Source of the DNA: Paramecium tetraurelia
Taxonomy: Eukaryota; Ciliophora; Oligohymenophorea; Peniculida; Parameciidae
NCBI RefSeq assembly: GCF_000165425.1
Contig: NW_001799643.1
Location: 156,886 to 220,885, forward strand
Reading direction: 5' to 3'
DNA: 64,000 nt
Shown here piece by piece: positions 1 to 64,000 of this stretch. Made by a program: the position numbers and the translations under genes. The notes under the pieces were generated by a model. The model saw nothing but the letters and a program-made list of their open reading frames with translations, searched no databases and had not been told where the DNA came from. Within the stretch, counting starts at the first letter, position 1; every line of letters starts with the position of its first letter.

Positions 1-1
1 G

Positions 2-445
2 ATTGGCAGAATTTTGTTTTAGTTTTCTTAGAGGAACGATGGGGGATTTATGTTTGGCATGAAGATGGGTTTTAAAAGAGTTGAGCTCAGCGCTATATAA
101 ATACGGGAAAGATTTACTTGGATAACAATTAATCTAACGAATTTACAATTTAATCGGTTGATTACACCATTAAGTAATGTAATAGCTTTTTGTTGTGATG
201 AAGCACATGATAATTTTTATCTATCAAAGCCAATCCATATGGTAGACAATTAAGAAGATCTTCGTCCAAAGCAACATTGGCGTTCTTTTCTGGGTGTGGC
301 GATTTCTCCTCGAGCAGATCCTATTAGACTTGATCCCCGTAACTCAAGTGAGCAATGGGATTTGCTTACTTTTATGGAGGAGTGTTGGGACTCGTTGTAT
401 TCTTTTCTAAGGGTTATTTTTCTAAATGCAACAGAGTATGGTTGA
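2..445 (+). CDS. 3' end of an unidentified protein gene
   Basis: The window opens inside a reading frame that stays open, with TAA/TAG as Gln, from base 2 to TGA at 443-445. Amino-acid composition is normal for coding sequence (mixed charged, aromatic and Pro residues; motifs such as CCDEAHD and WDLLTFMEECWDS), unlike the Q/N/K/I-rich output of noncoding AT-rich DNA. I do not recognise the family. The 3' end is uncertain: removing a 21-nt GT..AG stretch at 436-456 would skip this TGA and move the stop to 492-494. The start lies upstream of the window. Confidence 0.6.
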
Positions 446-539
446 GTGGTTACCAGAGAACAAACAAAATGAATTCAAACAAGGCAAATAGTGAATAAAA
501 TTAGATCATCATCCTTAAAAATATGTACAGGTAGAGTAA

Positions 540-1138
540 ATGAGTCAAAATTTAATAACATTTATTGCTATTTCTCAATATGTTTTCAATTGTAAGTAAA
601 TAGATTAGGAGGAAGTAATTGTTAATGCTTTGGACATTATAAAATATAATTTCCAATTAAATAATTATCTAGAATTGAACCACTATGTTAATGATGTCCT
701 CTTTCTGTTTTGCATAAATGAGACAGAAAATTATTAAATTCAATAATATTCCAATTGCATTCTGAGTCAATACCAGCATCTCTTTAGTCTCTTGATTTCC
801 AGCCTGTATTAAACTTATTAAATTTTATAACATCAATTAGGTCAGCAATAGCTTTGTTTTTAATTGCATTATATATATATATATATAAATTAGGAATATA
901 AATTAATTATTTAAATTCAAAGCCTTTCGAAAACCATATTAATCTCTAAATCTTATATAATCAAATATTGGTAACCATCAAGAAAATTCAAAAATAAAAC
1001 TACTATTTTTTATATTTAATTTTAATTCAAATATGAAATAATTACTCAATTGTATTGGAAGAAGTACACAATTAAAATATAACATTTTAGATTTAGAAAC
1101 AATACTCCAAGGATGGATTTCAAGATATACCCTATTTG
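540..1138 (+). CDS. possible unidentified ORF (low confidence)
   Basis: ATG at 540 opens a frame of about 199 codons ending at TGA 1136-1138. The first 90 codons look fairly protein-like, with alternating hydrophobic and acidic residues and several Cys. The second half is repetitive and AT-driven, and crosses a TA dinucleotide run near 870-886. In DNA this AT-rich a TGA-free frame of this length can arise by chance, so it may be a decayed gene or noncoding. No family recognised. Confidence 0.25.
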
Positions 1139-1745
1139 AGAATTGAAATATAAAACTTACAATTGTTTCTAAGAATCAAAATATAACTAAAAAGTGAGAG
1201 AATAGTTCCTATTTTTCCTAGAAAAAATTAATTATTGAATTTAATACTTTTAATTTTAATAAATATTTATCCTATAAGACACAGTTGAAGTAGTATTCTT
1301 ATTTTTAAGAAAATACCAATAATAATTTCCTCTTCTCAATTGTTTACAAAAGTGAAGTAATTGATCTCAAAATGATTCTTAACCTTCGATTGACTCAATA
1401 AAGTTAAGAGCACATTAAAAAAAAAGATTAAAAAAATATTTATAAATTCATTAAAATGAATATTTTAATTAATTTTAAAAATCAAAAGAATTAATTATAA
1501 TAGTTATTATTAATAATATGAATAAGTCATAAAGTACAGAAAAAATATTCATTCCTTAAGGAGCGAATATTGTATTGTATATTTGATTATCAAAAATAAA
1601 TTTCATATCAACTGAATATGATAATCAATTACACCTAATTTTAATTAATTAATAAATTAAATCAATAAAAGCATTTGAAGAAATGAAAATTTTTATTCAT
1701 AACATATATAATCACTTATTTTAGAATAATAATTTGATATTAATA
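1139..1745. other. AT-rich intergenic DNA
   Basis: I see no convincing reading frame, RNA gene or repeat here; it is A/T-rich sequence between the weak ORF upstream and the stop codon of the minus-strand CFAP99-like gene. Confidence 0.5.
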
Positions 1746-4118
1746 TCATGAATATTATGCTGAGGGTAGTTGTTCTAATTATCTGCTTTATTAGAATTGG
1801 ACTTTTTATTTTTATGATTTTTTTTTTGAATTTTATAAAGATGTTTCAGAGATTTTCTACTTATACTCATCTCTTGTAATCATATTTTTAGTATGCTCTT
1901 CCTTCCATTCTCTTTAAATATTGTGCATTTATGTTCTATTTTCAGCCTCTTCTCTATGAAGCTCTTCATTCATTTGATAAGCTGTCTTCAATTCTTTATC
2001 ATAAGCCTAATTGAAATCCACTTTAGTCTTTACTAATCTCTTTGCTTACTCTGCAAGAATCTTCCTGTCTTTTAAATTAACTGATTCTATTCCTTCTTAA
2101 ACAATCAACTTTTCATTTTGTCTATTTTTAATTTCTCTTTCCAATCCTGAATGAATATAATGAAATAATTACCATCTTGTTGAGATTTCCAAGCCTTCAT
2201 TTCAACCATAGCTTTATTAGCATTCATATACTGTTATCTGAGTTTAGTTTCTCTTACTTCTGCTGCAATTCTCTACTCTTCTGCACTTTTAATGGACTTC
2301 TTTTAGCTGATCTTACTTTAGACCTCAATTAATTATTCTTCTCTAATCTTCTTCCTCAATTCTTCTTCCTTTTACTTTTTCAGTTTCTTTGCTTCTCTCT
2401 CCATATTTTTTTACTAAGACTCTGATCTTCTATGTGCCTTAATCTCTTATACTTTTTTCTACATTGAAGATAAATATTCATCTTTTGATTAGACTATCTC
2501 TTTTCTCTTTTCTTCCTCTTCTGCCTTTCTTTCAGCCTTTACAACTTCTAACCTATCTCTTAATTCAGCTAATGACATTTCCTCCAATAACCCATATCCC
2601 ATTGTTTCAGTAGGATCATATCCTTTGGTTCTCTTGATTGGTTATCTTTCTAATTCTCTAATTTATTTAATGAGTTCTTCTCTTTTAATTCTAATTTGTT
2701 CATCTTCTTATCTTTTTAACTCTAACTTTCTGGCCATTTCTAATTTTTGATCTTCTGCCATTTACTTATTCCTCTCTTATACTTTTTCAACTTGAATATG
2801 CACTTTCTTTTCTGCCTCTATAATTTGCTCAATCAATTACTTTTTATGTTCCACTTATTCTAATTACAATTCCTATCTTTCTTTCAATCTTTCAATGGCT
2901 TCTTCCTTCATTTTTTCTGCCAAGATTCTATTTTCTTTAAATTTATCTTCCTAAGCTCTCATAGCTGCTTCTCTTGCTAATTCCATTTCAATTTTCTTTT
3001 ATTATTAGTGTTCCATTTTTGCAATCTATTCGATTTCATCTTATTGTTTTTTCCATTCTTCAAATTCTCCAGAATCTCTAAGATTGACTTCCAGATTCTT
3101 GACTCTTTCTTTTTCAATTTCCTACTTCTTCTTAAGTAACATTTCTTCTCTTAGAATGGCAGCAGCATTCAATTTAATTTCAGCAGCTTCCAATTCAGTA
3201 GGTACTGGCCTCGCATACTTCATATTAAATTATAATTGCTTATTGAGTGTGTCTTCAACCTCTCTTTTGACTGTCTCGTAATTGGTTGGTCTCTGATCTG
3301 TTTTGAATTCAAATTATTTTGCTTCTTTATAATTATCTTAAACTTTCTTCTTCGATTATTCTAGTCTTTGTTTATTCTCCTCCTCAACCTACGAGAGGGT
3401 TCTTTTGTTTAAATAGGTTGGAACAGGTTTACTTTTGTATTATTCTGGTTTTGGAGGAGGAGGAGGTTCAGGTTTCTTTTTGGTTTCACTTAATTTAAAC
3501 GGGAGTGTTTTTGTTGGTTATTTTTTTGTGGCTGATTGAGGTCGTTCATCTTCTTCTACCAATTCACTTTGCTTGCCTGTTGCCCTTGAACTTAAAGTGC
3601 TCAATAAATCCTTCATCATGGGAAAGTGTTATTCGAGACCACCAATAACTGTTTCTTAAATGTATTGAGGATCGTATATTTCAATCCAAAGAGGTTTAAC
3701 GTGAGTTTGAATTTTCTCAATATCAAAAAGGAATTACAAGAGCACATTCATTTTGACTGGATCCTATTCACTTACCATTTTCTTGAATTCGTTATAAGGT
3801 AATTCATCCAATCTAAAGATGATTAGGTATGAAAATATTTGATAGAGAGTTCCATCGTTGCGATTGGTTGTACTTGACAATAATGTAAACATCGTTTTTG
3901 TGAGGATTTTAAGGAATTCCTCGTATCTTTGCACTCCGGAGAATACCTGTAAAGTTAAATCAAATGTTTACTTATTTCAGAAACATGATTTCAGTATCGA
4001 ATAACTTCTTGCAGTTTTCTTATATGTATTATTCACAATGAGAGTCAGGTGTTAATATCACTGGATTGTAGGATTTGATTAGATCAATCGCATGGGTTAT
4101 TAGTTACTAATATCTCAT
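1746..4118 (-). CDS. CFAP99-like cilia/flagella-associated coiled-coil protein
   Basis: Predicted 773 aa from ATG at 4118 to TGA at 1746-1748, with introns at 3947-3971 (25 nt) and 2147-2172 (26 nt); spliced length is in frame. Residues 1 to about 150 are helical and globular. Next comes a Pro-rich linker with FKLSETKKK and PEPPPPPKPE, then KPVPTYLNK, then about 500 residues of highly charged E/K/Q coiled coil containing MGYGLLEEMSLAELRDRLE. That order, a helical N-domain, an F-K-L-[ST]-E-x-K/P-rich linker, long charged coils and an E-M-S-x-A-E-L-R-x-R-L element, is what I recall for CFAP99, an axonemal protein. The assignment rests on this pattern and no search. Any long ciliary coiled-coil protein is the main alternative. 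Confidence 0.6.
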
Positions 4119-4296
4119 TAAAATTAAATAATATTTCAAAATTTTCTCATTCAAACCATTCATAAACAACCCACATATGAATCACTTGGATCTTTGAGGA
4201 GGACTTTATCAGAAATAAATTAGTATATATTTTTTGTTCATAGAATATTTATAAAATTTGAAGTAGTTCGAAAACACCACTTCAATATTAAAATTA

Positions 4297-4820
4297 ATGA
4301 GTGAAGAAGTCTGCTTTACAGAAATCAAAAAAAAGAACAGCAGCAAGCATTTCCCATTGATAGATCTTACTGAAATCAAACCTCAAGTCAGTTTCCTAGA
4401 GAGCCTATGTAAATTCATCCCTCTAATTTTATAGTATAGAAGAAATACCAACTCAACAAAAAGATATAATAATACACTCTCGGCAAGGTCTATTTGGAGT
4501 CCCATAACGAGAAAGCAATATTTAGAGTTTTTCAGGATTCTGATCTGAACATCTCTTCAATATTCTAAAAGAAACTTAATAAAACATCAGTTGATGACGA
4601 TGTTATGACTACCAGTTCTTAGATTGCCAATGCCAATAGACAAAATCGGAAGGACGTAATCTTTCGAATTTTTGAAGTAGAGAAACCTCAACGTCCTAAA
4701 TAGATTCCCTTAGAAGAAATGGAACGTTCTCTCTTTGGGTCTACTTAAGAAAACAACTCATTCTTCACACAATAGCTCCAAGTAACCAATGCTAGTAAAT
4801 TGTTTTTATCATAATAATGA
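4297..4820 (+). CDS. unidentified 165-aa protein
   Basis: ATG at 4297; one 26-nt intron (GTAAAT..TATAG) follows codon 37, around 4409-4434; TGA at 4818-4820. Spliced length is in frame. The protein is basic and hydrophilic, with a segment KVYLESHNEKAIFRVF and a later DVIFRIFEVEKPQRP that resemble each other in their [IV]FR[VI]F core. No family recognised. The next gene starts only 39 bp downstream on the same strand, so the two could be one transcription unit or one mispredicted gene, although I found no short intron that joins them. Confidence 0.55.
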
Positions 4821-4859
4821 ATTATTCAATAAATTATATAATACTTACTTAATTCTTGA

Positions 4860-5846
4860 ATGAGTAATTTCTATGATGAGAAAGGCTCCGCTCTGACTGA
4901 GAACAGGTATTACTAAGAATGCTATCTAAAGAAAGAAAAAGGCTTTGGAAAATGTGATCAATCAATTACGTAAATCAACTTCAAAATAATCCTATTCTCA
5001 TATACTCATATAACAATCCAAACCCTAAAGTTGCATTGAAAAATTGAATTCATCCTAATATTACTACTCAAGATCAAAATAAGATAGAAATATTATTAAT
5101 AGTTCTTTGCTTTAGGATATTGGGATTATAGATTTGGAGATCTAAAAAATGACTCTGGAGTATCATACTCCTGCCAATTAAACTTATATGATGAATTCGA
5201 ATCACAGATTATTGAATTTTAAAGCCGTTGTTTCCCAATAAAATTAAACAGATGTATCGAAGTCAGATTTTAAAATTTCATTTATAAATAAAATTAAAAA
5301 GTCCAATGACCATCATTATAAAGTAAATAAAAACAATGAAGGTTCATATTCAAAATTAGCAGAATCTTTGAGAAACAGTTCAAACTAAAATAATATGGTT
5401 GAAGTTAAAATTATTGATATACCTAAATAAAACGTATTAACAACAAAAAACCAAGATAGCCATTAAAATATTATGACGTAAAAATTTTTCTATTTAATTT
5501 TTAGAAGTCAAAATCATTAAGTTAAAAAATAATCTTTAAAAATAAATTCTGAGAGAAACAAGGTTGCCTTTACTAAACCAATTTAAAAGCATAATTCATT
5601 TCATGCAAAGGAGTCTAGTGATATTCAAACCAATTTGAGACAAAATGTAATTGAAGCTAATTATTTTAGGTTCCAAAGAAATTATATGATGTGCATGATG
5701 AAATCAAGAAAATCATAAAGGATGATAATAAATTAGAGAAGGCAGTTAAAATTTATAATACTTTAAAGCAACTGGTTCAATAACAATCTATATTCTAATC
5801 AAGAGAGGTTGGCTAAAAAGATTATAAAAATAGAATAATCCAATGA
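4860..5846 (+). CDS. unidentified hydrophilic protein, 303-312 aa
   Basis: ATG at 4860 to TGA at 5844-5846. Introns at 4907-4931 (25 nt) and 5647-5669 (23 nt) are required by frame. A third GT..AG stretch at 5478-5504 is 27 nt, a multiple of three without TGA, so splicing is likely but not forced (303 aa spliced, 312 aa retained). The product is rich in Ser, Asn, Gln and Lys, mostly without predicted structure, and ends in a short amphipathic helical segment (YDVHDEIKKIIKDD..). No domain recognised. Composition suggests a fast-evolving, possibly regulatory or cytoskeletal protein, but I assign no function. Confidence 0.55.
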
Positions 5847-5955
5847 ATTTTATAAATTTGGATAATATTAACTCTTTTTATTCTTTATAAAATAATTTTC
5901 AATATTTATATTGATTCTTATATAATAATTTATTTATAATTTATCGTCTTTATTT

Positions 5956-6640
5956 ATGAGCTTTGAACGCTATCATTCCTCGAAATCAAATTTTGAATCT
6001 GATAACAACTAGTGCAATCACAATGGAAACAATCACGTGCGTTTGAAATATGCTCCAATTAAAATTATTCAAAATAAAGTAGGAGACTGTGAGAAGAAAC
6101 GAAAATATCCTCAATTAAATTTGCGATTTTAACCAGCTGATGAAATCACAGTAACATTTTCATTTAAAGTAGACTCGTTAAGATCCAAATGTTACTATTC
6201 CTCTAAGTTTTCTATAATAATTAATTCAATAGGCATATTCAAATAAATAATTACGCACTATCAATAACCCATCAATTCGCATTGAAGAAAATAGGAATGA
6301 TGCAGTGGAAGAGTTAATAAAATAAATTGAAATCCAATAGAAGGGTATTTACCCAATTGATGGTATTATAATATTATTATATTTTATAACAGAGGAACAA
6401 AAATTGTAGAACATCCTCTTATCAAACCACATGAACTTTATACTTGAAAACGATGATGCAAAGGAGATTATTGATAACTTCTTTTTAGATAACTTTAACC
6501 TAAAACCTCATTTTTGGACCTGGCTAAAATAATTAGAAATAAAAGCCATCTAAGACATGTACATTCATTGTCATTTTGATCCCAAAAGGATAACAATGCC
6601 AAGATATGTTCAAACTATTATTTCAAAAACTCTCTATTGA
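5956..6640 (+). CDS. unidentified 211-aa protein
   Basis: ATG at 5956, introns at 6151-6169 (19 nt, at the short end for Paramecium) and 6363-6392 (30 nt, at the long end), TGA at 6638-6640; spliced frame closes. The middle is helical and acidic (RIEENRNDAVEELIKQIE) followed by MNFILENDDAKEIIDNFF. No family recognised. A second frame is also open across about 6540-6760, offset by one, so either the gene has suffered a frameshift near its end and originally ran on, or a second coding remnant overlaps it (see findings). Confidence 0.5.
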
Positions 6641-7981
6641 ATTTTATTCAAAACATGCTTATGCTTAAATATTGCGAAGTGATTTATCTGATAAGCTAAA
6701 ATATTTATCTTAAATTGGAGAAATATTTAATAAAATTGCAAAGCCATAAGAGTTTTATTATTTTAAATCAAGGTGATACCAAACTGTAATCATATGAGCT
6801 TAAATTATTTTTCTGTATATTAGTTAATAAAATAATAATATCAAAATACATTTCAATTCTTCAAAAAGGCTAAAGAAATCACTCTTAACAATCAGTCACT
6901 TTCAATATTAATTAAATTCAGTTATGAATTATCCAATCAGATAGATTAGAAAATGGATGTTTAATAATGATATTCTAATAAAGATTACAGATATTCCATC
7001 TAAGATGAACATAAATCGTTTGAGCTGTCAATAGAAATTAATACCACCAACACAATTTATTAAGTAACCACTTTTTTTTTTATCAAAACCTTAAAATTTT
7101 ATTAACCATTTTTTTGTCACTCCAATTAAATATTGATTAAAAGGTTCTATTAGGATAAGAATATCGAAATAAAAAATTCCTCGATTAAACAATTAAAACA
7201 CATTTCGCCTATGATCATTATAAATCATAATAATTTTGGATGATAACATTTAGGATATATATAGTTTTTAAATAATTTTTCCCTTCGAATTTAAAAGAAA
7301 AATAAAGTCTTAATTCACAATTCAGAGTAATAAACCCTCTATTATATTTTTAATATACTTGAATTCGATTTCCTTAATAAGTTTTAACAACATATTAGAT
7401 AATCAAATATTGCAAGAATATGATTTAACTACATGTGATTTGAATAACCATTTCATTTTTACAGAATTAAGATTATATTGAATAAAATTGATAGTAAGTA
7501 CGAAAAATAATAAAACAGTAAGCAGTTGTTGCATTGCTAATAAATTCTTAGGAAATACTGGTGTCTAGAATTGTGTTAATTTGATTCTGATTCAGTGACT
7601 TGAATTTTAAATTTAATAAAATCATAAACTCAACTCTATTAGAATAAGAGCGAATTAGTAAGAATATCTATGACATCAACAAGATTTAATAAAATTAATA
7701 AGAAATGATGATATTTAATTGATTAAATGATGGCTATTTAATTTTTTAAAAATCCTTCAAAATAAGACGGATGAGGGTTAAAGATGGTTTAGGTATCTAT
7801 TTTCCACATGGATATTGTTATCCATACAGAATTGTAATATTGCTTAGAACGATGTGTAATAATTCTTGAATAAATTAAATTTATGTTTAAAAAAAGGATA
7901 AGATTTATTTATTGAATGTGTAATAATAACTCACTATGTAAATGTAATCTTTTTGAAATCTCATTATAAATATATATATCA
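6641..7981. other. intergenic DNA with probable coding remnants at its left end
   Basis: About 6641-7060 on the plus strand holds short protein-like segments in changing frames (for example KLKYLSQIGEIFNKIAKPQ near 6700-6750 and FFKKAKEITLNNQ near 6860-6890) that I could not join with introns of normal size. This looks like a decayed gene. From about 7060 to 7981 I see only AT-rich sequence. Confidence 0.4.
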
Positions 7982-8630
7982 ATGGAGCCTTAATTTGATG
8001 GTAGTTAAACCAAAAAGAAATATGCCGTAATAACACCAGCTGTTAGGATGGCATTTATAAAAAGAGTTCAATCAAGACAGTCAACGATCAAGTAGGCTGC
8101 TCAAGAATTTGGAATAAAGTTTAGTACATCAAAGGCTATATTGTAAACCTACAAGAGAGAAGGGAGAGTGGGCAAGAAAAAGACGAGGTCTAGAAGAAGC
8201 ATTTTTAAAAATGAATCAAAGCAAGAAAAGCAAGATGAGAAATAATAACCAATTGATTCAAAAAATGAACAAAAATCTCTCTAAATACCTTAACCAATGA
8301 ATCAAAGTCAAATGAGTTTCCAATAATTACAAGCCTAATAATTTCAAACATTATTATTAAGTCTTTCAATGAACCCATTTTTACTTCTACAGTAGTAATT
8401 ATTTTATCTATTACTTTAGAAACTAATACTTATAGCAAAGTCTTCTTTAAACTCCTACTCCGTAACTGTTTTATTACCAATAGTAACTTAATAGCCTGAG
8501 AACATAGGCTTAATAACAATAATTTGGAAAGATACCAGATTCGAGATAACTAATAACTCCAGTTTATTCAAGCAAATTATTGGATACGAAATCGGATGAA
8601 ATCGGAGCAACTTTGAAGGATTTTAATTGA
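7982..8630 (+). CDS. helix-turn-helix (homeodomain-like) putative DNA-binding protein
   Basis: Predicted 206 aa: ATG 7982, one 28-nt intron at 8392-8419, TGA 8628-8630. Residues about 14-60 read VRMAFIKRVQSRQSTIKQAA then QEFGIKFSTSKAILQTYKRE. This is a trihelical HTH in which a short helix, the turn around FGI, and a recognition helix (STSKAILQTYK) are followed by a basic patch (GRVGKKKTRSRR). That layout resembles Psq/CENP-B/homeodomain-like HTHs, which are expanded in Paramecium. The C-terminal two thirds are Gln-rich (TAA/TAG runs), as in many activation domains. Function in transcription is inference. Confidence 0.65.
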
Positions 8631-8714
8631 ATTATGAAGATGATGCATTATTAATTTACACTCATAATTTAAATTCTTATTTTCGCTTTAATTTAATTCA
8701 TTAATAAATTTTCA

Positions 8715-9023
8715 ATGGGAGCAAATTCATCTAATACAATGAAACCAGAAGAAATAAAGTCAGATAAAAACGTCGTCGTCTACGGTTCAGACAACTGCCC
8801 TTATTGCTTTAAAGTGAAAAAGATTTTTGAAGAATTAAAAGTTCAGATCGATTATAGGAATATAGATGAGAATAAAGAATATGATGAATAAAAATAGAAA
8901 TTGATGAATGGCTTAAAATATGATACTATCCCTTTGGTATTCATAAAGAATAAGTTTATTGGGGGCTGTTCAAATGTGAAAGAATTAGAGGCCAAAGGAG
9001 AACTCTTAAGCTAAGTATAATGA
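8715..9023 (+). CDS. glutaredoxin (dithiol, CPYC)
   Basis: Intronless, 102 aa, ATG 8715 to TGA 9021-9023, the usual length for a single-domain glutaredoxin. It reduces glutathione-mixed disulfides and protein disulfides using glutathione. The active site is C28-P-Y-C31 inside YGSDNCPYCFKVKKI. The cis-Pro loop is DTIPLVFI, and the glutathione-binding turn is IGGCSNV, with the usual GGxxD Asp replaced by Asn. The N-terminus MGANSS fits the MGxxx[ST] N-myristoylation consensus, so membrane attachment is possible (inference). It starts 84 bp after the HTH gene. Confidence 0.93.
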
Positions 9024-9343
9024 CTTACATTTAAATCCACAATATTCATAATAATTTAATTTATATCATCATAATACTTCTTAAAGTTTATTTGTCATTT
9101 CCTTTCTATTTTCAATTCTGCTTCCTTTACACTTTTACACTTTCTCTTTGTTGATAATAGAAATTAAAGTTTTTTATTAAAAAATCTGGTTTCTGAAAGA
9201 GATATTTAAATGTCTAGCATATATGTTTTAAGAAGATGTATTTGTATATAGATAGTATATTCATGTATGCAATTTAAAGAGTAGAGTAGTTTTTTATAGA
9301 TTTTTAATAATCATTATTAAATTAGTGTCGTTATAAATTAAAT
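9024..9343. other. AT-rich intergenic DNA
   Basis: No gene, repeat or RNA recognised. It separates the glutaredoxin stop codon from the protein kinase start and presumably holds the kinase promoter. Confidence 0.5.
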
Positions 9344-10580
<1,237 letters not shown>

Positions 10581-10596
10581 TATAAGTAATCATTTA

Positions 10597-11910
10597 TCAA
10601 CTTTCTGTTTGAAATTAAACTTCGGAAACTCCAAAGTTTTCACTCTTATGGAGAATCTATTGCATATTAAGAATAGAATTTACTTCATGATACTTTTGTT
10701 TGATATTTCTCCTCATATCGGGTAAAGTAGATTTAAAAAAGTAGATGTTTTTTTATCTTTATTGTCTTTCTCTAAGGGTATGAAGTTTTTCATTGAACTT
10801 CTCATCTTATTCTTTGTTTTTAGATACTTTTGTAGGTTGAGGAGGAAAGTTAATTTCTGGTTTGTAAGAGAAATGGGATTCGATTTCTTGTATTTTTTCT
10901 AGTTCTTTTTTTAAATTAGCATCATAAAATTGTTGTTTCTTTTTCAAGAAGTTCTCTTATTCACTTAAGAAGTGCTCAAATTATTCAGCAGTACTATTAT
11001 ATTCTTAGATATTCATAAAATAATACTTTTTGCTAAATCCAATTCCTATTAAACCACCTTGTCTTTCTCATCAATCATTTATTTCAATTTTGCTTTCTTC
11101 AATTTTATTTCATATTCATATCTTAAATGAATAGGCATTGTGGTGTAATCAGATTTACTACGTACTTCTCTATTAAAATTTTCAGTAGAGTCTGATTGTA
11201 CTTCATTAACATATTTATACTAAGTAGTTTTTTCATTAACATCATCTGGTTTGTCTTCTATTTCCTCATCGTATTCAAACTTAATTTTGGTTTTTTTTTT
11301 TAATTTATTTAATTTCTAAAGAGGCGGATAATCGCTTGAACTTTGAGTGGATTGATCTTTTTATTTGATAAAGTTGTTAAGTTCAAAGTGATGTTTCAAC
11401 CCCGACTCATAAATTTTAAGGGTTTCTTTTGATAAAATTGGTTTTTCCCAAAGTTTCTTCTCTTCTTCATTCTAGTACTTTTCTTGTTTCTCTTTAATTA
11501 CGCATTGCTTCCGTTTTTCCCATTTGAAGAGTCTTTCCACTACTTCTTTCTGCTCAGATTGTGATTGATGATGTTTATTTTCTATAGTAAAGTGAGATAC
11601 AGTGCTAATTAAATCCTTTTACTTAATTTGATATTTCTATAAAGGTGAGGTACTTGATGTAAAGCTTTTGAATTTCTAAAATACTATAGATTATTTCTTA
11701 TTTACATTATGATGATGACGAATTCTTGGCATAAGGTGATGCAGATGTTTGAATTGCACATTTTTTGTGCAGATTGTCTTATGTTAAATTAAAGCTTTTA
11801 CTTTGACTTGTTTTAATCTCTTCTGATTCTTCTTTTATTGTGTCATTCTTATTTGAATTGGATGCCTTTTATTTGAAATAGGACTATTAAGAAAACTTTC
11901 TTAAGTTCAT
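10597..11910 (-). CDS. unidentified coiled-coil protein, 422 aa
   Basis: ATG at 11910 to TGA at 10597-10599 with introns at 11684-11705 (22 nt) and 11004-11026 (23 nt). The first 90 residues are Ser/Thr/Asn/Gln-rich. The rest is charged and helical, with coiled-coil segments such as KLKKAKLKQMIDEKDK, then a motif HFSYKPEINFPPQP and a basic C-terminus. The Y-K-P-E-I core recalls F/Y-x-P-x-I tubulin-contacting motifs of ciliary proteins, a loose resemblance only. It is convergent with the upstream kinase gene: the two stop codons are 16 bp apart. Confidence 0.65.
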
Positions 11911-12064
11911 GAATATAATAATAAAAATTTATTATTAATAATTTTAACTACTCCTATTTAATTTAGTTTATATATTATGAAAATTTGATATCATATCTTT
12001 TTATAGATGAGAATGATGAGAATAATAATATCTTATATTTGATTAGATATATTTTGAATTCAAT

Positions 12065-13466
12065 TCATTTCTATTTCTTTTTTTAGTCATCTGCATCTTC
12101 TCTAAATATGCATTCCATAACATCAGCTAATCCTTCAAAATTAAATTCAAATTTAGCAAGTGCATTTGGAAATTATGCAAAGGCTGATCCTTTAGCAATC
12201 AAGTATTGTTTTCCAAATTAATAAAATTAATAGACGATGTGAGCATCGTCATGAGGATTTTTAAAATCATCTATTTCATCTTGCTAAATAAGCTCCTGTA
12301 ACAAATCCCTTGCATTTGGTTAATCTTCGACTAGTTCATCTAGGCCTAGAGATTTAAGGAAAGCATCCACATCTTCCATATTTTTAAATTGTAAATGAAA
12401 TTTTGAGTGCTTAAAAAGGAGTGGGAATGTAAAGGCTTATTTATATTTCGAAAGGACCTTTTTTTATTACATTTTCTTTGATTGAGCTTGTTAAAGCATA
12501 AAAAGCCCCAAATTGAATACCTTTTTAGCAAGAGATGAATTAAATTTAGTTTTGAATTCAACCAAGAAACCTTCTAGTAAATACTTGATAAAAATTTAAT
12601 TCTTTTTCATCATCTTTTTCAATCCATTTTTTACACCAACACTTAACTCAACCTAAACCTCAACATCCTCACCCAATTATTCAGAAAAAGGAGTATATTA
12701 GGTCTCAATAAAGTCTTAGACTAAGGGATGTTTGACTGTAAATTGGATAATGAGCTAGAATAATAAATAAATTAATTACACTATCTGTATTTGATGAAAC
12801 CTACAAGTCACACTTTGAAAGAAATTCAACCATTTCTTAGGATTCTGGAGATTCGTCCTTTTATAATTTTTACAAAAACTCAGCGTATAATTATTAAAAC
12901 TTCTGTTTAGCTGTTTCAGGTTACAGAGCACGAATTATCAAGGTCACATCGAAAAACTTTCCTGGATTTAATTAGATTCCTTTTAATAACTTATTTTCAT
13001 TATTTAAAGCTTCTGCAATTCCTTTACCATTATATAAAATTGTGCTGTCAACTCTTAAATGACAGGGTTAATCACCATAATTTATTGCCCAATAGTGATG
13101 ATCAAATGTATTATCTTATTTCTCAAAGATAGAAATCCCAAATCTTGTGAATTATGAGTTAACCTTCTTAAGTAAATTCATTAGCTTCAGTTTAGTAAAT
13201 ACTAGTTTTTCTAAATGTCCATTTTTTCCGAATTGCCACCAATTCCAAAACTCATCAAACGATATCTGACCATCTTTATTTATATCTACAACTGACATTA
13301 ACTAGAAGATAAAAAATAACCATACCTTATCAACCTCTTCTTTGCTGAGTTCTTAATTGAGTTATTAGGCTATTGCATGAAGCTCTGACTTATCTACAAA
13401 TCCACTTCCATCTTTATCGAAGCTCTTAAAGACTTAATGTAACTCAGTTTTGCTTTATCCTATCAT
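12065..13466 (-). CDS. EF-hand calcium-binding protein, 450 aa
   Basis: ATG 13466 to TGA 12065-12067. Introns are at 13302-13325 (24 nt; a multiple of three, but splicing it joins the EF-hand helices cleanly) and 12755-12779 (25 nt). Two paired canonical EF-hands lie near the N-terminus, with loops DKDGSGFVDKSE (about residues 20-31) and DINKDGQISFDE (about 56-67); all oxygen-ligand positions are filled, so Ca2+ binding is likely. The remaining ~380 residues have no domain I recognise: an alpha/beta-looking middle part (RVDSTILYNGKGIAEAL) and an acidic, hydrophobic C-terminus (CIFREDADD). Probably a Ca2+-responsive cytosolic protein; partner unknown. Confidence 0.8.
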
Positions 13467-13827
13467 AAAAAATCAAAATATTATAAATAAAATAAAATGA
13501 TATCAAATATTATAAATATATTCTTAGTTATTATTATTTAACATAAACTATAAATATTATTGAACTATAAGGTAGTAATATGAAATAAATATAGATATTA
13601 ATAATTATAGTCAATGATCTTAATTGATCATTTATCGTTTTTAATCTATTTCATATAGTAATGAATTATGAATTTATTTCTCTTATTTTTCCATGAGCAA
13701 AGCCTTTTTCATTCTTTTTCATGATATTTCAATATAATTACAGGATTTATTTGAATGTTATTATAAGACTGAGTTTTTGATAATAAAAATTAAATCAAGT
13801 TTTTGTAATATTTAATTTAAATATTTT
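13467..13827. other. AT-rich intergenic DNA, divergent promoter region
   Basis: No gene recognised. It lies between the start codons of the minus-strand EF-hand gene and the plus-strand E2 gene, so it must contain both promoters. Confidence 0.5.
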
Positions 13828-14441
13828 ATGTTATAATCACAATCAACTCACACAGCACCCATTCAATCTGCTAGTTACACAGTCACTCTCTTAAAAAAAC
13901 AACTTAGATGTAATTCATTAATCTTAAGTCTTTAGAATTGGAAGAGAGCAAAACAATTGAAGGAGTTTCTGTTGGTTTAGAGGGAAATAGTTTGTATTCT
14001 TGGAATATTAGCTTTGCAGGTCCTTCGGATACTTTATATGAAGGCGGATATTTTTAAGCCCTTATGAAATTTCCAGAAGATTATCCCAATTCCCCACCAA
14101 CTTTTAGATTTTAAACAGAAATGTGGCATCCAAATAGTATTTTGATTATCATTAACCGTAGTCTATACTGATGGAAGAGTTTGCATTTCAATTTTACATG
14201 CATAAGACGAATTAAATGATTAAGAACCCCCAGAAACAAGGTATAGTTTTGAGAGAATAATCTTAGATGGAGACCAATTCTAACACCAGAAGATGTTTTA
14301 ATATCTATAGTTTCAATGTTGTCTGAGCCTAATATCAATTCACCTGCAAATGTTGATGCTGGAATTCAATTCAGAGATAAACCTGATGAATATAAGAAAA
14401 AAGTGAGAAAATTGATTGATAAAGCATTAGAAAATTTATGA
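13828..14441 (+). CDS. ubiquitin-conjugating enzyme E2, UBE2G/UBC7 class
   Basis: Predicted 178 aa with three introns (13910-13935, 14137-14161, 14241-14266; 25-26 nt); the spliced frame closes at TGA 14439-14441. The start is set by the N-terminal helix LLKKQLRQLEE, which only appears when intron 1 is removed. E2 landmarks: YEGGYFQALMKFPEDYP, the HPN triad (WHPNIY), catalytic Cys102 in GRVCISIL, and after it an acidic insertion (DELNDQEPPETRW) before the helix LISIVSML. That insertion and the sequence EPNINSPANVDA mark the UBE2G/UBE2R class, which builds Lys48 chains and serves ER-associated degradation (family knowledge). A short extra N-terminus precedes the core. Confidence 0.93.
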
Positions 14442-14483
14442 CTGCGTATATATAAAAAAATAAAATCAAAATTGCAATTAATG

Positions 14484-16463
14484 TCATTTCCATTTCTTTA
14501 TTAAATTTTTTCTTAGTTTTGACAAGAATTCTAAATTTTGTTTTTCAGATTCAAAGTTTGAATGATTTAGATCGATTGAATTGAGAAATAAATCTGCATT
14601 TTAATAGCAATAGAATTCCTTTTGTTCAGGGCATTATATAAAATGAAATTAAGGACTTCCATAAAAGTTGCATTTCTTGCAAACTAATTCTCCTAATGAA
14701 CTGATAATCAACGGACTTTAACAAAAGTGAATTTATTGTTGACTAGTTTTGTGATAGCATTTACTATTAAAAGGACAGTATGCAATAAAGTTCATAAAAC
14801 TAACATCATCTGTTAAATCATTAAAGTCTATTTGTTTATATTAAATCCATTATTACTGACAATTTACTTACAAATTATCCCAAAATTCAACGATTTGGTC
14901 ATTAATTGTTAAGGTTATAAGATGTAACCAAAATGAAATAAAAAAATCTTGATAATTCTTAAATTTATTTTTTTACCTGTTTTGAGGACAGTAGAATCCG
15001 TAATCTTAAATTTATTATGAAAATTAACACTATTGACACATGATGTAACCTCTAGAATTGATATAAAGTTAACAATTACATGAGTGAATCTACACAATAG
15101 TTTATGCAGAACATAGACATTAAGGAGGACAAGCACATCTCAAAGGTAGTGCTGTCTTTTTATCAGAATGTGCAATGGTTTTATAAGTAGCATTATGAGA
15201 AATATAAGGAGACTTTTTTTCTATATATTTTGTACTATTGGGACTTTATACATATATCTGTGAAAATTGCTTTTATAAAGTTGAATTGCCTGTAGACTTT
15301 TCAAAATTGATAGTTTATTAAGATTAATAAAGAAATGATGACTCTTTTGCCATAATATCCTTTCTACTTATCATCTCCAAAGATTAATCATTAGACAAAT
15401 TTAGAATGTCGTTTATATCTTTCTTGTGGTCAGAATATATTCTTGATCTGGATAAAAGAACTGTGGGTACTTTTTTTAATTAAACACACCCTTATTTATT
15501 CTATTTTTTATTTTCTATTTAGAATTTATTTTACAATTGAATTTCCGATAATTAAGATAATTTTTACAGATCTTCATTTGATTATAGTAAAAATATTGAA
15601 TACTTTCTATTTATTTCGATAGAAGAGAAAAGGTGCTTTATCAAATTGTCATTCGTTTTTATATATTCTTAGATTTCTAATTCTTTCTAATCCTGATTCT
15701 CTTTAATTATTGATTGTATTAAGATTATGTTATTTTTCCTAATTTTATCTGAATCTGATATTTCTTTTTAGATTAATTCCATTTCCAATAAGATTTCATC
15801 TATTTGAGTTTGAGTAGTTTTAAGAATATTAATAAAGTTAGATAAGGATTGTTAGAGTAATTGCAATTGAGAATCATGATTGTTAGAATTGAGTACTATC
15901 AATAAATTTTCTTCAATATGTTATAATTGCTAAATTGTTGATTTAAGAGAGTTATGGAAATTTGGAAGCTTTTGTTTATTATGTCCTGTTAAGTATTCTA
16001 ATACATTTGAATTATCTAATTTGAATCCTGAAAATATTAAACTATCATTCAGTATAGAATTAATAACTGTATAGTAACTACTATTTTTTGTTTGTTGATC
16101 TATAAATTTAACAAAATGGATTTCCTCTTAATATAATTGTTCATAATTTGAAATGTATTCTTGCTGCTTTTGTAATAATTTTGATAGGTTTGAATTTTCA
16201 GTAAGATCATATTCCTTTTTAATTTTAGTCACTCTTTTTTCATTTTCCAATTTAATTTTCCTCATTTCTTTTTGTTTATTTCTCAATTCTCTTTCAAAAA
16301 TAATGGAGTTGATTGACAATGATTTCTAAATGTTTTCTTCAAGCTGTTTTGATAACTCTTATAATCTTTTCTATCTATCCTAGATTTTCTACACAAAGGG
16401 TTTCAAATCTTAATTGATAACATTGGATTGAAAATCAGAGTCAATTATGTTCTTGGCATACAT
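14484..16463 (-). CDS. coiled-coil plus Cys-rich protein, tandem paralogue A (659 aa)
   Basis: One uninterrupted frame of 660 codons, ATG 16463 to TGA 14484-14486; the frame of both ends was checked. Residues 1 to about 330 are coiled coil (LRNKQKEMRKIKLENEKR; later a second coil). A low-complexity linker follows. The last ~260 residues carry a regular set of cysteines: C-A-C-x3-C-L-C, then H-S-C-N-C, C-Q-Q-C and Y-C-P, followed by a second block YCPFNSKCYH.., CKKCNFYG and QCPEQKEF. The pairing suggests metal binding, but I recognise no named zinc-finger family. It lies 46 bp downstream of a paralogue with the same plan. It looks like a TRIM-like coil plus Cys domain in reverse order, with no RING seen. 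Confidence 0.75.
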
Positions 16464-16509
16464 TTTTAATTTTTTAATTTTATGTGATAAACATTATTTA
16501 TAAAATAAA

Positions 16510-18468
16510 TCATTTCCATTTTTTATTCAAATTAATAATCAATGATTATAAAAATTAATTACAATCATTTTTTTCTTATCTCATTAATTATTTTATGTAC
16601 GGATCAATTGATAATATGATTTCTTCAACGCTCCAAAAAGCATAAAACTAATTATTTTCAGGACATTAAATTAAATGATATTAAATAAATATTGAGTATT
16701 GACATCTTTTACAAATGACCTCTCCATAATTGGATAATTATAATGGAGTGTTGCAAATAGAATGTATTTAGGGAAGAATGTTTTTATGATTACAATTACT
16801 TTGATTTGGACAACCTGATAAGAAATTGATAATAATTTCGTCTTATTTTATTGAAGGCAATCTAGGAGATCCATTTTACCATTATTATTTACAATTAATT
16901 ACCAGGCCTATCCAAAAATCAACAATTTATTAGTTCAATGTTAAACTTATGATGTACTTCTAAAAACTATGGATAAAATCTTGGAACTACTTGAATTTAT
17001 TTTTAGTCTTATTAAATTAACAGTAAAAGTAATGTTCATTTATTGAAAAAGATATTTAACAAACCTAACATAACAGGATTCCTTTTTAATTGATATACAA
17101 TTAATTATTGCAAGAGTGCATCTACTCTTATATATATTATTAGCATTAACACTCAGGTGGACATGTACATTTTAGAGGCAATGCGGTTTACTTCTCAGGC
17201 AATATTTAATTTCTGAAGTTTGGGGATTGAGAAGTCTATTTGAAAACTGATTAGAATGATGTAACGTTATTCTCGTCTGTTTTAATCGATCCTAATTTTT
17301 CAACTTATGGTTTTCTTCTGAAGTACATTGACTTTTATAAGTTGTAAGTTGAAGGTTCTGTCTAGATTTTATCGTTTATAATTTTCTTGTAAGGATTCAA
17401 AATATTATGTTTTTTGTTTGAAGTAGTAGTTGGTGTTTTTGAATCTGGAGTCAAAGAGAATGCTTCCAATTAGGATCTAAATTATTCAATACTATTATTT
17501 AATGATTAGATTAATGAATTAGATAATGAAATTAATCTGAATACATTTTCTTCAAAATCTTTTCTTTAATTGTTTCCTTATAATATGACTTGGGTATAAG
17601 ATTTATAACTTTTATCCATATCGCTTTTTTATTATTCTAATTAAATTATATCTGCACATATCAATTCTTCATCTTTAGAGAAGGAGTTTTAGATATTTAA
17701 TCTATTATTCTTAAGGTTTCTATGATTTGTCAGGAAATCTGACTAGAGATCAAATACTTCTTGCACACTATCATTGTTAAACTATTATAATTATCTGATG
17801 TATTGTTTAAGGGAGGTGAGTTTTTATGATAAAATAATTTAGACCTAAGTATTTTCAGATTTAATATTTAACACTTATTAATCTGCATTTTCAATTTTAG
17901 TAATAAGAGTGTTTACATATGAATTTAAATGAGACATTTTCTAATGCTATTTAGTGTGAACATTTGGAGATTTTAAAGATAAAAATGTTTATTAATTAAT
18001 ACATTCATTCTCTTTGGCCAACTCAAAATCAGTTAATGATTGATGAACACTTTACAAAATTAGATTGTATTCACTATCAATTAAATTTCCCACAATATAC
18101 TCTTCTAGTTTACTTTTTTCTTGTGTTATTTTTTCATAATATTTTTGAAAACGTATGAACACATTAACTATTTTGTTTTTAAGCTCTAATTCTAAATTAC
18201 TATACTCCTCATCCTATATAGCCTTTTGCTACTCAGACTTTTATTTTAATTCTTATAAATCAATCCTCTTCTTAATAATATCATCCTCAAATTTTTAATA
18301 ACATATTCTTATGATTTTTTGTACCAGTTCATTTTGCTAAAATCTTATGTCATTATATGACTTTTGCTTATCTTGAATATTGGACACTAGTTTCTTCAAG
18401 TCTTCTTAATAAAGTTCTTTTTAAAAATCCAAATCTAATATCTACCTAGTATTTGCTGATTATTGCAT
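16510..18468 (-). CDS. coiled-coil plus Cys-rich protein, tandem paralogue B (652 aa)
   Basis: One open frame of 653 codons, ATG 18468 to TGA 16510-16512. It has the same architecture as the neighbour at 14484-16463: an N-terminal coiled coil (FEDDIIKKRIDLQELKQK), a Ser/Asn/Gln linker, then the matching Cys blocks TALPLKCTCPPECQC, HSCNNQLYIN, LCQVCQ, GCPNQSNCNH, VICKRCQ and QCPEN. Shared words with paralogue A include TALPL[KR]C.C, CPP[EQ]C, HSCN.QLYIN and KNKFK. One Cys of A (HSCNC) is Asn here, and paralogue A's final tryptophan-free tail is replaced by FYAFWSVEEI. A local tandem duplication is the simplest origin. Function unknown. Confidence 0.75.
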
Positions 18469-19587
18469 CAAAAGTAATTTTAGATAATTGTTATTAATTT
18501 ATTTAATATGAAATCACTGGAGTGATAATACTAGAGTATAATTAAAAAATGAATTGATAATTTAATTGTTATTTTTTTATAAAATAAGACCAAAATTTTT
18601 ATCATATTTAATTAAACAACAAGCGATATTTACATATAATTAATATTTCCAGAGCATAGTAAAATATTATTAAATAATGAATAATTAGCACAAACCATTA
18701 GAATCTCTAAAACAAATGAAATTCTATTAAATTCTTTAATAAACTCAACCTTAGTATTTGTAGATAAGAAGATAAGAACCTAATTGTAAAGTTATTAATT
18801 CATTAAAAATTAAATGTTAAATAATTACTGCTATGTTTGTACTCTTAACTGAAACATCAATAATGAGAGCTTTAGATGGATCAACCAATTAGTAAATTCG
18901 ACAAAAGAAATTAAGTTACCTATGTTCTATAAGTAAAAGATACATTATAATTAATAATGGTAACTTTGGTGAAATAAATTTGTGTTCTAATTTAATGAAT
19001 AATATTTATAATTACTTATACTTTCGATCTCTGAGCTGAGAATACATTTAGGATTATAACTCAATCTTCATTTGGTAATAGTTATTGCTAATATAAGTTC
19101 TGTCTTATTTATAGGATATTCAATGTGGCTAATCTTAAAAATAATACTATAATTAGTAATTAATTTGATTTAAACATTAAGTATTAGTTAAAGCCGATCA
19201 TACCATTTATAATACTCACAAATTATATTATTATATTAGAATATTAAAAGTTATTATCGATTAAATTTTTGATAATTTTGCTTTACAAGAAGAATTTAAA
19301 CAATGTAAAGGAACTATTCACAAAAGTGCAAGAGGAAACCTAATATTTCATATAAAAATAAAATAAAAAGGCTCTACCAGAAATCAAATTCAATTTGTTA
19401 TGTTGGTCTCTAAATATGTTAACTCAAATCATAAAACAAAGAAAATAAATGAAAATCAAAATTTCATTCTCACTAAAAAGATAGTAAATAGTATTTGAAA
19501 AATCTCTAGCATAAGCTTATAATTTTAAATATTGATTATTTATTAGGAAATAAGTTAATCATTTTATTATATTATATTATAAAATAT
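18469..19587. other. long AT-rich intergenic region with one weak ORF
   Basis: On the plus strand, 18676-19038 is TGA-free from an ATG (120 codons) and contains a modestly protein-like stretch (ETSIMRALDGSTNQ), but it lacks a recognisable domain and cannot be extended with normal introns. The rest is A/T-rich without structure I can name. It may be a decayed gene. Confidence 0.35.
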
Positions 19588-20691
19588 ATGTTATTTAGAT
19601 AAAAGGAAAGAGTGCCAGATGTTGGGAAAGACAATTTTAGAGAATTTATGAGAAGAGAAGATGACTCATGTGCAAATACTTAAAATATCCTACCAAATTT
19701 CATGAATAGCACAATTCAAGCTTAAACAAAGCAATCGTAAATATTGTGAAACTTAATCAAGGCAAACTCCATCAGCCTTAGATGGTTCAATTAAGATGTT
19801 AGGAAACACTTGGGATGCATAGCACCTGGGGAAGTTCTTGCAACATAGTCAGTTTGCCTCACTAGGTGCTAGAACTATGAAATTAGGAGACACTCAATAA
19901 AATATGACTCTGAAAAATTAAAGCTATTACTTTCGAAGTCTCTAGCCCAGATTGATTGAAGATAATATAGATTATTTACACTAGCAATCCATAAATCATT
20001 TGATTACATAGCATCCACTACAATCCACTAGTCAGACATTCTTGAAAAAAAAACTATTGTAAATTCCAGAAAAACTATTTGATGAAGCCAAAATTAATTA
20101 TTAAACTGAAGCAGAACTCAAGAAACCTGAGTAATATCGTAAGGACTTGTAAGAAGCTAAATAACATTAAGCCAAATACCACTAATGGAGATCTTAGTTT
20201 TAAGATGTCAATAAAGCCTATAAGAAGGCAAAATTGGGTTTCAAGTCTGGTTTGTTTGCCTTGGATAATCCAACTAACGACTAGACTGAATTATATAGAG
20301 AAGAACATGAAAAACTAAAAAAATAAGAGGAGTATAAGTCTAATTAACATTTCAAGAGATTTAAGTGTAAAATGCTAATATAACATGTGTAGCACTTGAG
20401 AGATTTAATTGCAGTAATCCATCAATTGAGTTTGACAATGTGAGACATATATAAAATAAGCCTAATCCAGAAGACCCTCTTTTGCATTCAGGATAGTTCC
20501 CTTCTATGAATTTTGAGATGCATAAGGATTGGATGAAGAAAAGAACAGCCAATTAAAATGCTGATACTTCAAATAGAATATTCGGAAAGACAGATAACGA
20601 TCGTAAGGTGAATACTTATAGAGCTCAACATTTGAAGGATTAAGAAATGAGAGGAAGAGATTACAATGCCATTACATTAGTGAAAGAATGA
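19588..20691 (+). CDS. unidentified 350-aa protein
   Basis: ATG 19588, introns at 19737-19761 (25 nt) and 20367-20392 (26 nt), TGA 20689-20691; spliced frame closes. The protein is basic and Gln-rich, with a helical stretch KAYKKAKLGFKSGLF and EEHEKLKKQEEYK, a middle block SIEFDNVRHIQNKPNPEDP, and a C-terminus EMRGRDYNAITLVKE. The R-x-Y-N-x-[IV]-T ending is reminiscent of short motifs in ciliary or flagellar microtubule-binding proteins, but I cannot name a family. The next gene on the same strand begins 21 bp after the stop. Confidence 0.65.
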
Positions 20692-20712
20692 TAAAATTTT
20701 AATTTATTTTAA

Positions 20713-21966
20713 ATGTTAACAGATTGCGATTTTTATAGCAAACAAAGTATTACTGAATTATAGGCATCATTGGCTCATAAGAAAAAGAAGATTCAGATTT
20801 TAAAATAAGAAAAGAATTCTTTGTTGAACAGGATAGATGAATTGAATCAGAAAGTCCATGATCAAGCAGAAGAATTCAAAAAGTATAGAATGAAAGTCAG
20901 AGGTCTAGAAAAATAGCACTCTCATGTAAATGCTTATTCTCATTATCATAGTTGAAACACTAGAATGAGAACTTAAAAAAGGACTAGAGTATGAACAATG
21001 AGACAATTACATTGTTTTAAAAAGGGTTCAAAAGAGATGAATTCAAAAAGCATGAAAGAACGGTTGCTTAATTATAAAATGACATTATTAAATTGTCTAA
21101 TGCTTTAGAAGAACATAAAATAGTTAGAGAATCAAACTGCGAAGAAATAACAAGACAATTAGTTTATATCTAAGAATTAGAAGATCAACTAAATGCATAT
21201 AAACAAATGTCAGAAGTTGATTAATAGAAATATAACAACTAGCAACTATATTAAACCATCGAAGATCTGAATTATTAATTGTAGATGTCAAATAAAAATA
21301 AAGATGAAGATTATCAAAATAAATTACAAGAATTACAATAAATAGCTGATATTTCTAAGCTGAAAGAAAAAGAACTTACTTTAAAGATAGCTCAATAAGA
21401 AAAGCTTTATCAGATGCAAATTACAAAAATAATAAAAGTTTGTGAATCAGTATATGAAGAATTGTCTAATAAAGTAGCTAACAAAGTAGAAGTTAAAGAT
21501 ATCCTATAGAAATTGAATATTTCCAAAAAGGATATCGATTTAGATTTACTTAAGTATTTTTATTAATTTAATACGTAGAATTGAATCTGAAATTAACGCC
21601 TAAACTTGTGAGGAATTATAGAGTAAAGTAGATAATTTATCGAGCGAAAATCAAAATATAAAACAAAAATTTTAAGCAACTTCTACAAACAAAGAAGCTC
21701 TGTAAATGAGAGAACAGGATTTAATTCATTAAATTGAAAAATTACAATAATAAGTTGAAAGACAGAAGGAATTAAACTAAATGAGATAAAAGACTATGTC
21801 AGAATAAATCTCAGCTTTGTAGAGAACAAACAAATAGTTAAATTAGGATGTAGATAAAATAACCAAGGAAGTGTAAGACTTAAGAGAGGAAAAGGTCATT
21901 CTACAATAGACCATACAAAGATAGGAGAAGAAAATACAAACTCTTAGTCTGTCTAAATAAAGATGA
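20713..21966 (+). CDS. long coiled-coil protein, 400 aa
   Basis: ATG 20713, introns at 20926-20951 (26 nt) and 21554-21578 (25 nt), TGA 21964-21966. Nearly the whole protein is coiled coil with abundant E, K and Q (NSLLNRIDELNQKVHDQAEE near the start; heptads through EELQSKVDNLSSEN near 240). A single non-coil stretch lies near residues 200-230 (CESVYEELSNKVANK). No other domain. Such proteins in ciliates are often basal-body or axonemal; no specific orthologue recognised. It is convergent with SEC63, with 39 bp between stop codons. Confidence 0.7.
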
Positions 21967-22005
21967 TAATTTTGCTGATTAATTAAATTTGATTATAATA
22001 AAAAA

Positions 22006-23430
22006 TCATTCATCTTTTTGCTTATTGCTTTTCTTCTTTTGTTCTTCATGATATAAAGAGCACTTTAAATTAATCTTTTATTCTAATTTCAATAGATAAC
22101 TGTCAGCATAGGCAACTACTTTGAATTCAAATTCAGTAATATTTTTCTATTCAAACTAAGCTGGAATAACGCGAAAGACAACTGTCTTACTTTCTTAATC
22201 CTCTTTAATTTATCTTGATCCAATAATCATATTATTATAAAACAACAATATATTCCATTAATTCTATTTCAAAACTGGAAATGTTTGACTTTAAATAAAT
22301 TAATCTATCAATCCGCTAATATGACAATTAACATCAAACAAATCAGTATTTCTATAATCATCCTCAGTAAGAGTATCCTCTGCAGTTTTTATTTTGGCAT
22401 CTAATTGTGGTTTTCCTGGATGATATTAAATTGGAATTATGCTAAAAAATAAATATAAACTAAAAAATACCTAGATGATTTTAGGTATGGATTCAATTTG
22501 AGCAACAATCTGATCAGTAACATCTCTGATTTACTTTAATTCATAATGTGCCCATAATTGAGTAAGGATCTGTAAACATATCTCTATACTCATATATAAG
22601 ATTCCTGGGGCATATTCACATTGAATTGTGTTGATGAATTCTTTACCATCAATCTCTTGGCAATTTGAAATGGTTTCTAAACATTCCTCATATGTTTTAT
22701 TTTTGCCTGCGGTGATTCTTTCAGCTAAATACTGTCTATTTGACATCAAAATTCCATTTACATCATATTTACCAAATCCAGAAAACGCTGTGCAAAATGT
22801 TATCAGGATTATCAAGATAAAAATGAAAAATAATCCAGCTAACAAAAATCCTTGATTTTCCTTTGACACTGCAAATTCAGGTAAAGCAATTCCAATTTGG
22901 AATCCTGTAAAACCATCAGGATTACCATACTTTTTGCAATTGGCTATCTTCCTTGGATCGGTGAGACATTGATAAGCTTTTGTAATTGTATCAAATAATT
23001 TTGAGTACTTTTGAGTTTCATCAGGATGTTTGTCTGGATGATATTCTCTTGCTAATTATCTATAAGCTTTTTTAATTTAATCAACGGGGGTGTATGATTT
23101 AACACCCAAAACTTCATAGGGATCAAATCCCTTCATCAATTCTGGATCAGGTAATTATTAATACGTGTTTATGAAGATCATCACTAATAAGATCCAAAAG
23201 AACAATTTCCAATAGAATCCTTTCTTTTTATAGAACAAATTCCTTTGAATATCAATTTCAACAGCCTTTTTTGCGGTGGCTGGAGCTTTCTTGTATTTAG
23301 GGTTCAATTTCATGGATTGAAAGGGTTGTTTGATAAGGTTATAAGTCAATGGTATCATGGCAACAATTATAATAGATACTGCGAAATAAAGAAAGGCAAA
23401 ATCACTTGGATCGAATTCCTGATCACTCAT
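22006..23430 (-). CDS. SEC63: SEC63, ER translocation J-protein
   Basis: Predicted 474 aa, no intron. Sec63 recruits the lumenal Hsp70 BiP to the Sec61 channel. Start chosen at MSDQEFDPSDF because animal Sec63 begins with a similar short polar segment before the first membrane helix; an upstream in-frame ATG at 23499 would add 23 residues. Order of parts: TM1 (about 15-35), a basic cytosolic linker, TM2 (WKLFFWILLVMIF, about 80-98), a J-domain with FDPYEVLGV and the invariant HPD (REYHPDKHPDE), TM3 (LLAGLFFIFILIILITF), then the Sec63/Brl region ending in a basic tail. The C-terminal Brl part is shorter than in yeast (663 aa). The HPD triad is intact, so BiP stimulation is expected. Confidence 0.9.
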
Positions 23431-23889
23431 ATAAAAATTTAATATTAATAAAAATATATATAAAATTACACACTTAATAGAGAATCGTTTCTTTTGCAAT
23501 TATTGGAGTATAATTTTCTACTCTTCAACCTAGATGACTTAAGTCTTTGAATAAAATATTGAACCTGTGTGAAGGAATCGTCTTAATTTTATCTAAAGTC
23601 TTAAATAAACATCAGTCATTAGATTAAGTGAAATTAGATAATTCTATTTAAGTATTTCATATTGATAGATATAATATTGCTGATTTAATAGAATAGTATA
23701 AATTAAATTTATAATTATATTAATATATATTGGTTAAATAATATGGAAAATTAATTTTTCTTAATTCTGGAAAATTCTGTTTTCGAGAATTAATAAATTC
23801 CAGAAATTTGCAAGTTAGGTCCTTTAAAACTTGCGATAGAGTAGAATCATTGATTTAATTAATAAAAAACAAGCAAGCTTTTAAAAACA
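23431..23889. other. divergent SEC63/HSP70 promoter region
   Basis: AT-rich DNA between the minus-strand SEC63 start and the HSP70 start. The right half carries heat-shock elements (separate entry, 23765-23805). A second possible SEC63 start (ATG 23499) falls in its left end. I see no gene. Confidence 0.7.
23765..23805. promoter_or_regulatory. heat-shock elements upstream of HSP70
   Basis: Three inverted NGAAN/NTTCN arrays lie 85-125 bp before the HSP70 ATG. 23765-23777 is TTCTGGAAAATTC, a perfect three-unit element (TTC-2-GAA-2-TTC). 23782-23789 is TTCGAGAA and 23798-23805 is TTCCAGAA, each a perfect two-unit inverted repeat. This is the recognition pattern of trimeric heat-shock factor (established). 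Two HSF genes are encoded elsewhere in this window. Confidence 0.88.
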
Positions 23890-25830
<1,941 letters not shown>

Positions 25831-25989
25831 AAATTATAGTTATGATTTATATATATATATACATTATTTAATTATTAATTCATTAAAAATTTATTTTATA
25901 AACATATTATTGAACCAATTAATATATTCATTTTAGATGTTTCCAATCATGTATCTCCTTTTATTCAATTTTAAAAATATTATTAATAT
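25831..25989. other. AT-rich 3' flank of HSP70
   Basis: Begins with a short TA run right after the HSP70 stop; no gene recognised. Confidence 0.5.
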
Positions 25990-26600
25990 TATTTCATTAT
26001 CATCAGTAGTTATTTAATTAATGTAGGCTATCTTCTCTTTGAAATCTATTAATATTTTTGAGTCACCAATGTATTGAAGATATCATAAAAGGTTCTTTTG
26101 GAGAATTAAATAAGATTTGTTTAAAAATATTACATACCTTCTATTATCGTCTGATATTAATTTGAGAGGTCAACTTATTTATTTTTTCATTATCTTTTTC
26201 TTTCATGATTTCTTCAATTTACTCAGAATTTCTGATAAAATTATGATTAGAGTATCCATCATCAAATATCAAAGTATCATTCTTCTACCTAATTTATATG
26301 AATGAGTATTTTTAATTTAAGCTAATTCTTTGCTTAAATCTGTAGGTTTATTTATCATTGATTTATGCTAATTAGAAGGGGGAATTTTGTTATTCTGCTA
26401 ATTATAAAGAACATATTTATAACTTCTCTAAATTAAAATACTAGCATTAGATTCTTGTTATGTAATAGATTTATACCTTTTTATTCACAAAAAAGAAACC
26501 AAATTACTGATAAAATTTTTAGATAAATATATTTTATGATATAAGGATAAATAATTAATGTATTATTTTATTATAGAGGTAGGAATTATACCATATATCC
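25990..26600 (-). pseudogene. probable frameshifted gene remnant
   Basis: Reading leftward from ATG at about 26593 there is a plausible frame with a 23-nt intron (about 26444-26466) that gives protein-like sequence (ILIQRSYKYVLYNQQN, then PTDLSKELAQIKNTHSYK). Near 26290-26300 the frame runs into TGA, while coding-like sequence continues in another frame (NDTLIFDDGY, EQIEEIMKEKDNEKINKL). No GT..AG interval of normal size joins the two, so a small insertion or deletion is likely. No family recognised. It could also be a real gene with an intron I failed to find. Confidence 0.35.
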
Positions 26601-26754
26601 TAATGATTCTATGCTGTTATAAATAATAATATTATTTCTCAATACCGTGAAACTTCCATTGCAATTTAAACAAAATACATTCTTAAAAAAACCATAAATA
26701 ATTGATTTTATCATAATGAAATTAATTTTGTATTTATGATAAAATTTTTATATA

Positions 26755-27276
26755 ATGTTAGATTAAATCGATGAATCAATTGATTTTACAATTAAGATGA
26801 AATCAATAAAACCATATAGTAGAAATTTTAGTTATATAGATCGCAGTCCTGAATAGAAAGTTAGTTTACTTAAGTTAAGGAAAAACTCAAAAAGTTTTAT
26901 CGATTGTGCTACAGAAAAAGTAATTACTATATATTGGTACGATTAAGAAAATGATTAAACTTATGAATTTTCCCAAGGCTTCAGTGAAATCTTGAGTCTT
27001 GGTGATATTTGTAATTGGGCAATTTTGAAGTTAAAGAATATGAATTTACCAAAGATTGATATTGAATAAACTAAACTATATTTGCCTAAAAAGAAACAAG
27101 GCAAACCAAATGAAGATTTTCCATGTATTATTTAATGTTATTTGTAGCATTTAGAAATGAACTTCAACTAAAAGATTGTGATCAAACTAAATTTTCTCTT
27201 AAAGTTACTTTTTTATTAAGATAAGTCACTCCTCCATAAAGAATTGAACCTCGTTCATCTTATTGTAATTCATTGA
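26755..27276 (+). CDS. unidentified 173-aa protein
   Basis: Uninterrupted frame, ATG 26755 to TGA 27274-27276 (174 codons). The composition looks coding: RSPEQKVSLLKLRKN near the N-terminus, a Trp/Tyr-rich middle (VITIYWYDQEN), and a hydrophobic Leu/Asn/Lys-rich C-terminus (NFLLKLLFYQDKSLLHKELN). No signal peptide, TM helix or domain recognised. The flanks are AT-rich on both sides. It could be a truncated gene; length and family are otherwise unjudgeable. Confidence 0.5.
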
Positions 27277-27638
27277 ATAAAGAGAAACGTATTCCTATGA
27301 TAGAATAATAAAAAAAAAGTAGCAAAAAAACAAATTTTTTTTGTTTCTGTAACAATGGTGAATGAATCAACTTATATATTGACAATTATATTATTATATT
27401 GATATCAAGGGTCAAAAAATTATTCTATAGACAAATAATAAAGCATTGTGTCTTTTAACTATTAATTGTTAATAAACAGTCAAAGTCATACTAATAAATT
27501 TAACTTTAATTTTATATGTAGATATCATGATGATGTTTAATCTATTATATTGAGTCTAAAATAAGATAAAGGGTATTTCTAAAAATTATATAATGCTAAA
27601 TTCAATAGTTTATTTATAACTATTTCAATTATATAAAT
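27277..27638. other. AT-rich intergenic DNA
   Basis: No gene or structured element recognised between the 173-aa ORF and the CDC48-like gene. Confidence 0.5.
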
Positions 27639-30044
27639 ATGTTGCTTAGGCATCCTCCAAAAAATAAAATTCCAGCAAAAATGAATAATAGACTGATGGT
27701 ATGTGAATCTACAGCGGATGATAATTCTGTTGTTTAATTGTGTCAAGATAAGTTGAATGAATTGAAATTATTTAAAGGAGATATGGTTTTATTGGAAGGG
27801 AAAAACAATAAGAAAACAGTAGCAATAGCAATTTCAAACCGATAGGATAAAGAATCAGTCCATATGAATTCAGTTATTAGAAAGAACTTAGGGATTTAAA
27901 TTGGTGATTTTATTACAATTTAACCAACAGCATCTGTATCTTATGAATTATCAACTTTAGCTGCCTTAATTAACTAAAGTTCACATACTACCATTCCAAG
28001 ATTCAATTTCAGGAACAAATGAGAAAAACCTCACTTAGAATTATTTAATTCCATATTTTTTGGATGCTTATCGACCTGTTTCAAAAGGGGATTGTTTTGT
28101 TGTCAAGATGGCTAAGGAAATAGAGTTCAAAATTATTGCAACAGAACCAGAAGATATGGGAGTGGTTGGACCTATTACTATTTTGTACACTGAAGGAGGA
28201 ACAGTCAAAAGAGAAATTGAAAATAAAGAACAATTTGATAATTAAAGTGATGAAAATTAAGTCAAAGATGGTTATGCAAATATTGGGGGAATGAATAAGC
28301 AATTAACAATAATCAAAACAATTGTTGAATTATAGTTAAGGAATCCTTCAATTTTAAAAGCATCAGGATTATAAACTATTAATGGATTATTGATATCTGG
28401 AGCATCTGGATCTGGAAAGACATTAATTGTCAAAGCTTTGGCTATTGAAACAGGTGCAAACATATATTTTCTCAATGGATCTGAACTAGTAAGTAGAAAA
28501 CAAGAGGAGGCAGAGAATATAGTTAAAAAGGTATTTGAACTTGCAGAGACAAATACACCTGCTATTATACTCATACAAGATATTGATTGTATAGCTATAA
28601 AAAAAGGTGAGGGTAAATCTTAGATGGATAGAAGACTGCTGTCTTAATTAGTAACGATAATGGATCACTTATAAGGAGTTGAAAAGTTAATTGTTATCGG
28701 GGAAACAAATCAACCTGATTGCATTGATCCAGCATTAAAGAGGTTTGATAGATTCGATAAAGAAATAGAACTTGGAGTACCGAATGAAGAGGAAAGAATG
28801 GAGATCTTAAAAATACACACTAAAAAAATGAAATTGGCTTAAGATATTGATTTAGCATATATTGCCAAAGCTACTATAGGGTTTGTTGGTGGGGATATTG
28901 CTGCACTTTGTAAATAAAGTGTTTTATAGTGCTTAAAAGATAAAATGGATTATCTAAATATAGATAATCAATAATTGGATGATATGACCTAAGAAATCAT
29001 TACGGTTACAAATGAAAATTTCATCAGTGCATTAAGAACAATGAAACTCAATGATTTAAATAAGTATTCTATTGAAGTACCTAATTTGAGATGGAAAGAT
29101 ATTGGAGATCTATAGGACATTAAAAAGTAGCTTCAAGAAATAGTTGCTTTGAAACAAAACTATTCAAAAGGTTTGAAATAATTTGGGTTGCAATTATCCA
29201 AAAACATTATACTATATGGTCCTTCCGGATGTCGTAAGAAGTCTCTAGCTAAAGCTTTGGCAGGTGAAAATTCTATGAATTTCATATAAATTAAGAGACC
29301 TTTGTCAAGTCAATATTTAAAGGAGATATTTAGTGCAGCAAAACAATAATAACCTTGCATTTTATTATTTGATTAATTCGACTTATTTTTCAGAAAATAG
29401 AGTTCTGATGATATACAAGATGCTCAGCTTAATTAGCTATTCATTAGTGAATTGGATAATGTCCTTAATGAAGACAATCTATTCTTTATAGGAATATCCA
29501 ATAAGCCAGACATCTAAGATGATATTAGATTAAAAGAGAGATTCAATTATTTTATCTATGTTGGATTACCAGAATTTCAAGCAAGGATAATTGAATTCAA
29601 AATTAATTTAAAAAATACTCCAATTTCTTAAGATGTGGATTTAAATTCCCTTGCTTAATTTACTGATGGTTTCTCATGTTATGATATAAAATAAATTTGT
29701 TAAAATGCTAAAAAGGCTGCTTTGAAAGAAGTAATATATTAGTTTAGATTTAGATGATTGATGCATAAGAAAACGCAAAAGGCACATCCAAAAATTACTA
29801 ATAATTAGATTCTTTTCCTCAAATTACAAGATAGCATTTCGAAACTTCATTATAATAAACTTAAAAGTCATACACTTATCATGTAAATTAAAATTATTAT
29901 AAATAGCAAATTTCATAAATCTAAGGTTTTCAAAAATCACTTGTTTAGTAATAAAAATCCAATAAAGCCGATTTCAAATTCTAATGGCCTCTAACAACTT
30001 CGAAAGAAAATCAGATGGAAGAGATTGAAGAATAAATTTCCTGA
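27639..30044 (+). CDS. divergent CDC48/p97-like AAA+ protein with degenerate ATPase motifs
   Basis: Predicted 785 aa, introns at 27936-27960 (25 nt) and 29731-29753 (23 nt); spliced frame closes. The N domain matches p97 well ([41 protein letters not shown]). D1 has an intact Walker A (GASGSGKT), but Walker B is IILIQDID where p97 has DE, so the Asp is Gln; SRH is KRFDRFDKE, with the second arginine lost. D2 Walker A is GPSGCRKK instead of GPPGCGKT, Walker B is LLFDQFD (Glu to Gln, codon TAA), and the D2 arginine-finger segment is lost (KERFNYF). So D2 can hardly hydrolyse ATP and D1 is doubtful. It is full length and in frame, so likely expressed rather than dead. The C-terminal PQITRQHFETSL helix is retained. 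Confidence 0.9.
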
Positions 30045-30304
30045 TGTTATTTATTTGATATAATAATATTCATTTAAAATAGTAAGTTCTTAATTTTGTA
30101 ATTTTAAAAGAGTCAAATTAATATAAAAATTTTAATATAAATTATAGAGAGCAATGCTCACTTATATTTCTACTCTTAATAAGAGTGCTGCTTTTTTAAT
30201 TATTAAAAATTTCTTGATAAATTCGCCTTCCTTCATCATATTAGAATATTTAAATTTTTTTTATTTAGATAGAAATAATAAATTATATAATTTTAATATA
30301 TTTT
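30045..30304. other. short convergent intergenic region
   Basis: AT-rich; lies between the stop codons of the CDC48-like gene (plus) and the BLTP2-like gene (minus). No feature recognised. Confidence 0.5.
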
Positions 30305-33300
30305 TCATCCAAAAAGCTTTTGCCCAATAATCGAAAATATCTATGTTGAAATTTGCTTAAGAACAAAAGCGGCAAATTCATCAAATTGCTAAGGTTTAGA
30401 TATAATTTATACATCTTTTGTGGTGGTGAACTATTTAGGTGATTTATAGGGTTCTAATTATATAGTGACATCTTTAAATCTCTTAATTTTGGATGGGTGT
30501 TTGAATGTGGCCACTAATTTAAGTTCGCTTACTTATAAAGAATTGAAATAATCTGGGATTTATTTAGATATATTCTCCATTGCAGCTAATATATAATAAT
30601 ATAAGAGATACATTTCATTTATTCCTTCTTTTCAATGCTTAATCTATTATTTCTTTGTGTAGATTCATCTCCGAAGAAATAATTATAAAACTGATCATAC
30701 AATTCATCGGTCAAAATGATTGTTAAGGGATTCATCTTAATGTCATGTTAATCAATTATAAACCATTTTTATTAATATATCTGAAGAGGATAAAACTTTT
30801 TGATCATTCTGAAAAAGGGTTACTGTTTGGATTCTTTGATCTCTTAACTTAATACCATTTTGTAATCAGGATCTTACTCAATTTTATTAATTGCATCTAA
30901 ATCCTAGAGTAGAATATCAATTTTGTGACTATCATTCTCAAAAACAGTTTCAATGATTCTAATTTATCTGATATTGAATAAAATAAAGCTGATTTCTTGA
31001 TCATCCAATAATGATAGACTTGTTTCCTTAATGGCATAATCTAGTTTTGATTTTTCAGCCCCATAATGTTCTAGATTTTCTGAGATTTTCTTCTTAATCA
31101 TTTGATCAAGTTATTTTAAGCCATACTAATTCAATTCTTTTAATTTATTTCTACAGAATCTCTCTTTGTTTTCAAATTCATTTTTTGTAGTCACTGCCAT
31201 TTCCATAAAAGTTACCATATCTAAGAATTGATCTAATTAATATTTCTTCATTGTTGCATTGAGTTATCCAACCTTTACTTATACTATAGGTCTCCTTAAT
31301 TCTTAATTCCAATAATTAGGATTGTGTTTCTTATTATTTGATGAGGATATTTCTGTGAAATCTCTGGTATTTTCTCTTAACTGATAACTTTAGATCTAAA
31401 ATAGAGCATAATCACATTTAATAATCTTTTCATAATCTTGACTAGTGAATCTTACAGTCTACTTGGCATCTAAATGCTTTTGTAATACTTGACAATCTAA
31501 TCCATTGAATATCAATTTGGTAACTAGTTTTTTATCGATTTCTTGGCTATCAAATGGTAGAATATACTCTGACATTATAATCTAGCAATCTTTGGGTGAG
31601 GTTAGGATCATTTGACAATTAGCATTGTGATATTAGAAATTGAATTGAGGATTGACCAATGAAACCATCAATATTAATTCTTCTCTACTATAGGATTTGG
31701 GTTTGGATTAATCTAATTGCATATCAAAGTTTTATTTAGCCTCTTTATTCTAAGGTATTTCAAGACTCTCAAACACATTACCCCAGATGTCTTATAAGTA
31801 AAATGTAAATAGAAACTGACTATCCAAAGCAGAAATGAAATTCTTTATTATTTTCTTGGTCATAACAGTATTAGTATTGTTCTCCTCATCTTCATCCAAC
31901 AAATCTATTTTCTAGTTCTATTTATACTCTAATGATTTTGCTTTTAAGAAGATGTCGAAAGCATTAAATTCATTTTTTGGTTATGGTTTTATTTGAATGC
32001 CTGATGCTCTGCCTCTGACTTTAACATCTTCGAGTGAATCCTCCAAGTATGACTCATCAGTTTATAAATTAAATAAGTGATATTGTGGAGTAAGTGTAGT
32101 ATTAATGATGAAGGGTTGTTTAAGGAACTTCTTCAATTTCTTCAATTCATGGAAAGTCATGTTTTACAAGTTCTATGATTGATTTAATTCACTCTAATAG
32201 TAGTCTACTGGTTGAATGTCAAAGAAGTTTACAAACTATTATTGTTAACCCAAAGGTTCTGGCTATTCCATGTCCAACATTTGTTTTCCATCAAACATAG
32301 AAGATACCAATTGGTCACATCTTGCTGCGATAGATTGGACTTCGAATCTCCATTCGTTATCAATTCTATTAGGTTCTAATTGGACATTGACCTTCAAAGA
32401 TTGAAGTAAGGCTTAAAATCCAATAAATGGGACATCTTTATATTTCAGAAATGTCTCATTGTGTTATACTGGTTTTTCTGAGTTTGTAAAGAACATTCTA
32501 AATTTATTTGAATAGACTCTAATGTTAACCTTCTTTGTATGTTAAAATAATGACTATTTAATCATCAAGGATTCCATCAATTTTATGTATGTATAATTAA
32601 CCAAAGTCTTATAATCAGCATACATGTTCCATTCCATCTCGTACATTTGATTGTCCATCACTTGTGGCAATTTATTAATTTACACTGAAAACATTCTCAA
32701 TACATCATGTCTCAAAATGGGTCTATTCTTCAACCATCTCATAAACTAGTTCTAATAATGGATAAAGAAACAATGCTTTTGTTGATCTCTAAAATTAGAT
32801 TCCTTATAATGTTCATATTGAATGCAATCGACTTTAACTTCGATTTGCAATTATTGACTTATAAAATCATTTAAGCTACTATTTATTTAATTAAAGTAAG
32901 GTTTTCTCATATAAAAGTAATGATCGTATTGATCTTTTTGAGCAAACCAGTTGAATTCAGTAATCATCTAGATTCTTGGAATGTAAAGTACTTTTTAGAT
33001 TTTTGGAATTCTACCCAATTTAAGTTTATCAGCTTAGCCTTTTAAGGTCCAATTTAAAAATTCAACGTTTAATAACTTCGATGAAAACTTAATGCAATCA
33101 ACTGAATAAGGCAATATGTCTGTTGTGATTTACAAAATTAAATGATCAAGTTGAAAGTGCAATTTCCCATGGAATTTTAATCTGAATCTATCCCAAAATG
33201 TCAATTACTCCTTTATTACTATCTTATTTTGCTATTAATTTACACTTTGACCCATAATTTGATTAATTCTATTGGAGATTTCTCGGAAAGCAAATACTAA

Positions 33301-36021
33301 ATTCAATCCTGCTGCTATTTATAATTATTTGGTCTCCAAATTTAAATCATAAAACACTCTAAACCCAATCTATATATTTTAGGTGTTCAATCTTGAAATA
33401 CATAGAAATGTGTTTAATTTGATACCTCTTATATCGAGGATATTTAACTTATAATCCCTTAGAGATATTCTAATTTATTCCAATGAAATCTCACAATTGG
33501 CCAACTCAAAGTACTCAAAGAAAGACTCATCTAATTAAGTTGGATGAGAATCTAATTTCGTAATCTTATCAAGTACTTGATTGACAGTCAGATTTTATTT
33601 CTTTAATTTTAGATTGATATTCTAGAATTTCAAATGCAATAATGGATATGATTATTATGTTTTTAACCCTTCCAATACTCTACTTTCATTCTGTCTGCTT
33701 TTGATTGTTTCAAACTTCTCTTAAAATCTTCTGTATCTACACATCGCATCATTTAGTTTTGTGTCTTTAATAATGACTTCAAAATTTATGATACTAAGAT
33801 TAGTGTTTTTTCCAAAGATCGATCTAACCTTTGTGGTGACATCTTAATCGTTAGGTATTTTTTTAAGAACCCCATCATGAGAGGATCTTCTCTTCTTCAA
33901 TTAGGACGTGTCAATCTCTTCTTGATTAATGTCAAAGATCTACTTTCTAGACACAATAGTGTTCATTTATTTAATACCTTATAGGAATACATTAATATCT
34001 CTAACTTCCTCTTCAAAATTGAGGATGGCAGACTTAATATTAATTTACATCAATTCAGCACTACTTTTGGTTTGAATTTGATCAATTACAAATAGGGATT
34101 ATTCCTGAAATTTAATTGAGAATTAATTTAAATCAATATTATTAGGATCTTTGGTATTGATTTCCAGAAGATTCACTTCAGCCAAGAAGGGTTTAGCCAG
34201 ATATTTGAGTTTAATTTCTTTGCAATTGACGATTTTATCTTTGATTACTGGTTTATTGGCTTTTGATTTCTTTTTTTCTAAAGGTGTCAATTTGAATGAA
34301 GTAAATTTGGACAATTATTATCTGAATATTTTCTAAAGCTAATAAATTCTTAATATCTTTTCAATGTTGATTTACTCTACCAATAATTGAAATGTATTGA
34401 AGGTGTAATTCACTATTTGAGCATTATTTTGCATTTTGAAATCTTTGATTAATCCATCTGTTTAGCTAATATTGCTTGTAATCTGGCAATTGTCAAATGA
34501 AATTTAAGATTCATTAACATCTCCTTCATTTGAAATATAATGAAATTTATTAATAGTGATTGAATTAATAATTGCACCATCAAAGATTAAATTAATTTAA
34601 AATTTATTAGTAATTAAAAAATCAAAAGAAGTACTTAATGCACTGTTGAGATCAATATTCAGAAATTCACAGCACATCTCCTTAGCTATACGATTGTATT
34701 TTTTAAAATATTTGCTTTATTCATAGTTTTCTACAAATGCAACTCTGAATTCTGATGCCAATTCAGTTTAAATAAGAGTAAAAAATTTAATCAGTTAAGG
34801 AGATAAATTAATGGTAAGATCTCCAAATCTGATGAAATGTTTTGTGTGATCATTAGAATGCACAGTATTGCTGGATATGGATTCAAGGTTCCAAGAAATA
34901 TCTTAGAATTTAATATCTTCTTGTAAAGTATTCACAGTAAACTGTTTACATTAGATAATGCCTTTTTTGGTTTAATCTGTATCGACGATATCAAATTACC
35001 CATAATATTTCAAATGTTGCCATTCAAACACAAGTTTGTTTTGAGTATACTTAAAAAACTTTTAGGTTAGGATGTTGAAGGAATTCTTTTTCTCATTATC
35101 GGAATCATTGAAGATACTGAATTCAATCTTGAAGGAGGCGAAATTAAGATTCATTTCTCTGGGTTTTCCTAAAAACATGAATCCTCTTTCATTGAATTGT
35201 CGTTTAAGAATTTTATTAATATCTGGTCTGGTCCAAAATTCATTGGCTAAGACGTCCATAGTGTAGAAATATTCACTTTTACAAAACCAACGGACCTCCT
35301 GGATGTTGACATCTATGTAGCTGTGTTCTTCTAATAGATCTACCAAAAGTCCAGGTTTAGTGATTGCATTTAAATTAATAGTATTAATTGTGAAACATTG
35401 ATGCATGTTGGCTCCTTCGCTATTGAGTTTCCATTGAAGATGACCGTTTTGATTTAGGTGCAAAGATACTGATGTCTAGCCCAATCTCAAGGTCATATCT
35501 GGCAAATCCTTCTCTTTGGAATTGAGTTTTGGCAGGGTGACATTGATTGCATTGAAATGGATGTCGAGGCGAGAGAGGGTTAGGAAAAGACAATTGATGG
35601 CTGAAGATTCCAAAAGCAAGGATAGGAATGGGATTTGTTTGGTTTTACGATGTTGAATTTTTTGTTGAGTGTAGGGGAGGAATTTGGATTTGAGTCTTTC
35701 CATATACAATTATTCCTCAAATTAAAAGCCGATTTTGATAGGTTGGTTGGGAATGAACCTTAAGTTCAAATCAGCGATATTGACATTAAATCTCCACTGA
35801 TTGGGGACTTTTGAAATTTGTATACGTGCTATATTTACAACAACTATTATATGTTTCTTGTATTAATATCTTAATTCCATATTGTAAAGCGAAAAGGGTA
35901 TGTATGAATATTGGAGAGCAAGGACTTTCTTATGGAACCGAGCCAACCACTTTATCCATACAGGACAAAATAGAATGATTATTAAAATAGCATTGATTAT
36001 TAGAATCAATGTATTAAACAT
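30305..36021 (-). CDS. BLTP2 / Hobbit / FMP27 / SABRE-type bridge-like lipid transfer protein
   Basis: Predicted 1896 aa with a single 26-nt intron near the 3' end (30586-30611); total frame closes. The N-terminus is one membrane helix (about residues 3-24, LILIINAILIIILF), which anchors such proteins in the ER. Then follow ~1800 residues of alternating beta-strand pattern typical of RBG-fold lipid bridges (for example PFLSLLLESSAINCLFL; MNLNFASFKIEFSI). The C-terminus has FYPLQIYQQKWF, MNPLTIILTDELYDQFYNYFF and ISTQIFSIIGQKLFG, which correspond in order and content to the conserved end of FMP27/Hobbit (a ...PLxIxLTYxLYKxIMxYFF-like stretch, then a beta segment and amphipathic helix). These proteins move bulk phospholipid at ER-plasma membrane contacts (family knowledge). 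It starts 23 bp after the IFT52 stop. VPS13/BLTP1 families are less likely because of length and C-terminus. Confidence 0.8.
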
Positions 36022-36044
36022 ATTTGTATATTTATTAATAAATC

Positions 36045-37490
36045 TCAACCCTAATTTAGTTTTTTAAAATTGATCAAATTCTCTAGAACATAGTGAATGA
36101 CTGACTGTGCCTTCTGTCTATTCTTGAGTTTGTCTGTGATCCCAATGATGTCCCCTGCTTCCTTAACATAGTATTCTAAATCGTCGTTGCTGCATTTGTT
36201 TGTCAATTAGGCTAATCTCACTCTAATTATGATAAGATGGGAAGATCACTTCTCGGATGCAAACTCTTCATCCAAATCAAATAATTCGAGAGGAGGAGGA
36301 GGCAACTCTCTGGGGATAGGAGGAAACAAGGCAGGCTATAATCCCAACAAAGGAGTTTCAAATTGGGGTACAATCAGAGTTAAGGGTTCATGTTTGACAG
36401 CTAATTGACATACATAAATGTGGATTACAAAGAGTTTCATATAATTTAACAGCATCAGGAATCATATCTAGATCAAATTTAAATAGACTGGAATCAAACA
36501 AGGTAGTCACATCCTTAGGCAATTCCTCACTCTCTTATAGACAACTCTTAAGCTTCTCTGACAATTCTGCAATGTCTGGAGCATTCTTATTTTCTGACTC
36601 ATTGAATGGAGCCTTTTTGTCAAATTCGACATCTTTACTAAAATAAAATTTAAGCAGAAAATCGAAAATCTTCTGATTGTCATCCTTCTCAAAGTATTCG
36701 TCATTAAACATGTCCGTAGAACCTACAACCACCAACTTCCCTTTCTCTTAATTGATGGCCATTATGGGTCTTTCACACGGATAAGACATAGGTCCAGTCG
36801 AAAGAACTGCGAACGCTTTGTCCTTCACAACCAAAGTGGCTCCATTGGGATACACGAAATCCAACCCTCCATTATTGTTGATCTCTGATTCCTCTAGTTC
36901 AATGACTCCCTACAAATAAGGAGTGGAACCCTTGGTTTTTCGTGTTTCCTTTTGATCTCCATTGATAACTCTAACTATCTATTAATTTAATGAGTGAATC
37001 GATTACCTCTTGATTTATCACTCCCTACTATATATAGGCTTCTTTGGGATGAAAATATTTAAAAAAGCATGTTCTGACCACGCAGTCGTTATTCGCATAT
37101 ATTCCATACTTTTCTATTAATGCATTTAAATTGCTTGTGGATTTGTTCTCTCCGCCTTCAGAAAACATGATCAATATGTTTCCTCCATTATTGAGATATT
37201 CCTCAAGACACTTTATTTCTAATCATATCAATCAAACATCTAACCTTTCTCTGTAAATGGAGCTCTGGAACCTCCTAAAATTACTAAATTTGCACTCCTT
37301 AATTTTTCATACACTAAATCATCCTTATGTAATCCAAACTAGATAATTCAAAAATTCAGAACTCACCTTATATTATCCCTTGTACTTCTTCAGTATCTTC
37401 TTGTAATTTTGATTTGGATTCCCTTGTTCATTCTTGCCCACATTAAATATGATCTTATTATATACATTCTTATACTTAGAGTTCAGACAT
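36045..37490 (-). CDS. IFT52: IFT52, intraflagellar transport complex B subunit
   Basis: Predicted 428 aa (human 437) with six introns, 22-28 nt: 37454-37475, 37339-37366, 37219-37244, 36979-37006, 36401-36428, 36223-36249; the spliced frame closes. IFT52 is a core IFT-B1 subunit needed for anterograde transport and cilium assembly. Diagnostic stretches: YLNNGGNILIMFSEGGENK, NNDCVVRTCFFKYFHPKEA, FAVLSTGPMSYPCERPIMA, VVVGSTDMFNDEYF, CLQESEELPKDVTTLFD, the Pro-rich ELPPPPLELFDLDEEF and C-terminal CSNDDLEYYVKEAGDIIG, all matching IFT52 in order. The start MSELQIIFNV appears only when the first intron is removed. It is divergent from DNALI1, whose ATG is 121 bp away. Confidence 0.96.
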
Positions 37491-37611
37491 CACTTTTTAA
37501 ATTAAATTTAATTATTATTACTACTCTCGAATCCAAGAGAGTTTGTAATACTATATGATATTTATGTAATAGCCATACTAATAAAATTGATCATTATTAT
37601 TTTATTTATTA
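37491..37611. promoter_or_regulatory. shared divergent IFT52/DNALI1 promoter
   Basis: 121 bp of AT-rich DNA separates the start codons of the minus-strand IFT52 and plus-strand dynein p28 genes. Both products are needed in cilia, so joint regulation is plausible; no specific site was recognised. Confidence 0.6.
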
Positions 37612-38468
37612 ATGTCTGAGAACATCTTCAAATTGCAGCAACTCAATTCTCTATTCAAATCCAAAAGAGAAAACAAAGCAGAAGAAAATAAGAAAACTCC
37701 ATCCGAATCCCTCATCCAATATTCCAATTAATAAGAAGCCACTCTACAACAAATCAGAAAAAAACAATCATTGCCTGTACCCACCTTAGAATCAAAACCT
37801 ACCATTGATGTAACCCCATTAATTCTATCCTAGGAACTACTAAACTCCCTAATTAAACCAAGAGACTGGGAAATCGATGGAAGACGATTAATGCAAACAG
37901 TTTCAATTGTCCCTCCCTCAAGGGATGACATCACCAATCTGCAAAAACTTCTAGATGAACGACTCGTTTCTAGGTAGGCTCGAGAGTATCCCCTTTGTCC
38001 AATCAGAGAAGAATTGTTTGGTTAATGTTTTGATGAAATTATCAGACAAGTCACTATCGATTGCCAAGAAAGAGGTATTTACTTAAGCTATTCCTCAAGG
38101 AGTCATATTGGCAAGAGTTAGAGACGATCTAAATAAGACTATTGTAGCGTATAAAACCTTGTATGAGGGATCTATGCCTTTTAGTCTTCAAAAGCAATTG
38201 AATGCTGAGGATGGACTTAATAAATTAGAATAATAAATTACTAAATTGAACGAAACCAAACAAGAATTAGAACTAAAAGTATTTCATTTTTGTGATCTTA
38301 TATTAGAAACAATTTTTGACAAACAAGAAAGAAGCCCTTGAAAGGTCAATTAAGGAGAAAAAGGATGCCAATGAACAAAGGCGAAAGACAGAGATAGAAT
38401 TTTTGAAATATCAAAATTCTCATTTGGAATCATATCAAAAACAAGTAAATCCAAATAAGAATTAATGA
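37612..38468 (+). CDS. DNALI1: axonemal dynein light intermediate chain p28 (DNALI1)
   Basis: Predicted 267 aa (human 258), introns at 38075-38099 (25 nt) and 38279-38306 (28 nt), TGA 38466-38468. p28 binds single-headed inner-arm dynein heavy chains in the axoneme. Landmarks in order: DDITNLQKLLDERLVSRQAR, then PLCPIREELFGQCFDEII, RQVTIDCQERG joined by intron 1 to VRDDLNKTIVAYKTLYEGS, and a C-terminal coiled coil (KKEALERSIKEKKDANEQRR). The C-P-[IV]-R-x-E-L-x-x-Q-C-F-D-E-[IL]-I-R and VRD[DE] blocks are characteristic of the family. N-terminal ~85 residues are variable, as in orthologues. Confidence 0.95.
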
Positions 38469-38520
38469 ATTTAGCGTTCATATTTTATAAAATTAAAATA
38501 TCTCTTATTTTATAGGGATT

Positions 38521-39894
38521 TCACTTTTTTTTGCTTTGTGTTTTTGTTGATTTTTCTTTAGTTATTTTTTCCTCTCTTTAAATTATGTCTTTCTTTTACT
38601 AAGATTGATTAAATTCAATTCTTACTTTAAGACTTTTATTGGATATTTTTTAATTTGTTGGAATTTATTATGCTTCAAATTAGTGTGTGTCCATAGATGA
38701 TTTAAGAATATCCATTTTCTTTTATGATGGATCTATTTCATTATTTGCTTGAGATTGTGTTGGATCAAAGTCCCTCTTGTTCTTTACAGAGTCAGTCTAT
38801 TACCATGTTTAATTATTGGGAATCAATCTCTCCTTTGGCTTTTACTATTTTTATGATTACTCTTGTGATTAAGCTAAAATTCATAGAATAATCATACATT
38901 ATAGGGTTTCAGTTTCCTCTTTTGATTCTGAAATTGAGACAGGCTAAACTTTAACTGACTATTCACCAAACACACTGGATTGCAATTCAGCCTCCCTTCT
39001 ATTTTTCGCATATGTTTCTGGATCAAAGTCCTTTACTTGATTGTTACTCTGTCCTCCTACAGTACTCCATTTTTGAGTTGAAGCTGTTAGTTTTTCTGCC
39101 TTTTAGCCTTAAATTGGTTTGCTAAACAAATTTCATTAACACTTACCTTGCACTATCACCAAAAACACTCGATTAATTTTCCATTAGTTTTCTATTACTT
39201 GGATTCTGATCCTACTGTTGTTATTGTGACTTTTTAGGCTTTTAAGGACTAGAAACTTCTAGATTAACCTCTTTGGTTGGAAGATGTTCTCTAGCTATTT
39301 CATTTCCATAAAGTTCTTTATTTCTCCTGTTATTTGGATCATAAGCAAGTTTTGGCTTGAATTCGTTTAATGTGACTGCTCTCTTTAATGATTTGTATTC
39401 GTCAAAGTCTCATTATATTAAATTTCATTTACCACTTTTACCAAATAGGAATTCTTTTCCATGATCAACTTATCTATTATCATTGTTCTTTTTCTAGTAT
39501 CTTTTAACTTCCTATTTTGAGGTTTCATTTGTTTATGTGTTTCTCGGAGGGGGAGGGGCATTTTCAATTGGTTCTGATGAGAAAATTTGAGATTGAAAGG
39601 TTTTATTTTGTCGAACCTTCTGGTATGATAATCTTTTACTTCTTATTGCTTAGTTGCTTGGGTTTCAGTACTAAATATATCTGTTTTTGGTCGAGCGCTC
39701 TGTCTTGATGGTTATTGAACAGGAGCAGGAGAATTGACTCCAAAAATATCAGATTTATTTTAGATTCTTGAGATTAAGGAATAGTTTACACTTATCTTGT
39801 AATAGGAGCTTGATCGAAGGTCTGCTTGGTGGGTCTGGATCCAGCTGCTGGTCTATTAGATTTAAGATGTTGTTTACATGTTAGATGTATCCAT
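38521..39894 (-). CDS. unidentified 410-aa protein with repeated IFG/VFG motifs
   Basis: Six introns (20-25 nt) are needed from ATG 39894 to TGA 38521-38523; their total gives a closed frame, which supports the model. Introns lie near 39850-39874, 39770-39795, 39640-39662, 39415-39442, 39125-39150 and 38885-38910 (edges approximate). The protein is hydrophilic with a recurring unit: KSDIFG, KTDIFST, SQIFSSE, KEFLFG, SSVFGDSA and SSVFGEQ, several preceded by DFDP or DFDE. A Pro stretch (APPPPR) and a long Gln run occur, and the last 90 residues are Lys/Gln-rich. It looks like a disordered repeat protein with short binding motifs. No family recognised; a ciliary microtubule-associated role is only a guess. 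Convergent with DNALI1 (52 bp between stops). Confidence 0.7.
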
Positions 39895-39996
39895 TAATAA
39901 AAAAATAAAAACTAAATATTTTTTATAAACTCTTATTGCTTTGCAAGAGTGGACAGCTAAGATCTTTGAAGAATAATTTATGTCTCTAATAAAGTT

Positions 39997-42393
39997 ATGA
40001 AAATCATTGAGCTTTGGATTATGATCTAATATATTAAATTTTTTATAATACTAATGCATATTATTAATGCTTTTAAGACATATATTTGGGAATATACATT
40101 GATAAATTAAGCTAAAATTTCAGTTTTGAAGTATAAAAAAAAGGAATTGCTTAAAACAAAATGGCCTTACTTTATAAACTTATGTCGTCTTCAAATATTT
40201 TTGGCTTTGATACAATTATTGGTCAATTTCTTTTTATTTGGATCAAATAATCATTACAAAGCTTTGCTGGTTGATATTGGAATATCATCAATTATAAATA
40301 TTATTGATAGATGCTGTTTAAATAGACTGAGTAAGGGAAGAAAATTTGTAGTAATCATTCTTTTAAATTTCTTTTAAGGCATTTATATTGGAATTTCAGA
40401 GAAAATTTTAAATGATAATCAATTTGTCTAATTCAATTAACACTTTTTAATACATTTTTTGACTAAGATTATGTGGATGATTGCTTTAATTAGTACACAA
40501 CCTCTTTTCATGTGTAAGGTAATAATCTTTCTATTTCATTATGTCGCGATTTGTTACTTTCTTTCAGTTTGGGAGCATGCCTTTTATGATTTCTGTATAG
40601 TTATACTCATATTTATAATTTACGCAGTGCAAGAAGAGGAGAAATTCAGAAAACTGATTTGCAATTAAATAATTCCTAAAAAAATAATTAGCTCATTGCC
40701 ATAGCCGATATTTCTAATCAATTTATCTACTCTGGAATTCGTCATCTACAATGACATGTTTAAATAGTATCTGAATTCTCAAAAAGATGAATTGGATATC
40801 ACTTCTACAAAGAGGATGCTAACCTAATTTTAGTCCTATGGTAATTAATAAGTATTTAATGTAATCGATTCCGAAAGATTAAATTTATTTGAAACCATTT
40901 AAATTATCAAACTCTAAGATGGTGTAACTACTCAAAATGTGAATTATCAGTTTATACTAAATGACAAGGAAGTCTATGATGTGAGATTTCACAACAATAT
41001 AATATATAACGATAAGAAATGTCTTTTGGTTTGTCTATCAGATATATCGGCAATAATTGAGAAAACTAAACTCTCTGAAAGAACAATTCTCAAAAGCAAA
41101 TTAATTAAATCATTATCGCATGAATTAAGAACCAGAAAAAATATAATCTAAGGTTTGTTAAAACTATATTTGGATAGAAACAATGACGATTAAAATAAAG
41201 AGTTGATTTGTCAAGCCTACTACAATTCAAAAATAGAATCCAATATCATTAGTTCAATTATAAACTACAATTTGTGTTTAGATGATCAAGTGATTATTAA
41301 ATACCAATTGGTTAAAGTCAATGACATTCTGGACAGAATTATAGATAATTTTAAATATGAAATAAAATCTAAACAAATAGCAATCGTAGACAATTATCAT
41401 CCTGAAACTAACCATACCTTATACACTGATCCAGAAATCTTTGAATAGATAATAACCAACATAATAAGCAATTCCATAAAGCATTGTGATAAGCAGAGCC
41501 AATCAATATTATCCATTTCAATTTGCAAAGAGACACATCCTGTTGCAATTTAAATTCCAAACTAAAATAATCCTTATATCACCTATTTGTAAAAGATGTC
41601 TCATTATTCATCCTTCCAAAGTTTACAGGATTATAATGTCCCTTAATTTGAGACAACATTGAATATTAAGATTGTAGATAATGGATCTGGAATCAATGTT
41701 TAGAAACTCAAATTGATATAAGAAATTTTAAATAATGACAATTATTACTAATTTACCACTTCATCATCTGACGGATTCTACTTAGGTTTAAGATCATGTA
41801 ATCTTTTACTTCAAAAATTAAATAAATAGTCAAAAGTCAATATATACATTCGTTCAACTGAGAAAGAAGAAACAGAAGTGACTTTAAAGTTTCTGATTCA
41901 TAACTAGATCAAAGATTGTGAATTATCAATAGAATCAGAAGACAGTATATAACAAATCAGAATTTAAAAGAAAGATGAAAATAAGTGTAATTGTTTATAG
42001 TGCATTATGATTGTCGATGATGAACCTTTTAATAATCTTGTATTAGAGTCAATTTTGAAGTCTCTTCATTTTAAAGTTGTCAAAGCGTAAAATGGATTGG
42101 AGGCATTGAAATTATATAGGGAATAGTATGATCTATGTGATATTGATGAGTGTAAATTGTTTTATGCAATATTTATGGATTATCAAATGCCCATAATGAA
42201 TGGATTGGAAAGTACAAAAGCCATTATAGAAGAATGTAATAAATTAAAATAAGTGTAACCAACTATTATTGGATGCACAGCATTCTCTGCAACTGATGAT
42301 ATCAATGAACTATTGAATGCTGGAATGAAATCTGTATGTATCAAACCAATTAGTAAAGATTCGATCAAACAAATATTATCTCATTTATAATGA
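39997..42393 (+). CDS. membrane hybrid histidine kinase / response regulator
   Basis: Intronless frame of 799 codons ending at TGA 42391-42393. The first in-frame ATG is 39997; ATGs at 40021 and 40054 are alternatives. Residues 1 to about 220 hold several membrane helices (FFIILMHII; FLALIQLLVNFFLFG; WMIALIS; FCIVILIFIIYAV). A PAS-like segment follows. The H-box is SLSHELRTRKN with His375; the usual HELRTPL reads HELRTRK, an odd change. Then come the N-box (NIISNSIKH), G-box (VDNGSGI) and C-terminal receiver: acidic pair MIVDDEP, phospho-acceptor Asp728 in FMDYQMPIMNG, Thr/Ser switch (GCTAFSA) and Lys in CIKPIS. All phosphorelay residues are present. Hybrid kinases of this kind pass phosphate from His to an internal Asp. 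Signal unknown. Confidence 0.92.
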
Positions 42394-42542
42394 TCATAAT
42401 AATGTATGAATTAATTTATAATTTACAGTTTTATATAATTCTAATCATTTTTTTACTTTACTCATTTTTGAGAAATTTCGAAAACAATAAAAAATTGTAT
42501 TAAAATAATATCATATAATTGCTTAATATCTAATCATTCTTG
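42394..42542. other. AT-rich flank
   Basis: Nothing recognised immediately after the hybrid kinase stop. Confidence 0.5.
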
Positions 42543-44235
42543 CCAAAAAAGAATCAAGTTATTTAAGAAATAGCAATTTAAATAAAAAGAATAGAAAAGA
42601 GAATTCTTATAATCTCAAATAAACTCAAACTTTTTTGGTTTCAAATTCAAAAAAACAAACAAGGAATAAAATACTACAATTCGAGATAATAAGTAAGAAC
42701 AAAAATACTCTATTATTCCTTGTAAGAAATTCAGTTTAGGCAATAAGAAACCTGCTATTAATAGATCTTGATTAAACACTCAAAATAGCTATAGAATAAC
42801 AGATATTTGGAACTACCCTTATTTATGCAATACCTAGATCAAATTAATTATAATAATAAAATAAATTACATTTTATATCTAATATATATTACTATATAAA
42901 TTATACTAATTACATTAATTATTCTGATTATGCAATAATGTTTTTGTAATTTACTAAATAACACATTCCCTACAGTATCACAGTATAACTTTGCTGTATT
43001 TTTGAAGGAAATTAAGCAATGCTTTGAATCATAAATTTCTTAAATCATGATGTAATTAAAAGGATAAGGTTATAACAAAACTATTAATAGGTTTTATTAG
43101 ACAGAAAATATTCTGCATCTTAGGTTATTAGAATTATAGAAGTAATTCTTAATTATTGATATTCTATCTGCAATTCATTTAGCATCAATATGTATATATT
43201 TATATTGATAATAAGATCATATTTTGATTGGCTTGATTTTCTTCCAATTCATATCTGCAAATCCTCCTTAATTTATGATATCAATTTCTTCTTATGTCAT
43301 CTTTCTTCTTTAATAATCCACAACTTTGTGTACATACTTAGTTGTCTATGTACTGTGTTGATGAGGAACTAAATTCGCTCTGCTGCCTATAAATTTGATT
43401 TTTGGAACATATTTCAAGACTTAATTCATCTTATAGTATTTATAATAAATAATTCAATATATTTTATATTGAGGCTAACAATATATTATTAGTGTTGTGA
43501 AGGGTTGAAATTTGTTACTGGTAATTTTGCCCAAATCAAATTATAGAGAAAAATAATTATCATTAAATGAGAAACTAAATATTGCATAAAAATTATATCT
43601 CAAAATTTTAAGATCGATATTTTTCCTAAAATTTGTCATTCTAAATATGCTCTATTTTTAGTTTTCATATATAAGAACTAACAAAGTGCGAAATTTAATT
43701 GATAGTTGGCATCTACCCAGTTGCTAGTTTAGAGTGTATAAGTTATCCATTTATTGTTACTTCAAATGCTCCAGTGGATTGCAAATTCTAAATTATGAAA
43801 TTGAATCCAATATAGATTAAAATTCCTACTCTCATTTTATTTGGACTAATGTATTGCTCCCATAATGAAAGCTTACTCTTTAATATTGAGTCAAAAAGCA
43901 CTAAGACAATTAGGGACCCATATTGAATGTATGTCAAACATTAGACTAACAATTGCTTTTAGGCCCCTATTGGATAAGGCTAACCTATCACATTAATCTT
44001 ATTTGGGTATTAATTTAAGAGAGCATTTTCTAATTTTTGGTATGATTCCTTGTAAGATCAACTAGTGCAGTATTCTATTAAGATTTCAAGAGGAGTGTCA
44101 TTGCTGTTAAGTTTACTCTCCTATTATTTTCTAGGGGATGTTAGCAGCAATAGAGATGCTAGAATTAGGAAGAGATTTAGTTTATTTATCATATAATAAA
44201 AAATAATGACTTTATTAATAATTCTAATGATTAAA
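42543..44235 (+). pseudogene. probably decayed membrane-protein gene(s)
   Basis: A TGA-free frame runs from about 42543 to 43209 (some 220 codons) and gives partly protein-like sequence with one hydrophobic stretch. Another from ATG 43190 to about 43566 reads like a membrane protein (SYFDWLDFLPIHICKSSLIY; NIFQDLIHLIVFIINN). From about 43690 to 44235 two further good stretches follow (GIYPVASLECISYPF; PIGQGQPITLILFGYQF; ISRGVSLLLSLLSYYF). The frames change and I could not link them with introns of normal size, so I treat the region as a decayed gene or two. An expressed gene with unusual introns is not excluded. It ends just before the HSF start. Confidence 0.35.
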
Positions 44236-44248
44236 TTATTTATAATAT

Positions 44249-45481
44249 ATGCAATTGGATTTATTTGAGTAATAAATAGTGAAGAAGGTGAGATCTCAAT
44301 AAAACAAGGATAATGGAGATTCCATACCTGCATTTTTGTTGAAGACTTATGAAATAATAGATGTATCGAGTAATTTAAAAGAATTAGAATCCTTAAAATA
44401 AAGACATAATTAGTTGGAATGAAGAAGGAAGTGCCTTTATTGTTAAGAAGGTTAATGAATTCTCAGATATCATATTGCCGAAATCATTTAAACACAATAA
44501 CTTTGCTTCATTTGTTCGATAATTGAATATGTATGATTTTCACAAGACCAGACATGATAATAACGAGAATGAATTCAAGCATAAATTGTTTTAAAGGAGT
44601 AAAAAGTAAGTTTTATGTATATTTCAGACATCTGCTAAGTTAGATCAAGCGAAAGACCAATGAAGTAAAGGAATAGAATTCTTTGAGTTTAATAAAAAAC
44701 GAATAGATAAGGAGTGAATAAAGTGAGACACCTGAAGTATGTAAATTAGACATTATTGTTAGATTTTGATGCAGATGGGAAAATTGTAAAACAAGTAATT
44801 GGAATTAGAAAAATTGATCAAAATCTTTATTAAGTAGAATGAAAAGGTGATGAAGGAAAATAAATACTTATGGAGTGAATTGACAAAAAACAAGTATGAT
44901 AAATATTAATATAGAGGCATAAGAATGAAAATTCAGAAGAATAAATTATGAAATGGGTTTTATAATCTTTACAAGGAACCAAATAAAACAATAAACTTAA
45001 GAGCAGTTTGTAAGCAAATAATTTATTGATGTTGAAATAAACCTGTGAAAACGAGGATGAAATGTAAGTTGAAGCATAAAATCAAAAACATTTTGAAACT
45101 GAAAAATTGCAATTTGATTAACTGCCATCTCAAATTATAAGTCAGAATTTAGAATAATAGATCGAAAAACTATCAAAAACTTAAATTATTTAAGTACTTT
45201 TGAGTGCTATTACAAACAATTAAAAATAGGAAAAGAAAAATAATATAAAGTTTGACGATGATCTTAGCTTTGATGATGAATATCCAGTTATAAAGAAAAT
45301 GGATTTGAAACAAGAGTCTTAAGATAAAAAATAAGAAAATCAACTTATAGTTTATAATGAACCTTATTTTTTTCATAAATTCGAAGATAATTATGTCAAT
45401 TCAGAATCGCCTAATCCAAGTCGTAAGAATTCTTATTTTGATTAAGATCCTATTCCATAATTTTTAGATAGTGAATTATGA
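44249..45481 (+). CDS. heat-shock transcription factor (378 aa)
   Basis: Introns at 44363-44387, 44606-44627, 44737-44762 and 44894-44916 (22-26 nt); TGA 45479-45481; spliced frame closes. The HSF DNA-binding domain covers about residues 27-135: [13 protein letters not shown], then [42 protein letters not shown], and ending [10 protein letters not shown]. The recognition helix SFVRQLNMY is intact. A Leu/Ile heptad coil (about 180-250, [18 protein letters not shown]) should trimerise the protein. The C-terminus is acidic with Ser/Asp ([12 protein letters not shown]), a plausible activation region. It would bind NGAAN arrays such as those before HSP70 in this window. Confidence 0.95.
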
Positions 45482-45528
45482 TATTTCATCAAAATTAAAT
45501 TTTTTATTTTATAATTAAATTTGATAGA

Positions 45529-47068
45529 ATGAACCCAAATACCAAAGCCTAAACTCGATAAAAGCAGCCTAATTGTGAAATATGCATGTATAGTTTTTTA
45601 TTGTAAATTAAATGTTTATTTAAGATCGGTGTAGTAGCATTAATGCAAGAGGTGTTTGCGAGCTATTTGCTCTGAATGTGGAAAATATAAGGGATTAGTA
45701 TTTACTTATATTAATTTGAGGTCGTAAATTTTGATCTCAAATAAGAACATAGAGTTTGCCTAGTTTGCAAAGATGAGTAAGAATACTTAGAAAAGCTGAT
45801 AAACGAAAAGAAATTACAGTACAATAATAATTCTCTAAATACTAAAGAATGGCTGCAATATAGTTGTATTGATAAGTATAAGATATAATGATTTAGAGCT
45901 AAAGAAAAAATAATTAACGATTATTATTATATAAAACTAGAAGAAAGCAAAAATAATTTATCACAACTAGATTATGAGAATCTTAAGTTAATAAAACCCT
46001 ATGTAATTCAAGTACAAGATTATTCATTAAGCCAAGATACGCTCTTAATTTAAATATTCCATTATAGAATTAGACTATTATTTGACTAAATATTTGATCA
46101 AAGATTTGATCAAAGAAAAGACTTAAGCAGAGATTAAAGAGTCTTTGGATAATACTATAACCGATTTGGTCTTTTAAGTGTTGCAATGCTTTATATATGA
46201 TAACCCCTCTATTAAATGTACTTATGTAGATTATTTTTATAATAAATTTTAGAATTTGGTTTAGTTAACCTAGTTTTTATTGTATTTCCATTCCCAACCC
46301 TTAGTTCTCTATTTTATCAATATATTAAGAAAAGAAGGATGTCTAAAAAGATTATTAGAAAATGCTGAACAACTCTAAAGTTCAGAAATTGATATTTTGT
46401 AAGAGATTGGAAAAACAAATCATTAAATTTAGCAAACCGATTTATTCTTTTTCAGAAAATATTTAGAAAAATATGCCAACAGCATGTTATCTAGTTTATT
46501 TATCGATTATCTCAATGTATTAACATTTATATTATCAGGTTCCATGCATAATTTATATTTTTGATCGCATTTTTAAATATAAGAATTATTCTGAATTAGA
46601 AGATATTACTGCTTTGTTGGGTTACTTATAATTGTGAAAGATATCAAGTTGAAAGGATAGGATGATGAATTTATTACCAATTAAATTCGAAGAAATACAA
46701 AAAGATTAGATCTCAAAAAGTATCTAAATAAAGATGATAATGTTGAATAAAGTTAAAAAAGAAACACATATACTACATATGAAGATTTTTTTTAAAGAAA
46801 TAGATAATCGATTGAACCTTAAAATTAAATAGGATAGATTTTGTAATTAATAGATAGTTATGTTTTAAAATAACAACCCTTGACTAATTGTCATCAAGAA
46901 TTGATAAAATCACTAAATCCAGAATAAGTGCAAATTATTGAGGATCTCATCAAATTACAAGGATAAAAAGCCCAAATTGAGTCTGAGAATATACCTCGTT
47001 CAAACTCTATTAATTAAAGTAAGTTTTAAAGAAAAAGACCCGTTTAACCATATGAGTTGAATATGTGA
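45529..47068 (+). CDS. FYVE-like zinc-finger protein, 468 aa
   Basis: Six introns of 20-25 nt (first after residue 24; others near 45706-45728, 45878-45899, 46011-46035, 46521-46542 and 46620-46641, edges approximate); total closes the frame to TGA 47066-47068. The N-terminus has eight paired Cys/His ligands: CEICMYSF, then HQCKRCLRAICSECG and HRVCLVCKDE. Spacing C-x2-C ... C-x2-C-x4-C-x2-C ... C-x2-C is that of FYVE-type cross-brace fingers, but the basic R-[RK]-H-H-C-R lipid-binding signature is weak (QQHQCKRC), so PI3P binding is doubtful. The remaining ~340 residues are helical (DLFFFRKYLEKYANSMLSSL) with an Arg/Lys/Gln-rich tail; no domain recognised. Possibly an endosomal trafficking protein. 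Confidence 0.75.
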
Positions 47069-48786
47069 TTTTTACAAATTTGAATTTACCAAATTATCAA
47101 CATTTATAGAATTGTTGAAATTCATAATATCCATAAAATTAAATAAATTTAATACTTTTGATAATATTATATTATTTTCCTTCAATGCTTGATGAATAAT
47201 ATCTTAAATTTTATATATTTGGACAAATTGTTTGAAAAAATTAATGGCGATTAAATAAAAAAATCAGATTTTGAATTCCGATCAATGCACATAGGATCAA
47301 TCATGAGATGTCAGTTTTTCATCGCATGTATATATATGTAATAAAATAATTAATGTTTGACAATAAAGCGTTGTAATTCAGGTATAAGTCATAGAACTAG
47401 CTATTTATATTAGCGAAGAGGAACTAATAAAACTACATGTTAATATTTGATTAGTAGTAAACCAGGGATTTAGTGGTTGATTTATCCCACCATTTCTAGA
47501 TTAAAAAATTCTAAACAATTTATTATGTTATAATTATAATCAGTTGATTGAATTATCGTCTTAAATCAGAAGCAGAACTGTTAAATATTCCTCATTATTG
47601 TGATTTAGAGATTACTATTAAAATTAAATAAACTAATTCTAAATTAAAAAATATGGGTTTGAATGGAATGCTTGTATGATAAAAGATTATAGACAATTAA
47701 CTATTAGTCAAGGAAAATTTTAAGCTTAAATACGCACATATTCCATAACCAAATCATAGTAGTTTAAAGTAAATTAATCAATAACGCAATAAAGAAGATT
47801 AATCAAAAATACAAACGCTATAATTATAATAATCTTAACTTCGTTAATAAACTTGTAATTTATTATTTTGATTATTTTTTATCAAAAACCTAATTCTAAT
47901 TTCTCATTAAATATTAAAAAGCATAGATTTAAGAAATTATGTATTTATCCATTATTGATTTTTCCTTAATAATTTTATAGAACTTATGACATACCTGAGT
48001 GAATTGAATAGAAGAACCAATCAAATATTCCAATTTTTTTGAAGAATTTATAAACCTTTTTCATTAATTTTCTAATTCAAAGTTCTTTAAGGCGGAAATA
48101 TTTTGTAAGATTTTATTTTTTGTATATTCTCTTTAAAATATTACTTAGATAATACTTGAAAGTATTCTTTTAGTATTAATTATTAAAGATCTGAAAAATA
48201 AGCAAGTGATTTAAATTTTCTCGCAATGCTTAGTTAATCTTTTGTCCTCTTAAAATTCATTATTTATTTTATTCGTAAATATTCAACAGGTGTCATAGAA
48301 TCTCCTAAATGAGTTAGTTCTGGAAAAAATAGAGTTTAGATGTTTAGAATAAGTGGGAAATCAATCGTTGATATTTTAAAATAAAGCTTATTAAATAAAT
48401 TATATGATTTTTCAATATCGCCTATTGATAAAATTTTTAGATGATTGAGCCAAAACAAAAAATTTATAAGTTGCGTACCTGTGATAAGACAATGACCAAA
48501 AACTATTAATATTTGAAAATAAAACTAACAAAACAGGTGTTAATAATTATCATAAAATATTAATTAGGATTGCATTAAGGGGTTGACGGATCAAGAGATG
48601 TAAAGTTTGAACAAGATATTTGAAAATGAGTCATTAAAAATTATTAAAAGGAGAAGGAAATCGAGAAGAAATTGTGTGGTTATTATTGTTTTAGGGGGAA
48701 GAATTATTATTAATTATTATTAATATAAATAATTATCTCCAAAGATTTATTAATTAATATACATTTCTAAATTCCTCAAATATTCC
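47069..48786. other. intergenic region with scattered coding-like remnants
   Basis: On the plus strand, 47353 to about 47871 contains short protein-like stretches in changing frames (SKPGIQWLIYPTISRLKN near 47455-47510; ENFKLKYAHIPQPNHSSLKQ near 47710-47770). About 48186-48445 has an open stretch (KNKQVIQIFSQCLVNLLSSQ) that vaguely recalls the region before a cyclic-nucleotide-binding domain. None can be assembled into a gene with normal introns. The remainder is AT-rich. Confidence 0.35.
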
Positions 48787-49480
48787 ATGGATTAAAACAA
48801 ATCAAAATATACTATTCCGTCTTTCATTATTAAATTGCATGCCATATTAGAAGACTTAGTAATGAGTAATATATATAGCAAAAGAATAATTCGTTAATAA
48901 TCACATGGACACCACAAGGAGATGCCTTTATTGTTTTAAATCCCGAAATATTGGAACAATAAATACTTCCTTAACATTTTAAACATAATCATTTTACTTC
49001 CTTCTTGCGATAGTTGAATATGTATGACTTTTAGAAGATTCGAAACCAGAACAATTAACAAGTGTTTTGGCATTAAAATTTCTTAAAAGGAAAAGAGTAT
49101 TATTTAATTTAAAAATTAGACATCTCTAAGTTTTGTTGAAAAGAAGTTAGAACAAATTGCAATAAAAGCAGAGGTTTGATCATTAATGCTATTAAACATT
49201 TTTGATAGATGAAATCACTTCTATAAAATAAAATTTAAAATAAGATGAATAATAATTCACTCATATTATTAATTAGCACGAGATCATATTATAACAGCAT
49301 AAATAAATATATTTAGATTTACAATAACAGAGGGAGTCAATGGAAATTAAATACGAGAAATTGAATGGACAGGTTTAGGCGATTATAAGTTGGTATAAAG
49401 TAGATTCGACTAGTTAATATTTTGAAAGCTGTTCTTAGGAGGAAGAACAATCAGAATATTTTTGTTCCTAAAATCTCTGA
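48787..49480 (+). CDS. short heat-shock transcription factor (216 aa)
   Basis: ATG 48787, introns at 48859-48878 (20 nt; a 26-nt version ending six bases later is also in frame) and 49097-49119 (23 nt), TGA 49478-49480. The DNA-binding domain is near the N-terminus: IPSFIIKLHAILED, then LIITWTPQGDAFIV, ILPQHFKHNHFTSFLRQLNM, YDFQKIRNQ and QNFLKG. The recognition helix SFLRQLNMY is kept. A coil (QQRESMEIKYEKLNGQVQ) follows, then a short acidic tail (SCSQEEEQSEYF). It is much shorter than the HSF 3.3 kb upstream and lacks an obvious long activation region, so it might act as a repressor or dimerisation partner (inference). Same intron position as the other HSF, between the first two DNA-binding blocks, supports common descent. 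Confidence 0.93.
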
Positions 49481-49790
49481 ATATATTTATCATCACATTA
49501 TATATATAATTAAATTTAAATTGTAAAAATGTCTAACTGTTTATTAAAAACATTTTATTTCTTATTGCATTAATTACTTATTCTAATTGATTAAAAACAC
49601 ATAGTAAACACAATCTATTTGTAAATCCAATAAATTATAATTGAACTAATATAAATTTAAGGTTAAATTCATTGCAGAATTAAATTAATTTATTGTTTAT
49701 TATTTTTGCTAAAATGTAATAAATTATAACTCTAAGCTACCTCTCTAAATATTTAGATTACTCTTAATTATTGGGAAGAAAAATAAAATA
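49481..49790. other. AT-rich convergent intergenic region
   Basis: Lies between the stop codons of the short HSF gene and the DZIP1-like gene. No feature recognised. Confidence 0.5.
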
Positions 49791-51552
49791 TCATTTTTAA
49801 GATAAATTCCTAATATGCTTCTCAGTATTTCTTCTTGATCTAATATTTAAAAATTGCGTAGCCCTTCTCGAATCGACTTCCTCTGGACTACGAGACTCTT
49901 CATTAAATGAGTATAATTATAATTTCTCTTCAACATCTGTCTATTAATCCTTTAATTGTTTATTTAATTCATCGTATTTCTTCTTTAAAGTCTTAACATC
50001 ATTCTACTCGATTCCTTTGATATCTTATTCGATATTTTTCTCCAAAATTTTTCTATAATATTACTTTTATAGTTCTGTGCACGTGGGTCTTAAGCCCCTA
50101 CTTCGATTTAACAACCTAAATATGATTAAAATAAATAAAGTACAATTCAAATAGCATGTTTTACTAGCTCTCAATTGCATTACGAAAGGTTTCCAGGCTT
50201 TATGCTACATAATCGATATTATCATCATTGTCAAAATGATATGCATTATTATTGCCAATCTATTATTCTCCTTCAGATTCTGAACTATTCTTCTGAGCGG
50301 GCTTAGAGAATTTCGACTATTATTACTAGATCTCTGGGGGTGGTTTAATTAATAATCCCTAGCTTGCTTATATTGATTCAGATAACTATTAAGATTGGTC
50401 AATTTGAGGTGATTCTTAGTCTGAACCTTGTATATTTTGTTTTTTGAATTGTAGCAAGTTGGATTTTTGGTTTTCATCATCTCCTATTAACTCATCTTAT
50501 TCGATATTAGCAAGACTGGCGATATTCATGGTGGTTTATCCTCTGTGGAATCCTGGTTATGATTGAAAGATGGCAGAATGAGGGATTTATGAATTATTGG
50601 GTGGATTTTCCTATGATCTCTGTACGAATGTATTTGTCTTCATTTTATTTTATGATCTTGCTCTCATGAATTGAAATCTTGATTTTTCAAACTCTTATTA
50701 AATTTTTTCTTCCAATGATGCAACTTTATCTTTCACTTATTATTCCCTAATTTATTCTTCTTTTTCAGCATTGAGTTAGATCAATTTTAATTTATTTTAA
50801 ATTGCTTCTTCCAAACTTTTAATTTTATTGATGTATGTTTAATCTATGTTGTTAATTTTTTAAGTGACCTGCATTGTATTTTAAAGAAAGTCAGTGGTTT
50901 CTCTTGAGAGTTATTCTTTTGTGAATTAAAGAAGTTGATAGTTTAAGGCTAAGTAGTTTTGTTGATTTTATTAGATAATTTTATTACTTAATTGCTATGT
51001 CAATAATTGATTCTGCATGGCTTGATTGACGATGTTGACTTCTTTTTTGTTAAATTCTCTTTTGTGATATTATTGCATATGCAAATCAAATTAGGAGTCA
51101 GTCGTGACTACTTTGTCACAATACAGACATTGGATTAATTGGGTGTTTACGATCTTCTGCATGAATTTATCTTTTTGACTCAATTCTAATGCCAATTTTT
51201 TTTAAGCTGCCTTGACATTGACCTTGCTCTGTAGGAGTCTCCTCTCTATTTGTTGGATCTAGGAATACTGTTTATGAGTACTTCTTCGGAAATGTCTATG
51301 GTTGACTTCGCTATGTACTTGTCATACTCTGTCAATTCTTCAGTGGAGTGTTCATAATATTATATCGCTAATTAGTGTAAATGTAATAATTTGGCTAAAT
51401 ATACTGGATGTATGGCTTGGAAGTCTTCCAATTTGATTTCAAACTAAAATTGTTATTGCGCTTACTTTGTAGATTATGTTGAGATACTATTGCAATTATT
51501 CGAAATCTGTGCATCCTGAATAGTTCTGTATTTCTTTCCAAAAATTAGACAT
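49791..51552 (-). CDS. DZIP1-like (Iguana) zinc-finger coiled-coil protein
   Basis: Predicted 562 aa, introns at 51444-51465 (22 nt), 51296-51318 (23 nt) and 50116-50143 (28 nt); spliced frame closes to TGA 49791-49793. The N-terminal DZIP1 domain includes VYLAKLLHLHQLAIQYYEHS, matching the PVLVKLFKLAQLTIEYLLHS type block of DZIP1. After a coil comes one C2H2 finger, CLYCDKVVTTDSQFDLHMQQYH (C-x2-C-x12-H-x4-H), preceded by QKIVNTQLIQ as in DZIP1. Then a long coiled coil with N/Q-rich parts and a second coil near the C-terminus (KTLKKKYDELNKQLKD). DZIP1/DZIP1L act at the basal body and transition zone in ciliogenesis (established in animals). Divergent from the MADS gene, 46 bp between starts. 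Confidence 0.82.
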
Positions 51553-51598
51553 TTTATAAAAGTTTAATTTAAATAATTAAATATTTAATATATAGATA

Positions 51599-52740
51599 AT
51601 GGGAAGAAATAAAATTGACATTCAATATCTAAAAGATGATCGTATAAGGAATGTAAATTTATTAATTTATTTACTTATTCTACTATTTTTAGAACCTCTA
51701 TATAATTTATATAACTAATTAATATTATTTTAGATCACATTCAATAAAAGGAAAAATGGTTTGTTGAAGAAAGCATGTGAGTTGGCTGTATTGTGTAACA
51801 TCAAAATGCTGTTGTGTTTTACAGATCTAAATGGAACAGTCTATCAATTTACATCGACAGACAATATTGAAATGGAATTGATTTCGTCATTTCATAAAAA
51901 GGAGTTCACCAAATAGGATGTACATTAAATTCTCATATCCATTCAGTATCCAGGATTTCAGAAGAAAAAAGATGGAGACTCTATGTCTGAAGTTGAGAGC
52001 GAATAGAGTGTTGAATAAAAAAGAACGAGGACTTCAAATAAATAATAAGAAATATAATAATAATAAATCAATCAGTAATAAACAACTTCTGCACATTAGT
52101 AAATGAGACTAAGAAATAAAATGTTAGAGAATGTAGAAAAATTACAATAATAATAATAATTTTAACAAGATTCAAGAAAAATAGTTAAAATTGAGAACAA
52201 ACCTGAAGACTAGGATATCTAGAAATCTAAAATGAGAGTTAAAAATAAGATGAATAATAATGATGAAATATTAGTCAATGACATTATTGATAATCAATAA
52301 GCTAGAAACTTTGATGATCTCTATTAATGTGGCAATCAATATGACGAACAATCCAATTCCTAATAAGATCATCAAGATTATAAGTAGCAATTATCAATGT
52401 TTACTAATTCTCACCCCATTAAACTCATGAAAATGGACAGTTTACTCAACGGCATCAATAATAGCAAACCAAATAATAGTTTTCTAAGTGAACAATACAA
52501 TAAGTTTCTCAGCAAAGAGAGAGTATATCTTCATTATTAAAATAGATGGATTCCTTAAACAATAGTAAAGTATTGCAACCAAGTGTGTAATTTATTGTTC
52601 CACCATAAGTTTATTTTAATATTCCCCCTTCTCCTATTAGTCATGCTATGAACAAAGTCTATGTAGGGGTAGATGAGCCAATCGAGTATAATTTAGGGTA
52701 ATCATCATTTACCGAGGGTTTCAAAAAATATACTAAATGA
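51599..52740 (+). CDS. MADS-box transcription factor
   Basis: ATG 51599 to TGA 52738-52740 with a clear 23-nt intron at 52523-52545. The MADS domain begins at residue 1: MGRNKIDIQYLKDDRIRN, then ITFNKRKNGLLKKACELAVL and CFTDLNGTVYQFTST. The KRKNGLLKKA DNA-contacting helix is intact, and the sequence sits between the SRF and MEF2 types. Between RIRN and ITF lies an 81-nt AT-rich GT..AG insert (51653-51733), a multiple of three without TGA; splicing restores a normal MADS box (345 aa), retention adds 27 hydrophobic residues (372 aa). Beyond the domain the protein is Asn/Gln-rich, with a basic patch (KKKDGD.., EQKRTRTS) and a Pro-rich end. Role in transcription by family; targets unknown. Confidence 0.9.
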
Positions 52741-52852
52741 TAAATTAATAATTTAAATGAAAAATGAAATTTATTTATAATCTTTCTTTTAACATAACTC
52801 CAATCCATACTAAATATTTATATATAAGTTGATTTATTAAATATCTATTAAT

Positions 52853-54335
52853 TCAATGATTTTCTTAGTTTTCTTCATTTATTTTTTATTTTTCATGCTA
52901 ACTATTATCCTCTTCATCAAGCAAATTAAAATCTCCATCTGTAAATTGGAGATTTACATGATCCTCTATTTCCTGATATTCTATAACTGAGGATTTGGAT
53001 CCTTGAACTTAATTTTCCCGAGGAGATTTAAAATTATTATCGTAATTCAAATTTAATTTTATCCCCTAGGATTTTAATTTCTTCAAGGCCTCTCGTGCAA
53101 CTAACCCTTAAATAGCAAACTACAATCTCGAAGTTTAATATATGCTATTGTGCACAGTTAGTTTATTTTTGGCAATAGTCTTAGCATTCTCATAGAATTT
53201 TTAAAACTAATCTAAATCCACTGTTTTCCCTTCGAATCTTACTTCTGATATAGGACCAAAATTTAATAGTCGTCTGAATTCAAATTTAGAGAATTAGGGA
53301 TAGTAAATCTCAATGACTTGTTTAATGAGTTCTTATTCCATTAAAAATTCATTGAAAGTAGAGATTATAATACTGAATAGCATAAGACTTGAAAATATTG
53401 AGCCTACATCTGCTAGAACTTGAGAAACCTTAATATATTAGACAACTTTTTTTTAAGTTACAGAGGACATAGACAATTCTGTGATAAACAATGCAGGAAA
53501 GTTGCTCTTAAAACTTTACCCTAAGCTTTAAGTCTAAATAAACTGATCGCTAAAAATCCATTTAGAGTCGTAAGTAGGGAAGAGAGGAGCTTCATCTATT
53601 TCTAAGAGTTGAGCTTGCATAATCACTCTTTGATAAAAAGTTGCTGATCTATCTAGAGCAAAAATCATCTCAGTAGACATGTTATTGATACTTCTGTGAA
53701 ATGAATTGTATTACTCAGTCTGAACTGTTGTCCTAATCAAGAGATTATTTTGGCTAATGGTATAATAATACTAATACTTAAAAAAGGAATCAATTACAGC
53801 ATCATCAGCACAATTAGTTTGAGTCTTCGAATCACATATTCGCAACACAATTAAAACTTTATGGGGATAATCTCCAACTCCATTTTAAAGGCTTATATTT
53901 TTAGGAGTGTATTTTTGAATATCAAAGTCAACCTCATTATTATTGTATATGTCATCTTAAGTAAAAAATGCTAAGGTTAATTACTAAATTACCCTACTAT
54001 TCCATTTACTCATATCCTTAGAAAATCATCATTGGGACAAGAATTTGGGATGTCCTATTGAAAGGATTAATCTAGGTTCCAAGAACTTCAAAGCTTAAAA
54101 AATCTTTATTATCAGCCATGGTTAAATTTTAAGTATATTCATAAGCAATCGATTAGATGGGGTTGACTTCATTCTTTCCAAACTAATAGATTTTGTAACA
54201 AAAGTATATGAAACTTACCATATAAATCATTATCGAAATAATTCCACCGAACACTGTCTGGTAGTTCTTTTATTCTTGTTTTATTTTGGGTTTATAGACT
54301 GCTCCAAATTTATCAAAAGATGCAAGAAAATCCAT
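52853..54335 (-). CDS. two-TM membrane protein of a ciliate-type family, 486 aa
   Basis: ATG 54335, one 22-nt intron at 53971-53992, TGA 52853-52855; frame closes. N-terminus MDFLASFDKFGAVYKP, then a polar segment and TM1 (GGIISIMIYMVSFIYFCYK, about 30-50). A ~250-residue region with two Cys (RICDSKTQTNCADD) should lie outside the cytosol. TM2 (about residues 300-320) is VGSIFSSLMLFSIIISTF. The cytosolic C-terminus is charged and acidic at the end. This plan, D-x-F-G near the N-terminus, G-G-x-I-S at TM1 and a second TM before a long tail, recurs in uncharacterised ciliate multigene families, as I recall. Function unknown. Confidence 0.7.
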
Positions 54336-54553
54336 AGTAAAAAATTAAATTATAATAATTTTCTTTCATTAATTTGATATATAAACTCTAAATTTGTCTT
54401 AAACAATTATAAATAGAAAATTTAATTAGAATACTGACATATAAGCAAAATATTAGTTTGATCATCATCATTTGACTAATTAAATATTGATATCAAATAT
54501 ATCATGAAAACTTATATTAAAACGGATTATATTTATATATATTAAATTACCTA

Positions 54554-55791
54554 ATGTAAAAATTCTTAGCTTTTACATTGACTATATATTTAGTCTGCTC
54601 TGTAGATCCAAGCATGGTGTAATTGAGCACTGAGAAAATTGATGAGCTTTCTTAAAGTAATTTGGGGAGATTTATTATTGAAATGGCTCAGACTCATGCA
54701 GAAATGAGAGGACCTTTAGGTATGAATGAGTAATTAACATCAAAGATGATTTAGTGACTGCAATTGGCGATTTAGAAAATGAACTGACTGCTGAATTGCA
54801 ATAATTAGAGGATGACTTTACTAGATCAACGAATTAGCATCAAATAACTCAAGAAAACTTAGACATCAACATAGGTCAAACAGAAATCAACATCTTTAAT
54901 GAGAAGGACTTTATTGATGCTATTTTGTTACCAAGCATAGATTAAACTAATTAAAAGATAGATAGATTGAATGGGTTCATTAATGACAACAGAGACTCAT
55001 TGGCTAGAGAAACCTTAAATAGATAAAATTAACATTAGGCTTATCTGGACAGAGGTAATATTACTAAAAAATTGTAGTGAGTGAACATCAAGGTGCCATT
55101 AGTGCAGTGGATGAAGCTTTGTAATTGATCAATTCCCTAATCAATGGAAACATTGCATTCACTGAAAAAGCAACAATCCATTAGGCTGTCAAAAGAGTCA
55201 ATAGCAAGATCGCAAAAACCAGCACTATCCACCCAGTTGTTGAAGCCTTACTGTAATTGACTCAAAACTTCTCAGATCAAGGACAAGCCAAGAAGATTAG
55301 AGACTTGTTATAGGACACCAGAAATCAATTGGTTGCTAGTCTGAATTAGGTAGTAAATGAGGTGATGTCTAAATTAGGAAAATACTGATGAAAAACAGAT
55401 TGAAGAGACTTGGGCAGAGAGATAAAAAACATTAAACACTGAGTATTAAGAATTCAAGAGATCACTTCTTGAGGCTACCTACGTTTTAGCTGCCTATTAA
55501 AGTAATTACATATACAAATTTATATTTCAGATAAGTTGAAATCAACTCAAGAAGCCTTAACCTAAAATGAACTTGATTTACAAAATTACAATGAATCTCT
55601 ATGTAAATAACAGTATATATCAATTAGAATAGGACAAGGATGCTTAGGCCCAAGAAACCCAAATTTATAATGAATTGAAGGCTCAATATTAAATTCAACT
55701 CTAAACTACTAGGAATGCTAAAGATTTTGTGAACTCTGCTGAATTTAGCACAGTCATTAGAAACAAATTAAATTAAGGGGGATTGGCATGA
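54554..55791 (+). CDS. trichocyst matrix protein (TMP) precursor
   Basis: Predicted 368 aa with five introns (54720-54745, 55055-55077, 55350-55377, 55502-55530, 55603-55627; 23-29 nt), frame closing at TGA 55789-55791. A signal peptide (MQKFLAFTLTIYLVCSVDPS) leads into a mostly helical, acidic protein rich in heptads: IGDLENELTAELQQLEDDF near the start, EAATYVLAAYQ-like helices in the middle, and a C-terminal helix ending near NAKDFVNSAEF. Length, secretion signal and coiled, Asn/Gln-rich acidic character fit the TMP family, whose processed products crystallise inside trichocysts and expand on exocytosis (established). Assignment to a TMP subfamily (T1/T2/T4) is not made. Confidence 0.85.
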
Positions 55792-55813
55792 TTGATGAGA
55801 ATTAAATATTAAT

Positions 55814-56786
55814 ATGTAAATTACATAAAATTCACACTCTCCACCGCCTGCAAAAAAACAGCATCTCAAATTGCATGTGTAGCCTATACAATTGCCAGAT
55901 GCTAATATGTTGAATAAAACCACAGGCAATTCGGATCCAGAGATCGGTAGTAAATCAATTAAAACTGAGAGAATCACGGCATTCAAGCAGAATAAAAAGT
56001 TTCACATTAAGTAAGTTTAACACAACACTCATAACAGATTGCAAACAAATCATCCGCGACTTATGCAATAAGAGAATGATGGTTTATCTTTGATATTGTA
56101 TAAATAATCCCAGACATCCACAGCAGAGAAAATTATCACAAGTATGATCTACTGTTGATAATAGAATAACTAGTCAATGATTTGAGAAATAAAATAGATT
56201 CACAGGACTCTGTCATCAGATTGTAGGAGTTCAAAATTAATAGACTACAATAGGAACTGTTATCTCAGAAATAATATTGCTCCAATTTATTAGCTAAATT
56301 ATATTAAAATGATCCCAAAAGTTAATACATGAGCTCAGTAAAGGTTCCCAAATTAGGTATTCAATTTCACGAAAACACCCAATTCAGCTCGCAATAACCA
56401 TCTATGTTAAAGGTATCCAACAACAATGACATTATTAAAATCAAGAATCTGCTAAGCTAAATTATATCATTCAAACAATAATAGAATGATTTCAAAAATT
56501 TCATTAAGGAAACTTTTTCATCTATCAAAAACTTAATTTTATCCTTTGAAACATTATCAACAGAAAAAATTAAAAGTGTTCAGATGGAAAATAAATCCAT
56601 TTTAAATTCTCTTGAAGAAATGATCAAAATTAACAACATGTATATAATTATTTCTTAAAATCTAGACAAAATAAGGAAGAGCTAAGCAAAATCAATCAAA
56701 AGGCTGAAATCATTTGTTAAGAATTAGTTCTTGCTGAATCACAAAAGGAGGTCTACTATTAAAAATGTCTTTCATTATTAAGTTGA
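55814..56786 (+). CDS. unidentified coiled-coil protein, 298 aa
   Basis: ATG 55814, 22 bp after the trichocyst gene stop; introns at 56011-56037 (27 nt), 56142-56164 (23 nt) and 56640-56665 (26 nt); TGA 56784-56786. The first 90 residues are polar (HSPPPAKKQ, SIKTERITAFKQNKK), followed by coil (NDLRNKIDSQDSVIRLQEFK), a linker and a second coil (NNIQNKEELSKINQKAEII). No domain recognised. The start is chosen because an in-frame TGA lies just upstream. Confidence 0.65.
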
Positions 56787-57041
56787 TCTCATCTTATCTA
56801 TTACATCCATTTATAATTATTTATAAATATAAAACATACAAATTATTATGCTTACTGAAGACTCCCGCATGAACAGTCAATTAACTTGTAATTACCAAAG
56901 AAAAAATTATGTAACTAGTAAATCTATTAATATATACCAAAGTTAATTCAATCAAAACAAAATTATACTATATAGTTTGGCTAATGTAATTTATTATTAT
57001 TTGATAAAATAATATAAAAAATTGATAATTTTGTAAGCAAA

Positions 57042-57692
57042 ATGGATTAGGGATGGGAAGTAAGTGAAGAACACTACTTAGAGAATCTAATATAAAATCC
57101 TCTATGTTTAAAGAGGTAGGAATCTTAATAAATTGAAAAGCCTGCCATTTTGGCATCTTAAGAATCACCAAAAACAAGAATGAGATTTAGGACAACTTCT
57201 ATGCCAAAATTGGACGAAAGCAGCAAGCCAAATTCACCTAATAAGAAACCAGCTATAGAACCACAGACAAAAGTGGAATCCCCAATCAAATATCAGCAAT
57301 CGTCTCTAATTTTGAAAACACCTATAAGATAACAAAAATTCTAATTATATCCACAGAAGATATCTCTTAGATCTACGCTGTTCTAAACTCCCTTGGAAGA
57401 GTGTAGTCCAATCAAACTGGGAAGAACACTCTAACCAAAGCAATTTAACCCTGTGTTATCGAATATCAGTGACATCCATTACAATGGAATGAAAGGGTAG
57501 ACTAGATCAGTAAAGAGTGCCTCAATGAGCAATCTTTTTAATTATGATGAACGTGTAATATAAAAGAAAAGATTAGAAGATTTTGTCTTCAAAATCAGAC
57601 CACAAAGAAATGCTAGTATTCTGTATGCGAACTCCCAAAGTTCCCTATAGACTACTACAGATGATATTGTACTTAGAAAAATCTAAAAATGA
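57042..57692 (+). CDS. unidentified Ser/Pro-rich protein, 216 aa
   Basis: Open frame of 217 codons, no intron, TGA 57690-57692. The product is basic and disordered-looking with short repeated prolines and serines (KTPIRQQKFQLYPQKI; LGRTLQPKQFNPVL; SVKSASMSNLFNYDE). Several S/T-P and basic sites would suit phosphorylation. No family recognised. The next small gene follows after 21 bp on the same strand and has similar composition (RIGLVRKHGKTEL); the two might be one gene, but no intron of normal size joins them. Confidence 0.6.
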
Positions 57693-57713
57693 TTGAAATA
57701 TTATTTATATTTA

Positions 57714-58184
57714 ATGACTAATTATTTATTGTAACAGATTACGGATAGACAAAATAAAGATTCACGCATTAATGTACACAAATCGGAGAGACACCCTATG
57801 TTTAAAATAATGGATCAGGAATTTGCATTGCCCTCTATGAAAAATGAATAAAAATATAATGAGTTTATGGGCCATATTAGGCAACTTTTGGATAGGAACA
57901 AAGTTAAATCCTAAAAAGATATAAATCCATTGAGAATTCCCAATAATTTCATCTTAAATAAGGGCACTAAGCAAGGTTCTAGGATGAGGTTACTTGAAAC
58001 CAAAATCAATGATGAGTAATAATAATAAAAATAAGTGCAACATTAATAGATTTTGAGTGATCCCACAGATTCATAGACTTAAAGAGTATTATAGTATTAA
58101 CAACGGATTGGGTTGGTAAGGAAACACGGCAAGACTGAGTTATAATTAAGATAGATTGCTTAGAAACATAACATAAAATGGTGA
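57714..58184 (+). CDS. unidentified basic protein, 156 aa
   Basis: Open frame of 157 codons, ATG 57714 to TGA 58182-58184, no intron. It contains HPMFKIMDQEFALPSMKNEQ and a helical MGHIRQLLDRNKVKSQKD, then a Gln-rich segment and basic C-terminus. No domain recognised. Possibly the distal part of the gene ending 21 bp upstream. The MAPK gene begins 23 bp after its stop. Confidence 0.55.
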
Positions 58185-58207
58185 ATTGATTTATTAATTA
58201 TATACTT

Positions 58208-59471
<1,264 letters not shown>

Positions 59472-59704
59472 AAAACCTTTTATTATTATTTAATCGAATT
59501 GCATAAAAATATATATAAATAAGTTTGAAATAATCTAATATTGCACTTCTTTTCTTAAGTATATGCTATAATTATATAAGAATTTTAACTGTATTTTATT
59601 ATCAATACATATGAGTTCTTCTGCCTTTGAAAGTGAATAAATTTATTTTTTAATGTAATAATGTTAACAGAAAATTTTAGTAGTATTAATAATTAAATTT
59701 TGAA
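59472..59704. other. AT-rich intergenic DNA
   Basis: No feature recognised between the MAPK stop and the MORN gene start; presumably the MORN gene promoter. Confidence 0.5.
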
Positions 59705-60909
59705 ATGGCTGATCTAAAATTCAAAATTCCTCCAACCAAAACTTTGGAGTAGGAGAAGTAAAAGTTACTCAAAGAGAAAGATGAGATAGTTTTTAGATTT
59801 GAATAATAATGGATTAAGGATTTGGATGAAGTGGGTAAATACAAAAAAGGAATCAGAATCAAAAACTATGTTGATGGAAGCAAGTACGAAGGCGAGGTGA
59901 TTAATGAGAAACGAAATGGAAAGGGAATTTATCATTATAGTAATGGAGATAAATATGTTGGAGAATGGAAGGATGACAGGTAATGTAGATTGAATAAATT
60001 AGATTCCATGGAAAAGGAGTCTATATATTTGCAAATGGAGAAAGGTATGATGGGGAATTGAGAGAGAGTGCAAAACATGGAAGAGGAGTCTATTTGTATG
60101 TGAATGGAAATAAGTATGAAGGAGAATGGATGAATGATAAAAAGAATGGAAAGGGTTCTTATACTTACTTTGCAACAAATGAGAAATATGATGGGCAATG
60201 GTTAGATGGAGAGAAACATGGAACTGGTATGTACATATATACTAGTGGTGACAAGTATTATGGAGAGTGGAGAGATGGGGAAAAGTCTGGTAAAGGTGTT
60301 TTTGAATACTAAAATGGTTCCAGATTTGAAGGAGAGTTTTTAGAAGACAAAGCCAATGGGTTTGGAGTTATGCAATATTCGAATGAGGATAGATATGAGG
60401 GAGAATGGGCTGGAGGGTAGAAACATGGTTAAGGAACATATTTTTATGCAGATGGAGCAAAATATTAAGGAGAATGGAAAAATGAGAATCAGAATGGACA
60501 TGGAATATTTTATTATGTCAATGGTGATAGATATGAGGGAACTTTTGTTGATGGCGAGCGTTGTGGCAAGGGAATCTATTATTATTTGAGTGGGGATAAG
60601 TATGAGGGAGAGTATAGGAATGATGTGAGAAATGGGTAAGGAGTGTTGATGTTGACTAATGGTGATGTGTTTATGGGAGAATGGGCTAATGGCACTAAGA
60701 ATGGTTAGGGACGATATGAGTATGCAAACGGAGATTAGTATGAGGGGTTCTTTTAGGATGGTAAGAGATAAGGGAAGGGAACTTATTATTGGAAGAATGG
60801 GTAGAAGTATGTTGGGTTGTGGAAAAACGATAGGATGGAAGGAGAGATGGAACCGATAGTTGCTTTCAAATAAAGTAAATTTTCGAATGACTACTTAATT
60901 GATGTATGA
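59705..60909 (+). CDS. MORN-repeat protein (14 repeats)
   Basis: Predicted 393 aa, one 23-nt intron (59980-60002), TGA 60907-60909. After ~55 residues of charged N-terminus, fourteen MORN repeats follow one another, each with the Y-[EDVQY]-G-E/x-W/F core and a G-x-G turn, for example KYEGEWMNDKKNGKGSY and KYYGEWRDGEKSGKGVF. MORN arrays bind membranes or serve as structural blades, as in radial-spoke protein RSPH1 and phosphatidylinositol kinases; no kinase or other domain is attached here, so a radial-spoke or basal-body structural role is the likelier guess (inference). The next gene starts 15 bp downstream. Confidence 0.92.
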
Positions 60910-60924
60910 ATAAACTTATAATTA

Positions 60925-62674
60925 ATGAAAATTTTAATTGTAAATGGTTATGGCAAATGTCTAAAAGGATTCCGAAGTTCCGAACATTATAAATAAATCA
61001 TAAAAGATGTATTAATGAGTACTAAATTCAGTTGCTTACAGGAAAGAAGGAAATGATAGACACAGAGTTAGAGTTCTTTATTGCAGACAGGGACACAATT
61101 GATGATTTTCTATATGAGATTGATAGTTCGTTTGTAAGGATAGAGTGTGGCAAGATGTTCGATTCAATAGATTTGATATTCTTTGAGGGAGATGCCAATC
61201 TTAGACCATGGTCTCCTAATGCATATAAATTTCTAATTCTATTGAGAATGTGCATGAGAAGTAACAAAATACTCTTTGCTTCTTCCTTTGCTATGCAAGG
61301 CTTGGTGTTCTTGATAGCATCTAATATTGAGTGTGTACATTCATGCTTTACTTTAGTAAATTTCAATTATAAATGGATTGAACGGAAGTTAACTAGGAGA
61401 CTTGTCTAAAATAAAAAAATCAATGAACGAAATTCGTATGAGTGACTATTTCCTTGATAATGTAACTGGGGATCTGTACAGTTTCAATTACGATACTGGC
61501 GAATGGGTGGGCAAAGGCAATGCTGGGCTGCACAGTAGAAGAGCAGCAGAGGAGTTCAAGACTATTGGAAAGTATATAGTAAAGGCCCCTCAATATAAAG
61601 TGTAGAGGATGAAAGAAATAGATTAATTATATGTTTCAAAGGAAAACGAGGTTGTTTGTTCATTGCGAAAGAACTCTATGCATAATTATTTATTCTATGA
61701 TTTACCATTTGAATTCGTTGTTCCATTTAAGAATTCATGGGATGTCCATCCATTTAATTTTGTGAATCCAAAAAAGACATTTCAAACCATGGCTGAATGT
61801 GAAAAAGGTGACAATCCTATTCTATTTCTTAGGTCCTCTAGTGATTTGCATTTCCGATAACATAGTGGCTACTCAATTCTCAATCAGAACCAAATATAAA
61901 GAAACTGTGTAGATGTTAAGAAACTTTATGGGCTACTAGCTTAGTAATCTCTTTAATTTCTATATTATAGCCAAACTATGTTCAGGAAGAGCCTAAACCA
62001 TACCGATAGAGGTTGCCTCAATCAAACAAAATGATAATGCCATGGACATCTACTTGGAACAACTCAGTAGGAGTAAGTATAGTAATTAAAAAACGATCAA
62101 ATTTAATGTAATCACAGAATTTCATCATGCTGGATTTGCAGCCAAGAAATCCAACTAACTTGATGTAGTTGTAAACAATGCTATTGGCAAGAAGAAATTC
62201 AAATAGACTCAATAGAAACTTAATCCAAAAGACTTAGATTAACTCTTATTCTATGTACTAAATATTATATTATTAAAGAGTTCTTCCCCTAAATTCTAAT
62301 CAACTCAGTAATAAGAGATTGAAAGGAAACCAAGCATCTACAGTGCCTAGCCAAATCATTTTGAAGAAAAACCTTAAGCCTTTCAAAAAACGAATCTAGA
62401 GATCATCTAAATTCTCCATCCCTCCATTGATACTGCCATTTTTACGTAAAATAAGCCTTTTTGGGTTCCAGGGTATTTGTCTTAGTGTCGTCTTCAGAAA
62501 AGTCAAATGAGCAAGAAGCAGAATACAACTAGTGAGGATGGCCCATCTAATACTCACATTTTGACTGAATTTAAGTAAAACACTACTCCGAGAATGCCTA
62601 GAAATTCATCTCAACCTCATTTTAGAGTTATCTAAAAAGATAAATGGATGACCAACAAAGATTTTTAAGTTTGA
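60925..62674 (+). CDS. unidentified conserved-looking protein, 559 aa
   Basis: ATG 60925, introns at 61009-61031, 61335-61356 and 61841-61865 (22-25 nt), TGA 62672-62674; spliced frame closes. Three parts: (1) residues 1 to about 130, an alpha/beta fold-like region starting MKILIVNGYGKCLKGF with CGKMFDSIDLIFFEGDANLR and LFASSFAMQGLVFLIAS, resembling the strand-turn-helix layout of class I glutamine-amidotransferase-like folds but without a recognisable G-x-C-x-G nucleophile; (2) FLDNVTGDLYSFNYDTGEWV and a further mixed region to about 330; (3) a hydrophilic tail with Ser/Thr/Pro. I recall similar uncharacterised protist/flagellar proteins but no name. Function unknown. Confidence 0.7.
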
Positions 62675-62695
62675 ATATATTTATTATTATTTTTA

Positions 62696-63643
62696 ATGAG
62701 TCTTACTTTATTAAATAAGAAATACCAAGCATTGATGGTTCGAGAAAAGTAGATCGAAGATCATTTTGATCCGGTTGTCAGACACAAGAAACAACATCCT
62801 AATATTGAGGATCTTCGTTAAGATTATTAAGAAGACTTAGAGAACTATGGTATTTTCACATCCCCATATTCTTTAAGGATTTTCTAAATAATCATTCAAA
62901 GCCAAAAAAGAATCAGAACTAGAAAACATATAAATAACTCCTGAAAAATCACTTAGACCAATGACTGCTCTAATCTCACCTGTTCAGAGCTCATCACAAA
63001 GATAAAGACCCATCACAGCCCCTGGTCTCAATACATAAACCAAATAAATGATGAAGATTGACGAAAATGAAGAAATGCTTTAATTGCCATATCATTCGGA
63101 GACTAAATATTGGAGGAACACAAAAAAATACGATAAAAGTTTCATATTATTTATTATTGATTAGCCAATTAGAATGTTGTTAGGAATCATTCAGCCTTGA
63201 AAAAAGTATCATTGGGAGGCGACTGTGAAAATTATAATATTGAAGAATAAGAGATCAAAAATCGCAATTTGATTGAAAAATAAATTATTAAAAATCGCTT
63301 GCTCTCACCAACTTTTGTTTCACAAAGGCATTAAATTAATGATAGAGATGTCTAATAATTAACAGAAGGGTTTTATCAGCATTTAGCATTAATAAAAGGC
63401 ACTTCTCAAAATTAAAATCAGAAAAGCAAACCACAACCTGGTTTCTAATTATACGATAACCTACTCGATTTGATGAAACTTATTAATCAAGAAAACTCTA
63501 ACAAAAGCCCAATAATTACAAAAACTTCATCACAAGGATTCAGACCATAAACTGGTGTAAGTAGGCAAATCAAAGGTTAATAACGAACTAGACCTTTCAG
63601 CAGCAAAATCCAAACAGTAGGTGTTAGAGCATTTTAATAATGA
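62696..63643 (+). CDS. unidentified hydrophilic protein, 297 aa
   Basis: ATG 62696, introns at 62850-62877 (28 nt) and 63139-63164 (26 nt), TGA 63641-63643. The N-terminus is helical and charged; the rest is disordered-looking with a recurring R-P-x-[TS]-[AG] motif (LRPMTALISP, RPITAPGLN, RPQTGVSR, RPFSSK). Such R-P-x-T elements occur in microtubule-binding linkers, but I assign no family. The gene begins 21 bp after the previous stop. Confidence 0.6.
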
Positions 63644-64000
63644 AACATATTTTCTCCCAATATTTTAATTATCTTTTACTGACATCTCTATCATTAATGT
63701 GAAGTTTATTTAAACAATCTATAATAATTTATGGGTTTAACATGTTAGTATTTAATTTCACTCATTTATGTTAACTAAATATAACTTGTTTTTAGAGACT
63801 TGTTCTTTTTATATTAGATTTATCAATATTTTCATATATCTTTTTTGTGAAATTATACTTAAAAAAATTGATCATTTATAAACATTAATAATTATAGAGA
63901 TTGTAATCTTCCATGAATCATCACTTAAGATTAACTTTTTAAGTCTATTGATATTTTTCTGTAATAATAAATTATAGAAAATATTATTAAATAATATATG
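63644..64000. other. AT-rich DNA at the window end
   Basis: No gene recognised to the end of the window; a gene may begin beyond it. Confidence 0.5.

What the first reader, a model, noticed from the sequence alone, without database searches (positions are those of the whole stretch)
27639..30044. Full-length CDC48/p97 relative whose D2 ATPase has lost catalytic motifs, with Glu-to-Gln by a one-base change to TAA
The gene is in frame over 785 codons with two clean introns and a well-kept N domain, so it does not look like a pseudogene. Yet D2 has GPSGCRKK for Walker A and a Walker B with DQ in place of DE, the same Glu-to-Gln swap used as a laboratory substrate trap. D1 Walker B is also altered (IQDID) and one D1 arginine is Lys. 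The Gln at D2 is encoded by TAA, one base from GAA and only possible in this genetic code. A substrate-binding pseudo-segregase, or a poisoning partner of true CDC48 in mixed hexamers, would be new biology (inference).
Basis: partly seen in the sequence, partly recalled or inferred. Interest (0 to 1): 0.72.

Follow-up and report, generated by a model that had tools for sequence, protein, structure and literature searches.

The report
Non-catalytic CDC48 relative in Paramecium
This ciliate carries, beside two normal copies of the protein-unfolding machine CDC48/p97, an old third copy whose engine parts are altered but whose partner-binding head is better kept, so it looks like a machine part reused as a binding or regulatory protein; no experiment has tested this.

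Summary
Window 27639-30044 (+) encodes 785 aa in ciliate code with two short introns and CDC48 N, D1 and D2 domains. The genome also holds a canonical CDC48 pair (C196, C202). Lesions exceed those listed: D1 Walker B is QD; D2 Walker A is GPSGCRKK and Walker B DQ; D2 pore loop 1 (WF) is deleted; one D2 Arg finger is Lys; the C-terminal LYG motif is absent. D1 keeps Walker A, sensor 1 and both Arg fingers.

The gene is an old duplicate within the Paramecium lineage (shared intron sites, AU test), with no recognisable copy at the sister duplicated locus. D1 and D2 are 3-4 times more diverged from canonical than human and Paramecium CDC48 are from each other; the N domain is not, and the frame is intact.

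Best reading: a hydrolysis-dead pseudo-CDC48 kept for N-domain binding. A laboratory-style substrate trap is not supported, as D2 lost pore and nucleotide-site residues. Losses are not concentrated at catalytic sites, so general relaxation fits as well as targeted inactivation; recent decay is not excluded. Co-assembly, expression and orthologues could not be tested.

The parts
27639..30044 (+). whole gene, ATG to TGA, 785 aa, ciliate code (TAA and TAG = Gln)
27639..27935 (+). exon 1: residues 1-99, first part of the N domain (CDC48_N, Pfam 66.1 bits over residues 18-97)
27936..27960 (+). intron 1, 25 nt, GTA..TAG, at the same aligned site as a canonical CDC48 intron (KPLDQ|VPTLTK in the canonical copies)
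27961..29730 (+). exon 2: residues 100-689, second part of the N domain, D1 and most of D2
28399..28422 (+). D1 Walker A GASGSGKT (GxxGxGKT kept); coordinates worked out from the residue numbers and read
28573..28587 (+). D1 Walker B region IQDID (D304Q, E305D); coordinates worked out and read
29218..29241 (+). D2 Walker A GPSGCRKK (G523R, K524 kept, T525K); coordinates worked out and read
29365..29382 (+). D2 Walker B LFDQFD (E578Q, Gln encoded by TAA at 29374-29376); coordinates worked out and read
29731..29753 (+). intron 2, 23 nt, GTA..TAG, at the same aligned site as a canonical CDC48 intron (AAVRD|AIEAE in the canonical copies)
29754..30044 (+). exon 3: residues 690-785, end of D2 and the tail ...EEIEEQIS without the DDLYGN end of the canonical copies, then TGA

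Best explanation
An old duplicate of CDC48 in the Paramecium lineage that has become a pseudo-ATPase and is retained for what its N domain binds. Shown from sequence: N, D1 and D2 are all present; D1 keeps the nucleotide-binding loop and both Arg fingers; hydrolysis residues of both rings are altered; the D2 substrate-gripping loop is missing; the N domain is less relaxed than the rings. Inferred: D1, possibly with ATP bound but not turned over, holds a ring or smaller oligomer; the N domains recruit CDC48 cofactors of the Ufd1-Npl4 or UBX type, or their clients; with no motor and no C-terminal LYG tail the protein cannot thread substrates or hand them to tail-binding cofactors. It would act as a scaffold, buffer or competitor for CDC48 cofactors rather than as a segregase.
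For: Three loci with a CDC48_N domain were found in the genome: this one and the canonical pair (4 of 4 candidates scored); the whole-protein search gives the same three full-length loci (57 of 87 candidates scored). Tree: this protein with the Paramecium pair against human, Arabidopsis and 10 prokaryotic CDC48s, support 99.3/100; two alternative placements rejected, AU p 0.0079 and 0.0095. Its two introns sit at two of the four canonical intron sites. Distance to C202 divided by human-C202 distance: N 0.85 (0.61-1.19), D1 2.97 (2.20-4.18), D2 2.91 (2.22-3.91). ML terminal branch over human-C202 path: 0.73, 3.61, 3.77. Residues shared by human and both canonical copies and kept here: Nn 31 of 47, Nc 29 of 42, D1 109 of 196, D2 84 of 196. 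Of 10 SHP-groove positions (named in passages of PMC5042407), 5 equal the human residue here against 4 in canonical Paramecium; Y143 of the UBX site is kept, Y110 is changed in both (UBX residues from passages of PMC5389986). Intact frame and splice sites; GC 0.374/0.282/0.219 by codon position against 0.17-0.18 in flanks. Ufd1-like (3) and Npl4-like (2) loci are present.
Against: No expression, protein or orthologue data. Measured against the human-Arabidopsis distance the N domain is accelerated too (ML ratio 1.87, against 4.95 for D1 and 6.10 for D2). About a third of the N residues shared by human and canonical Paramecium are lost (60 of 89 kept). Three N-domain positions that I recall as disease sites near D1 are changed (R93G, R95Q, R155K). 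The gene is single copy, its sister duplicate is not to be seen, and losses are not focused on catalysis, all of which also fit slow decay.
Confidence: 0.5

Rival explanations
1. A regulatory subunit that enters mixed hexamers with canonical CDC48 and slows or poisons them. Its kept Arg fingers complete the neighbour's D1 site while its own sites and its missing D2 pore loop break the translocation cycle.
For: D1 Walker A, N348, R359 and R362 kept; D2 K524, N624 and R638 kept; D1 is the next best kept domain after N (128 of 251 identical to C202). The Pex1/Pex6 heterohexamer shows that a type II ring can carry degenerate AAA domains (passages of PMC10518020).
Against: Both ring-forming domains have diverged about three times more from canonical than human and Paramecium CDC48 have from each other, which makes matched interfaces less likely. 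R635K and a one-residue deletion next to it alter the D2 finger. Interface residues were not examined: no coordinates were available.
Confidence: 0.22
2. A gene on its way out: recently freed from selection, now drifting, with the frame not yet broken.
For: Single copy whose sister duplicate left no recognisable trace (tblastn best E 7.3); lower GC than the canonical copies (0.291 against 0.374-0.38); general loss of invariant residues in D1 and D2.
Against: 785 codons with no TGA or frameshift and intact splice sites: at 0.1 neutral substitutions per site 10 of 500 simulations stay intact with no indels, and 0 of 500 at each of the three indel rates tried. pN is below pS in all three domains (N 0.25/0.745, D1 0.279/0.611, D2 0.389/0.658), although pS is near saturation. 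The domain-specific difference is not what uniform decay gives. A very recent release is not excluded: at 0.01 substitutions per site 43 to 318 of 500 simulations stay intact, by indel rate.
Confidence: 0.2
3. A working ATPase with unusual chemistry: D1 still binds and slowly hydrolyses ATP using the shifted acidic residue (QD), and the protein remodels clients from the D1 side without D2.
For: D1 Walker A, sensor 1 and both fingers kept. One of the 10 prokaryotic CDC48s, Halomarina, also has Asp in place of the D1 Walker B Glu, though with the preceding Asp intact.
Against: D304, invariant in all 14 others aligned, is Gln; the D1 glycine of the intersubunit motif is His (G334H); D2 lacks the aromatic pore loop 1 that contacts substrate in p97.
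Confidence: 0.06
4. Assembly error at the motifs.
For: Both canonical CDC48 copies in this assembly carry extra bases in or near homopolymers that shift the frame, so base-level errors may occur in it.
Against: The lesions are many, spread over two domains, mostly substitutions and whole-codon deletions, and the frame of this gene is clean.
Confidence: 0.02

Closest known systems
Canonical CDC48/p97 (here the own-genome pair C196 and C202; human p97)
   Same: N-D1-D2 order over the whole length (358 of 765 aligned residues identical to C202, 303 of 723 to human); two intron sites shared with the Paramecium copies; tree placement beside them
   Different: Walker B of both rings, D2 Walker A, D2 pore loops 1 and 2, one D2 finger and the C-terminal LYG motif are altered or absent; protein branch 1.07 against 0.054 for the branch to the canonical pair
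Laboratory p97 E578Q / Cdc48 E588Q mutants
   Same: the same D2 Walker B Glu-to-Gln residue; the best PDB sequence match (9yrc, 600.4 bits, next chains 600.0 and 599.9) has Gln at 578 in its printed alignment, and such mutants are used to slow translocation (passages of PMC13087191)
   Different: those mutants keep Walker A and the pore loops; here Walker A is GPSGCRKK and pore loop 1 is missing, so the trap mechanism does not carry over
Pex1/Pex6 D1 ring
   Same: a degenerate AAA ring kept as structure (passages of PMC10518020)
   Different: there the D2 ring is active; here both rings have altered hydrolysis residues, and the N domain is of CDC48 type
SELMA Cdc48 of complex red plastids
   Same: a diverged second Cdc48 beside the canonical one
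   Different: ciliates are named among the lineages missing from that subtree (passage of PMC5070193); no SELMA sequence was put in the tree here

Membership tests
CDC48/p97 family (by descent) | CDC48 N domain followed by two AAA domains | tested here: met
   Pfam CDC48_N 66.1 bits (cut-off 35.1), AAA with two stretches, AAA_lid_3 with two stretches; CDC48_2 just under its cut-off at 21.4 of 22.4
CDC48/p97 family (by descent) | groups with CDC48 in a tree | tested here: met
   99.3/100 with the Paramecium pair; two alternatives rejected by AU
CDC48/p97 family (by descent) | C-terminal HbYX / PIM motif | tested here: not met
   canonical copies end EEDDLYGN, this one EEIEEQIS; the motif is a feature of canonical members, so its loss does not undo descent
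active CDC48 segregase (by function) | Walker A and DE Walker B in D2 | tested here: not met
   GPSGCRKK and DQ
active CDC48 segregase (by function) | DE Walker B in D1 | tested here: not met
   QD
active CDC48 segregase (by function) | aromatic D2 pore loop 1 and charged pore loop 2 | tested here: not met
   W551 and F552 deleted; R586Q, R599A
active CDC48 segregase (by function) | ATP-driven unfolding | not testable with these tools
   needs protein
E578Q-type substrate trap | D2 Walker A and substrate-gripping pore loops intact beside the Glu-to-Gln change | tested here: not met
   by sequence only: T525K, G523R, A685Y and the pore-loop deletion
Pex1/Pex6-like heterohexamer | co-assembly of two different type II subunits | not testable with these tools
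   no structure or interaction data; structure prediction switched off
pseudogene | broken frame or splice sites | tested here: not met
pseudogene | dN/dS near 1 | tested here: inconclusive
   pN below pS in every domain, but synonymous sites near saturation and no orthologue available
SELMA Cdc48 | groups with red-plastid Cdc48 | not tested
   no such sequence fetched

The most novel reading that the evidence does not exclude
A long-lived second CDC48 subunit that forms mixed double rings with canonical CDC48 and acts as a built-in brake or adaptor-selecting subunit. It would be a further natural heterohexameric type II AAA machine besides Pex1/Pex6, which PMC10518020 calls the only one known (passage).
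Probability: 0.18. Interest if true: 0.8.

Novelty: new variant of a known kind. Interest (0 to 1): 0.5.

Why it matters
CDC48 is usually described as a homohexameric, essential motor (general knowledge). A retained paralogue with both ATPase rings disabled and the cofactor-binding domain kept would separate the binding role of CDC48 from its motor role in a natural system. Paramecium can be silenced by feeding RNAi (recall), so the idea is testable in vivo. If it is only slow decay, it still shows how the domains of a duplicated AAA machine lose constraint at different rates.

Tried and rejected
Rejected: that Gln by TAA is special (36 of 68 Gln codons are TAA). Rejected: that the D1 Lys is a lost Arg finger. 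Rejected: that the gene is the genome's only CDC48. Not shown: targeted catalytic loss. Led nowhere: relatives in viral contigs with the window exon (no relative) and with a canonical-human alignment (one distant AAA protein); genome contigs with the exon alignment (one distant AAA protein), where the two short patterns used lay in the N domain; synteny of the canonical loci with the window (11 ORF matches, all at window 9-14 kb or 58-59 kb, none near this gene); bacterial-type promoter scan (5 sites found against 4.6 expected). Literature: in the listings of searches I saw no paper on a catalytically altered CDC48 paralogue in Paramecium or another ciliate. Those were made for cofactor sites and the E578Q mutant; one search listed 15 of 63 papers; most subscription papers are not held. 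This is not proof of absence. dN/dS against orthologues could not be done: I found no other Paramecium genome in the collections offered.

Error corrected: the neutral simulation took one codon too many (past the TGA) and is void; one search replaces it. The GC values stand, with that one extra codon in them.

Full report
What is there. The window lies in an assembly of 69.07 Mb in 231 contigs (G000:C224:156886-220885). The gene runs from 27639 to 30044 on the + strand, with introns at 27936-27960 (25 nt) and 29731-29753 (23 nt), 785 codons and a TGA stop. Pfam finds CDC48_N, two AAA stretches and two lid stretches; CDC48_2 falls just under its cut-off. The best PDB sequence matches are p97 chains (600 bits).

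Motifs against the canonical copies. The genome holds two canonical CDC48 genes, C196 and C202. As read they differ at 4 of 823 residues, and their flanks match collinearly at 77-83% DNA identity. Both have full Walker motifs in both rings, a TMWFGE pore loop and a DDLYGN end. In the window protein D1 keeps GxxGxGKT, N348, D333, R359 and R362, but D304 is Gln, E305 is Asp and G334 is His. D2 keeps K524, D577, N624, D609 and R638, but has G523R, T525K, E578Q, R586Q, R599A, G610N, R635K, G684C and A685Y, an 8-residue deletion that removes W551 and F552, and a shortened pore loop 2. That W551, F552, R586 and R599 line the D2 pore is from a passage of PMC5389986; sensor, intersubunit and pore-loop positions are in passages of PMC10216129; finger and Walker A numbering is partly recall. 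The tail lacks the LYG end, whose p97 residues Leu804 and Tyr805 bind PUB and PUL cofactors (passage of PMC5389986).

Origin. Among 15 sequences (this one, the pair, human, Arabidopsis and 10 plasmid-borne prokaryotic CDC48s) the protein groups with the Paramecium pair with support 99.3/100, on a branch of 1.07 against 0.054 for the branch to the pair. Placing it outside the eukaryotes sampled, or with human and Arabidopsis, is rejected (AU p 0.0079 and 0.0095). No other ciliate or alveolate was in the tree, so the duplication is dated only to somewhere after the split from plants and animals. Its two introns lie at two of the four canonical intron sites, so it is not a retrocopy. Where human and Arabidopsis agree, it shares a differing state with C202 at 44 sites (25 N, 7 D1, 12 D2) and keeps the human-Arabidopsis state where C202 changed at 22 sites (10, 2, 10); it alone differs at 203 (22, 80, 101). 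Synonymous differences to the canonical copies are near saturation (pS 0.66 and 0.69).

The sister locus. The flanking frames have duplicates on C225, with dS 0.68 and 1.30. Between them on C225 no CDC48 remnant is seen (best tblastn E 7.3); a methyltransferase-like ORF lies there instead. Either the sister copy was lost or this gene moved in after the duplication; the two cannot be told apart here.

Constraint. Identity to C202 is 95 of 163 in N, 128 of 251 in D1 and 103 of 263 in D2. Relative to the human-C202 distance, N is 0.85 (0.61-1.19), D1 2.97 (2.20-4.18) and D2 2.91 (2.22-3.91), by bootstrap over columns. ML on the fixed tree gives 0.73, 3.61 and 3.77; relative to human-Arabidopsis it gives 1.87, 4.95 and 6.10, so N is accelerated too on that yardstick, but by less. 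Between human and C202, N is the most diverged domain; on the branch to this protein it is the least. Neutral simulation of this gene: at 0.1 substitutions per site 10 of 500 runs keep frame and splice sites without indels, 0 of 500 at indel rates of 0.02, 0.05 and 0.1; at 0.01 substitutions per site 318, 221, 121 and 43 of 500 do (fractions times 500). GC by codon position is 0.374, 0.282, 0.219, with flanks at 0.17-0.18. A long neutral phase is therefore unlikely in the extreme; a recent one is not excluded.

Against a targeted change. Among columns invariant in the 14 other sequences, 13 of 19 functional and 37 of 62 other columns are kept in D1, and 9 of 21 and 23 of 38 in D2; in N 4 of 4 (Fisher p 0.59 for D1 and 0.28 for D2). 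I chose the functional sets from p97 motif positions, partly from recall. So the rings have relaxed as wholes; the Glu-to-Gln change is one of many.

Cofactor sites. Of the 10 SHP-groove residues named in PMC5042407 (passages), 5 equal human here and 4 in canonical Paramecium. Of the UBX key residues Y110 and Y143 (passage of PMC5389986), Y143 is kept and Y110 differs in both. The N domain is thus about as human-like at these sites as the canonical one. The genome has 3 Ufd1-like and 2 Npl4-like loci.

Mechanism. I favour a hydrolysis-dead CDC48 kept for N-domain binding (0.5). A mixed-hexamer brake (0.22) and recent decay (0.2) remain open.

Literature. Nine paper searches (one search held no paper) listed no work on such a paralogue that I could tell from titles and the starts of abstracts. 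I read only passages found by term in PMC5070193, PMC4770206, PMC5389986, PMC5559722, PMC5042407, PMC10216129, PMC13087191 and PMC10518020.

Limits. No orthologues, expression, reads or structure. Base errors may occur in this assembly: both canonical copies carry extra bases that shift the frame.

Noticed in passing
L001 and L002 (G000:C196, C202): Both canonical CDC48 copies carry extra bases that shift the frame (1 in C196, 2 in C202, in runs of A), which suggests assembly errors.
   Followed up: partly
L043:3583-4443 (-), G000:C225: At the sister duplicated locus a SAM-dependent methyltransferase-like ORF (Methyltransf_11, 49.4 bits) occupies the interval where this gene lies in the window.
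   Followed up: partly
L066, L067, L068 (G000:C134, C192, C93): Three Ufd1-like loci diverged from each other (leading tblastx pieces 53-75% identical), in a genome with two canonical CDC48 and two Npl4-like loci.
   Followed up: partly
window 30073-36267 (-): A 2065-codon open frame with no Pfam match at E 0.01 and a close duplicate on C225 (81% identity over the 967 codons searched); its stop lies 26 bases beyond this gene's stop.
   Followed up: partly
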